A DNA stretch of 64,000 bases from Falsiroseomonas stagni DSM 19981 (GTDB taxonomy: Bacteria > Pseudomonadota > Alphaproteobacteria > Acetobacterales > Acetobacteraceae): assembly GCF_900114315.1 (NCBI RefSeq), contig NZ_FOSQ01000001.1, positions 474,202 to 538,201 of the forward strand, read 5' to 3'. Below, piece by piece: positions 1 to 64,000 of this stretch. The first letter of the stretch is position 1; each line of letters starts with the position of its first letter. A model generated the notes under the pieces. That model made no database searches. It was given only the letters and a program-made list of their open reading frames with translations, and was not told the DNA's origin. The position numbers were made by a program, and so were the translations under genes.

Positions 1-77
1 GGTCGAGCGCGCCTGACGGCGTGGTGTTGGTCGAGCGCGCCTGACGGCGTGGTGTTGGTCGAGCGCGCCTGACGGCG
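1..77. repeat. 28-bp tandem direct repeat, about 2.75 copies
   Basis: A unit beginning GGTCGAGCGCGCCTGACGGC is repeated head to tail at 1-28 and 29-56, with a partial third copy at 57-77. The full units are identical and have no spacers, so this is not a CRISPR array. The period is not a multiple of three, which argues against coding. The array starts at the window edge and may extend leftwards. It lies just upstream of a terminator hairpin, so it may be the tail or the downstream flank of an unseen gene. Confidence 0.85.
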
Positions 78-124
78 CGACGTGCGTCGGGCGCGTCTGA
101 TCCGCTGATCGCCTGACCGGGGCA

Positions 125-155
125 GGGGCCGCGTCCGGCAGGGCGCGGCCCCTTT
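125..155 (+). terminator. Rho-independent terminator of an upstream gene
   Basis: A 9-bp perfect GC stem (125-133 with 144-152) and a 10-nt loop are followed by a short T run. It lies about 90 bp before the start of the RTX gene, so it probably ends a plus-strand transcript that enters from outside the window. The T tract is only three bases, which keeps confidence moderate. Confidence 0.55.
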
Positions 156-242
156 CATTGCGTGGTGTTTCGCGGCCCCTGGACGCCTGCCCGCCGCGGA
201 ACCGATGCTGGGTCGGAAACATCCGGGACGGAATCGGGCACC

Positions 243-2738
243 ATGGCGCAGTTTCTCATCCGGCCGTTGTCAGGCGGCCCGCTGGTGCAGTCCGGCACCG
301 CCGGTGGCGACACCTTCCTCGTGCGCGATCCCACCAACCTGCTTGCCGCCGGCCTGGCGCAGGATGCGGGCGCCGGGTTCGACACGCTCCGCCTGCGCGT
401 CGCGGGCGACGTCACGCTCGGCGACAGCGCCTTCCAGGGCCTGGCGGGATTCGATCGCCTGATGGTGCATACCGCCGGCACCGCCACCGTCACCTTCGGC
501 CCTGCGGCGGTGGCCGCCTTCACGGTCGCCCCCCTCATCACCATCGCCTCCGGCGCCGGCCGCCTGGTGGTGGAGGCTTCGAGCGCCGCCGGCCCGCTGC
601 GCATGGTCGGCCGCGGCGGGAATGACGTCCTGCATGGCGGCATCGGCAATGACCTCATCAATGGCGGCGCCGGCGACGACACGGTCTCGGGCGGCGGCGG
701 CCGGGACCGGCTGACGGGCGGCACGGGCGACGATGTCTTCGCCATCGGGCCGGAGGCCGGCACGACCCTGGTGTATGATTTCGGCCGGGGCGCGGACCGG
801 CTGGACCTCAGCGCCTTCGGCATCATGGACTATGCGGGCGCCATGGCCAGCGCGCGCCAGGCCGGCAGCCAGGTGCGCTTCGACCTGGCCGGTGGCGTGA
901 CGGTGACGCTGCGGCAGACCACGCTCGCCAGCCTGGATGCGGCCGACTTCCTCTACGCCGCGGCGGCCGTGCCGGTGACGATCACGGAGGATCGCAGCCA
1001 GGCGGGGGCCGACGCCACGGCGCCGGGCGGCGCGGGCGACTCCCTCTCCCTCCTTCTCTACGGCGCGGCGGACCTCGTCACCGGCGGCACGGCGGCGGAC
1101 AGCGTGCAGCGCAGCGGCACCGTCGCCGGCGGGGATGGCGCGGCCGGGGGCGCGGGCCAGGGCGGCGCGGCGGGCCAGGATTCGCTGGTCCCCGGCGCAC
1201 CACGCGACACCCGCACCACCGCCGACGGCGTCGATGGCGCGACCGGCCAGGCGGGTGGCGCGGGCGGGGAGGCGACGGCGACGGCGGATGATGCCGGCGC
1301 GCGGCTGGGCGTGGCGGGGATGGCGCAGGACCAGGCCTCCCTCACCATCGTCGCCGAGGGTGGCGACGGCGGCAGCGGCGGTGCCGGTGGCGCGGGCGGC
1401 GCCTCGGCGTTCGAGGAGGATGTGGACATCCTCGGCGCCGGCGGCGCGGTGGTGGATGGCGTGGCCCATGCGGCGGGGCAGGGTGGCGCGGGCGGGGCCG
1501 GCGGCGCGGGCGGCGCGGGGGGCCGGGCGACGGCGCTGCTGACGGATTATGCGGGTGACCATACTGCGGCGATGCAGCAGGCGCTGACGGTGCGGGCGCT
1601 GGGCGGCGATGGCGGGGCGGGCGGTACCGGCGGGGCGGGAGGCGATGGCGCCTTCGACGCCGATCTCGCCGGTGCGCCGGATGGCGGCGAGGGTGGCGCC
1701 GGCGGCGCGGGCGGCCGCGGCGGGGATGCCACGGCGCGGCTGCTGGGCGTGAAGGGCGGTGGCGCGCCGGATGTGGACTGGACCCTCGTCGCCCATGCCG
1801 TCGGCGGCGCCGGGGGCGCGGGCGGGGCGGGCGGCGCTGCCGGCACCAACCGCAGCAGCGTCACGCAGCAGCCGGCGGCGGGCAGCGCCACGACCGCCAT
1901 CGAGGAAGGGCGCGACATCGGTGGCGATGGCGGTGCCGGCGGCGCGGGCGGCGATGCGCGGGCGGAGATCACCGGCGCCACCATCGCCACGCCCGATGTG
2001 GTGGAGACCCTGGTCCGGCTGGAAGGCTCGGCCACCGGCGGGGCGGGTGGCGCGGGCGGCGCCGGCAGCACGGATATCGGCGCGGATGGCGTCGTTGTTG
2101 CCGGGGACACGACCACCACCACCCATCCCGGCGTCGCCGGGCAGGACGGTGCGGCCGGCGCGCGCGGCGCGGCCACCATCATCATCCGGGACAATACCGT
2201 CCTGACCGGCGATGGCCGGGACATCGTGCAGGTCGCCACCTTCTTCGACGGCGCGACCCACACGCTGGAGTTCGACGGCAACCGCTTCGAGGGCGGTGCC
2301 GATCATGACAGCCTCGACCTCTCCGCCGTCTATGGCGGCTTCGGCGCCACCGTGGATGTGGCGGCGGGCACGCTCTCCCTCGGCGGTGTCGGCACCAACG
2401 TCATCCGGGGATTCGAGGATTTCGTCGGCACGGAAAGCGCGGATCGCTTCATCGATGGCGCGACGGCACAGGTCTATTTCGGCGGCAGCGGGGCGGATGT
2501 CTTCGTCTTCGCCCCCGGCCACGGCCAGGACAGCATCAAGGACTTCACGCAGGGGGAGGACCTGATCGACCTGACGGCCTTCGGCTATGCGGATTTCGCT
2601 GCCGTGCAGGCGCTGATGGGCAGTTCACCGCCGGGCTATCCCTACCCCTATGTGGTGGTGACCACCTCCGGGGGGACGGGACTCAGCCTGAGCTTCGCGG
2701 TCGATACCGTGCTGACGGCGGCCGACTTCATCCTGTAG
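243..2738 (+). CDS. Secreted RTX-type calcium-binding protein with Gly/Ala-rich (PGRS-like) core
   Basis: The predicted protein has 831 residues from the ATG at 243. A longer GTG start at 162 is possible but adds a low-complexity N-terminus. Around residues 120-165 there are RTX nonapeptide repeats (GGNDVLHGG, GIGNDLINGG, GAGDDTVSGG), which bind calcium in type I secreted proteins. Residues about 290-650 are a long array of GGAGGAGG-type motifs with short Asp/Thr/Val-rich interruptions, resembling mycobacterial PGRS domains. The C-terminus returns to RTX-like sequence (GGSGADVFVF, DFTQGEDLIDL) and ends in hydrophobic residues, as in type I secretion signals. There is no N-terminal signal peptide. 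Export by an ABC-type system is inferred; none is encoded nearby. No catalytic domain is recognised, so adhesion or a surface layer role is only a guess. Confidence 0.85.
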   Translation: MAQFLIRPLSGGPLVQSGTAGGDTFLVRDPTNLLAAGLAQDAGAGFDTLRLRVAGDVTLGDSAFQGLAGFDRLMVHTAGTATVTFGPAAVAAFTVAPLITIASGAGRLVVEASSAAGPLRMVGRGGNDVLHGGIGNDLINGGAGDDTVSGGGGRDRLTGGTGDDVFAIGPEAGTTLVYDFGRGADRLDLSAFGIMDYAGAMASARQAGSQVRFDLAGGVTVTLRQTTLASLDAADFLYAAAAVPVTITEDRSQAGADATAPGGAGDSLSLLLYGAADLVTGGTAADSVQRSGTVAGGDGAAGGAGQGGAAGQDSLVPGAPRDTRTTADGVDGATGQAGGAGGEATATADDAGARLGVAGMAQDQASLTIVAEGGDGGSGGAGGAGGASAFEEDVDILGAGGAVVDGVAHAAGQGGAGGAGGAGGAGGRATALLTDYAGDHTAAMQQALTVRALGGDGGAGGTGGAGGDGAFDADLAGAPDGGEGGAGGAGGRGGDATARLLGVKGGGAPDVDWTLVAHAVGGAGGAGGAGGAAGTNRSSVTQQPAAGSATTAIEEGRDIGGDGGAGGAGGDARAEITGATIATPDVVETLVRLEGSATGGAGGAGGAGSTDIGADGVVVAGDTTTTTHPGVAGQDGAAGARGAATIIIRDNTVLTGDGRDIVQVATFFDGATHTLEFDGNRFEGGADHDSLDLSAVYGGFGATVDVAAGTLSLGGVGTNVIRGFEDFVGTESADRFIDGATAQVYFGGSGADVFVFAPGHGQDSIKDFTQGEDLIDLTAFGYADFAAVQALMGSSPPGYPYPYVVVTTSGGTGLSLSFAVDTVLTAADFIL

Positions 2739-2748
2739 CCGGTCCGGT

Positions 2749-2803
2749 CCGGCGGCCCGTTTCCGCCGGCAGCCTGGGCCGCGCGCGGTCCCGGCCGCGC
2801 GGC
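2749..2803. terminator. Two hairpins between convergent genes
   Basis: Two dyads lie between the RTX gene and cheZ, which converge. The first has a 7-bp stem (2749-2755 with 2763-2769) and the second an 8-bp stem (2778-2785 with 2796-2803). Neither has a T tract. They may act as a bidirectional terminator, but they lack the CCAGGG-type stem of the dyad family found elsewhere in this window. Confidence 0.4.
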
Positions 2804-2804
2804 G

Positions 2805-3428
2805 TCACATGTTCAGCAGCGCGTCGATGTCGTCCTGGCCCAGGTCGCCGCCGCTGGGCTTTTCCACCGTGCGGATGGCGGTCGCGACCTGGACCGACGG
2901 CCTCGTGGTCTCGGACTTGGCGCCGTCCGGCACCATCGTCTCCAGCATGTTCTCGACCTGCTGCAGATGCTGGATGGCGCGGCGGATCCGCTGGCCGGTC
3001 ACGTCCTGGAAGCTGCAGGCTTCGAAGATCGAATTCACGCGTGCCGCGATGGCGGCGACCGCGGTGGCGTCCTGCCCGCCGCCCGCGACCCAGTCCTGGA
3101 TCGCCTCGGCCGCTTCCATGATCGTATTGGCGGCGGCTTCCGTCGCCTGCACCACGGCTTCCAGTTCCAGCCCGCTGTTGCGCGTGGCGGCCGCCGGCAC
3201 GGCGATCAGCTGCGAGATCTGTTCCTGGATGCGGGCGAGTTCGCTGCTCATGCGCGACTCGCCCATGTCGGCGATCTCCACGCTGGCATGCAACTCCGCC
3301 GACAATTCAGCGATGCGCCGGTCCACGAAGCTGTGGAGAGCCGAGAGCGCGGGATCGAGCTCCGCCCGCAGGGCCGCGCGGATGGCGGCTTCCGAGGTCT
3401 CGGTGCCCGGGTCGATCGTCATGGACAT
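2805..3428 (-). CDS. cheZ: Protein phosphatase CheZ
   Basis: CheZ dephosphorylates CheY-P and resets the flagellar motor signal. The 207-residue protein is mostly helical and has the family signature around residues 135-150 (CSFQDVTGQRIRRAI), which contains the catalytic Gln and the acidic residue that position the attacking water. The C-terminus (LGQDDIDALLNM) matches the conserved CheY-binding tail, separated from the core by a Ser/Thr/Pro-rich linker. No other chemotaxis or flagellar gene is in the window. It lies downstream of a methyltransferase gene on the same strand with a 138-bp gap. Confidence 0.85.
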   Translation of the reverse strand: MSMTIDPGTETSEAAIRAALRAELDPALSALHSFVDRRIAELSAELHASVEIADMGESRMSSELARIQEQISQLIAVPAAATRNSGLELEAVVQATEAAANTIMEAAEAIQDWVAGGGQDATAVAAIAARVNSIFEACSFQDVTGQRIRRAIQHLQQVENMLETMVPDGAKSETTRPSVQVATAIRTVEKPSGGDLGQDDIDALLNM

Positions 3429-3566
3429 GCAGCATCATCCCCGTCGCGCCGGTCCTCATCAGCGGTGGCGCGGTATGACAGGGATGACATGCTGGAATGA
3501 ACAACCCGTTGCCGGGCGCCAATTCCGGTGATCTTCGCAACCTGCACGCGAATCGTCCCGTCGCCA

Positions 3567-4322
3567 TCAGGCAGCGGCCGGCATCATCACCCGGCGGCGG
3601 CGGAACGCGACCGCGCCCGCGGGCATGGCGGAGAAGAGGTCCTTCTCCGCCTCCACGATCGCGACGCCGGCGATGCGCGGGCAGATGGCGCGTCCCACCC
3701 GCTCCATCGCCGGTGCGGTGGCGCGCAGCAGGCGCAGCCCGTAGGGCGGCAGGAACAGCGCGGCGTCCCGCGCCTCCACCCGGAACAGGTGGCGGCCCAG
3801 CAGCCGCGTCAGCTGCCCGCTGGAGTAGGGCTGGCCATGGCCGAAGGGCGTGCGTTCCAGCTGCGCCCAGAGGCCGAGCCGGTTCGGCACCACGATGATC
3901 AGCCGCCCGTCGTCGCGCAGCACCCGCCAGGCTTCCCGCAGCAGGCGCCGGGCATTCTCCGCCGCCTCCAGCCCATGCACCAGCAGGATGCGGTCGATGC
4001 TCGCATCGGCGAAGGGCAGGGCCTCCTCCTCCGCGACCAGCGTGGCGGAGGGGCGGGCGGCACCCGGCCAGGCACCGGGCAGGTTGGGCGGCCAGGCGGC
4101 GGGCGGGTGGCCATGCGCGACATGCGCGGTGGTCAGCGCCAGGCAGGCCCGCGCCTCCGCCTGCCAGAGGCCGAGATAGGGCGCGGCGTGGCCGATGCCG
4201 AGCACGGTCATGCCGGGCAGCGATGGCCACAGCGACGCCAGGCGCGCACGCACCAGCCGCGCCGCCGCTTCGCCACCGGCGGAGGCGTAGAACGCCTCCA
4301 GGGCATGGACCTCGATCGTCAT
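3567..4322 (-). CDS. Class I SAM-dependent methyltransferase (Methyltransf_11 type)
   Basis: A 251-residue protein with a Rossmann-type methyltransferase fold. A TVLGIGHAAPYLGLW segment stands where motif I is expected, followed by an acidic strand, DASIDRILLVHGLE (motif IV region) and REAWRVLRDDGRLIIVVPN (post-motif). The glycine-rich motif I is imperfect (GIGHAAP instead of GxGxG). It is divergent from gloB with a 65-bp gap; this pairing is common in alphaproteobacteria. The substrate is unknown. Confidence 0.8.
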   Translation of the reverse strand: MTIEVHALEAFYASAGGEAAARLVRARLASLWPSLPGMTVLGIGHAAPYLGLWQAEARACLALTTAHVAHGHPPAAWPPNLPGAWPGAARPSATLVAEEEALPFADASIDRILLVHGLEAAENARRLLREAWRVLRDDGRLIIVVPNRLGLWAQLERTPFGHGQPYSSGQLTRLLGRHLFRVEARDAALFLPPYGLRLLRATAPAMERVGRAICPRIAGVAIVEAEKDLFSAMPAGAVAFRRRRVMMPAAA

Positions 4323-4387
4323 GCCGGGGATATAGGGGATGAAGCCCCCGGTTTGGACGGGGGCACAGGACCGGGAGCCGGATTGCC

Positions 4388-5122
4388 ATGTCGGTCAAGG
4401 TTGAGGCGGTCCCCTGCCTCGAGGACAACTACCTCTGGCTGCTCAAGGATGGGCCCACGGGCGCCATCGGAATCTGCGACCCCGGGGAGGCCGGGCCGGC
4501 GATCGCGGCGGTGGAAGCCGCCGGCGGCACGCTGGATGCCATCTTCCTCACCCACCATCACGGCGACCACATCAACGGGGTCGAGGAACTGCGCGCGCGC
4601 TTCCCCGCGGCGAAGGTCATCGGCGGCGCGCCGGATGTGCACCGCCTGCCGAAGCTGGATCAGGCGGTGGGCGAGGGCGATGAGGTGGTCTTCGGCGCCG
4701 CCCGCGCGACGGTGATGCACCTGCCGGGCCACACCACCGGCCACATCGCCTTCCACTTCGCCGCCGACCATTTCCTTCTGTGCGGGGACATCGTCTTCGC
4801 GCTGGGCTGCGGTCGCCCGCTGGAAGCCGGGGGGATGGAGGCGCTGTACAAATCCTTCAAGCGTCTCGCGAAACTGCCGCCGAACACGCGCTTCTGCTGC
4901 GGCCATGAATACACCGAAACCAATGCCCGCTTCGCCTTGACGATCGAGCCGGAGAACAAGGCGCTGCGGGCGGAGGCCGAGGCCGCCGCGGCGCTGCGCG
5001 CCGCCGGGCGCCCCACCGTGCCCACGACGCTGGCCCAGGAACTCTCCGGAAACCCCTATTTCCGCGCCCGCGACCTGGCGGAGTTCACCGCAAGGCGGGA
5101 AGCCAAGAACCACTTCCGGTGA
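4388..5122 (+). CDS. gloB: Hydroxyacylglutathione hydrolase (glyoxalase II)
   Basis: This enzyme hydrolyses S-D-lactoylglutathione to D-lactate and glutathione, the second step of methylglyoxal detoxification. The 244-residue protein has the metallo-beta-lactamase metal motif THHHGDH at about residues 55-61, further ligands in LPGHTTGH and LLCGDIVF, and the C-terminal CCGHEYTETNARFA segment that binds glutathione in glyoxalase II. Length is normal for the family. A glutathione S-transferase gene begins 10 bp downstream and is probably co-transcribed, which fits a shared role in glutathione-dependent detoxification. Confidence 0.95.
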   Translation: MSVKVEAVPCLEDNYLWLLKDGPTGAIGICDPGEAGPAIAAVEAAGGTLDAIFLTHHHGDHINGVEELRARFPAAKVIGGAPDVHRLPKLDQAVGEGDEVVFGAARATVMHLPGHTTGHIAFHFAADHFLLCGDIVFALGCGRPLEAGGMEALYKSFKRLAKLPPNTRFCCGHEYTETNARFALTIEPENKALRAEAEAAAALRAAGRPTVPTTLAQELSGNPYFRARDLAEFTARREAKNHFR

Positions 5123-5132
5123 GGAACACGCC

Positions 5133-5735
5133 ATGAAGCTGCACTACGCGCCCGCCAGCCCCTTCGTCCGCAAGGTGCTGGCCTGCGCCATCCTGCGCGG
5201 CATCGACGGGCGGATCGAGACGGTGGCGACGGACCCCCACGCCTCTCCCGCCCACCTGCTCCGCGACAACCCCCTCTCGAAGATCCCGGCCCTGGTGCTG
5301 GAGGATGGGCGGGCCGTCTATGACAGCCCGGTGATCTGCGAATACCTGGACACGCTGGGCGATGCGCCCGCGCTGTTCCCGCCCACCGGCAGCCCGGCGC
5401 GTCTGGCGGTGCAGATCCGCCACGCCCTTGCGGATGGCATCATGGATGCCGCCGTGGCGCGGCGCGGGCAATCCGCCCACCCGCGGGATGACGCCCGCGC
5501 GGCGTTCCTCGCGCGGCAGAAGGCGGTGGTGGAACGCGGCCTGGCGGCGCTGGAAGCCGAACCGCCGGCCGGGCTTGGCGATGTCGGCGCCGTCGCCGCC
5601 GCCTGCGCGCTCGGCTACCTCGATTTCCGCTTCGGGCATGAGCCCTGGCGGGAGGCGCATCCCAGGCTCGCCGCCTGGTTTGCGGAGGTCTCCGCCCACC
5701 CCGCCATGGCGCGGACGGCACCGCCGGCGGCATGA
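5133..5735 (+). CDS. Glutathione S-transferase family protein
   Basis: A 200-residue protein with an N-terminal thioredoxin-like domain (MKLHYAPASPFVRKVLA) and a helical C-terminal domain. KIPALVLEDG and YDSPVICEYLD are the cis-Pro and glutathione gamma-glutamyl binding motifs. The likely role is conjugation or reduction of electrophiles with glutathione. It follows gloB after 10 bp and overlaps the next gene by 4 bp (ATGA), so the three genes look like one operon. Confidence 0.9.
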   Translation: MKLHYAPASPFVRKVLACAILRGIDGRIETVATDPHASPAHLLRDNPLSKIPALVLEDGRAVYDSPVICEYLDTLGDAPALFPPTGSPARLAVQIRHALADGIMDAAVARRGQSAHPRDDARAAFLARQKAVVERGLAALEAEPPAGLGDVGAVAAACALGYLDFRFGHEPWREAHPRLAAWFAEVSAHPAMARTAPPAA

Positions 5736-6340
5736 GCACCAGCCTCGCCTGGGACGAACGATACGCCGGCGGCGGCTTCCAGTTCGGGGAGGCGCCGAAC
5801 TTCTACCTGGAAAGCCTCGCCCCCCGGCTGCGGCCGGGGATGCGGGCGCTGGCGCTGGGCGATGGGGAGGGGCGGAACGGCGCCTGGCTGGCGGCGCAGG
5901 GGCTGGCCGTGACGTCGCTGGACTGGTCGCCGGTGGGATCGGCCAAGGCGGCCGCGCTGGCGGCAAGGCGGGGCGTGGCGATGGAATGCGTCACCACCGA
6001 TGCCAGCGCCTGGGACTACCCCGAGGCCGGCTTCGATTTGGTGGCCTGGATCTACCTGCACCTGCCGCCCGCGGACCGCGCCGCGGCGGCGGCTGGTGTG
6101 GTGCGGGCGCTCGCCCCCGGCGGGATGCTGGCGCTGGAATGCTTCACCCCCGCCCAGCAGGGCCGCCGCAGCGGCGGGCCGAAGATGGCGGACCTGCTCT
6201 GGTCCCGCGCGATCGTCGAGGATCTGTTCGGCGGGCTGGAGGTGCTGGAACTGCTGGAAGGCACCGTCCGGCTGGATGAGGGCCCGCGCCACCAGGGCCC
6301 CGCGGAAGTGGTGCGCGCGCTGCTGCGGAAGCCCGGCTGA
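5732..6340 (+). CDS. SAM-dependent methyltransferase, TehB/thiopurine-like
   Basis: A 202-residue class I methyltransferase. The N-terminus (LAWDERYAGGGFQFGEAPN) is typical of the group annotated as TehB-like or thiopurine methyltransferase-like. ALALGDGEGRNGAWLA is motif I, SLDWSPVG the acidic strand-2 region and FDLVAWIYLHLP motif IV. It overlaps the GST gene by an ATGA. The substrate cannot be told; small toxic anions or electrophiles are plausible in this glutathione-linked operon. Confidence 0.8.
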   Translation: MSTSLAWDERYAGGGFQFGEAPNFYLESLAPRLRPGMRALALGDGEGRNGAWLAAQGLAVTSLDWSPVGSAKAAALAARRGVAMECVTTDASAWDYPEAGFDLVAWIYLHLPPADRAAAAAGVVRALAPGGMLALECFTPAQQGRRSGGPKMADLLWSRAIVEDLFGGLEVLELLEGTVRLDEGPRHQGPAEVVRALLRKPG

Positions 6341-6488
6341 CGCCCGGCTTCCCGGACAGTGTCGTGAAGAGTTAGCGCCCCCCGGCGGTTAACAGAGTTG
6401 TTGCGCTGGCGGCCTCCATTGTCCCTGCACGGATGAGCCGTGCCGCCCGGAATAGCCGGGTGGAACCGGGAACGGACAGGAGGTTGCG

Positions 6489-6701
6489 GTGGCGAAGCAG
6501 GAAGCGGTGGGCGTGTGCGGGACGCTCTGTGAACCGGTGGCCGTGGGCATGGGCGCCGAGGGTTTCAGCATCGACCTGGTCACGGGCGCGGGCGAACGCC
6601 TGATGCTGCGGATGGATGAGGCCGCGGCGGGCCAACTGGCGGCGATGGTCAGCGCCTGCCTGGCGAAGCCGGCGCGCGGCAAGCGGGCCTTGGCGGCCTG
6701 A
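6489..6701 (+). CDS. Small hypothetical protein
   Basis: A 70-residue protein starting at a GTG preceded by a perfect AGGAGG at about 6478-6483, which strongly supports translation. It is a small soluble alpha/beta sequence ending in a basic Lys/Arg tail. No motif is recognised. The 148-bp gap upstream holds no other gene. It converges with the DMT exporter gene 6 bp away. Confidence 0.65.
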   Translation: MAKQEAVGVCGTLCEPVAVGMGAEGFSIDLVTGAGERLMLRMDEAAAGQLAAMVSACLAKPARGKRALAA

Positions 6702-6707
6702 TCCGGG

Positions 6708-7553
6708 CTACCGGGCCCTCGCGGCGACGAAGCCTCCCCCCGCCACCATGAGGGTGGCGAGCAGGACGCGGAATGACAGCGTCCCCTCCCCCGCCAGGAT
6801 GAGCAGGACGGTCGAGGCGACCGGGACGGCATAGGCCAGCGTGCCCAGCAGGCGCGGATCGCCGCGCTTCATGCCGACATCCCACAGGAAGAAGGCCGCG
6901 CCCACCGGGCCGAGGCCGAGCAGCAGCACGGCGATCCATTGCCGTGTGTCGGGCACCACCGTGGTCTCGAACGCCAGATGCGCCAGGAGGGCGCAGGCGG
7001 CGGTCGCCAGGCAGAAGCCGGCCACCGCTTCCGTCGGCACGCCGGCCAGGGGCCTGGTGCCCGCGGTGACGGAATAGACCGCCCAGGTGATGGCGCAGCC
7101 GAGGGCGGCGAGGAAGCCGGGCAGCGCCTCCGGCGGGAAGCTGGCGCCGGTGCCGACCAGGATGGCGCAGCCCGCGAAGCCGAGGCCCACGCCCGTGAGC
7201 CGCGCGGGGCCGAGCGTGAGCCCGCGCAGCGGCGCGGAAAGCAGCACGATCAGCAGCGGCCAGAGATAGTTGATGAGGTTCGCCTCCACCGCCGGCGCCA
7301 GCGCCAGGGCGATGAAGTAGAGCGCGTGGTAGCCGAACAGCCCGCCGACGCCATGCAGCCAGGCCAGCGGGGGCTGCCGCAGCGCCGCCAGCCGGCCCGT
7401 GGCCGCGACGACGGCAAGCCCCACCACGCCGCCGACGGCGAAGCCCATGGCCGTGATCTGCAGCGGCGGGATGCCCGCCGCCATGCGGGAGAGCAAAGCG
7501 AGGAAGGCCCAGAGCGCGAGCGCGCCGCAGCCGGCGATGGTGGCGGGGGACAT
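6708..7553 (-). CDS. EamA/DMT-family exporter, YddG-like
   Basis: A 281-residue inner-membrane protein with ten predicted hydrophobic segments arranged as two EamA repeats. The start (TIAGCGALALWAFLALLSRM) and the GIPPLQITAMGF segment resemble the aromatic amino acid exporter YddG and its relatives. It probably exports an amino acid or similar metabolite by exchange with protons. The specificity is inferred from general resemblance only. Confidence 0.8.
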   Translation of the reverse strand: MSPATIAGCGALALWAFLALLSRMAAGIPPLQITAMGFAVGGVVGLAVVAATGRLAALRQPPLAWLHGVGGLFGYHALYFIALALAPAVEANLINYLWPLLIVLLSAPLRGLTLGPARLTGVGLGFAGCAILVGTGASFPPEALPGFLAALGCAITWAVYSVTAGTRPLAGVPTEAVAGFCLATAACALLAHLAFETTVVPDTRQWIAVLLLGLGPVGAAFFLWDVGMKRGDPRLLGTLAYAVPVASTVLLILAGEGTLSFRVLLATLMVAGGGFVAARAR

Positions 7554-7619
7554 GCGCCGCTTCTACGCCGCGCGTCGCGCCGCGCGAACCGGGGGGTGGC
7601 GCGCCGCGTTGGCGTCTGC

Positions 7620-7790
7620 ATGAAGGGCACCCCGCGCAGCGTGATGATGAGTGCCGCGAGCCGCGCCGCCGGCTGGTGGTTGGGCCATGCGACGAAGGCG
7701 ATGACGCAGGGCCAGAAGGCCTGGATCGCGGCGGTGGCGCGCGCCGCGGTGCCGGATGCGCCGAAGCGGAAGCCCCGGCGGAAGACGTAG
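7620..7790 (+). CDS. Possible small basic protein (56 aa)
   Basis: An ATG at 7620 opens a 56-codon frame ending at TAG 7788-7790. It fills the gap between two minus-strand genes. The peptide has a short amphipathic, Ala/Trp-rich helical middle (AAGWWLGHATKAMTQ) and a very basic tail (KRKPRRKT). No clear ribosome binding site is visible and no family is recognised, so it may be a chance frame in GC-rich DNA. Confidence 0.35.
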   Translation: MKGTPRSVMMSAASRAAGWWLGHATKAMTQGQKAWIAAVARAAVPDAPKRKPRRKT

Positions 7791-7795
7791 CGCCC

Positions 7796-8182
7796 TCAGT
7801 CGAATTGCGGGTCCACCGGCACGCGCAGCGCCTCCGCCAGGCGGTTCGTCTCCGCCGCCATGCCGACGACGGCCAGCAGCTCGCCGTACTGCGCCTCCGT
7901 CATCCCCTTGGCGCGCGCGGCCGCGGTGTGGCTGGCGGTGCAATAGGCGCAGCCGCTGGTCATGGAGACGGCGAGGTAGAGCATCTCCTTCACCACCGGG
8001 TCGATCGCGCCCGGCGCCATCACGGCGCGCAGGCTGTCCCAGGTGCGGCGCAGCAGCGGCGGATCGACAGCCAGCGCCTTCCAGAAATTATTGACGTCCT
8101 CGATGCCCCGCGCGGCCTTGATCTCATCGAAGACCGCCTGCGCCTCCGGCGCGGCCTCCCCGTATTCCAGCAGCCTAGGCAT
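7796..8182 (-). CDS. AhpD-like / carboxymuconolactone decarboxylase family protein
   Basis: A 128-residue protein with the intact thiol motif of AhpD-like peroxidase proteins, GCAYCTASH (CxxCxxxH), flanked by helices. It probably acts as a thiol-dependent antioxidant enzyme. The ATG at 8182 is chosen because it overlaps the end of the upstream YciI gene by 8 bp and gives the usual family N-terminus (MPRLLEYGEAAPEAQ). A longer frame to 8248 exists but adds a Pro-rich stretch. Confidence 0.85.
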   Translation of the reverse strand: MPRLLEYGEAAPEAQAVFDEIKAARGIEDVNNFWKALAVDPPLLRRTWDSLRAVMAPGAIDPVVKEMLYLAVSMTSGCAYCTASHTAAARAKGMTEAQYGELLAVVGMAAETNRLAEALRVPVDPQFD

Positions 8183-8810
8183 GGGGCAGGGCCGCGTAGG
8201 GCAGGGCACGGAAGCTGGTGGCATGGAGGGCGATGTCGCGCCAGACATCGCCGGTGACGTAGGGATCGGGCGCCATCCAGGCGCGTGCGGTGTCGTGGCT
8301 GGTGTGGCGGGTCACGGCGATGGAGCCGCGCATCGTGGTGCCATCGGCGGCCAGGATCGCGCCGCCGAACAGCAGCGTGCCGTCGGCTGCCATGGGGCGA
8401 ACCCGGTCGAAATGGCCCTGGCGATGCGCCATCCGGCGGTCCAGCGCGCCGGCATCGGTGCCGTCCCAGGCGATGATGACGGTGTGGGTGCGGCCCTGCG
8501 GCGGACCATCCGGCCAGCCCTGGTAGGGCAGGGGCGCGATGCGGAAGGGGTGCGTTTCGACGCGCTGCCAGACCCCGCGGCGGGCGAAGGGCTCGGCGGC
8601 CAGATAGGCATCGCGGGCGGCGTCGTCGCCGGCGATCATCATCAGGGAACCGAGGCTGCGCCCGGCCTCGTCATGCAGGGGCAGGCCGAGCAGCAGGCGG
8701 CCCGCCGCGGCCTCCGCCGTGATGAAGGCCACATGATCGTCCCGCGCCGCGGCGCGGCGGGCGGGGGCGTCGGAATCCGTGCCGTCGAAGGCCAGGATGG
8801 CATGGGTCAT
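8175..8810 (-). CDS. Tandem YciI-domain protein
   Basis: A 211-residue protein made of two YciI-like ferredoxin-fold halves. The first begins ILAFDGTDSDAPARR and the second IIAWDGTDAGALDRR, each followed by a similar GRLLLG / GTLLFGG strand and a motif ending in the VWxxV-THPFR or VWRDI-ATSFR segment. Single YciI domains are about 95 residues, so this is an internal duplication with fusion. YciI proteins carry a His/Asp site and resemble dehalogenases, but their reactions are mostly unknown. It overlaps the AhpD-like gene by 8 bp. A MITE lies just upstream. Confidence 0.8.
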   Translation of the reverse strand: MTHAILAFDGTDSDAPARRAAARDDHVAFITAEAAAGRLLLGLPLHDEAGRSLGSLMMIAGDDAARDAYLAAEPFARRGVWQRVETHPFRIAPLPYQGWPDGPPQGRTHTVIIAWDGTDAGALDRRMAHRQGHFDRVRPMAADGTLLFGGAILAADGTTMRGSIAVTRHTSHDTARAWMAPDPYVTGDVWRDIALHATSFRALPYAALPHA

Positions 8811-8865
8811 CGCTGGTCTCCGTCAGAAGGGGAACCGCCTGCGCGGCTCCCCCCTGCGCGACTCA

Positions 8866-8963
8866 GAGCCTGTGAAAGAATCGAGCTTGAGCATTAATGT
8901 CCGTTGAAATCATTGGTCTTTTTCCTCGGATTCCGGCGCTTTCGGGCATTAATTCACAAGCTC
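8866..8963. mobile_element. 98-bp MITE, copy 1 (TNA target site duplication)
   Basis: An AT-richer 98-bp element with imperfect terminal inverted repeats GAGCCTGTGAA / TTCACAAGCTC. It is flanked on both sides by TCA (8863-8865 and 8964-8966), a 3-bp target duplication of TNA type as made by some IS5-family transposases. A second copy at 13008-13105 differs at only two positions. No transposase is encoded, so it must be mobilised in trans. The right-hand TCA is the TGA stop codon of phbB on the minus strand, so the insertion left the phbB protein intact. Confidence 0.85.
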
Positions 8964-9686
8964 TCAATACATGTGCTGGCCGCCGTTGATGGACAGCGTG
9001 GAGCCGGTGATGAAGTCGGCCTCGTCCGCCGTCAGGAAGGCGACGCCGCGCGCGATGTCCTGCGCGGTGCCGAGGCGCCCGCGCGGGATGCGCGCGATGA
9101 TCTTCTCCAGCACGTCGGCGGGGACGGCGCGCACCATCTCCGTGTCCACATAGCCGGGCGCTACCGCGTTCACCGTGACCTGGTTGCGCGCGCCTTCCTG
9201 GGCCAGCGCCTTGGTGAAGCCGTGGATGCCGGACTTGGCGGCGGCGTAGTTCACCTGGCCGAGCTGCCCGGCCTGGCCGTTGACGGAGCCGATATTGACG
9301 ATGCGGCCGAACTTCCGGCTGCTCATCCCGTCCCACACGGCCTTGCACATGTTGTAGCAGCTGCCGAGGTTCGTATCGATGACGTCGTCCCACATCTGGC
9401 GCGTCAGCTTGCGCATCATCGCGTCGCGCGTGATGCCGGCGTTGTTCACCAGGACCTCGACGGGACCGACCTCGGCCTCGATCTTCTGCACGGCGGCGAC
9501 GCAGGCGTCGTAGTCGCCGACATCGAACTTGTAGCAGGGGATGCCGGTGCGCTCGGTGAAGGCCTGTGCGGCCGCGTCGTTGCCGGCGTAGGAGGCGACG
9601 ACCTTGCGGCCGGCGGCCTGCAGCGCCTCGCTGATCGCGGCGCCAATGCCACGCTGCCCACCCGTCACCAATGCTACACGTGCCAT
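8964..9686 (-). CDS. phbB: Acetoacetyl-CoA reductase
   Basis: PhbB reduces acetoacetyl-CoA to (R)-3-hydroxybutyryl-CoA with NADPH, supplying monomers for polyhydroxybutyrate. The 240-residue SDR has the cofactor motif TGGQRGIG at residues 8-15, NNAGITRD, the catalytic Ser in VNIGSVNGQ and the Tyr/Lys pair in NYAAAKSG, plus the diagnostic end ITGSTLSINGGQHMY. The ATG at 9686 is chosen over longer starts because a GGGAGAG ribosome binding site precedes it. No phaA or phaC is in the window. The stop codon is the target site of a MITE. Confidence 0.95.
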   Translation of the reverse strand: MARVALVTGGQRGIGAAISEALQAAGRKVVASYAGNDAAAQAFTERTGIPCYKFDVGDYDACVAAVQKIEAEVGPVEVLVNNAGITRDAMMRKLTRQMWDDVIDTNLGSCYNMCKAVWDGMSSRKFGRIVNIGSVNGQAGQLGQVNYAAAKSGIHGFTKALAQEGARNQVTVNAVAPGYVDTEMVRAVPADVLEKIIARIPRGRLGTAQDIARGVAFLTADEADFITGSTLSINGGQHMY

Positions 9687-9834
9687 GCGGCTCTCCCACC
9701 CTGTTGTCGCGGCGCCTGCGGCGCCATCGGCTTCCCTGCATGCCGCCCGGCCGGGGCCCGGCGGCACGCCCCCATCCTCGCGCGCCGGGCGGCGGAGAGC
9801 AAACAGGCATCGCGATCCGCCCGCGCAATCCGGT

Positions 9835-9876
9835 TTGATTCACATCAAGGCGCCCCCGGCGGCATGGCCCTAGCAT
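9835..9876 (+). promoter_or_regulatory. FNR-type site and -10 element (candidate class II promoter)
   Basis: TTGATTCACATCAA at 9835-9848 is a perfect FNR/FixK-type palindrome (TTGAT-N4-ATCAA), centred at 9841.5. A -10-like hexamer TAGCAT lies at 9871-9876. This places a start near 9882-9884 and the palindrome at about -41.5, the standard class II activator position. The site would be bound by an oxygen- or redox-responsive Crp/Fnr regulator. It lies in a 303-bp gap between phbB (minus strand) and a glycosyltransferase-like gene (plus strand), so it might also affect phbB. Confidence 0.6.
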
Positions 9877-9882
9877 CCCTCC

Positions 9883-9972
9883 TGTCCCGAGGCGCCTCGA
9901 CGTGCCGCACGGACGTTCCTGGACGTTTCCTCCCTGAACTGAGCCCCGGCGGGTGACCGTCGGGGATTTTTT
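9883..9972 (+). ncRNA. Candidate FNR-activated small RNA with anti-Shine-Dalgarno motif
   Basis: From the predicted start near 9883 to the terminator T run at 9972 is about 90 nt without a convincing coding frame. The RNA would hold a 12-nt palindrome (CGAGGCGCCTCG, 9888-9899), two near copies of GGACGTTCCT (9911-9931), a single-stranded CCTCCC at 9929-9934 and a strong intrinsic terminator. Anti-SD CCUCC motifs next to a terminator are typical of trans-acting sRNAs in alphaproteobacteria. Alternatives are a leader and attenuator for the downstream gene, with a possible 11-codon GTG-started peptide at 9902-9937. Confidence 0.5.
9944..9972 (+). terminator. Strong Rho-independent terminator
   Basis: An 8-bp stem (CCCCGGCG at 9944-9951 with CGTCGGGG at 9958-9965, one G-T wobble) and a 6-nt loop are followed by ATTTTTT. 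No protein-coding gene on the plus strand lies upstream within this gap, which is the main reason to suspect a short RNA gene. It lies 17 bp before the start of the glycosyltransferase-like gene. Confidence 0.8.
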
Positions 9973-9989
9973 GCGGCCGGGTCGCCGGG

Positions 9990-10973
9990 ATGTGGCATGA
10001 ACGCCTCCCCAGCGCCGAGCCACCCTTGCCGCCCCCCATCGCCATCCTGGCCTTCGACCGGCCGCACTACCTGAAGCCGGTCCTGGAATCACTGCTCGCC
10101 CAGCGCGGTGCCTCCCTCCGGCAGCACCGGGTGTTCCTGTTCCAGGATGGGGCGCGCAACCGCTACAGCGGCGCCTGGCGCGGCGACCCCGCCGCCATCG
10201 CCGAAAGCACCGCCCTGTTCCGCGCCCTGGTGCCCTGGGGGGAGGTCGTGCCGGCCGGGGACAATATCGGCGTTGCGGAGAACGTGCTGCGCGCGGAGCG
10301 CGTGGTCTTCGAGGACCTGGCCGAGCCCATCGCCTGGTTCTTCGAGGACGATCTCCTCCTGCATCCCGACTACCTGCGCAACCTGGCGCATCTGTCCGCC
10401 ATGGCGCTGGCGGAGGAGGCGATCGGCTATGTGAGTTGCGTGGGCGACCATGTGGCCCCCCTGGCGGTGCAGCGCGCCCGCCAAGCCGATTTGGTGCCCA
10501 TGGCGATGAACTGGGCCTTCGGGCTGACGCGCCGGCACTGGCAGGCGATGCAGCCCCTGCTGGAGCCCTTCCATGCCGCGGTGCTGGGGCAGGACTACGC
10601 GGCCAGGTCCACGGCGGCGATCATCGGCGCCTGCCAGGCGGCGGGACTGCCCGTGCATTCCTCCTCCCAGGACAATGCCAGGCGGGTCGCCACCTGCGTG
10701 CTGGGGCGCAATGCCCTCAACAGCGTCGTGGTCCTGGGGCGCTACATCGGGGAGGCCGGGCTGCACATGACACCCGCGATGTTCCGGGAGCGTCGCTATG
10801 GCGCGGCGCGCTGGCTGAAGCGCGTGGAGCCGGCATTCGTCTGCCCGGACCCGGCTGCGCTGGCGGCGATGCGGGCGGCGGTGATGGCCAAGCAGGTGGA
10901 GCGGGCCGCCGCCGCCGCCGCGCGGCTCTTCCCTGCCGCCAGCGCCATCCCGGCGCCCCCGGCGCGGCTGTAG
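9990..10973 (+). CDS. Glycosyltransferase-like protein (GT13/GNT-I-like)
   Basis: A 327-residue protein. The N-terminus (PPIAILAFDRPHYLKPVLESL) is a nucleotide-sugar-binding beta strand and helix. IAWFFEDDLLLHPDYLRNL carries an EDD motif like the metal-binding site of GNT-I family transferases. An Ala-rich helix ends the protein. There is no signal peptide or membrane segment. The acceptor is unknown. The gene follows a strong terminator by 17 bp, so it needs its own promoter or readthrough. Confidence 0.65.
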   Translation: MWHERLPSAEPPLPPPIAILAFDRPHYLKPVLESLLAQRGASLRQHRVFLFQDGARNRYSGAWRGDPAAIAESTALFRALVPWGEVVPAGDNIGVAENVLRAERVVFEDLAEPIAWFFEDDLLLHPDYLRNLAHLSAMALAEEAIGYVSCVGDHVAPLAVQRARQADLVPMAMNWAFGLTRRHWQAMQPLLEPFHAAVLGQDYAARSTAAIIGACQAAGLPVHSSSQDNARRVATCVLGRNALNSVVVLGRYIGEAGLHMTPAMFRERRYGAARWLKRVEPAFVCPDPAALAAMRAAVMAKQVERAAAAAARLFPAASAIPAPPARL

Positions 10974-11026
10974 CGGCGCGCGGGTGCGCAACCCTTGGTG
11001 GAAAATGGAGCAAAGCGATTTGGCCT

Positions 11027-11040
11027 TCACGTAGACGTGA
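11027..11040. promoter_or_regulatory. Perfect palindrome TCACGT-AG-ACGTGA
   Basis: Two 6-bp inverted half sites with a 2-bp spacer lie 56 bp upstream of the small gene at 11096. A TATGCAAT sequence follows at 11045-11052 and could serve as a -10 region. The arrangement suggests an operator for a dimeric regulator, but no regulator is identifiable from the sequence. Confidence 0.35.
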
Positions 11041-11095
11041 TCGGTATGCAATACGCTTGGCATCGGCCGCGCTTGGGCCCCCCAGGACCAACACC

Positions 11096-11281
11096 ATGCA
11101 GACCCCGCTGCCTGCCCCCTCCGATGGCGACAAGACCGATCAGGCTGCCATCATGTTGATGCTGGCCTATGTCGAGGCGGAATGCCGACGCCTGGGCGCC
11201 GATGCCGCGGCGCGATACGCGGCCATGGCGGCGTCGCTGCTGCCTGGCCGGGGCGCTCCCCCGGGGTCGACCCTGCACTGA
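11096..11281 (+). CDS. Small hypothetical protein
   Basis: A 61-residue protein from ATG 11096, with an AGGA about 10 bp upstream. The middle is a predicted amphipathic helix (QAAIMLMLAYVEAECRRLG) followed by AARYAAMAASLL. No known domain is recognised. It has an upstream palindrome and a downstream hairpin followed by ATTT, so it may be a monocistronic unit. Confidence 0.55.
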   Translation: MQTPLPAPSDGDKTDQAAIMLMLAYVEAECRRLGADAAARYAAMAASLLPGRGAPPGSTLH

Positions 11282-11294
11282 CGGGGCGTCCCGG

Positions 11295-11313
11295 CCCCGC
11301 CGGCGCGGGGATT
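11295..11313 (+). terminator. Probable terminator of the small gene
   Basis: A 6-bp stem CCCCGC / GCGGGG (11295-11300 with 11305-11310) is followed by ATTT. It lies 14 bp after the stop of the 61-residue gene and 3 bp before the 3' end of metW on the other strand. Confidence 0.5.
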
Positions 11314-11315
11314 TG

Positions 11316-11966
11316 TCAGCCCCGCCGCAGCAGGAACAGCGCCTGTTCGCCGAACAGGTTCGCCAGCCAGGGCGAGCGTTTCCAGGGCGAACTCAGGCCC
11401 TTGTCGTCCACGGCCAGCCACTTCTCCACGACATAGCCTTCCATCGCGCAGAGGGCGAAGAAGTCCCGGATGGTGCAGGGGTGGATGTTCGGCGTCTCGT
11501 ACCAGGGATGGTTCCAGGTCTCGGTATCCGGCATCCGGCCTTCCAGCAGCAGCTTCACCCGCAGCTGCCAATGGCCGAAATTGGGGAAGGAGACGATGGC
11601 CCGCGCGCCGATGCGCAGCATCTGGTGCAGCACCTCCTTCGGCCGCTCCACCGCCTGCAGGGTGCGGGAGAGCACCACATAGTCGAAGGCGCCATCGGGG
11701 TAGAAGGCGAGGTCGGCATCGGCGTCACCGTGGATCACGGGCAGGCCGGCCGCGACCGCTTCCGTCGCCTCCGCCATGTCGATCTCGATGCCCCGGGCGT
11801 CGGCGCCCTTCAGGCGCGTGAGGTGTTCGATCAGCGCACCATCGCCGCAGCCGATGTCCAGCACTCGGGCGCCGGGCTGGATCATCTCCGCGATCAGGCG
11901 GAGGTCGAGGCGCATGTTCTTGGCGACGAAGCGCACCTCGGCGGCGTCGGGCACGGGCATTCCCAT
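11316..11966 (-). CDS. metW: Methionine biosynthesis protein MetW
   Basis: A 216-residue methyltransferase-fold protein with motif I VLDIGCGDGALIEHL, the ARGIEIDMAE acidic strand and the MetW hallmark FPNFGHWQLRVKLLLEGRMP, followed by TPNIHPCTIRDFFALC. MetW partners MetX in homoserine acetylation and methionine synthesis in bacteria that have both. Here metX lies about 4.9 kb away on the same strand instead of adjacent. The ATG at 11966 is preferred over upstream starts because it gives the usual family length. Confidence 0.9.
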   Translation of the reverse strand: MGMPVPDAAEVRFVAKNMRLDLRLIAEMIQPGARVLDIGCGDGALIEHLTRLKGADARGIEIDMAEATEAVAAGLPVIHGDADADLAFYPDGAFDYVVLSRTLQAVERPKEVLHQMLRIGARAIVSFPNFGHWQLRVKLLLEGRMPDTETWNHPWYETPNIHPCTIRDFFALCAMEGYVVEKWLAVDDKGLSSPWKRSPWLANLFGEQALFLLRRG

Positions 11967-12024
11967 CCGTTGCAGGCGTCCCGCGCGGTCTAGCTTTCCC
12001 GCGCGGGCACGTCCAGCAGCGGGG

Positions 12025-12978
12025 TCAGGACGTCGCTTCCTGCCAGGACAGGCGGCGGGCCATGAAGTTCCGGTAGACCTGTTCCCCGGCCACGATGGGC
12101 GCGAATTCCTCGCTGGCCGGTGCCTCTCCAACCAGCGTCATCGGGTCGATGCGGGTGTGGTAGGACGGGTGGACGAAGAGCGGGATCGAATAGCGTTCGC
12201 GCCCCGACCGGTTGACCACCTGGTGCAGCGCCGCCTGGTAGCGGCCATTGGTCCAGCGGCGCAGCAGCTTGCCGGCATTCACCACCATCGCCTCCCGGTT
12301 CGGCACCACCGGCAGCCAGTCGCCGGACGGGCCCTGCACCGCGAGCCCGCCATTCATGTCCTGCACCAGCATGGTGATCAGGCCTTCATCGGCATGGGCG
12401 CGGACGCCGATATCGGTTCGGTCGGCGATGGCTTCCGCCGGCGGATAGTGGACCACGCGCATGTTGGAATAGCTCTCGCGCGCGGCATCCGCGAAGAAAT
12501 CCTCCGCCACGCCGAGGTGGATGGCCACCGCGGTCAGCACCTGCTGGCCGGCGTCATACATGGCGCGGTAGCAGGCCTGCACGCGTTCGCGGAAGCCGGG
12601 CATGTCGGGCCAGGGCGTCTCCGCATGGAAGGGCAGGTCGCGCAGCGCCGGGTCCTCGGGCCGCGTGAAATGGCCGATGCTGAAGGCCTCGTGCCCGCCC
12701 GGCTTCTGGCCGGGCAGCGCGGAGTCGAACATCGGCACATAGCCGCGGTTGTTCCGGCGATCCTGGACCTGGCGCTTCCAGTCCTCTGGCCGGTCGAAGA
12801 AGGCCTCGGCCGCCGCGAAGGCGCCCTGGAGCGCCTCCTGCGGCACGCCATGGCCGACCAGCTGGACGAAGCCGTAGCGTTCGAAGGCCTGGCCGATGGC
12901 CTTGGCGACATGCGCGCGATCGGCGCCGGAGCCGTGCAGGAAGGGCTCGAAATCCAGGATCGGGATGGTGTCGTTCAT
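12025..12978 (-). CDS. Isopenicillin N synthase-like 2OG-Fe(II) oxygenase
   Basis: A 317-residue non-haem iron oxygenase. The N-terminal DIOX_N domain begins TIPILDFEPFL and includes YGFVQLVGHGVP. The C-terminal jelly roll has the iron ligands HADEG (HxD, near residue 205) and ALHQVVN, with the 2-oxoglutarate-binding RERYSIPLF (RxS). It resembles plant-like gibberellin/flavonoid oxygenases and bacterial relatives; the substrate is unknown. Only 26 bp separate its start from the duplicated target site of the second MITE, which leaves a GAGGAAC ribosome binding site intact. Confidence 0.88.
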   Translation of the reverse strand: MNDTIPILDFEPFLHGSGADRAHVAKAIGQAFERYGFVQLVGHGVPQEALQGAFAAAEAFFDRPEDWKRQVQDRRNNRGYVPMFDSALPGQKPGGHEAFSIGHFTRPEDPALRDLPFHAETPWPDMPGFRERVQACYRAMYDAGQQVLTAVAIHLGVAEDFFADAARESYSNMRVVHYPPAEAIADRTDIGVRAHADEGLITMLVQDMNGGLAVQGPSGDWLPVVPNREAMVVNAGKLLRRWTNGRYQAALHQVVNRSGRERYSIPLFVHPSYHTRIDPMTLVGEAPASEEFAPIVAGEQVYRNFMARRLSWQEATS

Positions 12979-13007
12979 CGTGGGGTTCCTCGGCTGGCCT
13001 GGCGTCA

Positions 13008-13105
13008 GAGCCTGTGAAAGAATCGAGCTTGAGCATTAATGCCCGTTGAAATCATTGGTCTTTTTTCTCGGATTCCGGCGCTTTCGGGCATTAATTCACA
13101 AGCTC
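13008..13105. mobile_element. 98-bp MITE, copy 2 (TNA target site duplication)
   Basis: This copy matches the one at 8866-8963 at 96 of 98 positions and lies in the same orientation. It has the same terminal inverted repeats and is flanked by TCA at 13005-13007 and 13106-13108. Inside, ATTAATGCCCG and CGGGCATTAAT form a perfect 11-bp inverted repeat; copy 1 has one mismatch there. The right-hand TCA is the TGA stop codon of the NMT1-type receptor gene, so that protein is unchanged. Confidence 0.85.
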
Positions 13106-14137
13106 TCAGCTCGTCACCACCAGGCGGCGATCGGCGGCCGGCGGCAGGAAGGCGTCGGTGTAGACATCCTCCGGCTTCAGCTTCGGCGCCATGCCATAGG
13201 CTTCCTCCACCGCCGTGAGCCCCAGCTGGAAGCGGGAAGGCACCACGGAGGACAGGCCGTTCGCCATCACATGGTCGGAGACGATCTGCTCCCGCAGCGA
13301 GACCTGCTGGCGCTCCGCCTCGATCGCGACATCGGTCAGCGGCTCCGCCGCCTTCAGCGCGGCGATGCAGCCGGCGGGATCGCGATGCGCTTCCCGCAGC
13401 GACCGGATGCCGCCGGCGACGACGGCGCGGACCAGTTCCGGGTTGCGCCGCGCATAGTCGCGCGTGGTCAGCCAGCAGGTGCCGTACAGCGGCAGGCCGT
13501 AGTCCCGGTACCAGAGGATGCGCTGCTGCGGCCAATCCATGCCGAGCGCCTTCAGAGACATGCCCGTGCTGGTGGCGGCGCCGGTGATGCCATCGGCCCG
13601 GCGCTGCACCAGCATCGGCTCCCGCAGTTCCGGGCGCACCGTCAGCCAGTTGACCTTGGATGCATCGAAGCCGGCGGCGCGGGCGAAGGCGGGGAAGATC
13701 TGGCGGCCGGCGTCGCTGTCGGGCGCGGCCAGGGTCCGACCCTCGAAATCCTTCGGCGCGCGGATCGGCCCTTCCTCCCGCACCGTGGCGCAGAGCAGGC
13801 TGCGGTCGCCGAAGACGCCGACCACGACCAGGCCGGCATTCGGGTTCTCCGCGATGAACTTGATGACGGGGTTTATGTCCGCCTGGGCGATTTCATAGGC
13901 GCCACCCGCCACATCGATGGGCACGCGGCCCGATCCGAAGCCGCGGTCGATCTGCAGGTCGATGCCGGCGTCGCGGAAGAATCCCTTCTCCCGCCCGTAG
14001 AGCATGAAGGCGTTCGGGCCCTGGAAGGCCCAGTCCACCTGGTATTTCACGCGCGGCAGGGCCTGGGCGCGAAGGGTGGCGGGGGCGGCGACCAGGCTGG
14101 CGGCGGCAAGGCCAAGGGCACGGCGGGTGATCGGCAT
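13106..14137 (-). CDS. ABC-type solute-binding protein, NMT1/SsuA/ThiY-like
   Basis: A 343-residue periplasmic receptor. The N-terminus (MPITRRALGLAAASLVAAP) is a Tat-like signal peptide with a twin Arg, cleaved near ATLRAQA. The mature part begins with KYQVDWAFQGPNAFMLYGREKGFF, typical of NMT1 receptors for thiamine precursors, sulfonates or nitriles. No ABC permease or ATPase is encoded nearby. The ATG at 14137 has a GGAGA ribosome binding site. The gene ends at a MITE insertion. Confidence 0.85.
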   Translation of the reverse strand: MPITRRALGLAAASLVAAPATLRAQALPRVKYQVDWAFQGPNAFMLYGREKGFFRDAGIDLQIDRGFGSGRVPIDVAGGAYEIAQADINPVIKFIAENPNAGLVVVGVFGDRSLLCATVREEGPIRAPKDFEGRTLAAPDSDAGRQIFPAFARAAGFDASKVNWLTVRPELREPMLVQRRADGITGAATSTGMSLKALGMDWPQQRILWYRDYGLPLYGTCWLTTRDYARRNPELVRAVVAGGIRSLREAHRDPAGCIAALKAAEPLTDVAIEAERQQVSLREQIVSDHVMANGLSSVVPSRFQLGLTAVEEAYGMAPKLKPEDVYTDAFLPPAADRRLVVTS

Positions 14138-14190
14138 GGGCTGGATCTCCGGCTGGGTGGCCGAAGACAGGCAAGAAGCCTGCCAGCCCT

Positions 14191-15042
14191 TCAGGCGCGG
14201 GGCGGCAGGGTGGTGGTGGTGCCGCCGCTGGTCGCGGTCCAGCCGCTGACATCGATGACGAACATCCGCGGCGGCTCCACCAGGCGATGCACGGCCCGGC
14301 CGGGTTCCAGAAGCCATTCGACGTAGCCGGGGCGCGGGAAGCGCCGGCGCCGCTGCTGGCTGCGCCGCACATCCACCATCGCGGTCGGCGGTGCCCAGAC
14401 GATGTCCATGCCGCGATGCCGGAGGCGGCGATAGACATGCAGGTGCCCGCAGGCGATGACCTTCACGCCCCCCGCCACGCAGGCATCCAGGAAGCGGGCG
14501 CGCGGCGCCGGCGGGATGACGCTGGTGCTGAAGCCCTGGTCCGCCGGATCGGCATCGAAGGGCGGCATGTGGACGAAGACCATGGCGGCCTGCCCGCCGC
14601 GCGCGGCCAGCGCCTCCGACAGGAAGGCCTCCTGCGCCGCTTCCCCCGGCAATTCGCTGCCCATCAGCGCGGTATCAAGGCCGATGAGCCGCCAGCCCGC
14701 CACATCCTCGCTCCACCATTGCGGCCCGACATGGTCGCGCCAAGCCTGCATCCGCGCATCGTTGACGGGCTGGGCGAGGCGCGAGAAGGAGGGTGCCTCC
14801 CCGATGTCGTGATTGCCGGGGATGGCGAGGCAGCGCGGCCCCAGTGCCCGCAACGCGGCCGCGCCGAAGGCGAGGTCCGCCGGCGCCGCCGGCCCGTTGA
14901 AGGCGACATCGCCGCCATGGACGATGAGGTCCGGCGGATCGGCCTGCATCGCTTCATGGAAAACGGCCCAGTTGTCCGCGAAATAGCCATGAGTGGGCGA
15001 GAGATGGGTGTCCGACACATGCACCAAGCGAAGCGCGCCCAT
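14191..15042 (-). CDS. Calcineurin-like metallophosphoesterase
   Basis: A 283-residue protein with the dinuclear-metal motifs in order: HVSDTHLS (DxH), LIVHGGDVAFNG (GD), IPGNHDIG (GNHD), FVHMPPF and CGHLHVYRRL (GHxH). It probably hydrolyses phosphodiesters or monoesters in the cytoplasm, as no signal peptide is seen. It is upstream of the NMT1-type receptor on the same strand with a 53-bp gap and divergent from an SBP_bac_5 gene. Confidence 0.88.
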   Translation of the reverse strand: MGALRLVHVSDTHLSPTHGYFADNWAVFHEAMQADPPDLIVHGGDVAFNGPAAPADLAFGAAALRALGPRCLAIPGNHDIGEAPSFSRLAQPVNDARMQAWRDHVGPQWWSEDVAGWRLIGLDTALMGSELPGEAAQEAFLSEALAARGGQAAMVFVHMPPFDADPADQGFSTSVIPPAPRARFLDACVAGGVKVIACGHLHVYRRLRHRGMDIVWAPPTAMVDVRRSQQRRRRFPRPGYVEWLLEPGRAVHRLVEPPRMFVIDVSGWTATSGGTTTTLPPRA

Positions 15043-15208
15043 TCGACCCCTATCCCCTCAAGCCCGCGCATGATGCGGCAGGGCCGTGACAGGGGCGGGA
15101 CGCGGGGGTGACGTTTCGGCGAAGGCGGCTGTCACGGACCGGACGCCAAAGCGTCGTCGGCGCATCACGCGGCGCTGGCACACAGGGGCGAACCGAGGAG
15201 CCCCCGCC

Positions 15209-16756
15209 ATGGACCTGTCCCGCCGCGCTGTTCTCTCCCTGCCTGCCCTCGCCGCCACGCCGCGCCTGGCCCTCGCGCAGGGCAATGATCCGCGGCCGCT
15301 GCTGACCATCGGCGTGGCGGAATTGCCGCCGACGCTGGAGCCCGCGCGCGAACTCTCCAATGTCGGCACGCGCGTCACCTACTCCATCTTCGACACGCTG
15401 ATCCGGCGGGACTTCCTCGGCACGCCGGATGGCGGCGGGTCCGCGCTGCAGCCGCATCTCGCGCTGTCCTGGGAACGCAACGGGCCGCACCAGCTGACGC
15501 TTCGCCTGCGGGACGACGTGCTGTTCCACAATGGCGATCGGCTGACGGCGGAGGATGTGGTCTACACCTTCACCTCACGCCGCATGTTCGGCCCGGATGC
15601 GCTGATGCCGGAGGCGCGGTCCTATTTCGCGACGCTGGCGGGGGTGGAGGCGCTGGGCCCGCATGTCGTGCGCTTCACCACGCGCGTGCCGGACGTGCTG
15701 CTGGAACAGCGGCTCGCCAGCTGGTGCGGCTGGATCGTCAATCGCCGCGCCTATGAGGAGCGGGGCTTCGACGGCTTCAGCCGCGCGCCCATCGGCACCG
15801 GCCCCTTCAAGGTGCGTGAGTTGCAGACGGACCAGCGCATCATCCTGGATGCCTTCGACGAGTATTTCATGGGCCGGCCGACGGCGCGGGGCGTGGTGTT
15901 CCGGCAGATCCCGGAGCTCGCCGCGCGGGTCGCGGCGCTGCAATCCGGCGGCGTGGACCTCATCACCAATGTGCCGCCCGACCAGGTGGGGCAGCTGCGG
16001 CGCACCGCGGGCGTCACCGTCCGCAGCGTGGTGCTGGCCAATGTCCATGTGCTGACCTTCGACGAACGCGGCGCGGGCATGGGGGACCGGCGGGTGCGCC
16101 AGGCGCTGGGCCTCGCGCTGGATCGCAAGCTGCTGGTGGACACGCTGTGGGATGGCGCCGCGGTGGTGCCGCCCAGCCACAATTTTCCCGAGTATGGCCC
16201 GATGTTCCTGGAAGGCCGGTCGCTGCGCTTCGACCAGGCGGCGGCCCGGCGCCTGCTGCGGGAGGGGGGGTATCGGGGCGAGGAGATCGTCTACCGCACC
16301 ATGCCGAACTACTACACCAATGCGCTGAAGGCCGCGCAGGTGGCGGTGGAGATGTGGAAGGACGTCGGCATCAACGCGAAGCTCCAGGTGGTGGAGAATT
16401 TCGCGCAGATGCGGGGCGCGGGCCAGCAGATCGGCAACAACTCCAACTCCACCCGCCTGCCCGATCCGCTGGGCTCGCTGTGGATTTCCTGGGGCCCGGC
16501 CAGCTGGTTCCAGGTGAACGGCGCCTTCCGCAGCACGGAGGCTTTCAACGCCGCTGGCCGCGCGCTGGAGGCGGAGACGGACCCGGCGGCGCGGAAGGTG
16601 CTGTTCCAGCGCATGCTGGAGGCGTGGGAGCAGGAGGCGCCGGGCACGGTGCTCTATCAGCCCGCCGAGTTCTACGCGATGCGCAGCCGCGTGCAGTGGC
16701 GGCCCTACACCTTCTACTTCATGGATCTGCGCCCGGATAATCTGCGCTTCGGCTGA
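15209..16756 (+). CDS. Peptide/nickel-type ABC solute-binding protein (SBP_bac_5)
   Basis: A 515-residue periplasmic receptor of the DppA/OppA family. The signal peptide MDLSRRAVLSLPALAATP with twin Arg is followed by LTIGVAELPPTLEPARELS. The family signature region DVLFHNGDRLTAEDVVYTF is near residues 105-125. The ATG at 15209 follows GAGGAG at 15195-15200. No permease gene is adjacent, so it is an orphan receptor in this window. It converges with metX. Confidence 0.88.
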   Translation: MDLSRRAVLSLPALAATPRLALAQGNDPRPLLTIGVAELPPTLEPARELSNVGTRVTYSIFDTLIRRDFLGTPDGGGSALQPHLALSWERNGPHQLTLRLRDDVLFHNGDRLTAEDVVYTFTSRRMFGPDALMPEARSYFATLAGVEALGPHVVRFTTRVPDVLLEQRLASWCGWIVNRRAYEERGFDGFSRAPIGTGPFKVRELQTDQRIILDAFDEYFMGRPTARGVVFRQIPELAARVAALQSGGVDLITNVPPDQVGQLRRTAGVTVRSVVLANVHVLTFDERGAGMGDRRVRQALGLALDRKLLVDTLWDGAAVVPPSHNFPEYGPMFLEGRSLRFDQAAARRLLREGGYRGEEIVYRTMPNYYTNALKAAQVAVEMWKDVGINAKLQVVENFAQMRGAGQQIGNNSNSTRLPDPLGSLWISWGPASWFQVNGAFRSTEAFNAAGRALEAETDPAARKVLFQRMLEAWEQEAPGTVLYQPAEFYAMRSRVQWRPYTFYFMDLRPDNLRFG

Positions 16757-16763
16757 TGACGGT

Positions 16764-16815
16764 CCAGGGCCGGTTCGGCCCTGGCGGGAGGGGCGCGGGG
16801 AGGGCAGCGCCCTCC
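16764..16815. terminator. Paired-hairpin intergenic module 1 (convergent gap)
   Basis: Hairpin one is CCAGGGCCG / CGGCCCTGG (16764-16772 with 16776-16784). Hairpin two is GGAGGGC / GCCCTCC around an AGC loop (16799-16815). It fills the gap between the SBP_bac_5 gene and metX, which converge. The same two-part design recurs at four other convergent junctions in this window, so a bidirectional terminator role is likely. Confidence 0.6.
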
Positions 16816-16842
16816 TCGCATCGCCGGCGCTATACGCCGACG

Positions 16843-17997
16843 CTACACGCCCACCCGTTCGGCGGCGCCCTTGAGGAACCCGCCCAGTGCCCGGTGGAAG
16901 ACCGGCTCGTCCAGCAGGAAGGCGTCGTGGCCCTTGTCGGTCGCGATCTCGACGAAGGAGACATTGGCCGCGGCCGCGTTCAGCGCGCGGACCAAAGCGC
17001 GGCTTTCCTCGGTCGGGAACAGCCAGTCGCTGCTGAAGCTGGCCACCAGGAAGCGGGTGCGGGTGCCGCGGAAGGCGTTCGCGACTTCCCCGCCATGTTC
17101 CGTGGCCAGGTCGAAATAGTCCATGGCGCGGGTGATGGTGAGGTAGCTGTTGGCGTCGAAGCGGCGGACGAAGGTGCTGCCCTGGTGGCGGAGGTAGCTT
17201 TCCACCTCGAACACGTCTTCCAGGAAGGTCAGGGCGGAGGCGCCGCGCAGCCGCCGTCCGAACTTCCGGCCCAGCGCCGCTTCCGAGAGGTAGGTGATGT
17301 GCGCGACCATGCGGGCGACGGAGAGGCCCTTGGCCGGGATGCGCCCATCCTCCCAGTAGCGCCCGCCCTTCCAGTCGGGGTCGCCATGGATGGCGGCGCG
17401 GCCGACCTCATGGAAGGCGATGTTCTGGGCGGAATGGTAGCTGGCGGTCGCGATGGGGGCGGCGGCTACCACCATGTCGGGGTAGGTCGCGGCCCATTCC
17501 AGCACCTGCATGCCGCCCATGGACCCGCCGACCACCGCCAGCAGGCGATCGATGCCGAGGTGATCCACCAGGCGCTTCTGGGCGCGGACCATGTCGCGGA
17601 TGGTGATGGAGGGGAAGTCGATCCCCCAGGGCCGGCCCATGGGCTGGCCTTCCGCATCCGTCATCTCCTCCGCCGGGCCGGAGGAGCCCATGCAGCCGCC
17701 CAGCACATTGGCGCAGATCACGAAGAAGCGGTTGGTGTCCACCGGCTTGCCGGGGCCGACCAGCGTGTCCCACCAGCCGGGCTTGCCCGTCACAGGCTGG
17801 GTTTCCGCCACATACTGGTCGCCCGTCAGGGCGTGGCAGATCAGCACGGCGTTGGTCCGCAGCGCGTTGAGCTTGCCATAGGTGCGGTAGGCCACCGCCA
17901 GCGGCTTGATGACGGCGCCGCTGTCCAGCGCCAGGCCATCGGCGAAGACGGCGCGCTGGTGTTCGAGCTGGGGAAGGGGGGCCAGGGCCTCGGTCAT
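16843..17997 (-). CDS. metX: Homoserine O-acetyltransferase (MetX family)
   Basis: MetX transfers an acyl group from acyl-CoA to homoserine, committing it to methionine synthesis. The 384-residue alpha/beta-hydrolase-fold protein has the nucleophile elbow [12 protein letters not shown], the catalytic Asp in SFSSDWLFP and the His in DKGHDAFLL. The start matches family length. It is divergent from hisC across 163 bp, in which no SAM riboswitch could be recognised. Whether acetyl- or succinyl-CoA is used cannot be told by eye. Confidence 0.95.
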
Positions 17998-18160
17998 CGG
18001 TCTCGGGGCGTTTCCGACGCAGGAATAGGGGTCTCGGCGGCGGACGGCAACCGGGGCGTGCAGCCCGTGGGGGCTTAGGGGCTGGCCGGTCCTTGGCGTG
18101 GGGGACGCGCGCGTCTATGGATCACGCCCCCGACAGCGCCTTCTTCCAGGGACCCCTGCC

Positions 18161-19243
18161 ATGACCGTCATGCCGCGCCCGTCCATCCTCTCGGTCGAGC
18201 CCTATGTCGGCGGCGAGTCCAAGGTCCCGGGCGTCAACCGCATCATCAAGCTCTCCTCCAACGAAGGCGCCTTCGGTCCCCCGCCCGCGGCCATCGAGGC
18301 GATCGCGGCCGGCGCGCGGGAGGCGCATCGCTACCCCGATGGCGGCGCCGCGGCGCTGCGGGAGGCGATCGGCGCGCGCTTCGGGCTCGACCCCGCCCGC
18401 ATCGTCTGCGGCAACGGGTCGGACGAGCTGCTGGCCATGCTGATCCTGGCCTATGGCGGGGAGGGCACGGAGCTCATCATGTCCGCCCATGGCTTCATGA
18501 TGTACGAGATCACCGGCCGCTGGGCGGGCTGCCAGGTCATCAAGGTGCCGGAGAAGAACCTCACCGCCGATGTGGACGGCCTGCTGGCCGCTGTCGGGCC
18601 GCGCACGCGCCTCATGTTCCTCGCCAACCCCAACAACCCGACCGGCAGCATCCTGGCCCAGAGCGAGGTCGAGCGGCTGCGGCGGGAACTGCGCCAGGAC
18701 GTGCTGCTGGTGCTGGACAGCGCCTATGCCGAATACGTCACGCGGCCGGACTACGATCCCGGCCAGAAGCTGGTGGATTCCACGCCCAACACGGTGATGA
18801 CGCGCACCTTCAGCAAGATCTTCGGCCTGGGCGGCATGCGCCTCGGCTGGGCCTATGCGCCGGCGGCGATCGTCGACATCCTCGGCCGCGTGCGCGGGCC
18901 CTTCAACGTGAACGCCGCCGCCATGGCCGCCGGCATCGCGGCGCTGGCGGAGCCCGGCTGGATCGAGAAGTCCATCGCCCACAACACGGAATGGCGCGGC
19001 AAGATGGCCGCGGCGGCGGAAGGCCTCGGCCTCAAGGTCTGGCCGAGCGAGGGCAATTTTCTTCTCGTCGATTTCGGCGATGCCGCGCGCGCCAAGGCCG
19101 CCGATGCGCATTTCCGCGCGCGCGGGCTGATCGTGCGCGCCATGGGCGGCTACGGCCTGCCCCAATGCCTGCGCATCACCATCGGCAATGCCGAGGAATG
19201 CCAGATGGTGATCGACGCCCTGACCGACTTCACCCGTGGTTGA
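18161..19243 (+). CDS. hisC: Histidinol-phosphate/aromatic aminotransferase
   Basis: A 360-residue fold-type I PLP enzyme. Motifs include [38 protein letters not shown] (PLP-binding Asn), LDSAYAEYV and the PLP Lys in [17 protein letters not shown]. It converts imidazole acetol phosphate to histidinol phosphate. The overlap with tyrC suggests it may also transaminate prephenate or aromatic keto acids. The ATG at 18161 has a CAGGGA sequence upstream. Confidence 0.92.
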
Positions 19244-20138
19244 CTCCCCTGGGGCTGAGCCCCTCTTCGACCGCGTCTGCCTGCTGGGCGTCGGCCTGAT
19301 CGGATCCTCCATCGCGCGCATCGCGAAGCAGCGCGGCGGGCTGGCGCGGACCGTCGTGGCCCATGCCAAGACGCCGGCGACGCTGGCGCGCGTGCGCGAA
19401 CTCGGCATCGCCGACATCGTCGAGGAGGACGCGGCGAAGGCGGTCGAAGGCGCCGACTGCGTCATCTTCTGCGTGCCCGTCGGCGCCTATGCCGAGGTGA
19501 TGGCCACCGTCGCGCCCCACCTGAAGCCCGGCGCCATCGTCACCGATGTCGGCAGCACCAAGATGAGCGTGATCCGCGACCTGGGCCCGCTGATGCCGCC
19601 GGGCTGCCATCTGGTGCCGGCGCACCCCATGGCGGGCACCGAGTATTCCGGCCCCGATGCCGGCTTCGCCGAGTTGTTCGACGGCCGCTACACCATCGTC
19701 ACCCCCATGCCCGGCAGCGACCCGGCGGCGGTGGAGAAGGTGCGGGAATTCTGGCGCCGCTGCGGCGCCATGATCGAGACGCTGGACCCCGCCACCCATG
19801 ACAAGGTGGTGGCCATCGTCAGCCACCTGCCGCACCTGCTGGCCTTCACCATCGTCTCCACCGCCGACGATTTGGCGGAGGAGACGAAGGAGGCGGTGCT
19901 GAAATTCGCGGCCTCCGGCTTCCGGGACTTCACCCGGATCGCCGCCAGCGACCCGACCATGTGGCGCGACGTCTTCCTCAACAACCGGGAAGCGCTGCTG
20001 GAAATGCTGGCCCGCTTCACGGAGGACGCCCAGGCGCTGGGCCGCGCCGTGCGCTGGGGCCAGGCGGAATTCATCGAGGACCGGATCCGGCGTGGCCGGA
20101 AGATCCGGAAGGGGCTCATCGACCGGAAGCAGGCCTGA
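19236..20138 (+). CDS. tyrC: Prephenate/arogenate dehydrogenase
   Basis: A 300-residue NAD(P)-dependent enzyme of tyrosine synthesis. The Rossmann motif [13 protein letters not shown] is at residues 12-24. [22 protein letters not shown] and [11 protein letters not shown] (catalytic His) are family signatures. The GTG start at 19236 overlaps the end of hisC by 8 bp, implying translational coupling. No ACT domain is present, so feedback control by tyrosine, if any, acts elsewhere. Confidence 0.92.
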
Positions 20139-20388
20139 GGGTGACTGTGGCTTTTTAGCCACTAACCCGTTTATGCCGATTATGCCGTTTAGGCGCGTTT
20201 AGCACCGTTTTCGCGGTGCTGCGGACGCAGCGGGGTCGGTGGCGGCAAGAACATAGACGGAACAACACGGGCATTCCAGGATAATCGCGCATCGTGAAGC
20301 CGGGCTTCACGCGGCATGCGGGTCAGCCTGGCTGGCGGCGCGGCGCGGGCAGGGCCATCTGCCGGCCTCGCCACCAGGAAACACGGCC
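20139..20388. other. Intergenic region with hairpins and AT-rich short repeats
   Basis: This 250-bp gap has no gene. A hairpin GTGGCT-TTTT-AGCCAC (20147-20162) lies just after tyrC. It is followed by short direct repeats of the form CCGTTTATG, CCGATTATG, CCGTTTAGG and CGTTTAGCA (20167-20204), then AGCACCG / CGGTGCT (20201-20220), and finally a perfect CGTGAAGC-CGG-GCTTCACG palindrome (20293-20311) upstream of the cupin gene. The last could be a transcription terminator or operator. Confidence 0.6.
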
Positions 20389-20787
20389 ATGGACATCACG
20401 CGCGCGGGCGCCACGCCCTCCACCAGGGGGCCGGCCGAGTACTTCACCGGCACCGTCCGCATCGACCCGCTGTTCAGCCCCCCGGAACCCGCCCGCGCCG
20501 CCGGCGCGCTGGTGACCTTCGAACCCGGCGCCCGCACCGCCTGGCATACCCACCCCCTCGGCCAGACGATCATCGTCACCTCGGGCTGCGGCTGGGCGCA
20601 GCGGGAAGGCGGGCCGGTCGAGGTGATCCGGCCCGGGGACGTGGTGTGGTTCCCGCCCGGGGAGAAGCACTGGCACGGCGCGACCGCGACCACGGCGATG
20701 AGCCATATTGCGGTGCAGGAGAAACAGGACGGGGCGCCGGTGACCTGGCTGGAACAGGTCTCGGACGAACAGTACCGGGCAGGGTAG
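20389..20787 (+). CDS. Cupin, manganese hydroxynitrile lyase-like
   Basis: A 132-residue single-domain cupin. The metal motif is [15 protein letters not shown] and the second motif [19 protein letters not shown]. The protein closely resembles by pattern the small Mn-dependent cupins that include bacterial hydroxynitrile lyases and carboxymuconolactone-decarboxylase-associated cupins ([16 protein letters not shown]). The natural substrate is not known. It converges with an MFS gene across a dyad module. Confidence 0.8.
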
Positions 20788-20804
20788 GGCGCGCGGGCGG
20801 TTTC

Positions 20805-20858
20805 GGGGAAGGCGCCGCCTGCCCCGCACCCCATCCGCCAGGCCCGAGACGGGCCTGG
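20805..20858. terminator. Paired-hairpin intergenic module 2 (convergent gap)
   Basis: Hairpin one is GGGGAAGGC-GCC-GCCTGCCCC (20805-20825, one mismatch). Hairpin two is CCAGGCCC / GGGCCTGG (20838-20845 with 20851-20858). It lies between the convergent cupin and MFS genes. Confidence 0.55.
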
Positions 20859-20865
20859 ACCGTCG

Positions 20866-22095
20866 TCAGGGGGCGGGACGGCGGAGGACCAGGATGCCGG
20901 CCAGGACCTGCAAGGCGAGGGCCAGGCCGATCGCCGCGGCGGTGGACCCGACATCCCGCATCAGGCCGAAACCCAGGGGTGCCAGCGCGTAGAGCGCCTG
21001 GTTGATCGCCTGCATCAGCGCCACCACCCGCCCGACCTCGGCCGGCGGGAACTCCGCCTGGACGATGAGCGGCGGCAGCGACAACAGATTGCCGACACCG
21101 ATGCCGAACAAGGCACAGCCCAGCAGCAGCAGCCAGGCCTGGTCGCCCCCCAGCAGCAGGGCCAGCGACCCCGCCACCTGGGTCACGAAAGTGGCCGCGG
21201 CGGCCAGGCGGCGCTTCTCGCCCTGGGGCAGCAGCCAGCCCGTGACGGTGCGGCCCAGCAAGGCAAAGACCGTGACGAGGGAGACAGCGAAGCCCGCCCC
21301 CTGGACACCCAGGACTGGTGCGAGGAGCGAGACCAGATGCGTCACCAGCCCCATCTGCGCGAACAACCCGATGGCGAAGGCGGCGGAAAGCCCGATGAAA
21401 CGGGCATCGCGCAACAGCGCCGCCCGGTCCCGCGCCGCGGCAGGCGCCACCGCGGGGGGCGGGCGCGCGGCGGCCTCCCCATCCGCATGCTGGCCGAACT
21501 CGGCCGGGCTGCGGCCGAGTACCAGGCCCGCCAGCGGCCAGACCACGGCCAGCAGCAACGCGGCGACGACCGCGGTAGCGGCGCCGAATCCCCAGCCCGC
21601 GATCAGCCAGGCCCAGAAGGGCGTCATGGCGATGCCGCCGATGCTGGCGCCGTTATAGGCCATGGCCAGCGCCGCCGGCCGCCGCCGGTCGAACCAGGGC
21701 ATCAGCATGGCATTGATCGCCGCCCCGCTGCACAAGGCCCATCCCACCCCGGTCAGCGCCGCGGCCGGCGCCAGCAGCCAGGGGTGGGGCGCCCAGCCCC
21801 AGCCGAGCAGGCCGAGCGCGGAAGCCAGGGCGCCGGCGCGGGTGACGGCCGCGATACCGAAGCGGCGATGCCAGTCCGGCAGCAGGGCCACCAACCCGGC
21901 TGAGACGAGAAAATGGAATGTTACCGCGGCGGAGAGCCAGGCGACGGGCCAGGCCCGGCTGGCCGAGAGGGTCTGGATGTAGAGGCCGACCCCGTAGAAG
22001 CCGATGCCCCAGGCGAAAATCGCCAGCACGAAGGCGGCCTGGACAACCCTCCAGCCATGGAAGGGACGGGGCGGAAAGGGGCGGGGGACGGGCAT
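20866..22095 (-). CDS. Major facilitator superfamily transporter
   Basis: A 409-residue inner-membrane protein with twelve predicted helices in two halves, starting HGWRVVQAAFVLAIFAWGIGFYG. The short loop sequence WFDRRRPAALAMAYNGASIGG between helices is typical of the oxalate/formate or monocarboxylate MFS subgroup. The substrate is unknown. It is divergent from the atp operon. Confidence 0.82.
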   Translation of the reverse strand: MPVPRPFPPRPFHGWRVVQAAFVLAIFAWGIGFYGVGLYIQTLSASRAWPVAWLSAAVTFHFLVSAGLVALLPDWHRRFGIAAVTRAGALASALGLLGWGWAPHPWLLAPAAALTGVGWALCSGAAINAMLMPWFDRRRPAALAMAYNGASIGGIAMTPFWAWLIAGWGFGAATAVVAALLLAVVWPLAGLVLGRSPAEFGQHADGEAAARPPPAVAPAAARDRAALLRDARFIGLSAAFAIGLFAQMGLVTHLVSLLAPVLGVQGAGFAVSLVTVFALLGRTVTGWLLPQGEKRRLAAAATFVTQVAGSLALLLGGDQAWLLLLGCALFGIGVGNLLSLPPLIVQAEFPPAEVGRVVALMQAINQALYALAPLGFGLMRDVGSTAAAIGLALALQVLAGILVLRRPAP

Positions 22096-22277
22096 TCCCG
22101 GGACACTGGACGGGGCCGCCCCGGCTGTGAACCGGCATCTTCTGTGAACGGGATGTGTTGCCGCACCGCAATACGCATGCTAAGGCGCGCCCGCCGTGGA
22201 ACGGGGGTTAGCAAACGCTTACCCCGAGAGAAGCGCGCTTCGCAGACGCTCTGCCCAGAGACAGGACCGGGACCACC

Positions 22278-22883
22278 TTGGCCTCCGCAGCGATCAACGC
22301 AGACTCGGCCTCCACCAAGGCCCCGAACCCCACCGGGCTGTCGGAGCGCTATGCGCTCGCGCTGTTCGGCATCGTGGACGATCTGCGCCAGGGTGAGCCT
22401 GGCGCGGCCGACCGCATCGCGAAGGACCTGGAGACGCTCTTCGCGCTGTGGCGCGACGATGCGGGCTTCCGCTCCTTCGTCGCCGATCCGCGCTATGACG
22501 CGGCGGAACAGAAGCGCGCCGCCTTCGCGGTGCTGGAACGCGCGGGCATCGGCACGGAAGTGCGGAACCTGCTCGGCGTCCTCATCATCAACCGGCGGCT
22601 GTCCAAGCTGCCGGAAGTGGCGGCCAGCTTCGGCGCGCTGCTCGCGGCGCGCCGCGGCCAGCAGATTGCCGAGGTCGCGACCGCCCATCCGCTGTCGGAT
22701 ACCCAGCGTGCGCAGATCACCGCGCGGCTGACGGAAGCCGGCTATTCCGGCGTGCAGCTGCGCGAAAGCGTCGATGCCACCCTGCTTGGTGGCCTCGTCA
22801 TCCGCATCGGCTCTCGCCTCTATGACAATTCTCTCAAGTCCAAGCTGCAGCGCCTGCAGTACGCCATGAAGGGGGCCGCTTAA
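22278..22883 (+). CDS. atpH: ATP synthase F1 delta subunit
   Basis: The delta subunit joins the F1 head to the peripheral stalk. The 201-residue protein has the N-terminal helical domain ([17 protein letters not shown]) and the C-terminal [24 protein letters not shown] signature. The likely start is TTG at 22278, since no in-frame ATG precedes the conserved region; a weak start could limit its output. It leads the F1 operon. The 182-bp gap to the divergent MFS gene should hold the promoter. Confidence 0.93.
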
Positions 22884-22884
22884 C

Positions 22885-24423
22885 ATGGAGATCCGTCCTG
22901 CCGAGATTTCGGAGATCCTGAAGGCTCAGATCTCCGGCTTCGACGCTGAAGCCAATGTCGCCGAAGTCGGCACCGTGCTGACCGTCGGTGACGGCATCGC
23001 GCGCGTCTTCGGGCTGCAGAACGTGATGGCTGGCGAGCTGGTGGAATTCCCCGGCGCCGGCATCAAGGGCATGGCCCTGAACCTCGAGACCGACAATGTC
23101 GGCGTCGTCATCTTCGGTGACGACAAGGGCGTGAAGGAAGGCGACACCGTCTCCCGTACCGGTGAGATCGTGGACGTCGGCGTCGGCAAGGGCTTCCTCG
23201 GCCGCGTCGTGGACGCGCTCGGCAACCCGATCGACGGCAAGGGCCCGATCGTGGCCGAGACGCGCATGCGCGTCGAGGTGAAGGCGCCGGGCATCATCCC
23301 GCGCAAGTCGGTGCATGAGCCGATGCAGACCGGCATCAAGGCGATCGACGCCCTGATCCCGATCGGCCGTGGCCAGCGCGAGCTGATCATCGGTGACCGC
23401 CAGACCGGCAAGACCGCCGTGATCCTGGACACCATCATCAACCAGAAGGTGGCCAACGCCGCCGCGGGTGATGACGACAGCAAGAAGCTGTTCTGCATCT
23501 ACGTCGCCATCGGCCAGAAGCGTTCCACCGTCGCGCAGCTTGTGAAGACGCTGGAGGAGAACGGCGCGCTCGAGTACTCGATCGTCGTCGCCGCCACCGC
23601 CTCCGACCCGGCGCCGATGCAGTTCCTGGCGCCCTACACGGGCTGCACGCTCGGCGAATACTTCCGCGACAACGCGATGCACGCGGTCATCTTCTATGAC
23701 GACCTGTCCAAGCAGGCCGTCGCCTATCGCCAGATGTCGCTGCTGCTGCGCCGTCCGCCGGGCCGCGAAGCCTATCCGGGCGACGTGTTCTACCTGCACA
23801 GCCGTCTGCTGGAGCGGGCCGCCAAGATGAACGACGATTTCGGCAAGGGGTCGCTGACAGCCCTGCCGGTCATCGAGACGCAGGCCGGCGACGTTTCCGC
23901 CTACATCCCGACCAACGTGATCTCGATCACGGACGGGCAGATCTTCCTGGAGACGGAACTGTTCTTCAAGGGCATCCGCCCCGCCGTGAATGTCGGCCTC
24001 TCGGTGTCCCGCGTCGGCTCCGCCGCGCAGGTCAAGTCGATGAAGCAGGTGGCCGGCAAGATCAAGCTGGAGCTGGCGCAGTACCGCGAGATGGCGGCCT
24101 TCGCGCAGTTCGCCTCCGACCTCGACAGCACGACGCAGGCCCTGCTGGCGCGCGGCGCGCGCCTGACGGAACTGCTGAAGCAGCCGCAGTACAAGCCGGT
24201 TCCGGTGGAGGAGCAGGTGCTGAGCCTGTTCGCCGGCACGCGCGGCTACCTGGACAGCCTGCCCCTGAACAAGGTCGGCGAGTTCGAGCGGCAGTTCCTG
24301 TCCGAGATCAAGGCGCGCGCGCCGGAGATCGTCGCCTCGATCCGCAACGACCGCGAGATCAAGAAGGATGTCGAGGGCAAGCTGACCGCCTTCCTCGACG
24401 GCTTCGCCAAGTCCTTCAGCTGA
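22885..24423 (+). CDS. atpA: ATP synthase F1 alpha subunit
   Basis: The regulatory nucleotide-binding subunit of F1. It has 512 residues, with the P-loop [10 protein letters not shown] near residue 170, the [13 protein letters not shown] arginine-finger region and the C-terminal helical domain. It starts 1 bp after atpH, so the two are probably translationally coupled. Confidence 0.98.
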
Positions 24424-24449
24424 GGCTAGGCGAAAAGGGATAGCGGCGG

Positions 24450-26776
<2,327 letters not shown>

Positions 26777-26783
26777 GACTGAC

Positions 26784-26834
26784 CGCCCGGCCCTGATGGG
26801 CCGGGCGCCATGCCCGCCCATGCCTCGGGCGGGC
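26784..26834 (+). promoter_or_regulatory. Two perfect hairpins between atpD and atpC
   Basis: The first has a 10-bp stem with a TGAT loop (26784-26793 with 26798-26807). The second has an 8-bp stem with a 7-nt loop (26812-26819 with 26827-26834). There is no T tract, so they are more likely mRNA processing or stability elements, or a partial attenuator that sets the atpD to atpC ratio. Confidence 0.6.
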
Positions 26835-26860
26835 TTCATGACTGAGAACGGGATCACCCG

Positions 26861-27271
26861 ATGGCCACCTTCCAGCTCGAACTCGTCTCCCCGGAGAAGC
26901 TGCTGCTGAGCCGCGCGGTGGAGATGGCCGTGCTGCCCGCCGCCGAGGGCGAGATGGGCGTCCTGCCCGGCCACGCGCCGATGATCGTCACGCTCCGCGG
27001 CGGCGTGATCGCCGTGACCGAGGGCGGGCAGATCACCGAACGCCTCTATGTCGCCGGCGGCTTCGCCGAAGTGACGCCGGATCGCTGCACGGTGCTGGCG
27101 GATGAGGCGACGCCGGTGGCGCAGCTGTCCAAGGCCGGCGCCGAGGCGCGGCTGAAGGAGGCCGAGGCCGCCTATGCCGCTTCCGGCAGCGAGACGCCGG
27201 AACGCCGCGACGCCGTGATGGCGAAGCTGCTGGCCGCGCGGGTCGCCGTTTCCGTCGCCGAAGCGGCCTGA
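26861..27271 (+). CDS. atpC: ATP synthase F1 epsilon subunit
   Basis: The epsilon subunit couples rotor and catalytic head and can inhibit ATP hydrolysis. The 136-residue protein has the N-terminal beta sandwich (TFQLELVSPEKLLLS, EGEMGVLPGHAPM) and two C-terminal Ala-rich helices. It is the last gene of the operon, 84 bp after atpD. Confidence 0.96.
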   Translation: MATFQLELVSPEKLLLSRAVEMAVLPAAEGEMGVLPGHAPMIVTLRGGVIAVTEGGQITERLYVAGGFAEVTPDRCTVLADEATPVAQLSKAGAEARLKEAEAAYAASGSETPERRDAVMAKLLAARVAVSVAEAA

Positions 27272-27292
27272 ATTCCACATCGTGTCCCGACA

Positions 27293-27330
27293 GGGCCGCG
27301 CCGCGTCATGCGGCGCGGCCCTTCGTGTTT
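27293..27330 (+). terminator. Terminator of the atp operon
   Basis: A perfect 12-bp GC stem (27293-27304 with 27310-27321) with a 5-nt loop is followed by TTCGTGTTT. It lies 21 bp after the atpC stop. Confidence 0.85.
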
Positions 27331-27412
27331 CAAGGCGGCTTGAATCCGTGCCGCCGCCGCCGAACATTGGCGGGCAGGCGCATGACGCCAGCAAGGGGAT
27401 GGCCTTCCGGCG

Positions 27413-28276
27413 ATGAAGCACTGGCATATCGATCAGGTCGGCTGGGACCGCTTCGACCGGACGAAGCTCGATCCGGGGGTCGTGCCGCTCATCAAGGCGG
27501 CGGCGATGGTGGAGCGGAACGCGGCCGACTACGTCACCTACCTCGCCCGCGTCTTCGGCGATGATCCCGCCTTCCAGGCGGCTGCCGAGCATTGGGGGGT
27601 GGAGGAGACGCAGCACGGCGACACGCTCGGCCGCTGGGGGATGCTGGCCGATCCGGGCTGGGATTTCGAAGCCGCCTTCGCCCGTTACCGCGCGGGCTAC
27701 CAGATCGACGTGAAGGCCGATGCCTCCATCCGCGGATCGCGGACCGGGGAGCTGATCGCCCGCTGCATGGTGGAGACCGGGACCAGCAGCTACTACACCG
27801 CGCTCGGCGAGGCGACCGAGGAGCCGGTGCTGAAGGAGATCTGCCGCCTGATCGCGGCGGATGAATACCGGCACTTCAAGCTCTTCTACGACCACATGAA
27901 GCGGTACCTGGCGCGGGAGAACCTGTCCTTCCTCCAGCGGCTGAAGGTCGCGACGGGGCGGATCGGGGAGAGCGAGGATGACGAGCTCGCCTTCGCCTTC
28001 CATTGCGGGAACGAGACCGAGGACACGCCCTACAGCCATGACCGTTGCATTGCCGGCTATATGAGCCGCGCGATGGGCTATTATCGCTTCCGCCATATCG
28101 AGCGGGGCATGGGCATGGTCTTCAAGTCGATCGGGCTGGAACCGCGCGGGCGGCTTTCCGCCGTCGCGGCGCGGGGCGCCTGGAAGCTGCTGGAATGGCG
28201 GCGCGACCGGTTCCGCCAGGCGCTGGCGAAGGAAGCGGCGGCGAATGACGCGCGGTCGCCCGCCATGGCGGCCTGA
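27413..28276 (+). CDS. Ferritin-like diiron-type protein
   Basis: A 287-residue helical protein with carboxylate/His motifs expected of a ferritin-like diiron fold: EETQHGD at about residue 63, a Glu-containing helix (GELIARCMVETGTSSYYTAL) and AADEYRHFKLFYDH at about residue 150. A basic C-terminal tail follows. It may be an oxygenase, oxidase or desaturase-like protein; the substrate is unknown. It is followed after 2 bp by a GH10 gene on the same strand. Confidence 0.75.
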   Translation: MKHWHIDQVGWDRFDRTKLDPGVVPLIKAAAMVERNAADYVTYLARVFGDDPAFQAAAEHWGVEETQHGDTLGRWGMLADPGWDFEAAFARYRAGYQIDVKADASIRGSRTGELIARCMVETGTSSYYTALGEATEEPVLKEICRLIAADEYRHFKLFYDHMKRYLARENLSFLQRLKVATGRIGESEDDELAFAFHCGNETEDTPYSHDRCIAGYMSRAMGYYRFRHIERGMGMVFKSIGLEPRGRLSAVAARGAWKLLEWRRDRFRQALAKEAAANDARSPAMAA

Positions 28277-28278
28277 CC

Positions 28279-29418
28279 TTGCGCCTGACCCGCCGCGCGG
28301 CGGCGCCCTTCCTGCTCTCGCCCTTCCTGGCGCAGGCCGCCGCCGGGCAGCCCTTCAGCCCGCAAAGCGCGCCGGACCGGCCGCTCGGGGAAATCGCGGC
28401 CAGCCGTGGCCTGACCTATGGCTGCGCCGTCACCGCGAAGCTGATCGCGGAGGAGCCTGAATTCGCGGCCCTGGTTGCGCAGGAAGCCAGCGTGCTGGTG
28501 CCGGAATATGAGGGGAAATTCGCGGCGCTGCAGCCGGAGGAAGGGCGGTTCGAGACCGGGTCGCTCGATGCGCTGCTCGCCTGGGCGGCCCATTTCCGCA
28601 AGACCGTGCGCGGCCATGCGCTGGTCTGGCACCAGGACCTGCCGCCCTGGGCCGTGGCTGCGATCGGGGAGGGCCCGCGCCGCGCCCGCGCCGTGATGGA
28701 CGCGCATTTCGACCGCGTCCTGTCCCACACCCGCGCCCGCATCCGGGACTGGGACGTGGTGAACGAACCCATCGCCAACCCGCCGGGATCGGACGTGCCG
28801 GAGCCGCCGGGGAACACCACCGACCTCCGCGACACGCCCTGGCTGCGGGCGCTCGGCCCCGACTACATCGCCATCGCGCTGCGCGCGGCGCGGGAGAGGG
28901 ACCCGCTGCTGCGCATCACGCTGAACGATTACGGGGTGGAGGACGACACGCCGTCATCCGAGGAGAAGCGCCAGCGGCTGCTGCGGCTGCTGCGCGGGCT
29001 GCGCGCGCGGAACGTGCCGCTGGATGCGGTGGGCATCCAGGCGCATCTCCAGCTCCGCAATGCCTTCCGGCCGGACCAGTTCCGGGATTTCGTGCGGCAG
29101 ATCCGGGCGCTCGATCTTCAGGTGCTGATCACGGAGCTGGATGTGCGGGAGCTTCGCCCGCCGGTCGGCGACTTCCCCGCCCGCGACTTCGCCGTGGCGC
29201 AGCGCGTCCATGCCTTCGCCTCCGCGGCGTTCGAGGGCGGTGCGCGGTCCCTGCTGACCTGGGGCATCAGCGACCGCTGGTCCTGGCTGCACCGGGAACA
29301 GGCGGTGGCGCTGGCGGCCGGGGATGTGCATCGCGGCCTGCCCTATGATTGGGAACTGAACCGCAAGCAGATGTGGCGGGCCCTCGCCCGCGCCTTTCTG
29401 GGCCAGCCCGCGGGATAG
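28279..29418 (+). CDS. Endo-1,4-beta-xylanase, glycoside hydrolase family 10
   Basis: A 379-residue secreted enzyme that cleaves xylan backbones with retention. A short signal peptide (RRAAAPFLLSPFLAQAAAG) precedes the barrel. The acid/base Glu is in DWDVVNEPI near residue 160 and the nucleophile in VLITELDVRE near 285. RGHALVWHQDLPPW and LLTWGISDRWSW are further GH10 signatures. The start is TTG, 2 bp after the ferritin-like gene. No other xylan gene is in the window. Confidence 0.9.
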   Translation: MRLTRRAAAPFLLSPFLAQAAAGQPFSPQSAPDRPLGEIAASRGLTYGCAVTAKLIAEEPEFAALVAQEASVLVPEYEGKFAALQPEEGRFETGSLDALLAWAAHFRKTVRGHALVWHQDLPPWAVAAIGEGPRRARAVMDAHFDRVLSHTRARIRDWDVVNEPIANPPGSDVPEPPGNTTDLRDTPWLRALGPDYIAIALRAARERDPLLRITLNDYGVEDDTPSSEEKRQRLLRLLRGLRARNVPLDAVGIQAHLQLRNAFRPDQFRDFVRQIRALDLQVLITELDVRELRPPVGDFPARDFAVAQRVHAFASAAFEGGARSLLTWGISDRWSWLHREQAVALAAGDVHRGLPYDWELNRKQMWRALARAFLGQPAG

Positions 29419-29512
29419 GTGAATCGTCACGCCCGGGGCGGGGGCCGCGAAGGACGATGACGAAACGGCCACCGCTTGCCATCTTCCATCCGAAACCGGG
29501 AGACCTTGGACC

Positions 29513-30499
29513 ATGTTGACCCGCCGCTCTGCCCTGATGACCCCGCTTGCCCTGCTGGCGACACCCGCGCTGGCACAGGCGCCCTGGCCGAACCGCCCGA
29601 CGCGCATCGTGGTGCCGATCGCCGCCGGCGGTGCGCTTGACATCACCGCGCGGATGCTGGCGGAGCGGTTGCAGGCGCTGCTGGGCCAGCCCTTCGTGGT
29701 GGAGAACCGTGCCGGCGCCGGCGGCAATATCGGCAGCCAGCATGTCGCGCAGTCGCCGGCCGACGGCCACACGCTGATGCTGGCGGCGGCGAATACGCTG
29801 GCGGCGAACAAGTTCCTCTATGGCAACCGCATGCCGATCGACCCGCTGAGGGACCTCGGCCCCGTCACGCGCGTGTCCACCGGCACCATCCTGATGGTGG
29901 TGAATGCGCAGCGCCCCTGGCGGAGCTTCGCGGAGCTGATCGCCTTCGCCCGCGCCAATCCGGGCCGCGTTTCCATGGGGTCCTCCGGCACCGGGACCAC
30001 CAGCCATCTCTTCATCGAACGGGTGAAGCGGGCGGCCAATGTGGACATCACCCATGTGCCCTATCGCGGCGGCGGGCCGGCCATCCAGGACCTGGTCGCC
30101 GGCAATATCGACATGATGTTCGACGTGATGCCGGCGCTGATGCCGCATGTGCGGGAAGGCCGGGTGCGGCCGCTGGCCGTGGGCTCCGCCAGCCGCGTGA
30201 CCTTCGTGCCGGGGCTGGAGAATGTGCCGGGGATGGATGAGGTGCTGCCGGGCCAGGGGATCGATGCCCAGGCGTGGTATGCCGTCGTCTCGCCCCCCGG
30301 CCTGCCGGCGCCGGTGCTGGAGAGGGTGCACGCGTCCATCGTGCAGGTGGCGCGGGCGCCGGATTTCGGAGAGCGCCTGGCGCCGCTGGGCTTCCAGGTC
30401 GTCACGGATGCGACGCCGGCGGCGTTCCTGGAGTTCTGGCGGGCCGAGGAGGATCGGTGGAAGCAGTTGGTGGAGATCAGCGGGGCGACGGCGGAGTAG
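29513..30499 (+). CDS. Tripartite tricarboxylate transporter receptor (Bug/TctC family)
   Basis: A 328-residue periplasmic binding protein. The signal peptide MLTRRSALMTPLALLATP ends at ALAQA. The mature protein begins WPNRPTRIVVPIAAGGALDI and has the QPFVVENRAGAGGNIGSQ signature of Bug receptors, which bind carboxylates. TctA and TctB membrane subunits are not encoded in the window. A four-hairpin dyad block follows before the convergent rppH. Confidence 0.92.
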   Translation: MLTRRSALMTPLALLATPALAQAPWPNRPTRIVVPIAAGGALDITARMLAERLQALLGQPFVVENRAGAGGNIGSQHVAQSPADGHTLMLAAANTLAANKFLYGNRMPIDPLRDLGPVTRVSTGTILMVVNAQRPWRSFAELIAFARANPGRVSMGSSGTGTTSHLFIERVKRAANVDITHVPYRGGGPAIQDLVAGNIDMMFDVMPALMPHVREGRVRPLAVGSASRVTFVPGLENVPGMDEVLPGQGIDAQAWYAVVSPPGLPAPVLERVHASIVQVARAPDFGERLAPLGFQVVTDATPAAFLEFWRAEEDRWKQLVEISGATAE

Positions 30500-30505
30500 T
30501 GGCCC

Positions 30506-30638
30506 GGGGGGAACGCCGTTCCCCCCGTACCCCCCATGCCAGGGTCCAGCGGGACCCTGGACCGCGGGGATATTGATGATGGTCCAGGGGGGGTCTCCCC
30601 CCTGGCTGATGGGGTATGGGGAAGGCAGCGCCTTCCCC
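30506..30638. terminator. Double paired-hairpin module 3 (convergent gap)
   Basis: Four hairpins in a row: GGGGGGAAC-GCC-GTTCCCCCC (30506-30526), CCAGGGTCC / GGACCCTGG (30539-30560), CCAGGGGGG / CCCCCCTGG (30584-30605) and GGGGAAGGC-AGC-GCCTTCCCC (30618-30638). This looks like two copies of the two-part module placed head to head between the Bug gene and rppH. Confidence 0.65.
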
Positions 30639-30643
30639 ATCAA

Positions 30644-31126
30644 TCACCGGGCGAGCGGCCCGAATGCCCGCACCAGCTCCTCATAGATCCCCCGCTTGAA
30701 GCTGACCGCCAGCCCCGGCAGTTCCTCGATCCTCGCCCAGCGCCAGGCATCGAATTCCGGGTGCGGGTCCGCATCGAGCTTGATGTCGCCGTCCACCCCC
30801 GTGAAGCGCAGCGCGAACCAGCGCTGCCGCTGCCCGCGGTATCTCTGCGCCATGCGCATCCGCTGGAGTTCCGGCGGGAAGTCGTAGGTCAGCCATTCCG
30901 GGTGTTCGGCGATGATCTCGGCCTTGTTCGTGCCGATCTCCTCCGCCAGTTCGCGCAGGACGGCGACGCGAAGGTCCTCCCCCTCATCCACCCCGCCCTG
31001 GGGCAGTTGCCAGCCGCCGGCATGGCCTTCGGCATTGGGCATGTCCGCCCGGCGGGCGATGAGGACCAGGCCCGCCTGGTTGAACAGGACGGCGCCGACA
31101 TTGGGGCGGTAGGGGAGGGGGCTCAT
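30644..31126 (-). CDS. rppH: RNA pyrophosphohydrolase
   Basis: RppH removes pyrophosphate from 5'-triphosphate mRNA and triggers decay. The 160-residue protein begins YRPNVGAVLFNQAGLVLIA, has the Nudix box GGVDEGEDLRVAVLRELAEE, and the RppH-specific WLTYDFP and YRGQRQRWFALRF segments. The ATG at 31126 is used in preference to longer starts that add a Pro/Arg-rich segment from another gene. It ends the envelope cluster on the minus strand. Confidence 0.93.
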   Translation of the reverse strand: MSPLPYRPNVGAVLFNQAGLVLIARRADMPNAEGHAGGWQLPQGGVDEGEDLRVAVLRELAEEIGTNKAEIIAEHPEWLTYDFPPELQRMRMAQRYRGQRQRWFALRFTGVDGDIKLDADPHPEFDAWRWARIEELPGLAVSFKRGIYEELVRAFGPLAR

Positions 31127-31157
31127 GGCCCGCTTGTAGCGCCGCGCCCCCGGATCG

Positions 31158-32357
31158 TCACCGAGTCGCGGCGGCTGGTGTCGCGGCCTGTTCGGCGGGG
31201 CGGCGGAGCATGGTGGTGACGGGGGCGAGGACCGCGCCGCGTTCCTCCAGCCCGCTGGCCCAGGACAGGATGGCGGCGACGGCAGCGGGGGTGGGGTTGC
31301 CGACCAGGCCGAGGGCGGAGCTGGGCGTGCTGGCGCGGGCCAGGGCTTCCAGCTCGGCCAGGCGGCGTTCGATCTCGCCCCGGGTCTCGGAGGGTTCGTC
31401 CAGCAGGACATCGACGGTGCGGCCGATGGCGCGGGCGGGCTGGGGCGCGCCTGGGCGGGGATCGATGTAGAGCAGCCCGCGCGCGGTGAGCACCTGCTGC
31501 ATCTGCGCCAGCAATTCCGCATTCTGGGCGAAGCGTTCGCCCCGCATGCGCGACAGCGCGCCGATGGCGCCGACCTGGGCGGGGGTGCGGGACAGGGCCC
31601 ATTCCAGGCGTTCGATATTCTCGCCGACCGGCAGGGTGGTCAGCAGGGCGCGGTCGCCGGGATCGGCATCCCGCCCATAGCCCGCGGGTTCCAGCGGCAG
31701 GGCGGTCAGCACCTCCATCCCCCGGGCGCGGGCGCGTTCCAGCAGGGGTTCGGGGCGGGTGGCGTAGGGGCTGAAGGCGAGGGTGACGGCGCCGGGCAGG
31801 CGGCGGATCGCTTCCTCCGAATGCTGGGCGAAGGCGCCCATGTTGCCGACGATCAGGCCGATGCGGGGGCGGCGATCCTCCCGGTCGAAGGGGCGGGCAT
31901 AGGTGCGGATGGCGGTGCGGCCGTCCGGGCCGAGCTTCGGGATGGGCGCGCCGTGGCGGGAGGCTTCCTGCAGCAGCGGGTCGGGCGGCGGGATGGCGGG
32001 GTCGGCCGCGGCGCGGCGGGCGGTGGCGGTGGAGAGCGGCGGCGGTTCCGGCGCTGCCACCGGGGTGGCGGATCCCGTGGCGGGCGGCACGGGCGCCGCT
32101 GCCGCGGGCGACGCGGATGCCGATGGTGCCGCTGCGGGCGGCGCGGGCGCTGCCGCCGTGGCCTGTGGCGTGGCTTGCGGGGCAGTGCCGGCGGCGGTGG
32201 CCGTGGCGGGGGCATCCGGCGGGCTGGCGGGATCCGCGACGCCGGCCGTGGCCGGGGCCGGCGGGCCCAGCCATTGCAGGGTGATGGCGCCGGCGCCGAG
32301 GATGAGGAGGAGCCCGGCCCAGAATCCGGCCAGCGCCTGGCGGCTTGTCACCCTCAT
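31158..32357 (-). CDS. Divergent polysaccharide deacetylase family protein
   Basis: A 399-residue envelope protein with an N-terminal membrane anchor (residues about 8-30), an Ala/Pro-rich linker to about residue 110 and a divergent NodB-like domain (RPRIGLIVGNMGAFAQHSEE, TLAFSPYATRPEPLLERARA). The GARGLLYIDPRPG-type segment replaces the usual catalytic metal residues. It stands directly after ctpA, as is common in alphaproteobacteria, which suggests a role in cell wall remodelling. The activity is unproven. Confidence 0.82.
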   Translation of the reverse strand: MRVTSRQALAGFWAGLLLILGAGAITLQWLGPPAPATAGVADPASPPDAPATATAAGTAPQATPQATAAAPAPPAAAPSASASPAAAAPVPPATGSATPVAAPEPPPLSTATARRAAADPAIPPPDPLLQEASRHGAPIPKLGPDGRTAIRTYARPFDREDRRPRIGLIVGNMGAFAQHSEEAIRRLPGAVTLAFSPYATRPEPLLERARARGMEVLTALPLEPAGYGRDADPGDRALLTTLPVGENIERLEWALSRTPAQVGAIGALSRMRGERFAQNAELLAQMQQVLTARGLLYIDPRPGAPQPARAIGRTVDVLLDEPSETRGEIERRLAELEALARASTPSSALGLVGNPTPAAVAAILSWASGLEERGAVLAPVTTMLRRPAEQAATPAAATR

Positions 32358-32379
32358 CGGCCGCCAGGCATCGGTGGAT

Positions 32380-33897
32380 TCAGCGCTGGACGCGGCGCTG
32401 CGGCTGGGCGGGGGCGGCGGCGATGGCGCGCAGCAGCTGGGCCGCCTGTTGCAGCTGGTGGTCGGTCTCGGGCTTGGTCGGGTCGAAGGCAGGGGCGCCT
32501 TCGGCCGGGGCGCGCACGACCCGGTCCAGCACGCCGGCCGGCAGGTTCAGCGGCGGCAGGGGGGGCGGCGCGGGCTGCGGCGCGGCGGCGGCGCGTTCGC
32601 CGTCGTTGCGCAGCGCGCGACGCAGGTCGGCTTCGCGGTCCCGCGCCGGCGCGTTGGGGTCCACGCGGGCGGCCAGCACCTCGATATCCGGCTCGATCCC
32701 CGTCGCCTGGATGGAGCGGCCTGAGGGCGTGTAGTAGCGCGCCGTCGTCAGGCGGATGGCGCCCTGGCCGGGGATGGGCATCACGGTCTGGACGCTGCCC
32801 TTGCCGAAGGACTTCACGCCCATCACGATTGCGCGACGATGATCCTGCAGCGCGCCGGCAACGATTTCGGAGGCGCTGGCGGAGCCGGCATTGACCAGCA
32901 CGACCATCGGCAGGCCCTGGGCGATGTCGCCGGGGCGGGCGTTCCAGCGCTGCGCGTCTTCCGCGCGGCGGGCGCGGGTGGAGACGATCTCCCCCTGGTC
33001 CAGGAAGTCATCCGCCACCTGCACGGCCTGGTCGAGCAGGCCGCCGGGGTTGTTGCGGAGGTCGAGGATGACGCCCTTCAGGTTGGTGCCGGCCTGGTTG
33101 CGCATGGACGTCATGGCGCGGCGCAGCGCGCCTTCCGTCTGCTCATTGAAGGAGGAGAGGCGGACATAGGCGATGTCGTTGCCTTCCATCCGGAAGCGGG
33201 CGACCTGCGGGCGGATGACGTCGCGCGTCAGGGAGAGTTCGACCGGGCGCGACTCGCCTTCGCGCCGGATGGTCAGGCGGATGGCGGTGCCGCGTTCGCC
33301 GCGCATCTGCTCCACCGCTTCCTGCAAGGTCAGGCCCTGGGTGGACTGGCCGTTGAGGTGGGTGATGAGGTCGCCGGGCTTCACGCCGGCACGGGCGGCG
33401 GGGGTGTCGTCGATCGGGGAGATGACCTTGACGTACCCCCCCTCCTGCGTGACTTCGATGCCGAGGCCGCCGAATTCGCCGCGCGTCTGCACCTGCATGT
33501 CGCGGAAGCTGCGCGGGTTCATGTAGCTGCTGTGCGGGTCCAGGCCCTGCAGCATGCCGTTGATCGCGTTCTCGATCACGTCGCGGTCGGTGACGGGCTC
33601 CACATATTCGGCGCGGATGCGTTCGAAGACATCGCCGAACAGGTTGAGCAGGCGATAGGTCTCCGCCCGTCCGCCATCCTGCGCCCAGGCCTGGATGGTG
33701 GGCAGGGCGATGACCGGGCCGATGACGGCGCCGGCCAGGAAGGCCGCGGTGACGGCGCCGAAGGTGCCGAGGCGACGGCGCCTCGAGGCGGGTGGGGCGG
33801 CCATCACGCTTGGCCCGGCAGGAGAGGCGCCGAGATTCGGAATCCGCGCGACCTTGGGGGTGCGCCGATCATCCTGCTGTCCAGACACGTCGCTCAT
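32380..33897 (-). CDS. ctpA: Carboxy-terminal processing protease, S41 family
   Basis: A 505-residue periplasmic serine protease. There is one membrane segment at residues about 45-70, a PDZ domain at about 125-205 (GLGIEVTQEGGYVKVISPI) and the catalytic Ser in GSASASEIVAG with Lys in FGKGSVQT. A Pro-rich tail follows. CtpA homologues in this setting degrade or process cell wall hydrolases and lipoproteins. It lies 78 bp downstream of the envC-like gene on the same strand. Confidence 0.93.
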   Translation of the reverse strand: MSDVSGQQDDRRTPKVARIPNLGASPAGPSVMAAPPASRRRRLGTFGAVTAAFLAGAVIGPVIALPTIQAWAQDGGRAETYRLLNLFGDVFERIRAEYVEPVTDRDVIENAINGMLQGLDPHSSYMNPRSFRDMQVQTRGEFGGLGIEVTQEGGYVKVISPIDDTPAARAGVKPGDLITHLNGQSTQGLTLQEAVEQMRGERGTAIRLTIRREGESRPVELSLTRDVIRPQVARFRMEGNDIAYVRLSSFNEQTEGALRRAMTSMRNQAGTNLKGVILDLRNNPGGLLDQAVQVADDFLDQGEIVSTRARRAEDAQRWNARPGDIAQGLPMVVLVNAGSASASEIVAGALQDHRRAIVMGVKSFGKGSVQTVMPIPGQGAIRLTTARYYTPSGRSIQATGIEPDIEVLAARVDPNAPARDREADLRRALRNDGERAAAAPQPAPPPLPPLNLPAGVLDRVVRAPAEGAPAFDPTKPETDHQLQQAAQLLRAIAAAPAQPQRRVQR

Positions 33898-33975
33898 GCG
33901 ACCACCCGCATCCTTGGGTCCCGGGCCGGAAGGCCCGCGACCTGACCAATATGACCCGGGGTTATGACCCCGGGG

Positions 33976-35289
33976 TTACCCCCGCGCCGCGAACCAGGGC
34001 CGCGGATCCACCGGCTGCCCGTTGCGCCGAAGCTCCACATAGAGGGAACCGCCCGCCGCGCCAGCCCCGCCGAGCACACCGATCGGCTCCCCCGCCAGAA
34101 GCCGCTGCCCGGCGGAGGCGTCAAGCCGATCGAGCCCGGCCAGAACAAAATGGTATCCTGCACCGCAATCCACAATCAACAGAAGCCCGAAGGATCGGAA
34201 TGGGGCGGCGAAGACGGCGCGACCGTTGCAGGGGGACACCACCCGGGCGCCCCCGGCCGCCGCATAGGTGATGCCCCGATGCGGGCCGCCGGCAACGGCT
34301 TCGCCCCATTGCGTCGCCACCCGCCCGGCCACGGGCACGGCGCGGCCACCGGTCGGGACCACGGGGGCGGCGGCCTGGCGCGGGGGCGGTTCCTCCCGCG
34401 GGGCTGCGCGGTTGGCGGTGCGGTTGCGGGCTTCCGCCCGGGCTTCCTCGGCGGCGCGTTCCGCGGCACGGGCGCGCGCGGCCTCCGCCAGGCGGCGTTC
34501 GCGGGCTTCCTCCGCGGCGCGGCGGGCGGCCTCCGCGGCCCGGGCGGCGGCGTTGGCGCGTTCCTCGGCCTCCCGCCGCTGTCTTTCGCGTTCCAGGCGC
34601 GCCAGGACATCGGCCAGGTCGCCGGCGCGGGCGGCGGCTTCGGCGGCCCGGGTGGCGGCGCGTTCCTCGGCCTCCTCCGCCGCGCCGCGGCGGCGGCGGG
34701 CCTCGGCCAGCTCCTGTTCCAGGACGGCCTCGGCCTCCCGCGCCGCGGCCTCGGCGGTGGCGAGCGACTCGGCCTCCCGCGCCGCCCGGCGCTCTGCCTC
34801 CTGGGCGGCCTGCTCGGCCAGGCGCAGCGCGGCGGCCTCCTCCTCCAGCCGCCGGACCAGGCCGCGCAGGACCAGCGCGCCCCGCAGGGCGTCATCCGGC
34901 TCCCCCGGCACGGCCAGCACCGTCTCCGCCGGCCAGAGGGAGAGGCGGAGCATGACGGGCAGCAGGGGACGCAGCGCGGCGGCGCGGCGGGACATTTCCG
35001 CGGAAGCGGCCTGGCCGTCGCGCCGGGCGGCGATCAGCTGCTGGCGCGCTTCCTCCACCAGGGCTTCGGCGGCCTGGGCGCGGGCGGCGGCTTCCACCCG
35101 GCGCTCCGCCAGGCGGATCTCCTCCTCCGCCAGGGCGCGGGCGCGTTCGGTGGCGGCTTCGGCAGCGCGGCGGCGTTCGGTGGCGGTGCGTTCGGCATCC
35201 CGCACATCGCGCGCGGAAGGCTGCGCCAGGGCCGGGGCAGCCAGCGTGGCGAGGAGGCAGGCCGGGAGCATCCATCGGCGGATCGTCAC
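33976..35289 (-). CDS. EnvC-like murein hydrolase activator (degenerate M23)
   Basis: A 437-residue secreted protein. The signal peptide MTIRRWMLPACLLATLAAP is followed by a very long Ala/Glu/Arg-rich coiled coil (about residues 25-300) and a C-terminal LytM/M23 domain from about residue 330. The metal ligands are degenerate: HRGITY lacks the usual Asp and HFVLAGL lacks the HxH pair. That matches activators such as EnvC, which switch on amidases but do not cut. It heads the cluster envC-like, ctpA, deacetylase, rppH. Confidence 0.88.
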   Translation of the reverse strand: MTIRRWMLPACLLATLAAPALAQPSARDVRDAERTATERRRAAEAATERARALAEEEIRLAERRVEAAARAQAAEALVEEARQQLIAARRDGQAASAEMSRRAAALRPLLPVMLRLSLWPAETVLAVPGEPDDALRGALVLRGLVRRLEEEAAALRLAEQAAQEAERRAAREAESLATAEAAAREAEAVLEQELAEARRRRGAAEEAEERAATRAAEAAARAGDLADVLARLERERQRREAEERANAAARAAEAARRAAEEARERRLAEAARARAAERAAEEARAEARNRTANRAAPREEPPPRQAAAPVVPTGGRAVPVAGRVATQWGEAVAGGPHRGITYAAAGGARVVSPCNGRAVFAAPFRSFGLLLIVDCGAGYHFVLAGLDRLDASAGQRLLAGEPIGVLGGAGAAGGSLYVELRRNGQPVDPRPWFAARG

Positions 35290-35393
35290 ATCCCGTGCCT
35301 AGCACCGCGGCAGGGGGCGGGGCCAGTTCGGGCTCCCTTCCGCGCGGGAAGCCTGCCCGGCATACTCGGCGCCAAGACAGGGGAGACTTCAAG

Positions 35394-36917
35394 ATGGTCG
35401 CCTACCGCACCACTGTGGAACTGCTGCAACAGGGGAAGGGGAACGCCGCCGCCATCCGCGCGACGGAGGGGCGGGCCGCCCTGACCTATGACGGGCTGCG
35501 GGCCCTGGCGGCGGCAACGGTGGCCGCGCTGAACGCGCGCGGCATCGGGCGCGGCGACCGGGTGGCGATGGTGCTGCCGAACGGGCCGGAAATGGCGACC
35601 GCCTTCGTGTCCGTGGCCGCCGGCGCCACCACCGCGCCGCTCAACCCGAGCTACCGGGGCGAGGAATTCGAATTCTACATCGACGATCTGAAGGCGAAGG
35701 CGCTGATCGTCCTGAAGGGGAACGAGACGCCGGCGCGGGGTGCGGCCGCGAAGCTCGGCGTGCCGGTGATCGAGCTGGTGCCGGATGCGGCGGGCGGCGC
35801 GGGCGCCTTCACGCTGGAGGGCGGGCCCTCGGGCAGCGCGGCGTCCCCGGGGATGGCGGGAGAGGATGACGTCGCGCTGGTGCTGCATACCTCCGGCACC
35901 ACGGCGCGGCCGAAGATCGTGCCGCTGACGCAGGGCAATATCTGCGCCTCCGCCCGGCACATCGGCGCGACGCTGGCGCTGACGCCGGCGGATGCCTGCC
36001 TCAACATCATGCCGCTGTTTCACATCCATGGGCTGATCGCGGCGGTGCTGTCATCCCTGGGTGCGGGGGCTTCCGTGTGCTGCACGCCGGGCTTCGACGC
36101 GCTGAAGTTCTTCCGCTGGATGGATGAGGAACGGCCGAGTTGGTACACGGCCGTGCCGACCATGCACCAGACGATCCTGACGCGGGCCGAGCGCAACGCG
36201 GAGATCATCAAGCGCGCGCCGCTGCGCTTCATCCGATCCTCCTCCGCCTCCCTCCCCGGGCCGGTGATGAAGCAACTGGAAGACGTGTTCGGCGTGCCGC
36301 TGGTGGAGAGCTACGGCATGACGGAGGCGAGCCACCAGATGTGCTCCAACCCGCTGGCGGGCCCGCGCAAGCCGGGGCTGGTCGGGCTGCCGGCCGGGCC
36401 GGAGGTGGCGATCATGGATGATGACGGATCGATCATGGCCAAGGGGGGCATCGGGGAAGTCGTGATCCGCGGGCCGAACGTGACCAAGGGCTATGAGGCG
36501 AACCCGGAAGCCAACGCTAAAGCCTTCACCAATGGCTGGTTCCGGACCGGGGACCAGGGGATGTTCGATGAGGACGGGTTCCTCATGCTCACGGGGCGGT
36601 TGAAGGAACTGATCAACCGGGGTGGGGAGAAGGTCTCCCCGCTGGAGGTGGATGGCATCCTCTCCGACCACCCGGCGGTGGCGCAGGCGCTGACCTTCGC
36701 GATCCCCCACGCCAAGCTGGGCGAGGAAGTGGGCGCGGCGGTGGTGCTGCGGGACGGCATGGAACTGACGGAGCGGGAGCTGCGCGACTTCGCATCGAAG
36801 CACCTGGCCGATTTCAAGGTGCCGCGGAAGGTCGTGTTCCTGCCGGAAATCCCGAAGGGGGCGACGGGCAAGCTGATGCGCATCGGGCTGGCGGAGAAGC
36901 TGGGGCTTTCGCTGTGA
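35394..36917 (+). CDS. Acyl-CoA synthetase (AMP-forming), oxalyl-CoA synthetase-like
   Basis: A 507-residue ANL-family enzyme. The P-loop LHTSGTTARPKI is near residue 163, and YGMTEASH, GRLKELINRGGEKVSPLEVD and the C-terminal catalytic Lys in PKGATGKLMR follow in order. Sequence around IHGLIAAVLSSLGAGASVC and SSSASLPGPVMKQLE resembles plant AAE3 and yeast Pcs60, which make oxalyl-CoA. The specificity is inferred from pattern. The ATG at 35394 has GGGGAGA upstream. Confidence 0.88.
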   Translation: MVAYRTTVELLQQGKGNAAAIRATEGRAALTYDGLRALAAATVAALNARGIGRGDRVAMVLPNGPEMATAFVSVAAGATTAPLNPSYRGEEFEFYIDDLKAKALIVLKGNETPARGAAAKLGVPVIELVPDAAGGAGAFTLEGGPSGSAASPGMAGEDDVALVLHTSGTTARPKIVPLTQGNICASARHIGATLALTPADACLNIMPLFHIHGLIAAVLSSLGAGASVCCTPGFDALKFFRWMDEERPSWYTAVPTMHQTILTRAERNAEIIKRAPLRFIRSSSASLPGPVMKQLEDVFGVPLVESYGMTEASHQMCSNPLAGPRKPGLVGLPAGPEVAIMDDDGSIMAKGGIGEVVIRGPNVTKGYEANPEANAKAFTNGWFRTGDQGMFDEDGFLMLTGRLKELINRGGEKVSPLEVDGILSDHPAVAQALTFAIPHAKLGEEVGAAVVLRDGMELTERELRDFASKHLADFKVPRKVVFLPEIPKGATGKLMRIGLAEKLGLSL

Positions 36918-36975
36918 ACGCCCCCGATGGTCGGAGGGGCGAATGCCCCGGAGAGCTGAATCGGTGGCGCAAACC

Positions 36976-37953
36976 ATGAAAATCTGTGTGTTTGGCGCCG
37001 GCGCGATCGGCGGGCTGATGGCGGCGAAGCTCGCCGCCCGCGGGGATCACGAGGTCACGGTGATTGCCCGTGGCCCGCATCTGGCCGCCATGCAGCAGAA
37101 GGGCCTGGTGCTGCGGAGCGAGGGCACGGAGATCACCGTGCCCGTCCGCGCCGTCGCGACCGCCGAGGAAGCGGGCGTGCAGGACTATGTCGTCGTCACG
37201 CTCAAGGCCCATTCGCTGCCGGGGGCGGCCAGGCAGATGCAGCCGCTGCTGGGGCCGGAGACGGCCATCGTCTCCGCGGTGAATGGCATTCCCTGGTGGT
37301 ATTTCCATAAGCTCGCGGGCCCGCATGAGGGGCGGCGGGTGGAGAGCGTCGATCCCGGCGGCGTCGTCAGTGACTTGCTGGCGCCGTCGCGGGCCATCGG
37401 CGCCATCGTCTATCCGGCGGCCGAGGTGCCGGAACCCGGGGTCATCGAGCACACCTATGGCGACCGCTTCACCCTCGGCGAACCCGACGGCAGCCGCAGC
37501 CCGCGCGTCAGCGCGCTGAGCGAGGCGCTGATCGCGGCCGGGCTGAAGGCGCCGGTGCGCCCCAAGATCCGGGACGAGCTCTGGGTCAAGCTCTGGGGCA
37601 ACATGGCCTTCAACCCGATCAGCGCGCTGACGGGCGTGACGCTGGACGTGCTGATCGGCGATCCCGGCCAGCGCGGCGTGGCGCGGGCGATGATGCTGGA
37701 AGGCCAGGCGGTGGCGGAGAAGCTCGGCGTGCGCTTCGCGATCGACGTGGACAAGCGCATCGCCGGCGGCGCGGAAGTGGGCGCTCACAAGACCTCCATG
37801 CTGCAGGATCTGGAACGGGGCCGGCCGATGGAGATCGATGCGCTGCTCGGCGCCGTGGTGGAACTGGCGGCGCTGGTGGAGGTGCCGGTGCCGATTTGCG
37901 ACACGGTGCTGGCGCTGGTGCGGGCCAGGGCGCGGGTGGCAGGCTGCTATTGA
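36976..37953 (+). CDS. 2-dehydropantoate 2-reductase family protein
   Basis: A 325-residue NADPH-dependent reductase of the ApbA/PanE family. The start MKICVFGAGAIGGLMAAKLA is the Rossmann motif and LWVKLWGNMAFNPISAL contains the catalytic Lys and Asn. A second, less similar member lies at 44870-45856. Either could make pantoate for CoA synthesis, so the panE symbol is withheld. The ATG at 36976 follows the synthetase gene by 58 bp. Confidence 0.88.
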   Translation: MKICVFGAGAIGGLMAAKLAARGDHEVTVIARGPHLAAMQQKGLVLRSEGTEITVPVRAVATAEEAGVQDYVVVTLKAHSLPGAARQMQPLLGPETAIVSAVNGIPWWYFHKLAGPHEGRRVESVDPGGVVSDLLAPSRAIGAIVYPAAEVPEPGVIEHTYGDRFTLGEPDGSRSPRVSALSEALIAAGLKAPVRPKIRDELWVKLWGNMAFNPISALTGVTLDVLIGDPGQRGVARAMMLEGQAVAEKLGVRFAIDVDKRIAGGAEVGAHKTSMLQDLERGRPMEIDALLGAVVELAALVEVPVPICDTVLALVRARARVAGCY

Positions 37954-38070
37954 ACGGGTAGGCCCGGCGGATCATCCGCCGGGCTTCTGATCATCATCAC
38001 CATCGGCTGATGGCCGATTGCCACGCTGGAACGTTAGAGCTCCCGACCGCAACCCAATGGGAGCTGCCCG

Positions 38071-38688
38071 ATGACCCGTGTGCTCGTGCTCTACTATTCC
38101 GCCTATGGCCACATCGAGACCATGGCGCAGGCCGTGGCCGAAGGTGCCCGCGCCGCCGGCGCCGAGGTGGACATCAAGCGCGTGCCGGAACTGGTGCCGG
38201 AGGATGTCGCGCGGAAATCCTACTACAAGATGGACCAGGCCGCGCCGGTGGCGACGGTGGACGACCTGCCGAACTATGACGCCATCATCTTCGGCAGCGG
38301 CACGCGCTATGGCAGCGTCACGTCCCAGATGCGGAACTTCATCGACCAGACCGGCGGTCTCTGGGCCAAGGGCGCGCTGAACGGGAAGGTGGGGTCGGTG
38401 TTCACCTCCTCCGCCACGCAGCATGGCGGGCAGGAGAGCACGATCCTGACCTTCCTGCCGACGCTGATGCATCTCGGCCTGATCATCGTGGGCCTGCCCT
38501 ATGCCTTCCAGGGGCAGATGGGCGTGGGCGAGGTGAAGGGCGGCAGCCCCTATGGCGCCTCCACCATCACGGATGGCGATGGCAGCCGGCAGCCTTCCGC
38601 GGTGGAGCTGGATGGCGCGCGCTTCCAGGGCAACTACGTCGCCAAGGTGGCTGCGGCGGTGAAGGCGGGCGGGAACCTGTTCGGGTGA
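38071..38688 (+). CDS. wrbA: NAD(P)H:quinone oxidoreductase WrbA
   Basis: A 205-residue flavodoxin-like protein that reduces quinones by two electrons and protects from redox cycling. The FMN phosphate loop is [13 protein letters not shown] and the FMN ring region [31 protein letters not shown] and [19 protein letters not shown] are WrbA hallmarks. Length is standard. Confidence 0.95.
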
Positions 38689-38691
38689 TTG

Positions 38692-38746
38692 CAGGGGGAG
38701 CGCTGCTCCCCCTGCACCCCCTCGCCAGGGTCCAACCGGACCCTGG
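38692..38746. terminator. Paired-hairpin intergenic module 4 (convergent gap)
   Basis: Hairpin one is a 10-bp stem CAGGGGGAGC / GCTCCCCCTG around GCT (38692-38714). Hairpin two is CCAGGGTCC / GGACCCTGG around AACC (38725-38746). It lies between wrbA and the convergent FAH-family gene. The second stem is identical to one in module 3. Confidence 0.65.
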
Positions 38747-38759
38747 ACCGGGAGGCTTG

Positions 38760-39530
38760 TCAGCCGCCGAACAGGTTGCGCAGCGTGCCGATGCCCTCGA
38801 TCGTGACCTCGACGGTCATGCCGGGGCGCATCGGCAGCGCGCCGACGCTCGTGCCGCAGGCGATCAGGTCGCCGGGTTCCAGCGTGATGTCCCGTGACAG
38901 CAGGGAGACGATGCGCGCCGGCGGGAGGATCATGTCCGACGTCGGATAGTCCTGGCGCACGCGGCCATTCAGGGAAACCTTCACGCGCAGCGCTGACCAG
39001 TCGAGCCCCGTGGCGATGGCGGGGCCGACCGGGCCGAAGCTGTCGGCACCCTTGGCGCGCGCCCATTGCGGGAAGGACGGATCGGCCGTCAGCGTATCCA
39101 GCGCCGTCACGTCATTCACGCAGGTCAGGCCGAAGATGGCGGCGGCGGCTTCCTCCTCCGTCGCGTTGGAGACGCGCTTGCCGATCACCAGGCCGAGTTC
39201 GCCTTCATAGATGACGCGGCCGGTGTAGCCGGGTGGCGGCGCGATGGTGGCGTCGGGGCCGACGATGCTGCGGGGCGACTTCAGGAAGAACAGCGGCGAT
39301 TCGGGGTGGGAAAGCCCCTGCTTCGTCGCGGCCTCGGCGAAATTGTTCCAGAGGCCGATGAAGATCGTGGGGCGGATTGGGGGCAGCAGCGTCGCCTCCG
39401 CCAGCGGGAAGGGCGCGCCTTCGGGCGCGGCGGTGGCGAAGAGGTCGCCGGTGTGGGGCTGGATGGCATCGCCCTCCAGCGTGCCGAAGCCTTCCATCCC
39501 GTTGCGCGCGTAGCGGACCCAGAGCGTCAT
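38760..39530 (-). CDS. Fumarylacetoacetate hydrolase family protein
   Basis: A 256-residue protein with the FAH fold. FFLKSPRSIVGPDATI and the metal ligands in RVIYEGELGLVIGK (ExE) are seen, followed by GLTCVNDVTALD and the WARAKGADSFGPVGP signature. Such enzymes hydrolyse or decarboxylate acylpyruvates and 2-oxo-hept-3-ene-dioate in aromatic catabolism. The MFS gene is next upstream on the same strand, 28 bp away, so it may import the substrate. Confidence 0.88.
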   Translation of the reverse strand: MTLWVRYARNGMEGFGTLEGDAIQPHTGDLFATAAPEGAPFPLAEATLLPPIRPTIFIGLWNNFAEAATKQGLSHPESPLFFLKSPRSIVGPDATIAPPPGYTGRVIYEGELGLVIGKRVSNATEEEAAAAIFGLTCVNDVTALDTLTADPSFPQWARAKGADSFGPVGPAIATGLDWSALRVKVSLNGRVRQDYPTSDMILPPARIVSLLSRDITLEPGDLIACGTSVGALPMRPGMTVEVTIEGIGTLRNLFGG

Positions 39531-39558
39531 CGCCGTTTCTCCCGTGTGCCGCGAAGCT

Positions 39559-40776
39559 CTACCCGCGGCGGATGGCGCGCCGCAACAGCAGCGCCGCCCC
39601 CAGCCCCACCACGCCGAGCTGCCCCGCCGCGACCAGGAAGGCCAGCGTCCAGCTTCCCGTCAGCGACACCATCAGCGCGAAGAAGACGGGGGCGGCGAGA
39701 TAGCCGAGGAAGGTGAAGAGCGTGGAGCCGGATGTCGCGGCAGCGACCTGCGCGGGCTGCACCAGGCGCGCGACTTCCGACATGTAGATGCCGTTCCAAC
39801 TCGCCGCCACGAAGCCCGCCAGGCCCGACAGCGTGTAGATCAGCCAGGGCGCGGCATCGCCCGGCATCAGCGCGAAGGCGATGCCGGCGGCACAGGCCAC
39901 ACCCGCCTGTACCAGCAGGTTCAGGGAGGGCTGGCCCGTGCGGTCTGCCAGCCAGCCCAGCAGGATGCGCGCCACCACACCCGCGCCCTGCATGCAGGCG
40001 AAGGCCGTGCCCGCCTGCACCAGGCCGATGCCGTGGTCCAGCGTCAGCCAGGTGACGGTGAAGGTGAAGAGGCAGCCCTGCAGCGTCGCGAAGCTCATCG
40101 CCAGCACGGTCAGCGGCGGCAGGGCGCGATGCAGGCCGAGTGCGGCGATCGGCGCCAGCCAGGTGGAACGGCGGAACAGCGTGAGCAGCGTGATGCGCTG
40201 GGTCGGATCGCGTTCGACATCGAGCGTGCGTTCCAGCGGCTGGATAATGGCGGCGGCCAGCAGCGCGACGGCGATGGTCGCCAGCAGCGCCGTCACCCAG
40301 CCGAAATGCGCGGCGAGCGGCGCGGTAGCGAGGCCCGCCAGCGCGCCACCCAGCGGTGCGCCTGCCTGCTTGACGGAGAAGATCAGCGTGCGGTGGCCGG
40401 GCGGCGCCGTCGCCGCCAGGATGCGGCTGCCCGCGGGTGGCGAAGGTCCGTAGCCGATGCCGAGCAGCAGGGAGGCCAGCACCAGCGCCGGTGCCGATCC
40501 CGTGGCTGCCACCAGCATGGCGATCGCCGACATCGCAGCGCCGGCCTGCAAGGTGCGCACCGGGCCGAAGCGCGCCAGGAAGGGCCCGCCCAGCAGCAGG
40601 AACAGTACGGTGCCGAGTGCCACCAGCGCAGCGAGATTGCCGATCGCCTCCGGCGCCAGCCCCGCGCTGGCGGTGATCAGCGGCGCGACGACCGGCAGCG
40701 ATTGCGTGAGGAAGGAGGCGACGGTCTGCATCAGCAGCGTTGCCGACAGCGCCGCGACCCAGGCGGGGATGCCCAT
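39559..40776 (-). CDS. Major facilitator superfamily transporter
   Basis: A 405-residue membrane protein with twelve predicted helices. The interhelical GPFLARFGPVRTLQAG and GWLADRTGQPSLN loops are MFS motif A-like. It probably forms a transport-catabolism pair with the FAH-family gene downstream. The substrate is unknown. It is divergent from the deacetylase/imidase-like operon. Confidence 0.82.
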   Translation of the reverse strand: MGIPAWVAALSATLLMQTVASFLTQSLPVVAPLITASAGLAPEAIGNLAALVALGTVLFLLLGGPFLARFGPVRTLQAGAAMSAIAMLVAATGSAPALVLASLLLGIGYGPSPPAGSRILAATAPPGHRTLIFSVKQAGAPLGGALAGLATAPLAAHFGWVTALLATIAVALLAAAIIQPLERTLDVERDPTQRITLLTLFRRSTWLAPIAALGLHRALPPLTVLAMSFATLQGCLFTFTVTWLTLDHGIGLVQAGTAFACMQGAGVVARILLGWLADRTGQPSLNLLVQAGVACAAGIAFALMPGDAAPWLIYTLSGLAGFVAASWNGIYMSEVARLVQPAQVAAATSGSTLFTFLGYLAAPVFFALMVSLTGSWTLAFLVAAGQLGVVGLGAALLLRRAIRRG

Positions 40777-40900
40777 CAGGCAAGGCCGCCGTGTTGCGGG
40801 GGCAACGCCTTGCGGCGGGGGGGAGCGGCGTTCATGCTGCCCACGATAGTCACGTCATGCGTGCGGCGCGAAGACCCCGCCGCGCGCGCGGGAGTCCTCC

Positions 40901-41743
40901 ATGCCGCGCCACATTGCCTGCCTCTCCTTCGATTTCGACACCTGGTCGGGCTTCGCATCCCGCGGCATGACGACGCCGACGCCGGTATCGCGCGGCGAAT
41001 TCGGCGTGGTGGGCGCGGGGCGGATCCTGGACCTGCTGGGCAGCCGCGGTATCAAGGCGAGCTGGTATGTGCCGGGTGTCGTCATCAAGACCTATCCGCA
41101 GGCCTGCGAGCGCATCCTGCGCGAAGGACATGAGATCGGCCATCATGGCTGGAGCCATGTGCCGCCCGCCGCGCTGGAGGCGACGAAGGAGGCCGATGAA
41201 TTCGCGCTGGCGGTGGAGGCGATCAAGCAGCTGCAGGGCAAGGGGCCGGTGGGCTATCGCTCGCCCTCCTGGGACCTCAGTGACCGCACCATCGACCTGA
41301 TCCGCGAGCATGGCTGCCAGTACGACAGCAGCATGATGGGGCATGACTGCCAGCCCTATTTCGCGCGGCGCGGCGATGTCTGCGTCGCGGACGCACCGCT
41401 GCAATTCGGGGAGGTGACGGATCTGGTGGAGATCCCGATCTCCTGGTCGCTGGACGACCACCCGCATTTCGAATTCTTCCGCGTCGGCGGCGCGGTGATG
41501 CCGGGGCTGGCGAATGCGAATGCGGTGCTGGAGAATTGGCTGGCGGATTTCGAATACATGACCCGCACGAATGAATGGGGGATGCTGGTCTTCACCTTCC
41601 ACCCCTACGTCATCGGCCGCGGGCATCGGATGATGATGCTGGAGAAGTTGATCGACGGCGTCACGAAGATGGGCGCGGAGTTCCGCACGCTGGAACAGGT
41701 GCAGCAGGAATATCGGGATCGTGTGAAGGCGGGGATCGCGTGA
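40901..41743 (+). CDS. Polysaccharide deacetylase / cyclic imidase-like protein (PuuE type)
   Basis: A 280-residue NodB-homology protein. SFDFDTWSG carries the metal Asp and HEIGHHGWSH the two His ligands. YRSPSWDLS and VFTFHPYVIGRGHRM follow. The sequence lacks a signal peptide and resembles the cytoplasmic PuuE allantoinase / cyclic imide hydrolase group at least as much as true sugar deacetylases. Its operon of catabolic genes favours a small-molecule amide substrate. It overlaps the next gene by 1 bp (TGATG). Confidence 0.82.
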   Translation: MPRHIACLSFDFDTWSGFASRGMTTPTPVSRGEFGVVGAGRILDLLGSRGIKASWYVPGVVIKTYPQACERILREGHEIGHHGWSHVPPAALEATKEADEFALAVEAIKQLQGKGPVGYRSPSWDLSDRTIDLIREHGCQYDSSMMGHDCQPYFARRGDVCVADAPLQFGEVTDLVEIPISWSLDDHPHFEFFRVGGAVMPGLANANAVLENWLADFEYMTRTNEWGMLVFTFHPYVIGRGHRMMMLEKLIDGVTKMGAEFRTLEQVQQEYRDRVKAGIA

Positions 41744-42522
41744 TGCTGGCGGGGAAGGTTGCCTTCATCTCCGGCGGTGGCGGCGGGATCGGCAGCGCGG
41801 CCGCGCGGGCCTTCGCGCAGGCGGGGGCGGCGGTGGTGGTCGCGGATGTGATGGCGGACCGCGCGGAGGCGGCGGCGCGGTCCGTGACCGAGGCCGGCGG
41901 CCAGGCGCTGGCCGTGACGATGGATGTGACGAGCGACGATAGCGTCGCGGCCGGGGTGGCGGCGGCGGTGGCGCGCTTCGGGCGGATCGATTTCCTGTAC
42001 AACACCGCCGGTGGCACGGACCCCGCGGACGGGCCGGTGACGGAAGTGCCGCTGGAGGCCTTCGACCGCACGATCAACCTCGATCTGCGCGGCACCTTCC
42101 TGTGCTGCCGCCATGCCATCCCGCACATCATCGCCGCCGGCGGCGGCGCGGTGATCAACATGTCCTCCGGCGCCGCGCTGCGGGGCGCCAACCCCGCGCA
42201 TTGCTACAGCGCCGCCAAGGGCGCGATCCTGTCGCTGACACGCGCGCTGGCGGGGCATTACGCGAAGCAAGGCGTGCGGGTGAACTGCATCGCATCGGGC
42301 CGCGTGATGACGGAACGCGTCATCCGCACCTTCGGCACGCTGGAAGAAGCGGCGGTGCCGGGGCGCGATCCGCAGGACCCCGTGAACCGCATGAAGGAAT
42401 ATCCCTTCTGGATCGGCGATCCCGAGCATATCGCGGCGACGGCGGTGTTCCTGGCCAGCGACGCCGCGCGGATGATCACGGGTGCCACCATTCCCGCCGA
42501 TGGCGGGCGATCGGCCTATTGA
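41743..42522 (+). CDS. Short-chain dehydrogenase/reductase
   Basis: A 259-residue SDR. The cofactor motif SGGGGGIGSAAARAF is at residues 9-23, followed by NTAGGTDP (in place of NNAG), INMSSGAALRG (Ser) and YSAAKGAILSLTRAL (Tyr, Lys). The end GATIPADGGRSAY is classical. The start overlaps the stop of the deacetylase-like gene, indicating translational coupling. The substrate is unknown. Confidence 0.9.
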   Translation: MLAGKVAFISGGGGGIGSAAARAFAQAGAAVVVADVMADRAEAAARSVTEAGGQALAVTMDVTSDDSVAAGVAAAVARFGRIDFLYNTAGGTDPADGPVTEVPLEAFDRTINLDLRGTFLCCRHAIPHIIAAGGGAVINMSSGAALRGANPAHCYSAAKGAILSLTRALAGHYAKQGVRVNCIASGRVMTERVIRTFGTLEEAAVPGRDPQDPVNRMKEYPFWIGDPEHIAATAVFLASDAARMITGATIPADGGRSAY

Positions 42523-42523
42523 G

Positions 42524-43342
42524 ATGACGGAACGCGCCCACTTCACCACCAGCGACGGCGAACGCATCGCCTACTACATCGACGATTTCACCGATCCCTG
42601 GCGCAAGCCGCCCGTGATGCTGCTGCTGCACTCCGCCATGGGCAATTCGCAGCGCTTCTATTCCTGGGCGCCGGGCCTGGCGCGGCATTTCCGGCTGGTG
42701 CGGATGGACCTGCGCGGGCATGGCGCCTCCTCCGTTCCTGCTGCCGACAAGCCTTTCGACATGGCCCGGCTGGTGGCCGATGTGACGGAGCTGATGACGC
42801 TGCTCGGCCTCGATGTCGCGCATGTCACGGGCAATTCGGCCGGCGGCTATGTCGCGCAGAATCTGGCGCTGCAATATCCGGAGAAGGTGCGGAGCCTGGC
42901 GCTGGTGGGATCGACGCCGGGCCTCAGCCCCAGCGCGCGCGGCTGGCTGACGCGGATCGCGGAGGAGGGGCTGACACCCTTCCTGACGAAGACCATCGCC
43001 ATGCGCTTCGACCTGGCGACGAGTGACCCTGGCCTGGTCGAATGGTTCCTGAAGCAGACGGCGGAGAATGATGCTGGCTTCCTCGCCCGCTTCATCGGCT
43101 ACAACACGACGCAGGATTGGAGCGGCGAGCTGCACCGCATCGCCTGCCCCACGCTGGTGATCTTCCCGGGTGGGGAGACGGTGGGGGAGGCGAATGTCTA
43201 TGACCTCATGCGCGATCGCATCCCCGATGTGCGCATGGCGGAATATGAACACATGCCGCACAACATCGCGGACATGATGCCCGACCGCTGCGTCGCTGAC
43301 ATCCTTCAGTTCCACCGCGACCGATTCGGTTATCCCGCTTGA
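42524..43342 (+). CDS. Alpha/beta hydrolase
   Basis: A 272-residue hydrolase. The nucleophile Ser is in HVTGNSAGGYVAQNLA, the His in EYEHMPHNIADM and the oxyanion loop in LLLHSAMGNS. It shares an N-terminal pattern (DDFTDPWR, then LHxAMG, then LRGHG) with the hydrolase at 45853-46668, so the two are paralogues. It starts 1 bp after the SDR gene. It may cleave a C-C or ester bond in the same pathway. Confidence 0.9.
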   Translation: MTERAHFTTSDGERIAYYIDDFTDPWRKPPVMLLLHSAMGNSQRFYSWAPGLARHFRLVRMDLRGHGASSVPAADKPFDMARLVADVTELMTLLGLDVAHVTGNSAGGYVAQNLALQYPEKVRSLALVGSTPGLSPSARGWLTRIAEEGLTPFLTKTIAMRFDLATSDPGLVEWFLKQTAENDAGFLARFIGYNTTQDWSGELHRIACPTLVIFPGGETVGEANVYDLMRDRIPDVRMAEYEHMPHNIADMMPDRCVADILQFHRDRFGYPA

Positions 43343-43353
43343 GGAGCAACGCC

Positions 43354-43917
43354 ATGCGACTGCCGGATGCCGATCCCGCGCAATCCCCCGAACTCGCCGC
43401 GGCCTATGAAGAATTCCTCCGCACGAGGGGCATCGTCTCCAACGTCATGAAGTCCTTCGCCCATGCGCCGGCGGGGCTTTCGGCGATCGTCGATCTCGGC
43501 AGCTATTGCCGCTACGGCACCGACCTGACGGAGAAGCAGAAGGAGCTGGTGATCCTCATCACCGGCCGCGGCGTCGCCTATGCCTGGCATCACCACGCGC
43601 CGCTCGGCCTCAAGGCGGGGCTGAGCGAGGCGCAGTTGCAGGCGCTGCGTGATGGCCAGGTGCCGGACGGGCTGGAGGAGGCGGAGAGCGCGCTCTCCGC
43701 CTATGTCTTCGCCTATGCCGCGCTGAAGGGCGTGCCGGCCGCGATCTTCGCGCGGATGCAGGCGGCGTTCTCGCCCCGGCAGATCACGGATGTGAACATC
43801 ACAGCGGGCTACTACCTCTGCCTCGCCTCCTCCATCATCGCGATGGAGGTGCAGCCGGATGCGCCGCAGGTGCTGGACGCCGCCACGAGTTTCCACGCCA
43901 CCGCCGAGAGGGCCTGA
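43354..43917 (+). CDS. Carboxymuconolactone decarboxylase family protein
   Basis: A 187-residue helical protein of the CMD/AhpD superfamily. LTEKQKELVILITGRGVAYAWHHHAPLGLKAGLS is where AhpD has CxxCxxxH, but the Cys pair is replaced by WHHH. It is therefore not a thiol peroxidase and is more likely a decarboxylase-like enzyme. The ATG at 43354 has GAGGAG upstream. It is 11 bp after the hydrolase gene. Confidence 0.85.
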   Translation: MRLPDADPAQSPELAAAYEEFLRTRGIVSNVMKSFAHAPAGLSAIVDLGSYCRYGTDLTEKQKELVILITGRGVAYAWHHHAPLGLKAGLSEAQLQALRDGQVPDGLEEAESALSAYVFAYAALKGVPAAIFARMQAAFSPRQITDVNITAGYYLCLASSIIAMEVQPDAPQVLDAATSFHATAERA

Positions 43918-43920
43918 GCC

Positions 43921-44880
43921 ATGATCCGCCGCCGCACCCTGGCCCTGGCCGCGCTGGCCATGCCGTCCCTGGCTTCCGCGCAGGATCGCTGGCCGCGCCG
44001 GCCCATCACGATGATCGTCGCCTATCCCGCGGGGGGTGCGAACGACATCGTCGCGCGATCGGTGGCGGAGCCGATGCGGGCGGTGCTGGGCCAGCCGCTG
44101 GTGATCGAGAACAGGGGCGGCGCGGCGGGCACGCTGGGCGCGGGGCAGGCGGCGCGGGCGCTGGCGGATGGCTACACGCTGTTCATGGCGGCGGGCGCGC
44201 ACACGCTGGCGCCGGCGCTGATGCGCAACCTCACCTACGACATCGCCGCGGATTTCCGCCCCATCAGCCGCGTCGCGGCATCGAGCTTCATGCTGGTGAC
44301 GCGCCCCGATCTGCCGGCGACCGATGTCCCCTCCCTCATTGCCCTGCTGCGGGCGGCGCCGGGGCGCTACAACTTCGCCTCCTCCGGCGCCGGCGCGCCG
44401 CCGCATCTGGCGGCCGTGCTGTTCCAGGAGATGACGGGCACGCGCATGGAACACGTGCCCTATGCCGGCGACACGCCCGCGCTGACCGACCTGGCGGCGG
44501 GGCATGTGGACCTCGGCTTCATGTCGCTCTCCGCCGTGAAGGCGCTGGTGGATGCGGGGCGGTTGAAGGCGCTGGCGGTGACGGACCCCGCGCGCAACCC
44601 GATCTACCCGGCCATCCCCACCGTCGCGGAAGCCGGGCTGGCGGGCTACGAGATCGGCACCTGGTGGGGGCTGGTGGCGCCCAGGGGCACGCCGGATGAG
44701 GTGATCGCGCGCACCAATGCCGCCGTGGTGCAGGCGCTGCGCGCGCCGGATGTGCTGGCGCGCTTCAGCGAACTCGGCATCACGCCGGTCGGCAGCACGC
44801 CGGAGGCATTCGGCACGCGCATCCGCGACGATGTGGAGCGCTTCGGCCGCATCGTGCGCAGTGCGGGGCTCAGCCCGTAA
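43921..44880 (+). CDS. Bug/TctC family solute-binding receptor
   Basis: A 319-residue periplasmic receptor. The signal peptide MIRRRTLALAALAMPSLASA is followed by QDRWPRRPITMIVAYPAGGA and QPLVIENRGGAAGTLGAGQ. It is the last gene of a five-gene operon starting at 40901, 3 bp after the CMD gene, so it should bind the operon substrate, probably a carboxylate. Its last 11 bp overlap the 3' end of the convergent reductase gene. Confidence 0.9.
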   Translation: MIRRRTLALAALAMPSLASAQDRWPRRPITMIVAYPAGGANDIVARSVAEPMRAVLGQPLVIENRGGAAGTLGAGQAARALADGYTLFMAAGAHTLAPALMRNLTYDIAADFRPISRVAASSFMLVTRPDLPATDVPSLIALLRAAPGRYNFASSGAGAPPHLAAVLFQEMTGTRMEHVPYAGDTPALTDLAAGHVDLGFMSLSAVKALVDAGRLKALAVTDPARNPIYPAIPTVAEAGLAGYEIGTWWGLVAPRGTPDEVIARTNAAVVQALRAPDVLARFSELGITPVGSTPEAFGTRIRDDVERFGRIVRSAGLSP

Positions 44881-45856
44881 GCGCTTCCAGCCGTTCGATG
44901 ACGCCCTGGTTGACCGGCGCGGCAAGCCCGTGCCTGTGTGCCTGTTCGACCACCGCGCCGTTGATCAGCGTCACCTCGGTGCGTCGGCCGCGCGCCAGAT
45001 CCTGCGCCATGCCGCTGGTGGCGGCGGGATCGACCTTCTTCCCGTAGGCCAGCAGCCCGGCATCCACCGCCGAGGCGGCGGCCGCATCGCCGCGGCCGGC
45101 CGCAATCCAGGTGGCGCCAGGGATGCCGCAGATCGTGTCCAGCGCAATGCTGGCCGCGTCCGCCACGGCCACGACTTCCAGCGCCACCGCCTGCATCTCC
45201 GCCCGCATCGGGGCCTCCGTGAACAGCGCGTGCAGGTTGGTGCGGCGAAGGGCGCAGAGCGGGGAGGTCATGGCGTTGAAGACCAGCTTGGTCCAGCGCG
45301 CGGCGGGCAGGTCATCCACCGCCTCCGCCGTGTCCACCTGGGCGAGGCGCTGCACCATCGCCGCGATGCGCGGCGTGGCGGGGCCGGTGACTTCGCCGAT
45401 GCGGAAGCTGGCCGGGCCGCCATCATGGCGGCGGCGGTAGCGGTGCAGGCGGCCGGGCGCGACCAGGTTCGCGAATAGACCCGTGACGATGCAGCCCATC
45501 ACGCGATCCGCGCCGATCCGCGCCGCCAGGTCGAGATCCGCCAGCGCGTTGAGCGTGACGAGGTAGGGCGCGGCGTGCTGGCCCTCCAGCGCCGCCACCA
45601 TCGCCGGCGAATCCGCCAGCTTGGTGCAGAGGATGACCAGGCTCGGCGCAACCGATGCGACCTCCGCAGGGCTGCCGATCATCGGCAGGTCGATGCGGAA
45701 ATGGCCGGAGGGTTCCTCCACCGCCAGACCCTGGGCACGGATCGCGTCGCAGTTCGGGGCCCAGGGCTCCAGCACCGCCACGGCCTCCCCCGCGCGCGCC
45801 AGGTGCGCGGCGATGTAGCCGCCGACCGCGCCGGCACCGACGACGAGGATGGTCAT
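44870..45856 (-). CDS. 2-dehydropantoate 2-reductase family protein
   Basis: A 328-residue ApbA/PanE-family protein. MTILVVGAGAVGGYIAAHL is the NADPH-binding start and ARWTKLVFNAMTSPLCAL contains the catalytic Lys and Asn. It overlaps the hydrolase gene upstream by 4 bp. The context (hydrolase plus Bug receptor) suggests reduction of a 2-oxo acid in catabolism instead of pantoate synthesis, but this is inference. Confidence 0.87.
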   Translation of the reverse strand: MTILVVGAGAVGGYIAAHLARAGEAVAVLEPWAPNCDAIRAQGLAVEEPSGHFRIDLPMIGSPAEVASVAPSLVILCTKLADSPAMVAALEGQHAAPYLVTLNALADLDLAARIGADRVMGCIVTGLFANLVAPGRLHRYRRRHDGGPASFRIGEVTGPATPRIAAMVQRLAQVDTAEAVDDLPAARWTKLVFNAMTSPLCALRRTNLHALFTEAPMRAEMQAVALEVVAVADAASIALDTICGIPGATWIAAGRGDAAAASAVDAGLLAYGKKVDPAATSGMAQDLARGRRTEVTLINGAVVEQAHRHGLAAPVNQGVIERLEALTG

Positions 45857-46668
45857 CCCTGCGCGGCCAGGAAGCGCAGCACCTCCCGCGCACAACGTTC
45901 CGGTGCGGCATCGCCGATGTTGTGGGGCATGCCGTCATACTCGACGAGTTCTGCGTTCGGGATCGCCTTCGCCATGACCTCATAGGTGTTGTTCTCGCCG
46001 ATCGGCTCATGGCCCGGGGCGACGATCAGGGTCGGGCAGCCGATGCGGGGCAGGTCGTCGGTCCAGTCGCGGGAGGACATGTGCGTGACGAAGCGGCCGA
46101 TCCAGGCGGGATCATTCGCGCCGACCTGGCGGCAGAACCAGTCCACCAGGGCGGGGTCGGCGTCGGGGCCGAAGCGGTCGCTGGCGGTGGCACGGACGAA
46201 GGCCTCGATGCCCACCTTGCCGATGCGCTCCGGCCAGGTGGCGGCCTGGGTGCCCTTCAGGCCCGGGGTGGAGGCGAAGAGGCTGAGGGTGGCGACACGC
46301 TCCGGGCTTTCCATGGCCAGGCGCTGGCCGACATAGCCGCCGGCGGAGAGGCCCACGACATGCACGCGCGGCACCGCCAGCAGGTCCAGCAATTCGCGCG
46401 CATCCTGTACCAGCCGTTCCAGGCTGAAGGGTGTGTCGGGGCCAGGGATTTCCGACGATCCGTGCCCGCGCAACTCCATGCTGATGGTCGCGTGCTGGCG
46501 CGCGATGATCGGCGTCCAGGCATACCAGCGGCGGTAGCGGCCCATGGCGGCGTGCAGCATCAGCACGGGGATGCCCTGGTCGCGCCAGGGATCGGTGAAG
46601 TCATCGACCCGATAGGCGAGGCTGATGCCGTCGCTGCTGGTGAAGCGCGACAGAGTCGGCTCGATCAT
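45853..46668 (-). CDS. Alpha/beta hydrolase
   Basis: A 271-residue paralogue of the hydrolase at 42524-43342. The nucleophile is in HVVGLSAGGYVGQRLA, the oxyanion loop in LMLHAAMGRY and the His in EYDGMPHNIGD. It overlaps the reductase gene by ATGA and lies 16 bp downstream of a Bug receptor gene, so the three form a short minus-strand operon. Confidence 0.9.
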   Translation of the reverse strand: MIEPTLSRFTSSDGISLAYRVDDFTDPWRDQGIPVLMLHAAMGRYRRWYAWTPIIARQHATISMELRGHGSSEIPGPDTPFSLERLVQDARELLDLLAVPRVHVVGLSAGGYVGQRLAMESPERVATLSLFASTPGLKGTQAATWPERIGKVGIEAFVRATASDRFGPDADPALVDWFCRQVGANDPAWIGRFVTHMSSRDWTDDLPRIGCPTLIVAPGHEPIGENNTYEVMAKAIPNAELVEYDGMPHNIGDAAPERCAREVLRFLAAQG

Positions 46669-46684
46669 GAGGGCAGGTTCCTGG

Positions 46685-47659
46685 TCAGTCGGGCCGGATA
46701 TTGGCGGCGCGGATCACGGCGGTGAAGCGCGCCGTCTCCCGCGCGATGGTCTCGGCATAGCGCGCGGCACCGGCGCCGGCGGGCACGAAGCCGAGGTCAT
46801 TGAGGCGCTGCTTGAGGTCGGGGCGCAGCACGGCCTCGTTGAAGGCGGTGGCGAGGCGATCGATCACGGGCTGAGGCGTGCCGGCGCGCGTCAGCACGCC
46901 CCAATGCGTGTAGAGATCGACACCGGGCAGGCCGAGTTCCTTGAAGGTGGGGACATCGGGGAAGGCATCGGCGCGGGTGTCGCCGGTGACGGCCAGCGCA
47001 CGCACCCGGCCACTGGCGATATGCGCGGCGGAAGCGCTGAGCCCGTTGACGCCGAGCGGCACATGGCCCGCGATGATGTCGTTCATCGCCGGGCCGGTGC
47101 CGCGATAGGGCAGGTGCGTCAGGTCGATCCCGGCCTCGGCCTTCAGCATCTCTCCCACCAGATGCGTCGGCGCGCCATTGCCGCCGGAGGCATAGGCGAG
47201 GGTGCCGGGCCGCGCCTTCGCCAGCGCGATCAGCTGCGGCAGCGTCGTGGCGGGGACGGAGGGATGCGCCAGCAGCACTACGGGGGCATAGGCCAGGATG
47301 GTGACGGGCGCGAAATCGCGTGCGGGGTCGTAGGGCAGGCTGGGCAGCAGGCCGGGATTGATCACGAAGGTGCTGTCGAGCGCGACAAGCGTGTAGCCAT
47401 CCGGCTCCGCCCGCGCCGCGATCTCCGTGCCGACGACGCTGGCGGCGCCGGGACGGTTCTCGATCACCAATTGCTGGCCGAGGGCGCGGGTGACGTAGGG
47501 TTCCAGGATGCGGACCAGATTGTCCGTGCCGCCGCCCGGGCCGAAGGGGATCACGACGCGGATCGGGCGCACCGGAAAGGCCGGCTGCGCGGTGGCGGCG
47601 CCCGCCAGGCCGGCGGCGCCCAGCGTGCCGAGGAGCGCGCGGCGGGAGATGCTGGTCAT
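46685..47659 (-). CDS. Bug/TctC family solute-binding receptor
   Basis: A 324-residue receptor. The signal peptide MTSISRRALLGTLGAAGLAG has a Tat-like twin Arg. FPVRPIRVVIPFGPGGGTDN and QQLVIENRPGAASVVGTEIA are family signatures. It heads the minus-strand operon (receptor, hydrolase, reductase), which mirrors the plus-strand operon ending at 44880. The ATG at 47659 is chosen for its standard signal peptide. Confidence 0.9.
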   Translation of the reverse strand: MTSISRRALLGTLGAAGLAGAATAQPAFPVRPIRVVIPFGPGGGTDNLVRILEPYVTRALGQQLVIENRPGAASVVGTEIAARAEPDGYTLVALDSTFVINPGLLPSLPYDPARDFAPVTILAYAPVVLLAHPSVPATTLPQLIALAKARPGTLAYASGGNGAPTHLVGEMLKAEAGIDLTHLPYRGTGPAMNDIIAGHVPLGVNGLSASAAHIASGRVRALAVTGDTRADAFPDVPTFKELGLPGVDLYTHWGVLTRAGTPQPVIDRLATAFNEAVLRPDLKQRLNDLGFVPAGAGAARYAETIARETARFTAVIRAANIRPD

Positions 47660-47838
47660 GGCCCGATGTCCCTGCTGTATCCCAGCAAGCTTGCGGGCGC
47701 GGGCTGGGCGGCGCAAGGCCGTTCGCCGATCGGGAAGCGAGCGATGCCAACGGCGCGGCGGCCCCGCGTTGCTGTGGATCAAGGCGGCTGTACCCGCGGG
47801 CGTGCAGGCTGCCGCCGAACCAGGGAGGAGGCCTTGCG

Positions 47839-48258
47839 ATGCGTGACCGCACGATGGGTGATCTGGTGAAGGACCAGCGGCCGCTGGCGCTGCCGCCGGG
47901 GACGAGCGTGGCGGAAGCCTGCGCGGCGATGCGTGCGCGCCGCGTCGGCGCGGTGCTGGTGGTGGAGGGCGACCGGCTGGCGGGCATCTTCACCGGCCGG
48001 GACGCGCTGCGCTGCCTGGCGGAGGCGCTGGACGCCAGGGCCACGACCCTGGCGCAGGTGATGACGGCGAACCCGACGACGCTGCCGCCGCATCACGGGG
48101 CCATGGAGGCGCTGCGCGTCCTCGATGACGGGGGTTTCCGGCATCTGCCGGTCTGCGACGATGGGCGCGTGGTCGGCATCGTCTCCCGCTACGATTTCCG
48201 GGCGCGGGAACATGCGCGCCTCGATGAGGAAAGCGGCTTCTTCGAGCGGATGCGCTGA
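47839..48258 (+). CDS. CBS-domain pair protein
   Basis: A 139-residue protein consisting of two CBS domains (about residues 8-60 and 72-130), with GAVLVVEGDRLAGIFTGRDAL and HLPVCDDGRVVGIVSRYDF as their core strands. Such Bateman modules bind adenosine nucleotides and regulate partners. No fused effector domain is present and the partner is unknown. Confidence 0.88.
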   Translation: MRDRTMGDLVKDQRPLALPPGTSVAEACAAMRARRVGAVLVVEGDRLAGIFTGRDALRCLAEALDARATTLAQVMTANPTTLPPHHGAMEALRVLDDGGFRHLPVCDDGRVVGIVSRYDFRAREHARLDEESGFFERMR

Positions 48259-48296
48259 GGGTAGGGTGTGCCCGCGAATCGCGGGGACATGCTGCC

Positions 48297-49268
48297 ATGG
48301 AAACGCCGGAGCCGATCTGGGACATCGCCCATCTCGGCCATGTCGAGATGCTGACGCCGAAGCCGGAGGAGAGCCTGCGCTTCTTCGTCGAGGTCATGGG
48401 CATGACGGAGGCCGGGCGGCGGGGCGACAGCGTCTACCTCCGCGGCTGGGACGATTACGAACGCTATTCGCTGCAACTGACGGCGAGCCATACCTCGGGC
48501 CTCGGCCATGCCGCCTTCCGCACGCGCAGCCCGCAGGCGCTGGCGCGGCGCGTGGCGGCGCTGCGCGCGGCGGGGCATGAGGTCACAGCGCATGAGGGCG
48601 AGTTCGGGCACGGCACGGGCTGGCGCTTCCGCGACCCGGATGGGCATGTGTTCGAGATCTACTACGAGACCGAATGGTATGAGGCGCCGGTGGCGTTGCG
48701 TCCCGCGCTGAAGAACCAGGCGCAGCGCTTTCCCGCGCGTGGCGTCAATGTGCGGCGGCTCGATCACTTCAACTGCCTGGCTGTCGATGTCCGCGCATGC
48801 CGGGAGTTCTTCGAGAGCAATCTCGGCCTCCGCTGCACCGAACGCATCGAGTTGGATAGCGGCGAGGAAGCGGGAATGTGGCTGACCGCCACCAACAAAT
48901 CCTACGACTTCGCCTTCACCAAGGAAGCGCATGGCGTGCATGGCCGCTTCCACCATGTGACCTTCGCGCTGGACAGCCGGGAGGCCATCCTCCAGGCCGC
49001 CGACGTGTTCCTGGAGAACGGCGTCTTCATCGAGACGGGGCCGCACAAGCACGCGGTGCAGCAGACCTTCTTCCTCTATGTTTGGGAACCCGGCGGCAAC
49101 CGGGTGGAGGTCGCGAATGCCGGTGCGCGCCTCGTGCTGGCGCCGGACTGGAAGACCATCACCTGGACGGAGACGGAGCGGAAGAAGGGCCAGGCTTGGG
49201 GGTTGCAGACCATCAGGTCCTTCCACACCCATGGCACGCCACCACTGCCCGATGGCGTCTATGACTGA
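48297..49268 (+). CDS. Type I extradiol (catechol 2,3-dioxygenase-like) VOC protein
   Basis: A 323-residue protein with two VOC domains. In the second, metal ligands are His in RRLDHFNC, His in GRFHHVTF and Glu in GNRVEVANAG, which is the 2-His-1-carboxylate site of extradiol ring-cleavage enzymes. The first domain starts DIAHLGHVEMLTPKPEES. It likely cleaves a catecholic substrate. It converges with an epoxide-hydrolase-like gene with a 10-bp overlap. Confidence 0.88.
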   Translation: METPEPIWDIAHLGHVEMLTPKPEESLRFFVEVMGMTEAGRRGDSVYLRGWDDYERYSLQLTASHTSGLGHAAFRTRSPQALARRVAALRAAGHEVTAHEGEFGHGTGWRFRDPDGHVFEIYYETEWYEAPVALRPALKNQAQRFPARGVNVRRLDHFNCLAVDVRACREFFESNLGLRCTERIELDSGEEAGMWLTATNKSYDFAFTKEAHGVHGRFHHVTFALDSREAILQAADVFLENGVFIETGPHKHAVQQTFFLYVWEPGGNRVEVANAGARLVLAPDWKTITWTETERKKGQAWGLQTIRSFHTHGTPPLPDGVYD

Positions 49269-50356
49269 AGGAAGTCCAGCAGCAGGGAGGCGGTGATCGC
49301 CGGCTGTTCCTGCTGCACCCAGTGTCCGGCGCCGGGCACCAGATGGGCGCCGCGGAAATCGGCGCAGGCGGTGTCCTGCATGCGGGTGAAGGCGCCGGGG
49401 AACTGGTAGGTGCCCCAGTCGCTGGCGCCGCTGATGAAGAGGGCCGGCACCTCGATCCGCCGGCCGCTGAACAGGGTGAGTTCGGCGGCATTCGCGCCGC
49501 CGGTGTTGCAGCGATAGGATTGCAGCCCGCCCTGGAAGCCGGTGCGCGCGTATTCGGCGGCATAGACGGCAAGATCGCTGTCAGGCAGCCAGGTATTGGC
49601 GGCGATCTCGGCCGGTGACGGCATGAAGGGATCGACTGCCTCCGGCATCGTCGCGTGCAGGGGCATGATGTAGTAGTCCGGCATCTGCGCCAGCTCCGTC
49701 GCCGTCCAGCCCTTCAGCGGATAGGGCTTGTTGCCGGGCCATTCGGCGGATTTGTGGTGGTAATAGGCGCGCAGGAAGGCGAGCAGCCCCTGCGGCGCGT
49801 GGTTCATGTCGGACGCGGCGGGACGCGTCGCATAGTACCATTGGTAGTGCTTGCGGGGCGGCGTCAGCGCGGCCATCGCTGTGTGGACATCCTCCTGCGG
49901 CGCGGGGTTGCGCGCCGGCGGCCCCGCGAAAGGGGACGACATCAGGGCGACTCTGGAGAAAATGTCGGGGCGCACCAGCGCGCACCAGGCGGCGACGGGC
50001 GATCCGAAATCATGGCCGATCACGGCACGGGTGCGGGCGATGCCCATCGCCTCCAGCAGCGCCAGGGCATCCCGGACGAAATTCAGCATGTGGAAGGGGG
50101 CGAGCGGCGCGTCGTATTCGGCGGTCCAGCCGGTGGTGCGGCCATAGCCGCGCTGGTCCGGCGCCACGACGTGGTAGCCCGCTTCCGCCAGCCTCGGCAT
50201 CACATGGCGCCAGGAGAAGGCGAGTTCGGGAAAGCCGTGCAGCAGCAGCAGGCAGGGGCGTCCTGCCTCCCCGGCTTCCAGCACATGCATCGTGAGCCCG
50301 TTCACGCCCGGGACCATGCGGCTGCGGATGCCGGGCGGCAGGGGCAGGGGGGTCAT
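49259..50356 (-). CDS. Alpha/beta hydrolase, epoxide hydrolase-like
   Basis: A 365-residue protein with the HGFPELAFSWRHV oxyanion motif and an Asp nucleophile in VIGHDFGSPVAAW, which is typical of epoxide hydrolases and haloalkane dehalogenases. The general base His lies in GAGHWVQQEQP. The lid region contains tyrosines that may bind the epoxide oxygen. It is transcribed opposite to the dioxygenase-like gene. The ATG at 50356 gives a family-typical start. Confidence 0.88.
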   Translation of the reverse strand: MTPLPLPPGIRSRMVPGVNGLTMHVLEAGEAGRPCLLLLHGFPELAFSWRHVMPRLAEAGYHVVAPDQRGYGRTTGWTAEYDAPLAPFHMLNFVRDALALLEAMGIARTRAVIGHDFGSPVAAWCALVRPDIFSRVALMSSPFAGPPARNPAPQEDVHTAMAALTPPRKHYQWYYATRPAASDMNHAPQGLLAFLRAYYHHKSAEWPGNKPYPLKGWTATELAQMPDYYIMPLHATMPEAVDPFMPSPAEIAANTWLPDSDLAVYAAEYARTGFQGGLQSYRCNTGGANAAELTLFSGRRIEVPALFISGASDWGTYQFPGAFTRMQDTACADFRGAHLVPGAGHWVQQEQPAITASLLLDFLQS

Positions 50357-50436
50357 GCGGTGCGTCTCCCTCGATGGCTTGCCGGCAGTGTAGCAGCCGC
50401 CCACACTTGCGGCGACCAGGAGCGGGAGACGGCGCG

Positions 50437-51348
50437 ATGTGGCAGGCCCACACCATCATCCATAACGGCGTGGCGATGCCCTTCAACGATGCGCGCATCC
50501 ATCCGCTCGCACTCGGCGTCGCCTTCGGCGTGGCGGTGTTCGAGGGGCTGCGCGCCTATCGCCATCCCGTCACCGGCGGCTTCAGCGTGTTCCGGCTGGA
50601 TGAGCACCTGGCGCGGTTGCAGCAGGGCATGAAGGTGATGCGCTTCGACAATCCACCCACCAGCGAGACGCTGCGCGCGGCGGTGCTGGAGGTGATCCGC
50701 CTGAACGCGCCGGATGAAGATGCCTATCTGCGCGTGCAGGTGCAGATCGAGACGATGGGGATGATGGCGACGACGGGTCCCGTCGGCTGGATCGCCGCCG
50801 CGCTGCCGCGCGAACGCAGCAAGAAATTCGCGAGCGGGTTGGCGGCCTGCGTCTCCTCCTGGACCCGGATCGCCGACAATGCCATGCCGCCGCGGGTCAA
50901 GGCCTCCGCCAACTATCACGCCAGCCGGCTGGCGACCTTGCAGGCGAAGGCGGATGGCTATGACAGCGCGCTGCTGCTGACGGCGCGGGGCAAGGTATCC
51001 GAGGCCGCGGCGGCCTGCCTGTTCCTGGTGCGGGACGGCGTGCTGGTGACACCGGGGCGGACGAGCGACATCCTGGAAAGCGTCACCCGCGACACCGTCA
51101 TCATCCTGGCCCGCGAGCTTGGCATCCCCGTGGAGGAGCGGGAGGTCGATCGCACGGAGCTCTATGTCGCCGACGAAGTGTTCCTGTGTGGCACGGGGCA
51201 GGAGCTGGTGGCGGTGACCTCGGTGGACCGGCTGCCCGTGGGCGATGGCAAGCCCGGCGGGATGACGCAGCGTCTCCAGGCGGCCTATGAGGCGGTGGTG
51301 CGCGGCACCACCGACGCCCATCCGGAATGGCGCGCCATCGTCAGCTGA
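50437..51348 (+). CDS. Branched-chain amino acid aminotransferase-like (fold type IV)
   Basis: A 303-residue PLP enzyme. HPLALGVAFGVAVFEGLRAY is the N-terminal signature and the PLP Lys is in RVKASANYHASRLATLQAK. EVFLCGTGQELVAVTSVD binds the PLP phosphate. It may be IlvE or a related transaminase such as a D-amino acid or amine type; the nearby hydantoinase genes make a specialised role possible. It converges with hyuA, overlapping by 8 bp. Confidence 0.87.
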   Translation: MWQAHTIIHNGVAMPFNDARIHPLALGVAFGVAVFEGLRAYRHPVTGGFSVFRLDEHLARLQQGMKVMRFDNPPTSETLRAAVLEVIRLNAPDEDAYLRVQVQIETMGMMATTGPVGWIAAALPRERSKKFASGLAACVSSWTRIADNAMPPRVKASANYHASRLATLQAKADGYDSALLLTARGKVSEAAAACLFLVRDGVLVTPGRTSDILESVTRDTVIILARELGIPVEEREVDRTELYVADEVFLCGTGQELVAVTSVDRLPVGDGKPGGMTQRLQAAYEAVVRGTTDAHPEWRAIVS

Positions 51349-53410
51349 AGGCTACCACGAGGTTGAGCCCGGCGTCGCAGGTGGCGGCGGCGCCGGGGGG
51401 AAGGACCAGCGTGCTTTCCCGCTCCTCCACCAAAGCGGGGCCGGTGACGGTATCGCCGGGGCGGAGCGCGGTGCGGTCGATCACCGCGGCCTCGACGAAG
51501 CCGGTGCCGAACCAGGCGCGGCGCGTGCCCTTGCGGGCGGTGCCGGCGCGCTGGCCAGCGGGGGCCAGGCGCAGCGACGGCGTCGGGCCGCTGACGATGA
51601 CGCGCCAGCCGACGGTTTCGACGGGCAGCCCGGCTTCGACCCGGCCGTAGAGGTGGCGGTATTCCGCTTCGAAGGCGGTGCGGATGGCGTCGCGGTCACC
51701 CTGTGCGATGGCGTCGGCGCCGATGGCCGCTTCCACCTGGTAGCCCTGGCCGGCATAGCGCAGGGCGGCGAGGATGCGGATGCCGACATCGCTGTCCGCC
51801 ACGCCGGCTTCTGCGACCATCGCCCGGCCCTCTGCTTCCATCGCGCCGATCATCAGGCGCAGCGCGTCCATGTCGAGCGTGGCCAGCGGCGCGACCATGG
51901 CGCGCAGATGCGCGAAGGCGATGGGCGCGGCGAGGAAGCCGAAGGCCGAGGCGACGCCGGCGCCGGGCGGCGAGACCAGCTTCGCCAGGCCGAGCTTCAT
52001 CGCGATGGCGCAGGCATGGACGGGGCCGGCGCCGCCGATCGGCACCATGGCGTAATCCTCGATCCGGCGCGCCTTTTCCAGTGCGTGGATCGCAGCGGCC
52101 TGGGCCATGGTGCCGTTCACCGTCTCATGCACCGCCCAGGCGGCCTCCACCGCGGACAGGCCGAGCGGCGTGCCGATGTGGTCGAGCAGCGCGCGTTCCG
52201 CCGCCGCCACATCCAGCGCCATGTCGCCGCCGAGGAAGCTGTCCGGCGCCAGGTAGCCGAGCAGCAGGTCGGAATCCGTCACCGTGGGGAGCGTGCCGCC
52301 GAGGCCGTAGCAGGCGGGGCCGGGATCGCTGCTGGCGCTGTCGGGGCCGACCTTGATGAGGCCAAGGCGATCGACACGCGCGATGGAGCCGCCGCCGGCA
52401 CCGATCTCGATCATCTCGACCACCGGCACCTTCAACGGAAACCCGCTGCCCTTGCGGAAGCGATCGACGCGAGAAACTTCGAAATCGAGGCTGCGCTGCG
52501 GCTCGCCCTGGTCGATCAGCGCTGCCTTGGCGGTGGTGCCGCCCATGTCGAAGCAGAGGACATCGGGCGCGCCGGCGGCCTGGCCCACGATGCGCGTCGC
52601 CTGCACGCCGCCGGCAGGGCCGGATTGCACGAGGCGGATGGGGTGCTTCGCCGCGACGTCGTCGCGCACCGTGCCGCCATCCGACAGCATCAGGAACAGC
52701 GGGCCGGTGAGGCCGGCGTCGCGGAGGCCGCCGCGCAGCCTTGCCACGTAGCGTTCGAAGACGGGCTGGACATAGGCGTTGCAGATGGTCGTGGTGCCGC
52801 GCTCGTATTCGCCGATTTCCGGCACGAGGTCCGAGGACAGGCACAGCGTCAGTCCCGGCGCTTCCTCCCGCGCCAACTCCGCCAGGCGGCGTTCATGGAC
52901 GGGGTTGAGGAAGGCATGCAGCAGGCAGATGGCCAGCGCCTGCGCGCCGCCATCGCGCAGCGCGCGGATCGCGGCGCGGGCCGCGTCCTCATCCAGTGGC
53001 GTGACGACTGCGCCATCGGCGCGCAGCCGTTCCGGCACGCCGAGCCGCAGGCGCCGCGGCACCAGCGGTTCGGGGCGGCGCATGAAGAGGTCGTAGGTGT
53101 CGTGGCGGAGCTCGGTGCCGATTTCCGGGATGTCGCGGAACCCCTCGGTGGTGAGGAATCCCGTGGGGACGCCACGGCGCTCGATCAGCGCATTGGCGAC
53201 GAGGGTGGTGCCGTGGATGACGTGGCTGACCTGATCCGGGGCGACGCCATGGGTGGCCATGAGCTGGCGGATACCCTCCAGCACCGCCTGTTCCGGCGCG
53301 TGTGGCGTGGTGAGGAGCTTGCCGTTGAAGAGCCGTCCGTCGCGGCTGTCCAGCAGCACGAAATCGGTAAAGGTGCCGCCGATATCGACGCCGATCTGCC
53401 AGGGCGTCAT
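51341..53410 (-). CDS. hyuA: Hydantoinase/oxoprolinase subunit A
   Basis: A 689-residue ATP-dependent ASKHA-fold protein. The N-terminal phosphate loop is QIGVDIGGTFTDFVLLD and the second is CFDMGGTTAKAALID. GAGGGSIARVD and GGAGPVHACAIA follow. HyuA-HyuB pairs hydrolyse N-methylhydantoins or 5-oxoproline with ATP; relatives carboxylate acetone or acetophenone. It overlaps hyuB by ATGA. Confidence 0.92.
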   Translation of the reverse strand: MTPWQIGVDIGGTFTDFVLLDSRDGRLFNGKLLTTPHAPEQAVLEGIRQLMATHGVAPDQVSHVIHGTTLVANALIERRGVPTGFLTTEGFRDIPEIGTELRHDTYDLFMRRPEPLVPRRLRLGVPERLRADGAVVTPLDEDAARAAIRALRDGGAQALAICLLHAFLNPVHERRLAELAREEAPGLTLCLSSDLVPEIGEYERGTTTICNAYVQPVFERYVARLRGGLRDAGLTGPLFLMLSDGGTVRDDVAAKHPIRLVQSGPAGGVQATRIVGQAAGAPDVLCFDMGGTTAKAALIDQGEPQRSLDFEVSRVDRFRKGSGFPLKVPVVEMIEIGAGGGSIARVDRLGLIKVGPDSASSDPGPACYGLGGTLPTVTDSDLLLGYLAPDSFLGGDMALDVAAAERALLDHIGTPLGLSAVEAAWAVHETVNGTMAQAAAIHALEKARRIEDYAMVPIGGAGPVHACAIAMKLGLAKLVSPPGAGVASAFGFLAAPIAFAHLRAMVAPLATLDMDALRLMIGAMEAEGRAMVAEAGVADSDVGIRILAALRYAGQGYQVEAAIGADAIAQGDRDAIRTAFEAEYRHLYGRVEAGLPVETVGWRVIVSGPTPSLRLAPAGQRAGTARKGTRRAWFGTGFVEAAVIDRTALRPGDTVTGPALVEERESTLVLPPGAAATCDAGLNLVVAFS

Positions 53411-54999
53411 GCCAGGTAGCCTTCCGCCTGGTCCGCCGCGCGGGCTTCCGCGCTGCGTTCGCCGGGAGGGCCGAAGCCGCCGCCGCCGGGAGTCTCGAAG
53501 GTGAGGGTATCGCCGGGCTGGAGCGTGATGCGCGCCTTGGCGGCGACCTGTGTGCCGTTCAGAAGATCGCGGCCGGCGCGGCCCGCTTCGCCACCGAGGA
53601 GCCCGCGGGGCGGGTGCTGCACGCGTTCGTGGCGATAGGTGGCGGTCACCGGCTTCTCCCCAATCACGCGGAAGCCGAGCCGCTGGCCGAGGCCGCCGCG
53701 GGTGCGACCATCGCCGCCGCTGCCCGGGATCAGCGACTTCTCCGTCACCAGCATCGGCACCGCATTCTCGAACTGCTCCACCGGCTGCGTCGCGACGTTG
53801 GAGGGGAAGGAGAGGCAGGAGGCGCCATCATGCGACGCCGCCGCGCCATGCCCGCCATTCATGAAGAACATCCGGACATAGCGGCGGCCATCGTGCTGTT
53901 CGCCGGTGAAGTAGACGTTCCAAAGCGGGCTGCCGCATTCCGCGACTACACGATCCGGAATCATCTTCGCCAGCGCCGCCAGCACCAGCATGGGCAGGTA
54001 GTGGCCGGTCAGGTGCCGGCCCCAGACCGGCGCCGGGTGGCGCGGGTTCACGATGCTGCCTTCGGGCGCGATCAGGGTGATCGGCCGAAAACTGCCATCA
54101 TTGTTCGGCGTCAGCGGGTCGAAGGCGCATTTCACGGCGTAGTTGGAATAGGCGCGGGTGAAGTTCAGCGGGGAGTTCACGGGGCGGGGAATCTGCGCGC
54201 CGGTGCCGGTGAAATCCAAGGCCAGTTGATCGCCCTTGATGGCGAGGCGCAGCCGTATGGTGACGGGATGCTCGAAGCCGTCAGAGGTGACTTCGTCCGT
54301 CACCTCCCCATCCGGCACGGCGGCGATCGCGTCGCGCATCGCGCGCTCCGACCGCCCGAAGATCTCGGCCGCCAATTCGTCGACGGACGAAATGCCTTCC
54401 TCGGCGAGGATGCGCAGCAGGCGGGGCTCGGCCTGGTCATACATCGCGAACTGCGCGCGGATGTCGCCCAGCACCTCGCCGGGCATTCGCAGATTGGCCT
54501 CCAGGAAGGCGATGACGTCCTCGTTCTCCACGCCGCCCTTCAGGATGCGGGCGACGGGGATGGTGAGGCCTTCCTCCCAGGCGTCACGCGCCTCCACGGA
54601 GGGGGCGCCGCCGATATCGGTGGCGTGGAAGGTGCTGCCGATCCAGGCGATGATGTGGCCGCGGGCAAAGACCGGCTTCACCATGGTGATGTCGTTCAGG
54701 TGGCCGGTGCCGAGATAGCCGTCATTGCTGATCAGCACATCGCCTTGTTGCAGCCGCGTGCGCGGGATGCGGGCCAGCATGGCGGAGAGCGTGCGCGGCA
54801 TGGTGCCGACGAAGCTGGGGACGGAGCGCGAGGATTGCGCGAATTGCCGCCCCCCGCTGTCCATCAGCCCGACGGCCATGTCCCAGTTGTCGCGCACGAC
54901 GGAGGAGAAGGAGGTGCGGACGAAGGTCTCCGCGGCCTCATCCATCAGCCCCGCTATGCGGGCCCAGGCATTGCCGAGTCGGAGCGCCGAGAGCGCCAT
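53407..54999 (-). CDS. hyuB: Hydantoinase subunit B
   Basis: A 530-residue partner of HyuA. ISNDGYLGTGHLNDITMVKPVF, ITLIAPEGSIVNPRHPAPVWGRHLTGH and the C-terminal FETPGGGGFGPPGERS are the HyuB signatures. It sits between the TPP enzyme gene (1-bp gap) and hyuA (4-bp overlap), so all three are one operon. Confidence 0.92.
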   Translation of the reverse strand: MALSALRLGNAWARIAGLMDEAAETFVRTSFSSVVRDNWDMAVGLMDSGGRQFAQSSRSVPSFVGTMPRTLSAMLARIPRTRLQQGDVLISNDGYLGTGHLNDITMVKPVFARGHIIAWIGSTFHATDIGGAPSVEARDAWEEGLTIPVARILKGGVENEDVIAFLEANLRMPGEVLGDIRAQFAMYDQAEPRLLRILAEEGISSVDELAAEIFGRSERAMRDAIAAVPDGEVTDEVTSDGFEHPVTIRLRLAIKGDQLALDFTGTGAQIPRPVNSPLNFTRAYSNYAVKCAFDPLTPNNDGSFRPITLIAPEGSIVNPRHPAPVWGRHLTGHYLPMLVLAALAKMIPDRVVAECGSPLWNVYFTGEQHDGRRYVRMFFMNGGHGAAASHDGASCLSFPSNVATQPVEQFENAVPMLVTEKSLIPGSGGDGRTRGGLGQRLGFRVIGEKPVTATYRHERVQHPPRGLLGGEAGRAGRDLLNGTQVAAKARITLQPGDTLTFETPGGGGFGPPGERSAEARAADQAEGYLA

Positions 55000-55000
55000 C

Positions 55001-56590
55001 TCAGCCCCGCATCGCCTGGAGCTGCGCGGGATACCCGGCGGGGTTGACGGTGACGTCGATCAGCACGGGGCCGTCATGGGCAAAGCCCTGGCGCAGCGCG
55101 GCGGCGTATTGCGCGGGATCCTCGGCGCGCAGGCCCTTCACGCCGAAGCCTTCCGCCACGGCCGCGAAATCCGTCCGCGTGAAGCGCACGCCGGATTGGG
55201 GCAGCTGGCGCTGCTGCTGCTTGATGTCGATCAGCGACAGGGCGCTGTCGTTGAACACGATGGTGACGAGCTTCACGCCGAGCTGCGCGGCGGTCGCGAG
55301 CTCCCCCATGCACATCATCAGCCCGCCATCGCCGGTGAAGGCGATGGCGCCGCGCGCGGGGTCATGCACCGCCGCGGCGATGCCGGCCGGCAGCGCGAAG
55401 CCCATGGAGGCCAGGCCGTTCGAGATCAGCAGGTCGCGCGGTGCCTCGCACTGCCAGAAGGCCGTGGCGGAGAACATATGCGCGCCGGCATCGACGGAGA
55501 CGCGCGGCGTGGCGCCGGCGGCGCGTGCCTCCCGCTGCGCGATGCGCACGATATCGGGGGGCGAGACGCCGCCGGTGCCCTGCCATTCCAGCGCGGCCAG
55601 GGCGGTGTCGCGCAGCGCCGCGATGTCGGCGGCGGTCCAGGTGGAGGCGCGTGGCGCCAGCAGCGCCATGCTGTCCGCGAGCGGCCCGTGCAGCGCGGCC
55701 GTCGGCGTGGCGTAGCGCACGGGATGCGGGCGCAGCGCGATGTCGAGGATCGGCGCGCTGTAGCGCCAGGGCTGGAGGATCAGCTCCACCGGATCGAGGC
55801 CCACCTGGATGAGCAGGTCCGCCTGGCCGACGCAGGGGGCTTCCAGCGTGCCGCCTGTGAAGATGCCGGCGTAGAGGGGGTGCGCGTCGGGCAGCACGCC
55901 CTTGGCCTTGTAGGTGACCAGGACGGGGCAACCGAGCGTCTCCGCCAGCCTGCGCAGGGCGGCGGCGTCGGTGGCGTTGGCGGCCTCCACGCCCACCAGC
56001 AGCACGGGGCGCCGGGCGGCGGCCAGCAGGGCCGCGGCATCGCCTTCGGGCTGATGGTGCGGCGCCATGGACTGGACGGGTTCCACGGGCTGCGCGGGGC
56101 GGCGCACGGCCTCTCCCGTCAGGTCCAGGTGGACGGCGCCGCGGGGCGCGGCTTCCGCCTCGTCCAGCAGCGCGATGATGCCGGCCATGGGGGCCTCCGC
56201 ATCCGCGCGGGCATAGCCCTTGGTGACGCCCGCGGTCATGGCCCGCTGGTCGAAATACTGGTGCGTGACCCAGCTTCTCTGCTTCGGGGTGAAGCCATCG
56301 GCCAGCAGCAGCAGCGGCGCGCGTTCCAGCGTGGCGCAGGCCAGGCCGTTCACCGCATTGCCGACTCCCGGGCCCTTGGTGGTCAGCACCACGCCGGGCG
56401 CGCCGGTCAACTCCGCATCCGCCATGGCGGCGATGGCGGCATTGGCTTCCTGGCGGGCGAGGATGAAGTCGATGCCGAAGCGGGGCGCGGCCTCGATGAT
56501 GTCGAGCGAGGAGCCGCCGCCGGGCACGCCCCAGATGCGCCGCGTGCCGCGCCGTGCGAGTTCGGCAAGCAAGGCTTCCGTCAACGTCAT
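55001..56590 (-). CDS. Thiamine pyrophosphate-dependent enzyme (acetolactate synthase/benzoylformate decarboxylase-like)
   Basis: A 529-residue TPP enzyme. The N-terminal Pyr domain carries the catalytic Glu in LARQEANAAIAA, the middle domain spans about residues 185-300, and the C-terminal PP domain holds FTGDGGLMMCMGELATAAQL to VFND (the GDG-N TPP/Mg motif). The FAD-binding character of true acetolactate synthases cannot be judged by eye. The ATG at 56590 has AAGGA about 8 bp upstream. It heads the hyuB-hyuA operon. Confidence 0.85.
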   Translation of the reverse strand: MTLTEALLAELARRGTRRIWGVPGGGSSLDIIEAAPRFGIDFILARQEANAAIAAMADAELTGAPGVVLTTKGPGVGNAVNGLACATLERAPLLLLADGFTPKQRSWVTHQYFDQRAMTAGVTKGYARADAEAPMAGIIALLDEAEAAPRGAVHLDLTGEAVRRPAQPVEPVQSMAPHHQPEGDAAALLAAARRPVLLVGVEAANATDAAALRRLAETLGCPVLVTYKAKGVLPDAHPLYAGIFTGGTLEAPCVGQADLLIQVGLDPVELILQPWRYSAPILDIALRPHPVRYATPTAALHGPLADSMALLAPRASTWTAADIAALRDTALAALEWQGTGGVSPPDIVRIAQREARAAGATPRVSVDAGAHMFSATAFWQCEAPRDLLISNGLASMGFALPAGIAAAVHDPARGAIAFTGDGGLMMCMGELATAAQLGVKLVTIVFNDSALSLIDIKQQQRQLPQSGVRFTRTDFAAVAEGFGVKGLRAEDPAQYAAALRQGFAHDGPVLIDVTVNPAGYPAQLQAMRG

Positions 56591-56695
56591 CACCACGTTC
56601 CTTCCCCCGATCGGCTACCTCTGCCCGCGCCGGCGCGGCTTGCCAAGACCGGGGCGGCGTCCTCTCCTGCGCGGGACCGGGATGGGAGAGGCGTG

Positions 56696-57442
56696 ATGAC
56701 GGGTTTCGCGGGCAAGCGGGTGCTGGTGGCGGGCGGCAGCAAGGGGATCGGGCGATCCATCGCGATCGGCTTCGCGAAGGCGGGCGCGGCGGTGTCGGTC
56801 TGCGCGCGCGGGGCGGCGGCGCTGGAGGCGACGCGGGCGGAGATCGCGGCCCTCGGCGTGACGGCGCATGCGGCCTCGGCGGATCTCGGCGTGCTGGCGG
56901 AGGTCACGGGCTGGGTGGAGGAAGCGGCGGCCGCGCTGGGCGGGATCGACGTGCTGGTGAACAATGCCAGCGGCTTCGGGTCCCGCGACACGGAGGAGGA
57001 TTGGGCGAAGGGCCTCAATGTGGATGTGATGGCGACGGTGCGGGCCAGCCGGGCGGCGACGCCGTTCCTGAAGCAGTCGCGGGGCAGCATCGTGAATGTC
57101 ACCTCCATCTCCGGCTTCCGGCCTTCGCTGCGCACACCGGCCTATGCGGCAGTGAAGGCGCTGCTGGTGAACTACACGCAGAGCCAGGCGGCCGCCTTCG
57201 CGCCGGATGGGGTGCGGGTGAATGCGGTGGCGCCGGGGTCCATCGAATTCCCGGGCGGGTCCTGGGAACAGCGGCGGACCAGCGATCCGGACCTCTACAA
57301 CCGCATCCTCGGCTCCATCCCCTTCGGCCGGCTCGGCACGCCGGAGGAGGTGGCGGAGGTCGCGCTGTTCCTGGCGAGCGACGCGGCGCGCTGGGTGACG
57401 GGGCAGACCATCATCGTCGATGGCGGGCAAATGCTTGGGTGA
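56696..57442 (+). CDS. Short-chain dehydrogenase/reductase
   Basis: A 248-residue SDR with VLVAGGSKGIGRSIAIGF, NNASGFGSRD, VNVTSISGFRPS (Ser) and PAYAAVKALLVNYTQ (Tyr, Lys). The C-terminus IIVDGGQMLG is classical. It is divergent from the TPP enzyme. The ATG at 56696 has GGGAGAG upstream. The substrate is unknown. Confidence 0.9.
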   Translation: MTGFAGKRVLVAGGSKGIGRSIAIGFAKAGAAVSVCARGAAALEATRAEIAALGVTAHAASADLGVLAEVTGWVEEAAAALGGIDVLVNNASGFGSRDTEEDWAKGLNVDVMATVRASRAATPFLKQSRGSIVNVTSISGFRPSLRTPAYAAVKALLVNYTQSQAAAFAPDGVRVNAVAPGSIEFPGGSWEQRRTSDPDLYNRILGSIPFGRLGTPEEVAEVALFLASDAARWVTGQTIIVDGGQMLG

Positions 57443-57476
57443 AACAGCGGCGACACGGATGAAACAGCCGGCGACA
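57440..57476. repeat. 20-bp-spaced direct repeat TGAAACAGC(C)GGCGACA
   Basis: TGAAACAGCGGCGACA at 57440-57455 recurs as TGAAACAGCCGGCGACA at 57460-57476. The copies are spaced by 20 bp, about two helical turns, and span the SDR stop codon, upstream of a small membrane protein gene. They could be tandem operator sites. Confidence 0.5.
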
Positions 57477-57532
57477 TGAAGGGATGGCGGGGCTGGACTA
57501 GAAGGCGCGCTCTCGTTCAAGGAGCACGCCTC

Positions 57533-57943
57533 ATGCCCCGGCTTCCGCTGTTCTTCCTCATTGCCGCCGCCACCTGCCTGCTGGTCGGCGTCTGCCTTGG
57601 CGTCCTGATGGGCGTCCAGCATGATTTCCACCTGGCGCCGGTGCATGCGCATCTCAACCTGCTGGGCTGGACCTCACTGGCGCTGATGGGCCTGACCTTC
57701 CGCGCCTATCCGCAACTGCACGCCAGCCACATGCCCGCGCTGACGCAGTTCGCGCTGTCCACCAGCAGCGCCTTCCTGTTCCCCGCCGGCATCTACCTCT
57801 CGATCGAGCACCAGGCGCCGGCGCTGGCCATCGCGGCCTCGCTGGTCTGGCTGGCGGGGGTGGCGATGTTCCTGGTGCGGCTGGTGATCCTGGCCGTGGC
57901 GCGGTCCCCCCGCCGCTACCCCGCCCTGATGCCGGCGGAATGA
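57533..57943 (+). CDS. Small membrane protein, haem-copper-oxidase-like
   Basis: A 136-residue protein with four predicted membrane helices and a conserved PVHAHLNLLGWTSLALMG motif, which resembles the haem/copper-ligating helix of cbb3 oxidase subunit I and its single-domain relatives. HQAPALAI and SHMPALTQF carry further His residues. The ATG at 57533 has AAGGAG 8 bp upstream. The function is unknown; haem or copper binding is only suggested by the His residues. Confidence 0.7.
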   Translation: MPRLPLFFLIAAATCLLVGVCLGVLMGVQHDFHLAPVHAHLNLLGWTSLALMGLTFRAYPQLHASHMPALTQFALSTSSAFLFPAGIYLSIEHQAPALAIAASLVWLAGVAMFLVRLVILAVARSPRRYPALMPAE

Positions 57944-58027
57944 GGGGGCGCCCGGGCGCTGACATCCGGGCCGGGTTGTGGCGATATGGGGGGAACGGCA
58001 GCACGGCCGGGCACCCCCGAGGAACCC

Positions 58028-59575
58028 ATGATCGACCTTCACGCCAAGCGCCTGAACGGCCCCGTCATCCGCCTTCATCCCGATGACAATGTCGTCGTCG
58101 CCCGCACGGAATGCGAACCCGGCACCTCCATCCCCGGCGAGAATCTGGTGACGCGGGACAAGGTGCCGGCGGGCTACAAGATCGCGACCCAGCACCTGCG
58201 GAAGGGCGACCCGGTGCTGAAGTACCAGGTCACCATCGGCTTCGCGGCGGATGACATCCCCGCCGGCACCATGCTGCACAACCACAATATCGAGTTCCGG
58301 GAGTTCGACCGGGACTACGCCATCGGCCGGGACTACCGGCCTGTCGAGATGGTGCCCGTGGACCAGCGCAAGACTTTCGCGGGCATCGTTCGGCCCGATG
58401 GTCGCGTCGGCACGCGCAACTACATCGCCATCGTCTCCTCCGTGAATTGTTCCGCGACCGTCAGCCATGCGGTGGCGGACTGGTTCACGGAGGAGCGGCT
58501 GGCGGAATGGCCGAATGTGGATGGCGTCGCCGCCTTCACCCATTCCACGGGCTGCGGCATGGAATTGTCCGGGGAGCCGATGCAGCTGCTGCGCCGGACG
58601 CTGGGCGGCTACATGCGCCACCCCAATGTCGCGGGCGTCGTCGTCATCGGGCTCGGCTGCGAGCGCAACCAGATCGCGGGCCTGCTGGCCGAGCAGGGCC
58701 TGACGCCGGGGCCGCTGCTGAAGACGCTGGTGATGCAGGAGATCGGTGGCACGCGGAAGAGCATCGATGCCGGCATCGCCGCGGTGCGCGAGATGCTGCC
58801 GGAGGCTAACAAGGCGACCCGCAGCACGGTGTCCGCGGAGCATCTGACGGTCGGGCTGCAATGCGGCGGCTCCGACGGCTTTTCGTCCATTACCGCCAAC
58901 CCCGCGCTCGGCAATGCGATGGATCTGCTGGTGCGCCATGGCGGCACCGCGATCCTGTCGGAGACGCCGGAGATCTATGGCGTGGAGCACACGCTGACGC
59001 GGCGCGCGGTCAGCCAGGAGGTCGGCGAGAAGCTGATCGAGCGCATCCGCTGGTGGAAGGATGTCTATACGCCGGGCCGCGACACGCAGATCAACGGCAC
59101 GGTCAGCCCGGGCAACCAGACCGGCGGCCTGGCCAACATCTTCGAGAAGTCGCTGGGCGCGTCGATGAAGGGCGGCACGGGGCCGTTGATGGATGTGCTG
59201 CGCTATGCGGAGCCGGTGAAGACCAGGGGCTTCGTCTTCATGGACACGCCGGGCTTCGACCCGGTCTCCGCCACCGGCCAGGTCGCGGGCGGCGCCAACA
59301 TGATCGCCTTCACCACCGGGCGCGGGTCCATGTACGGCGCGAAGCCCGTGCCCAGCGTCAAGCTTGCCACCAACACGCCCATGTTCCGCCGGCTGGAGGA
59401 GGACATGGACATCAATTGCGGGGAGATCCTGGACGGCACGGCGAGCATGGAGGAGATGGGGGAGCGCATCCTCGACCTGATGCTGCGCATCGCCTCCGGC
59501 GAGAAGACGAAGAGCGAGGAGCTCGGTGTCGGCAAGCACGAATTCGCGCCCTGGCAGATCGGCATCACGGGCTAG
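58028..59575 (+). CDS. UxaA family hydrolase (altronate/galactarate dehydratase-like)
   Basis: A 515-residue iron-dependent sugar acid dehydratase. An N-terminal SAF-like domain (about residues 1-95, IRLHPDDNVVVARTECEPG) is followed by the large domain with GRVGTRNYIAIVSSVNCSAT, FTHSTGCGMELSG and GLGCERNQIAGL. UxaA and GarD remove water from altronate or galactarate to give a 2-keto-3-deoxy acid. The substrate here is not determined. The ATG at 58028 has CGAGGAA upstream. Confidence 0.9.
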   Translation: MIDLHAKRLNGPVIRLHPDDNVVVARTECEPGTSIPGENLVTRDKVPAGYKIATQHLRKGDPVLKYQVTIGFAADDIPAGTMLHNHNIEFREFDRDYAIGRDYRPVEMVPVDQRKTFAGIVRPDGRVGTRNYIAIVSSVNCSATVSHAVADWFTEERLAEWPNVDGVAAFTHSTGCGMELSGEPMQLLRRTLGGYMRHPNVAGVVVIGLGCERNQIAGLLAEQGLTPGPLLKTLVMQEIGGTRKSIDAGIAAVREMLPEANKATRSTVSAEHLTVGLQCGGSDGFSSITANPALGNAMDLLVRHGGTAILSETPEIYGVEHTLTRRAVSQEVGEKLIERIRWWKDVYTPGRDTQINGTVSPGNQTGGLANIFEKSLGASMKGGTGPLMDVLRYAEPVKTRGFVFMDTPGFDPVSATGQVAGGANMIAFTTGRGSMYGAKPVPSVKLATNTPMFRRLEEDMDINCGEILDGTASMEEMGERILDLMLRIASGEKTKSEELGVGKHEFAPWQIGITG

Positions 59576-59584
59576 AGGCGGGGT

Positions 59585-59630
59585 CCGGGGGGCGCCACGC
59601 CCCCCGGCGGAGCCCGAGGCGGAGCCTCGG
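59585..59630. terminator. Paired-hairpin intergenic module 5 (convergent gap)
   Basis: Hairpin one is a 10-bp stem CCGGGGGGCG / CGCCCCCCGG around CCA (59585-59607). Hairpin two is CCGAGGC / GCCTCGG around GGA (59614-59630). It separates the UxaA-type gene from the convergent amidase. It follows the same two-stem plan as modules 1-4, though with a different second stem. Confidence 0.55.
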
Positions 59631-59632
59631 CC

Positions 59633-61003
59633 TTACAGAGGTGGCCAGCGATCCGCCCAGGGATGCGCGGCCTCATACTGCCGTGCCAGCGCCACCAGCG
59701 CCCAGTCCGCGCCATAGGGCCCGATGAGCTGGAAGCCGATGGGCAGGCCGTCGGCGGAGGGTGCGCAGGGCACGTTCATCCCCGGCAACCCGCCGGCGTT
59801 GACGATGCCGGTGAAGGCGCGGTTGTGGGGCGGGCCGAACTGGTCGGCCGGCCAGGGCAGTGCGCCGGCGGTCGGCGTCACCAGCACGTCCCAGTCCCGG
59901 AAGGCTACCGCGAATTGCGCCTGCACCTCCCGGAAGGCATTCAGGCCGTCGATGTAGTCGGCGGCGGTCAGGGTGGCGCCGCGATCGGCCATCTCCTCAT
60001 AGATCGCGCCGATGTGGCCGCGCCAATCCTGGCCGCGCAGCACCCAGGCGAGGCCGCCCTGCGTGAAGGTCGGCCAATGCTTCTCGAACAGGGCGAGGTC
60101 CACGGGAAGCCGGCCGGTGGTGACGCGGTGGCCGAGGGCGGCCAGGTTCCGCGCCGCTTCCGCGCAGCTTTCGGCGACGGGCGCATCCACCTTCCAGTCG
60201 CCGAATTGCGGGATGTAGAGGATGCGGAGGTTCTTCGGCGGCGGCGGTTCCTCATGCGGGCCGGGCACGCCGATGGAGAGGCGGTCCTCATCCAGCGGGC
60301 CCTGGATCAGCGCCAGCGTCGCCGCCAGATCGTCAACCGTCCGCGCGATGGGGCCGATCACCTCCGCATCGTCGAGGATGATGGGCAGGCCGTTGCGGCG
60401 CGCGACTCGGCCGGTGGAGGGCTTCAGCCCCACCAGGCCGTTGTGGCAGGCGGGGCGACGGATGGACCCGCCGCCATCGGTGCCGAGCGTCACGGGCCCG
60501 AAGCCGGAAGCGACGCCAGCCGCGCCACCGCCGGTGGAGGCGCCGGAGGTCAAGGCCGGGTTGTAGGGGTTGCGTGTGACGCCGAAGGCCTTGGTGTCGA
60601 TGTTGCCGCGGCCGAGCGTGAATTCGGAGACGTTGGTCTTGCCGATCAGCACGGCACCTGCCGCGCGCAGGCGGGCGACCGGCGTCTCATCGTGTTCGGG
60701 CACGTAGTCCAGGTAGAGTTCGCTGCCCCAGGCGCAGCGCAGCCCCGCCTGGGTGATGTTGTCCTTGATGGAGACGGGCACGCCATCCAGCGCACTGAGC
60801 GGCGTGCCGGCGGAGAAGCGCGCATCGGCGGCGGCGGCCATCTGCTTCGCGCCCGCTTCGTCCAGCGTCGCGATGGCGTTGATCGTCGGGTTCGCCTGCG
60901 CGATGCGGGCGAGCACGGAGGCCAGCGCCTCGCTCGGCCGCAGCGTGCCGGCGCGGTAGCGCGCGGCGAGTTCGGTGGCGGACAGGCGCCAGGCCTCGGT
61001 CAT
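59633..61003 (-). CDS. Amidase, amidase-signature family
   Basis: A 456-residue enzyme with the Ser-cisSer-Lys triad region: Lys in VPVSIKDNITQAG, the cisSer segment TSGASTGGGAAGVASG and the nucleophile Ser in GTDGGGSIRRPACHNG. It hydrolyses an amide to acid and ammonia; related members include GatA, but the absence of gatB and gatC here argues against a tRNA role. The ATG at 61003 gives the standard start. It is 13 bp downstream of an SBP_bac_5 gene. Confidence 0.9.
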   Translation of the reverse strand: MTEAWRLSATELAARYRAGTLRPSEALASVLARIAQANPTINAIATLDEAGAKQMAAAADARFSAGTPLSALDGVPVSIKDNITQAGLRCAWGSELYLDYVPEHDETPVARLRAAGAVLIGKTNVSEFTLGRGNIDTKAFGVTRNPYNPALTSGASTGGGAAGVASGFGPVTLGTDGGGSIRRPACHNGLVGLKPSTGRVARRNGLPIILDDAEVIGPIARTVDDLAATLALIQGPLDEDRLSIGVPGPHEEPPPPKNLRILYIPQFGDWKVDAPVAESCAEAARNLAALGHRVTTGRLPVDLALFEKHWPTFTQGGLAWVLRGQDWRGHIGAIYEEMADRGATLTAADYIDGLNAFREVQAQFAVAFRDWDVLVTPTAGALPWPADQFGPPHNRAFTGIVNAGGLPGMNVPCAPSADGLPIGFQLIGPYGADWALVALARQYEAAHPWADRWPPL

Positions 61004-61016
61004 CTCGGTGATTCCG

Positions 61017-62603
61017 TCAGTTCGCGGGGGTGAAGAAGCGGGCCAGGGTCCACTCATCCGCGCGCGGCGTATAGGCGATGCCGCCGCGCGTCGCCCAGAT
61101 GTTCACCTGGTAGAGGATCGGCACCAGCGCGTGATCGGCCATTGCCATCTCGCTGGCCTGTTGCAGCAAGGCGCTGCGCGCGGCGTCGTCCACGGTGGAC
61201 AGCGCCTGCTGGATCACGGCATCGAGCGCCGGGTTGGAATAGCGGCCGCGATTGCCCACACCCATGCCGCGGTCGCGGTCCATGGTGGCCAGCAGCGCGC
61301 GGAGCGGCGACGATGCCTCCCCGGTATTGCTGCCCCAGCCCAGCAGCATGGTGGAATAGGCGTGGTTGGGCGGCCCGCCCTGGGAGAGGATGGTGTTGAA
61401 GGGCAGCGCCTCCGCCCGCGTCTCGATCCCGGCGCGCTGCAGCATCTGGGCGACTGCCTGCAGGATCTTCTCGTCATTCGGGAAGCGGTCGTTCGGGCCA
61501 TGGATGGTCAGCGCGAAGCCGTTGGGAAGGCCCGCTTCCCGCAGCAGGCGGCGTGCGCCGTCGAGGTCGAAGGCTTCGGGCGTGAGGCGCGGGCTGGCGC
61601 CGAAGAAGCCATCGGCGAGCAATCCGCCGGCGGCGATCGCCTCGCCCTCCATCAGCCGGTCCACGATGGCGGGGCGGTTGATGGCGCGGGAGATGGCGGC
61701 GCGCACGCGCGGGTCGCGCAGCGGGTTCGGCATGGCCGCGCCGCCGCGCTGCGTCGCGTGGGGCGTTGTCTCCCGGAAGGTGTCGAACGACAGAAACATC
61801 ACGCGGTTGGAGGTGGCGCGGAACAGGCGCAGGTCCGGCCGGCGCTTCAGCGCTTCCAACTGCGTGATGGGCACGGCGTCCACCGCATCGACATCGCCCG
61901 CCAGCAGCGCGGCGGCGCGGGCGCTGTCATTCGGGATGATGCGCAGCGTGACGCGCTGCCAATGGGCGGCACCACCCCAGTAGCCATCGTTGCGCGTCAG
62001 CACCACGCGGTCGCCAGGCGAGAAACTCTCGAAGCGGAAGGGGCCGGTGCCGACCATGGCGGTGCCGGCGCGGAAATCGGCCGTGGTCGCGGCTTCCAGC
62101 CGGCGCGGGATGATGTTGATGACGGAGAGATCGGTCGGCAGCAGCGGCTGCGGGCCGCGCGTGGTGATGCGCAGCGTGCGGGCATCCACCACCTCCACCG
62201 ATGCGATGCCGCGGGTGAATTGCGTGAAGGGGCCGGGGCTGTTCGGCACGGCGGGCACGCGCCGCAGGCTGGCGGCAACGTCCTCGGCCTCCAGCGGCGC
62301 GCCATCATGGAAGGTCACGCCCGCGCGCAGGCGGAATTCCCAGACGGTGTCGGAGAGGGGGCGCCAGGATTCCGCGAGGCCCGGGATCAACTGCTGCCGT
62401 TCATCCTGGTGCACCAGCTTGTCGAAGACATGGGCGGCGATGGCGTTGTTCGGCACCAGATTGTGGAAATGCGGGTCCACCGCGGTCGGGGTGGAAGCCA
62501 GCGCGAGCGTCAGGCTTTGCGCGCGTGGCGCCACGGCCGGGATGGCGGCGGCGAGCAGCGTTGCCAGGAACAGCCGGGGGGCGAGGAGGCGCGGCCTGGT
62601 CAT
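61017..62603 (-). CDS. Peptide-type ABC solute-binding protein (SBP_bac_5)
   Basis: A 528-residue periplasmic receptor. The signal peptide MTRPRLLAPRLFLATLLAAA ends near PRAQS. LALASTPTAVDPHFHNLVP and LRAGVTFHDGAPLEAEDVAASL are family signatures. It is transcribed with the amidase gene 13 bp downstream, so it may bring in an amide or peptide for hydrolysis. No permease genes follow. The ATG at 62603 is preferred to longer starts. Confidence 0.88.
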   Translation of the reverse strand: MTRPRLLAPRLFLATLLAAAIPAVAPRAQSLTLALASTPTAVDPHFHNLVPNNAIAAHVFDKLVHQDERQQLIPGLAESWRPLSDTVWEFRLRAGVTFHDGAPLEAEDVAASLRRVPAVPNSPGPFTQFTRGIASVEVVDARTLRITTRGPQPLLPTDLSVINIIPRRLEAATTADFRAGTAMVGTGPFRFESFSPGDRVVLTRNDGYWGGAAHWQRVTLRIIPNDSARAAALLAGDVDAVDAVPITQLEALKRRPDLRLFRATSNRVMFLSFDTFRETTPHATQRGGAAMPNPLRDPRVRAAISRAINRPAIVDRLMEGEAIAAGGLLADGFFGASPRLTPEAFDLDGARRLLREAGLPNGFALTIHGPNDRFPNDEKILQAVAQMLQRAGIETRAEALPFNTILSQGGPPNHAYSTMLLGWGSNTGEASSPLRALLATMDRDRGMGVGNRGRYSNPALDAVIQQALSTVDDAARSALLQQASEMAMADHALVPILYQVNIWATRGGIAYTPRADEWTLARFFTPAN

Positions 62604-62806
62604 GCGGCGATGGCTTTCGCGATTGGCAGGACAGGAGCTTCGGCCTGGACGATGCTGCGCGCAAGACGGGCAGATGGCGCGAAGAACATGCCGTGGCGCG
62701 CATCGCCGCGATGCTGTGCCGGCAAGTTGGGCAAAGGGCGGCAATTCGCATTGCTGCGTCGCCGCCTCCGGAGGATGCTGGAATCTTCCCTGCGCGGAGA
62801 TCGCCC

Positions 62807-63787
62807 ATGACCCTGATCGCACGGCGCCTGATGCTCTCGGGCATCGCCGCTGGCCTGGCCGCGCCGGCGCTGGCGCAGGGCAATCCCTTCCCCAGCCGGC
62901 CGCTGCGCGTGGTCGTGCCCTTCGCGCCCGGCGGCATCACGGACATCCTGGCCCGTGCGGCGGCGGAGGCGATGGCACGCGTGCTGGGCCAGCCTGTCGT
63001 CGTGGAGAATCGGGCGGGGGCCGGCGGGAATGTGGGGTCCGAAGCCGTCGCGAAGGCGGCGCCCGATGGCTACACGCTGCTGGCGGTGGGGCCGGCGGTG
63101 ATGGGCATCGCCAAGCCGCTCTACAGCCGGCTGAACTATGATCCGGACAGCGACTTCACCTGCCTCGGCCTGCTGGGCGCGCAGGCCAATGTCCTGCTGG
63201 TCAGCCCGCGCGCGCTGCCGCAGCCGACGCTGCCCGCGCTGCTGGAGGCCGCGCGCGCCAAGCCGGGGGAACTGCCCTTCGCCTCATCCGGCAGCGGGTC
63301 GCTGACCCATCTGACGGCGGAACTCTTCGCCGCCGATGCGGGGCTGCGGATGGTGCATGTGCCGTATCGCGGCAGCCCGCCGGCCCTGGCGGACCTCGCG
63401 GGCGGGCAGGTGGCGATGCTGTTCGACGCGCTGACCACGGCGCTGCCGTTGCACCAGGGCGGCCAGGCGCGGATCGTCGGCATCGCGACCCGGGGCCGGG
63501 CGGCGGAGCTGCCGGAGGTGCCGAGCCTGGTGGAGGCCGGGTTTCCAAGCCTGGATGCGCCGAACTGGTTCGGGTTGTTCGCGCCCGTCGCGACACCTGC
63601 GCCGGTTGTCGCGCGCCTGGCGGCGGCGGTGGCGGAGGTCACGGCCTCCGACAGCTACAAGGCGCTGATGAGGGCCCGCAGCGCGGCGCCCGTCGCGCTG
63701 GGTGATCGAAGCCTCGACATGTTCCTGGCGGCTGAGCGCAGGCGCTGGGCGGATGCGGTGCAGCGCAGTGGCGCGAAGGCGGATTGA
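62807..63787 (+). CDS. Bug/TctC family solute-binding receptor
   Basis: A 326-residue receptor. The signal peptide MTLIARRLMLSGIAAGLAAP ends at ALAQG, followed by FPSRPLRVVVPFAPGGITDI and QPVVVENRAGAGGNVGSEA. It is divergent from the SBP_bac_5 gene across 203 bp. The ATG at 62807 has GCGGAGA upstream. No membrane subunit gene is adjacent. Confidence 0.9.
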   Translation: MTLIARRLMLSGIAAGLAAPALAQGNPFPSRPLRVVVPFAPGGITDILARAAAEAMARVLGQPVVVENRAGAGGNVGSEAVAKAAPDGYTLLAVGPAVMGIAKPLYSRLNYDPDSDFTCLGLLGAQANVLLVSPRALPQPTLPALLEAARAKPGELPFASSGSGSLTHLTAELFAADAGLRMVHVPYRGSPPALADLAGGQVAMLFDALTTALPLHQGGQARIVGIATRGRAAELPEVPSLVEAGFPSLDAPNWFGLFAPVATPAPVVARLAAAVAEVTASDSYKALMRARSAAPVALGDRSLDMFLAAERRRWADAVQRSGAKAD

Positions 63788-63916
63788 GCCGGGCCGGCAC
63801 CGGACCGTATCGTCATCGAAGGGCTGGTCGGAATCGCGCCAGCGGGCTACCCTCGCGTCAGCGGCGTGTATACAAGATGGCAAGCGCGCCCGCGGTTTCT
63901 TCGAGGCGATCCAGGG

Positions 63917-64000
63917 ATGGTTACTTCGGAACGAGTCGGCCTGGCCCGGCTCTCCGTGTTTCTGCTGATTATTGCGGCGGCGTGGATGCCGCTGCAGGCC
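63917..64000 (+). CDS. Partial gene: N-terminus of a probable exported protein
   Basis: An ATG at 63917 opens a frame that runs off the window end after 28 codons. The peptide has a charged start (MVTSERVGLARLS) followed by a hydrophobic run (VFLLIIAAAWMPLQA), which looks like a signal peptide or membrane anchor. The rest lies outside the window, so no function can be given. Confidence 0.4.
   Translation, partial: MVTSERVGLARLSVFLLIIAAAWMPLQA

Follow-up and report, generated by a model that had tools for sequence, protein, structure and literature searches.

The window, by which we mean the whole stretch of 64,000 nucleotides that was analysed, contains a short intergenic region between a phbB gene and an open frame at 9990-10973. 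A predicted small RNA gene lies in this region, with the following features at and around it.

8964-9686, minus strand: phbB, acetoacetyl-CoA reductase (TIGR01829 above cut-off), the divergent neighbour
9774-9804, minus strand: conserved block that stands apart from the FNR box, mean identity 0.83, possibly the phbB promoter
9835-9848, no strand assigned: FNR/FixK-type palindrome TTGATTCACATCAA, centre 9841.5, 41.5 bp before the predicted start
9871-9876, plus strand: −10 element TAGCAT, start predicted at 9883
9883-9972, plus strand: predicted small RNA of about 90 nt, alpha-r8/MmgR family (RF00519 match, orthologues, model R1)
9884-9914, plus strand: 5′ two-helix domain, GUCC/GGAC closing and an inner GC-rich hairpin, paired in 10 out of 10 sequences
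9911-9935, plus strand: 25-nt core GGACGTTCCTGGACGTTTCCTCCCT, identical in 10 out of 10 orthologues
9926-9935, plus strand: anti-Shine-Dalgarno seed UUUCCUCCCU, the alpha-r8 10-mer (DNA TTTCCTCCCT), invariant in 10 out of 10
9944-9972, plus strand: intrinsic terminator, 9-bp stem at 9944-9965, then A and a T tract at 9967-9972

The original prediction of an FNR-activated small RNA at this place was checked against the sequence. The palindrome at 9835-9848 is perfect and centred at −41.5, and the TAGCAT box and the predicted start at 9883 are positioned as described. A class II FNR/FixK promoter consists of TTGATnnnnATCAA centred near −41.5 plus a −10 box, and this is the arrangement found at the locus, with TAnnnT at the −10 place in 9 out of the 10 aligned orthologous loci (the exception is L006). 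A generic sigma-70 scan detected no promoter at the locus. The palindrome is the only perfect TTGATnnnnATCAA site in the window, in which three sites with at most one mismatch to the FNR box were observed compared to 0.32 expected, and seven perfect sites occur in the 6.38 Mb of the genome (sequence as assembled). Two of the other six perfect boxes precede an oxidase subunit I gene (PF00115, COX1-type), which we take to be ccoN, and a universal stress protein gene. As ccoN-type oxidase and universal stress protein genes are typical FNR/FixK targets, the motif probably is a working FNR/FixK site in this genome. We infer that the promoter is FNR-activated at low oxygen.

The strong intrinsic terminator is likewise present (stem 9944-9965, A, and six T ending at 9972); the scanned 2 kb contain two terminator-like sites compared to a mean of 0.5 in shuffled sequence. 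The CCUCCC described as complementary to Shine-Dalgarno sequences is found as CCTCCC at 9929-9934, inside TTTCCTCCCT, and the repeat noticed in the RNA consists of GGACGTTCCT (9911-9920) followed by the near-repeat GGACGTTTCCT (9921-9931). If the window RNA is folded alone, it performs modestly better than its shuffles (z −1.9, 9 out of 200 as good). Over the ten orthologues 24 predicted pairs are kept in all 240 cells, and two pairs, both among the five inner pairs of the 5′ domain, are changed on both sides. The covariation of the whole structure is equalled by 9 out of 500 shuffles, a supportive but modest backing of the predicted fold. In alpha-r8 RNAs the 10-mer is single-stranded and stands behind a weak hairpin; in the predicted fold helices do come before it, but its UCC may be weakly base-paired to a GGA.

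A protein-coding RNA was considered and rejected, no reading frame being conserved across the ten orthologues: four of them have no frame longer than five codons and the remaining frames differ, in agreement with the earlier statement that a convincing coding frame is missing. The name “glycosyltransferase” given to the frame at 9990-10973 found no support, as no Pfam match was obtained up to E 0.1. We further report a 104-nt direct repeat (8863-8966 and 13005-13108, 98% identical), one copy of which lies directly downstream of phbB; it may be a small intergenic element that is mobile or repeated.

Conservation and RNA family

A DNA search of 15 genomes of the genus (Falsiroseomonas/Roseomonas) returned 11 with a match, one of which (L012 in G008) is a different alpha-r8 copy without the box. 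The RNA gene itself is carried by 10 out of the 15 genomes, the source genome included. Named records with the same pattern are Falsiroseomonas bella, F. algicola, Roseomonas ponticola, Roseomonas sp. MO-31 and AR75 and three MAGs, and they point to the genus assignment used here.

Box, leader, core and terminator are common to all ten genus loci. The mean column identity is 0.98 and 1.0 in the two half-sites (9 out of 10 columns invariant) and 0.60 in the box interior, where the four inner bases vary; it is 0.58 in the spacer from the box to the −10 element, 0.67 in the −10 region, 0.79 in the 5′ domain, 1.0 in the 25-nt core (25 out of 25 columns) and 0.90 in the terminator. The centre of the box lies 42.5 nt from the conserved GTCC in eight loci and 41.5 nt in two. 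Since box, spacing, core and terminator persist in all ten loci against an average of 0.58 in the spacer, this comparison of sequences rules out chance, and 9883-9972 is by the same comparison a conserved gene of a predicted sRNA. The homology check set beforehand thus came out in favour of the RNA: palindrome, CCUCCC and terminator are conserved, and none of the other nine copies was found with the downstream frame next to it.

In Rfam the stretch 9908-9980 matches RF00519 (suhB; “Makes More Granules Regulator RNA, mmgR”) with 31.6 bits and E 4.6e-5, below the gathering score of 41; no Rfam family reaches its gathering score in the window. The family matches all ten genus orthologues, two of them above gathering (L005 with 45.9 and L011 with 43.1), furthermore 5 out of 5 loci of a second genus, g16 (one above gathering), and 4 out of 4 examined loci of g58 (three above). 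One must keep in mind that 13 out of 14 control genomes also match at E ≤1, one of them over the cut-off, so that a weak RF00519 score alone is insufficient. Further support comes from model R1, which was built solely from the ten orthologues and recovers alpha-r8 loci of other genera and of the source genome (E-values 2.3e-8 for L030, 4.4e-8 for L024 and 9.5e-7 for the own copy L043).

The 10-mer UUUCCUCCCU is given as the hallmark of alpha-R8 RNAs in PMC12559287. The Rho-independent terminator shortly past the core, a feature of the family, is present; the linkage to an FGase gene, usual and not obligatory, is absent here, the neighbour being phbB. By core, terminator and covariance models the predicted RNA is a divergent alpha-r8 (MmgR/suhB, RF00519) sRNA, a family that the original prediction had not recognised. 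RF00519 was found in 127 of the 150 genomes sampled from the bacterial family. In another genus of this family three alpha-r8 copies stand in tandem within 600 bp (L016, G112:C4:165025-165614).

Promoter sites, distribution and regulator

Besides the window copy the source genome holds three RF00519 copies above gathering, and all four bear the 10-mer. One of them, L043, adjoins the FGase gene, the usual alpha-r8 neighbour according to PMC12559287. A separate match, L045 (G000:C27:348895-348983), scores 31.7 bits, as strong as the window copy, and is without TTTCCTCCCT; it is either a chance match or a degenerate copy.

In Sinorhizobium meliloti PhaR/AniA is described to bind a palindrome in the mmgR promoter, and the core of this palindrome, TTGTGCAnnGCAGCA, was used as query (PMC12542648). 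Such a palindrome is a trait of regulation and does not define the RNA. Among the copies of the source genome, L041 and L043 have the motif without a mismatch. A further 29 loci of the bacterial family, taken from the top-scoring RF00519 matches and as such a biased sample, comprise 31 sites, one 10-mer too close to the edge of L029 being left out of the count. The motif is perfect at 12 out of the 31 and has at most two mismatches at 19 out of the 31; at 3 of these 19 the distance to the 10-mer is about 90 nt instead of about 50. The motif is absent (5 or 6 mismatches) at 10 out of 10 genus orthologues, 5 out of 5 g16 and 5 out of 5 g58 copies, and shows four mismatches at the single Labrenzia copy as well as at the third own copy, L044. 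The window copy, judged by these motifs, has an FNR-type site where its siblings L041 and L043 have a PhaR/AniA-type palindrome. As L044 fits neither promoter type, with neither a good PhaR-type nor an FNR site, this two-signal picture is incomplete.

A screen for 10-mers preceded at a distance of 60 to 90 nt by an FNR-type box gave 15 out of 397 genomes of the bacterial family: 8 out of 13 in the source genus (G007 and G010 were not in the draw), 5 out of 6 in g58, 1 out of 6 in g16 and one match of g74 (L072), which was judged by eye to be chance. A reversed-pattern control gave 0 among the matches listed. A class-wide arrangement was rejected, the source genome itself being the one match among 385 genomes of the class. 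A stricter pattern in a collection of 84,980 species gave 14 stretches, namely eight of the source genus, four of the g58 type, one of Labrenzia sp. OB1 and one chance match (the Entotheonella stretch L085, judged by eye). The stretch from Labrenzia sp. OB1 (L076, 5199-5306), outside the source bacterial family, contains an alpha-r8-like gene whose 10-mer is preceded at 98 nt by a perfect FNR-type palindrome, a longer distance that points to another promoter geometry.

The gene phbB is divergent from the RNA in all ten genus loci (90 to 100% identity) and in the g16 genome G215. Six g16 genomes were queried, and phbB was found in five of them, not in G173. In all five an alpha-r8 copy lies upstream of phbB, with the 10-mer exact in four and one change in G119; the box TTGAn6TCAA is intact in two and has one half-site mismatch in three. 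Five congeners (G004, G008, G012, G013 and G014) have phbB with neither 10-mer nor box in the 700 bp upstream and without a match to the RNA model. Given the phbB-linked copies in g16 and these five congeners without them, the phbB-linked unit seems to be older than the genus and to have disappeared from some of its members. The g58 copies have a different leader and no phbB in the flanks examined, and therefore look independent.

Which protein would act at the palindrome is less clear than the site. The motif CxxCx7C is typical of FNR, and a protein with this motif, the FNR orthologue, has orthologues of more than 70% identity in 7 out of the 15 genus genomes, all of them carriers of the RNA gene. 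Weaker relatives were all that was found in the carriers G002, G003 and G009 and in the five non-carriers. Among the named species, the F. algicola type (G001) has the FNR orthologue, whereas in the F. bella type (G002) it was not found. In the source genome the FNR gene (L087, G000:C30, approximately 553475-554263) contains in the draft assembly an in-frame stop between the sensor and the DNA-binding halves, where six congeners have an uninterrupted frame. A second Fnr-like protein (L088 type) occurs in 14 out of the 15 genomes, non-carriers included; the single G013 locus examined gave no match. With no recognisable orthologue found in three of ten carriers, a stop in the source copy and this second protein nearly throughout, the regulator is an FNR-type protein of uncertain identity.

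It is conceivable, though we think it unlikely, that the RNA is real and answers to the L088-type protein, perhaps to a signal other than low oxygen. This protein is present in the three carriers without an FNR orthologue, has CAAC near its N-terminus and keeps a Glu and an Arg in the likely recognition helix. Against it, L088-type proteins also occur in non-carriers, whereas the FNR orthologue is confined to carriers (7 out of 10 compared to 0 out of 5; p 0.026 by Fisher's test without correction for relatedness).

An improbable reading takes the palindrome as the control site of the divergent phbB through an FNR-type regulator and gives the RNA an independent promoter. In its favor, phbB is divergent in all ten loci with its start codon about 150 bp from the box, and in Bradyrhizobium FixK2 is placed in a cascade with PhaR (PMC12542648). 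However, the spacing from the box to the RNA start is constant within 1 nt in all ten loci, whereas towards phbB the 35 bp next to the box have a mean identity of 0.58, and phbB has another conserved block closer to its own start. Moreover, the 700 bp upstream of phbB contain neither the box nor the RNA in five congeners, and in g58 an alpha-r8 gene with an FNR-type box was found with no phbB in the flanks examined.

Possible targets and relation to known systems

We consider it likely that 9883-9972 encodes a trans-acting alpha-r8/MmgR paralogue of about 90 nt that is activated by an FNR-type protein at low oxygen and represses several mRNAs through its seed, with siblings that share the seed and differ in the signal. 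At low oxygen the regulator would activate the promoter from its class II site at −41.5, and the RNA would be transcribed up to the Rho-independent terminator. The seed UUUCCUCCCU would then pair, probably on Hfq, with Shine-Dalgarno regions and block ribosome binding, so that translation of several mRNAs, perhaps of transport genes, would be repressed. The siblings L041 and L043 with their PhaR/AniA-type site would put the same seed under a different signal.

To look for candidate targets in silico we counted GGGAGGAAA located 2 to 10 nt before an ATG, which occurs 16 times (at 15 places) in the genome compared to once for the reversed pattern. Nine of the 15 places open frames of at least 100 amino acids: five TctC-type receptors, a LivH-like permease, an enoyl-CoA hydratase, a CBS protein and one without a Pfam match. 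The TctC receptors, the permease and the CBS protein are the foremost candidate targets. Five TctC genes out of nine are above expectation (approximately 1e-5 if TctC accounts for 248 of an assumed 6,000 genes), while TctC genes may simply favor this form of the Shine-Dalgarno sequence. The duplex ranks of the nine frames are circular, as the frames were picked by the seed, and the seed is common to all four siblings. As a separate observation, the genome has a large expansion of TctC-type solute receptor genes, at least 150 among 248 candidates.

The suggestion that the RNA acts directly on PHB metabolism next door is unsupported by the pairing, and phbB was rejected as a direct target: the duplex with its start region is unremarkable, ranking 39 of 200 shuffles in the window. 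With the window RNA used for all calculations, the ranks extend from 15 to 112 of 200 across the ten genus loci; three out of five g16 loci rank at 4 to 6, and among the non-carriers one ranks at 13 and the others at 49 to 171. MmgR-like control of PHB would act by repressing phasins or other PHB genes; no PHB gene was recognised among the nine frames of at least 100 amino acids with GGGAGGAAA before the ATG. A link to PHB is suggested by the adjacency of phbB and, by analogy, by the role of the family in S. meliloti.

It would be surprising if competition with the other alpha-r8 RNAs of the genome for Hfq, or for a sponge RNA common to them, were the main mode of action instead of pairing with mRNAs of its own. 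Sponging is described for the family in Caulobacter, where CrfA sequesters SisA-D (PMC12559287); the RNA carries the seed of the siblings and so is able to pair with mRNAs itself. Hardly credible is the earlier alternative of an attenuator or leader of the frame 9990-10973: the RNA lies directly upstream of it with the terminator in between, but a search of the flanks of the other nine copies (at least 1.5 kb downstream each) did not find the frame there, and the core matches a free-standing sRNA family whose seed works in trans. In the same region a 61-aa frame (11096-11281, VEAECRRLGA...) has relatives directly beside phbB in congeners without the RNA. Here it lies beyond 9990-10973, and the stretch between was thus gained or lost.

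The trans-acting alpha-r8 RNA, our preferred reading, may be compared with two further kinds of sRNA. FnrS of Escherichia coli, too, is an sRNA with an FNR site and acts as a repressor on several mRNAs; it belongs to other bacteria and has another seed, no match to its family was obtained from Rfam in the window, and the likeness is one of analogy. The CcsR sRNAs of Rhodobacter bear a CCUCC motif, as does this alphaproteobacterial RNA; the alpha-r8 match already explains this motif. Most likely the RNA is the low-oxygen sibling in the alpha-r8 set, blocking, as its seed would predict, ribosome binding on several mRNAs.

More tentatively, and with somewhat more doubt than belief, we propose that alpha-r8 sRNAs were captured by FNR-type promoters more than once, in Falsiroseomonas and g16 beside phbB, separately in g58 and possibly in Labrenzia sp. 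OB1. This would give alphaproteobacteria their own counterpart of FnrS, and in Falsiroseomonas one seed would be split between PHB-state (PhaR) and oxygen (FNR) signals, and carbon storage would be connected to oxygen supply through translation.

The closest known system is MmgR of S. meliloti (alpha-r8, RF00519 suhB), with the same seed UUUCCUCCCU, a strong terminator and a PHB context. MmgR is reported to have 77 nt and to be regulated by NtrC (positively) and by AniA/PhaR (negatively), with a PhaR-bound promoter palindrome (PMC8401924, PMC12542648). In contrast, the RNA described here has an FNR-type site in place of the PhaR palindrome, an extra GC-rich 5′ hairpin and phbB as neighbour. 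No report of FNR-type control of an alpha-r8 RNA, nor of an oxygen-responsive one, was found in the open-access literature searched, including the available parts of PMC12559287, PMC8401924, PMC12542648, PMC7143759 and PMC11475020, and the original MmgR papers of 2016 to 2018 may hold an earlier mention; a search for Falsiroseomonas and polyhydroxybutyrate in the open-access literature gave only unrelated work. If our reading is true, it would tie an alpha-r8 RNA to low oxygen.

Several alpha-r8 siblings per genome with unrelated promoters are likewise described for SisA-D of Caulobacter crescentus, where SisA represses mRNAs through the 10-mer, with Hfq (PMC12559287). For sisA-D no shared promoter motif is reported in the main text of that paper, which does not mention FixK, FixLJ, hypoxia or oxygen, and its authors left open whether the siblings are redundant or independent. 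The siblings reported here can be told apart by their promoter sites, which are PhaR-type on two and FNR-type on one, and would thus provide the means for a direct test of redundancy.
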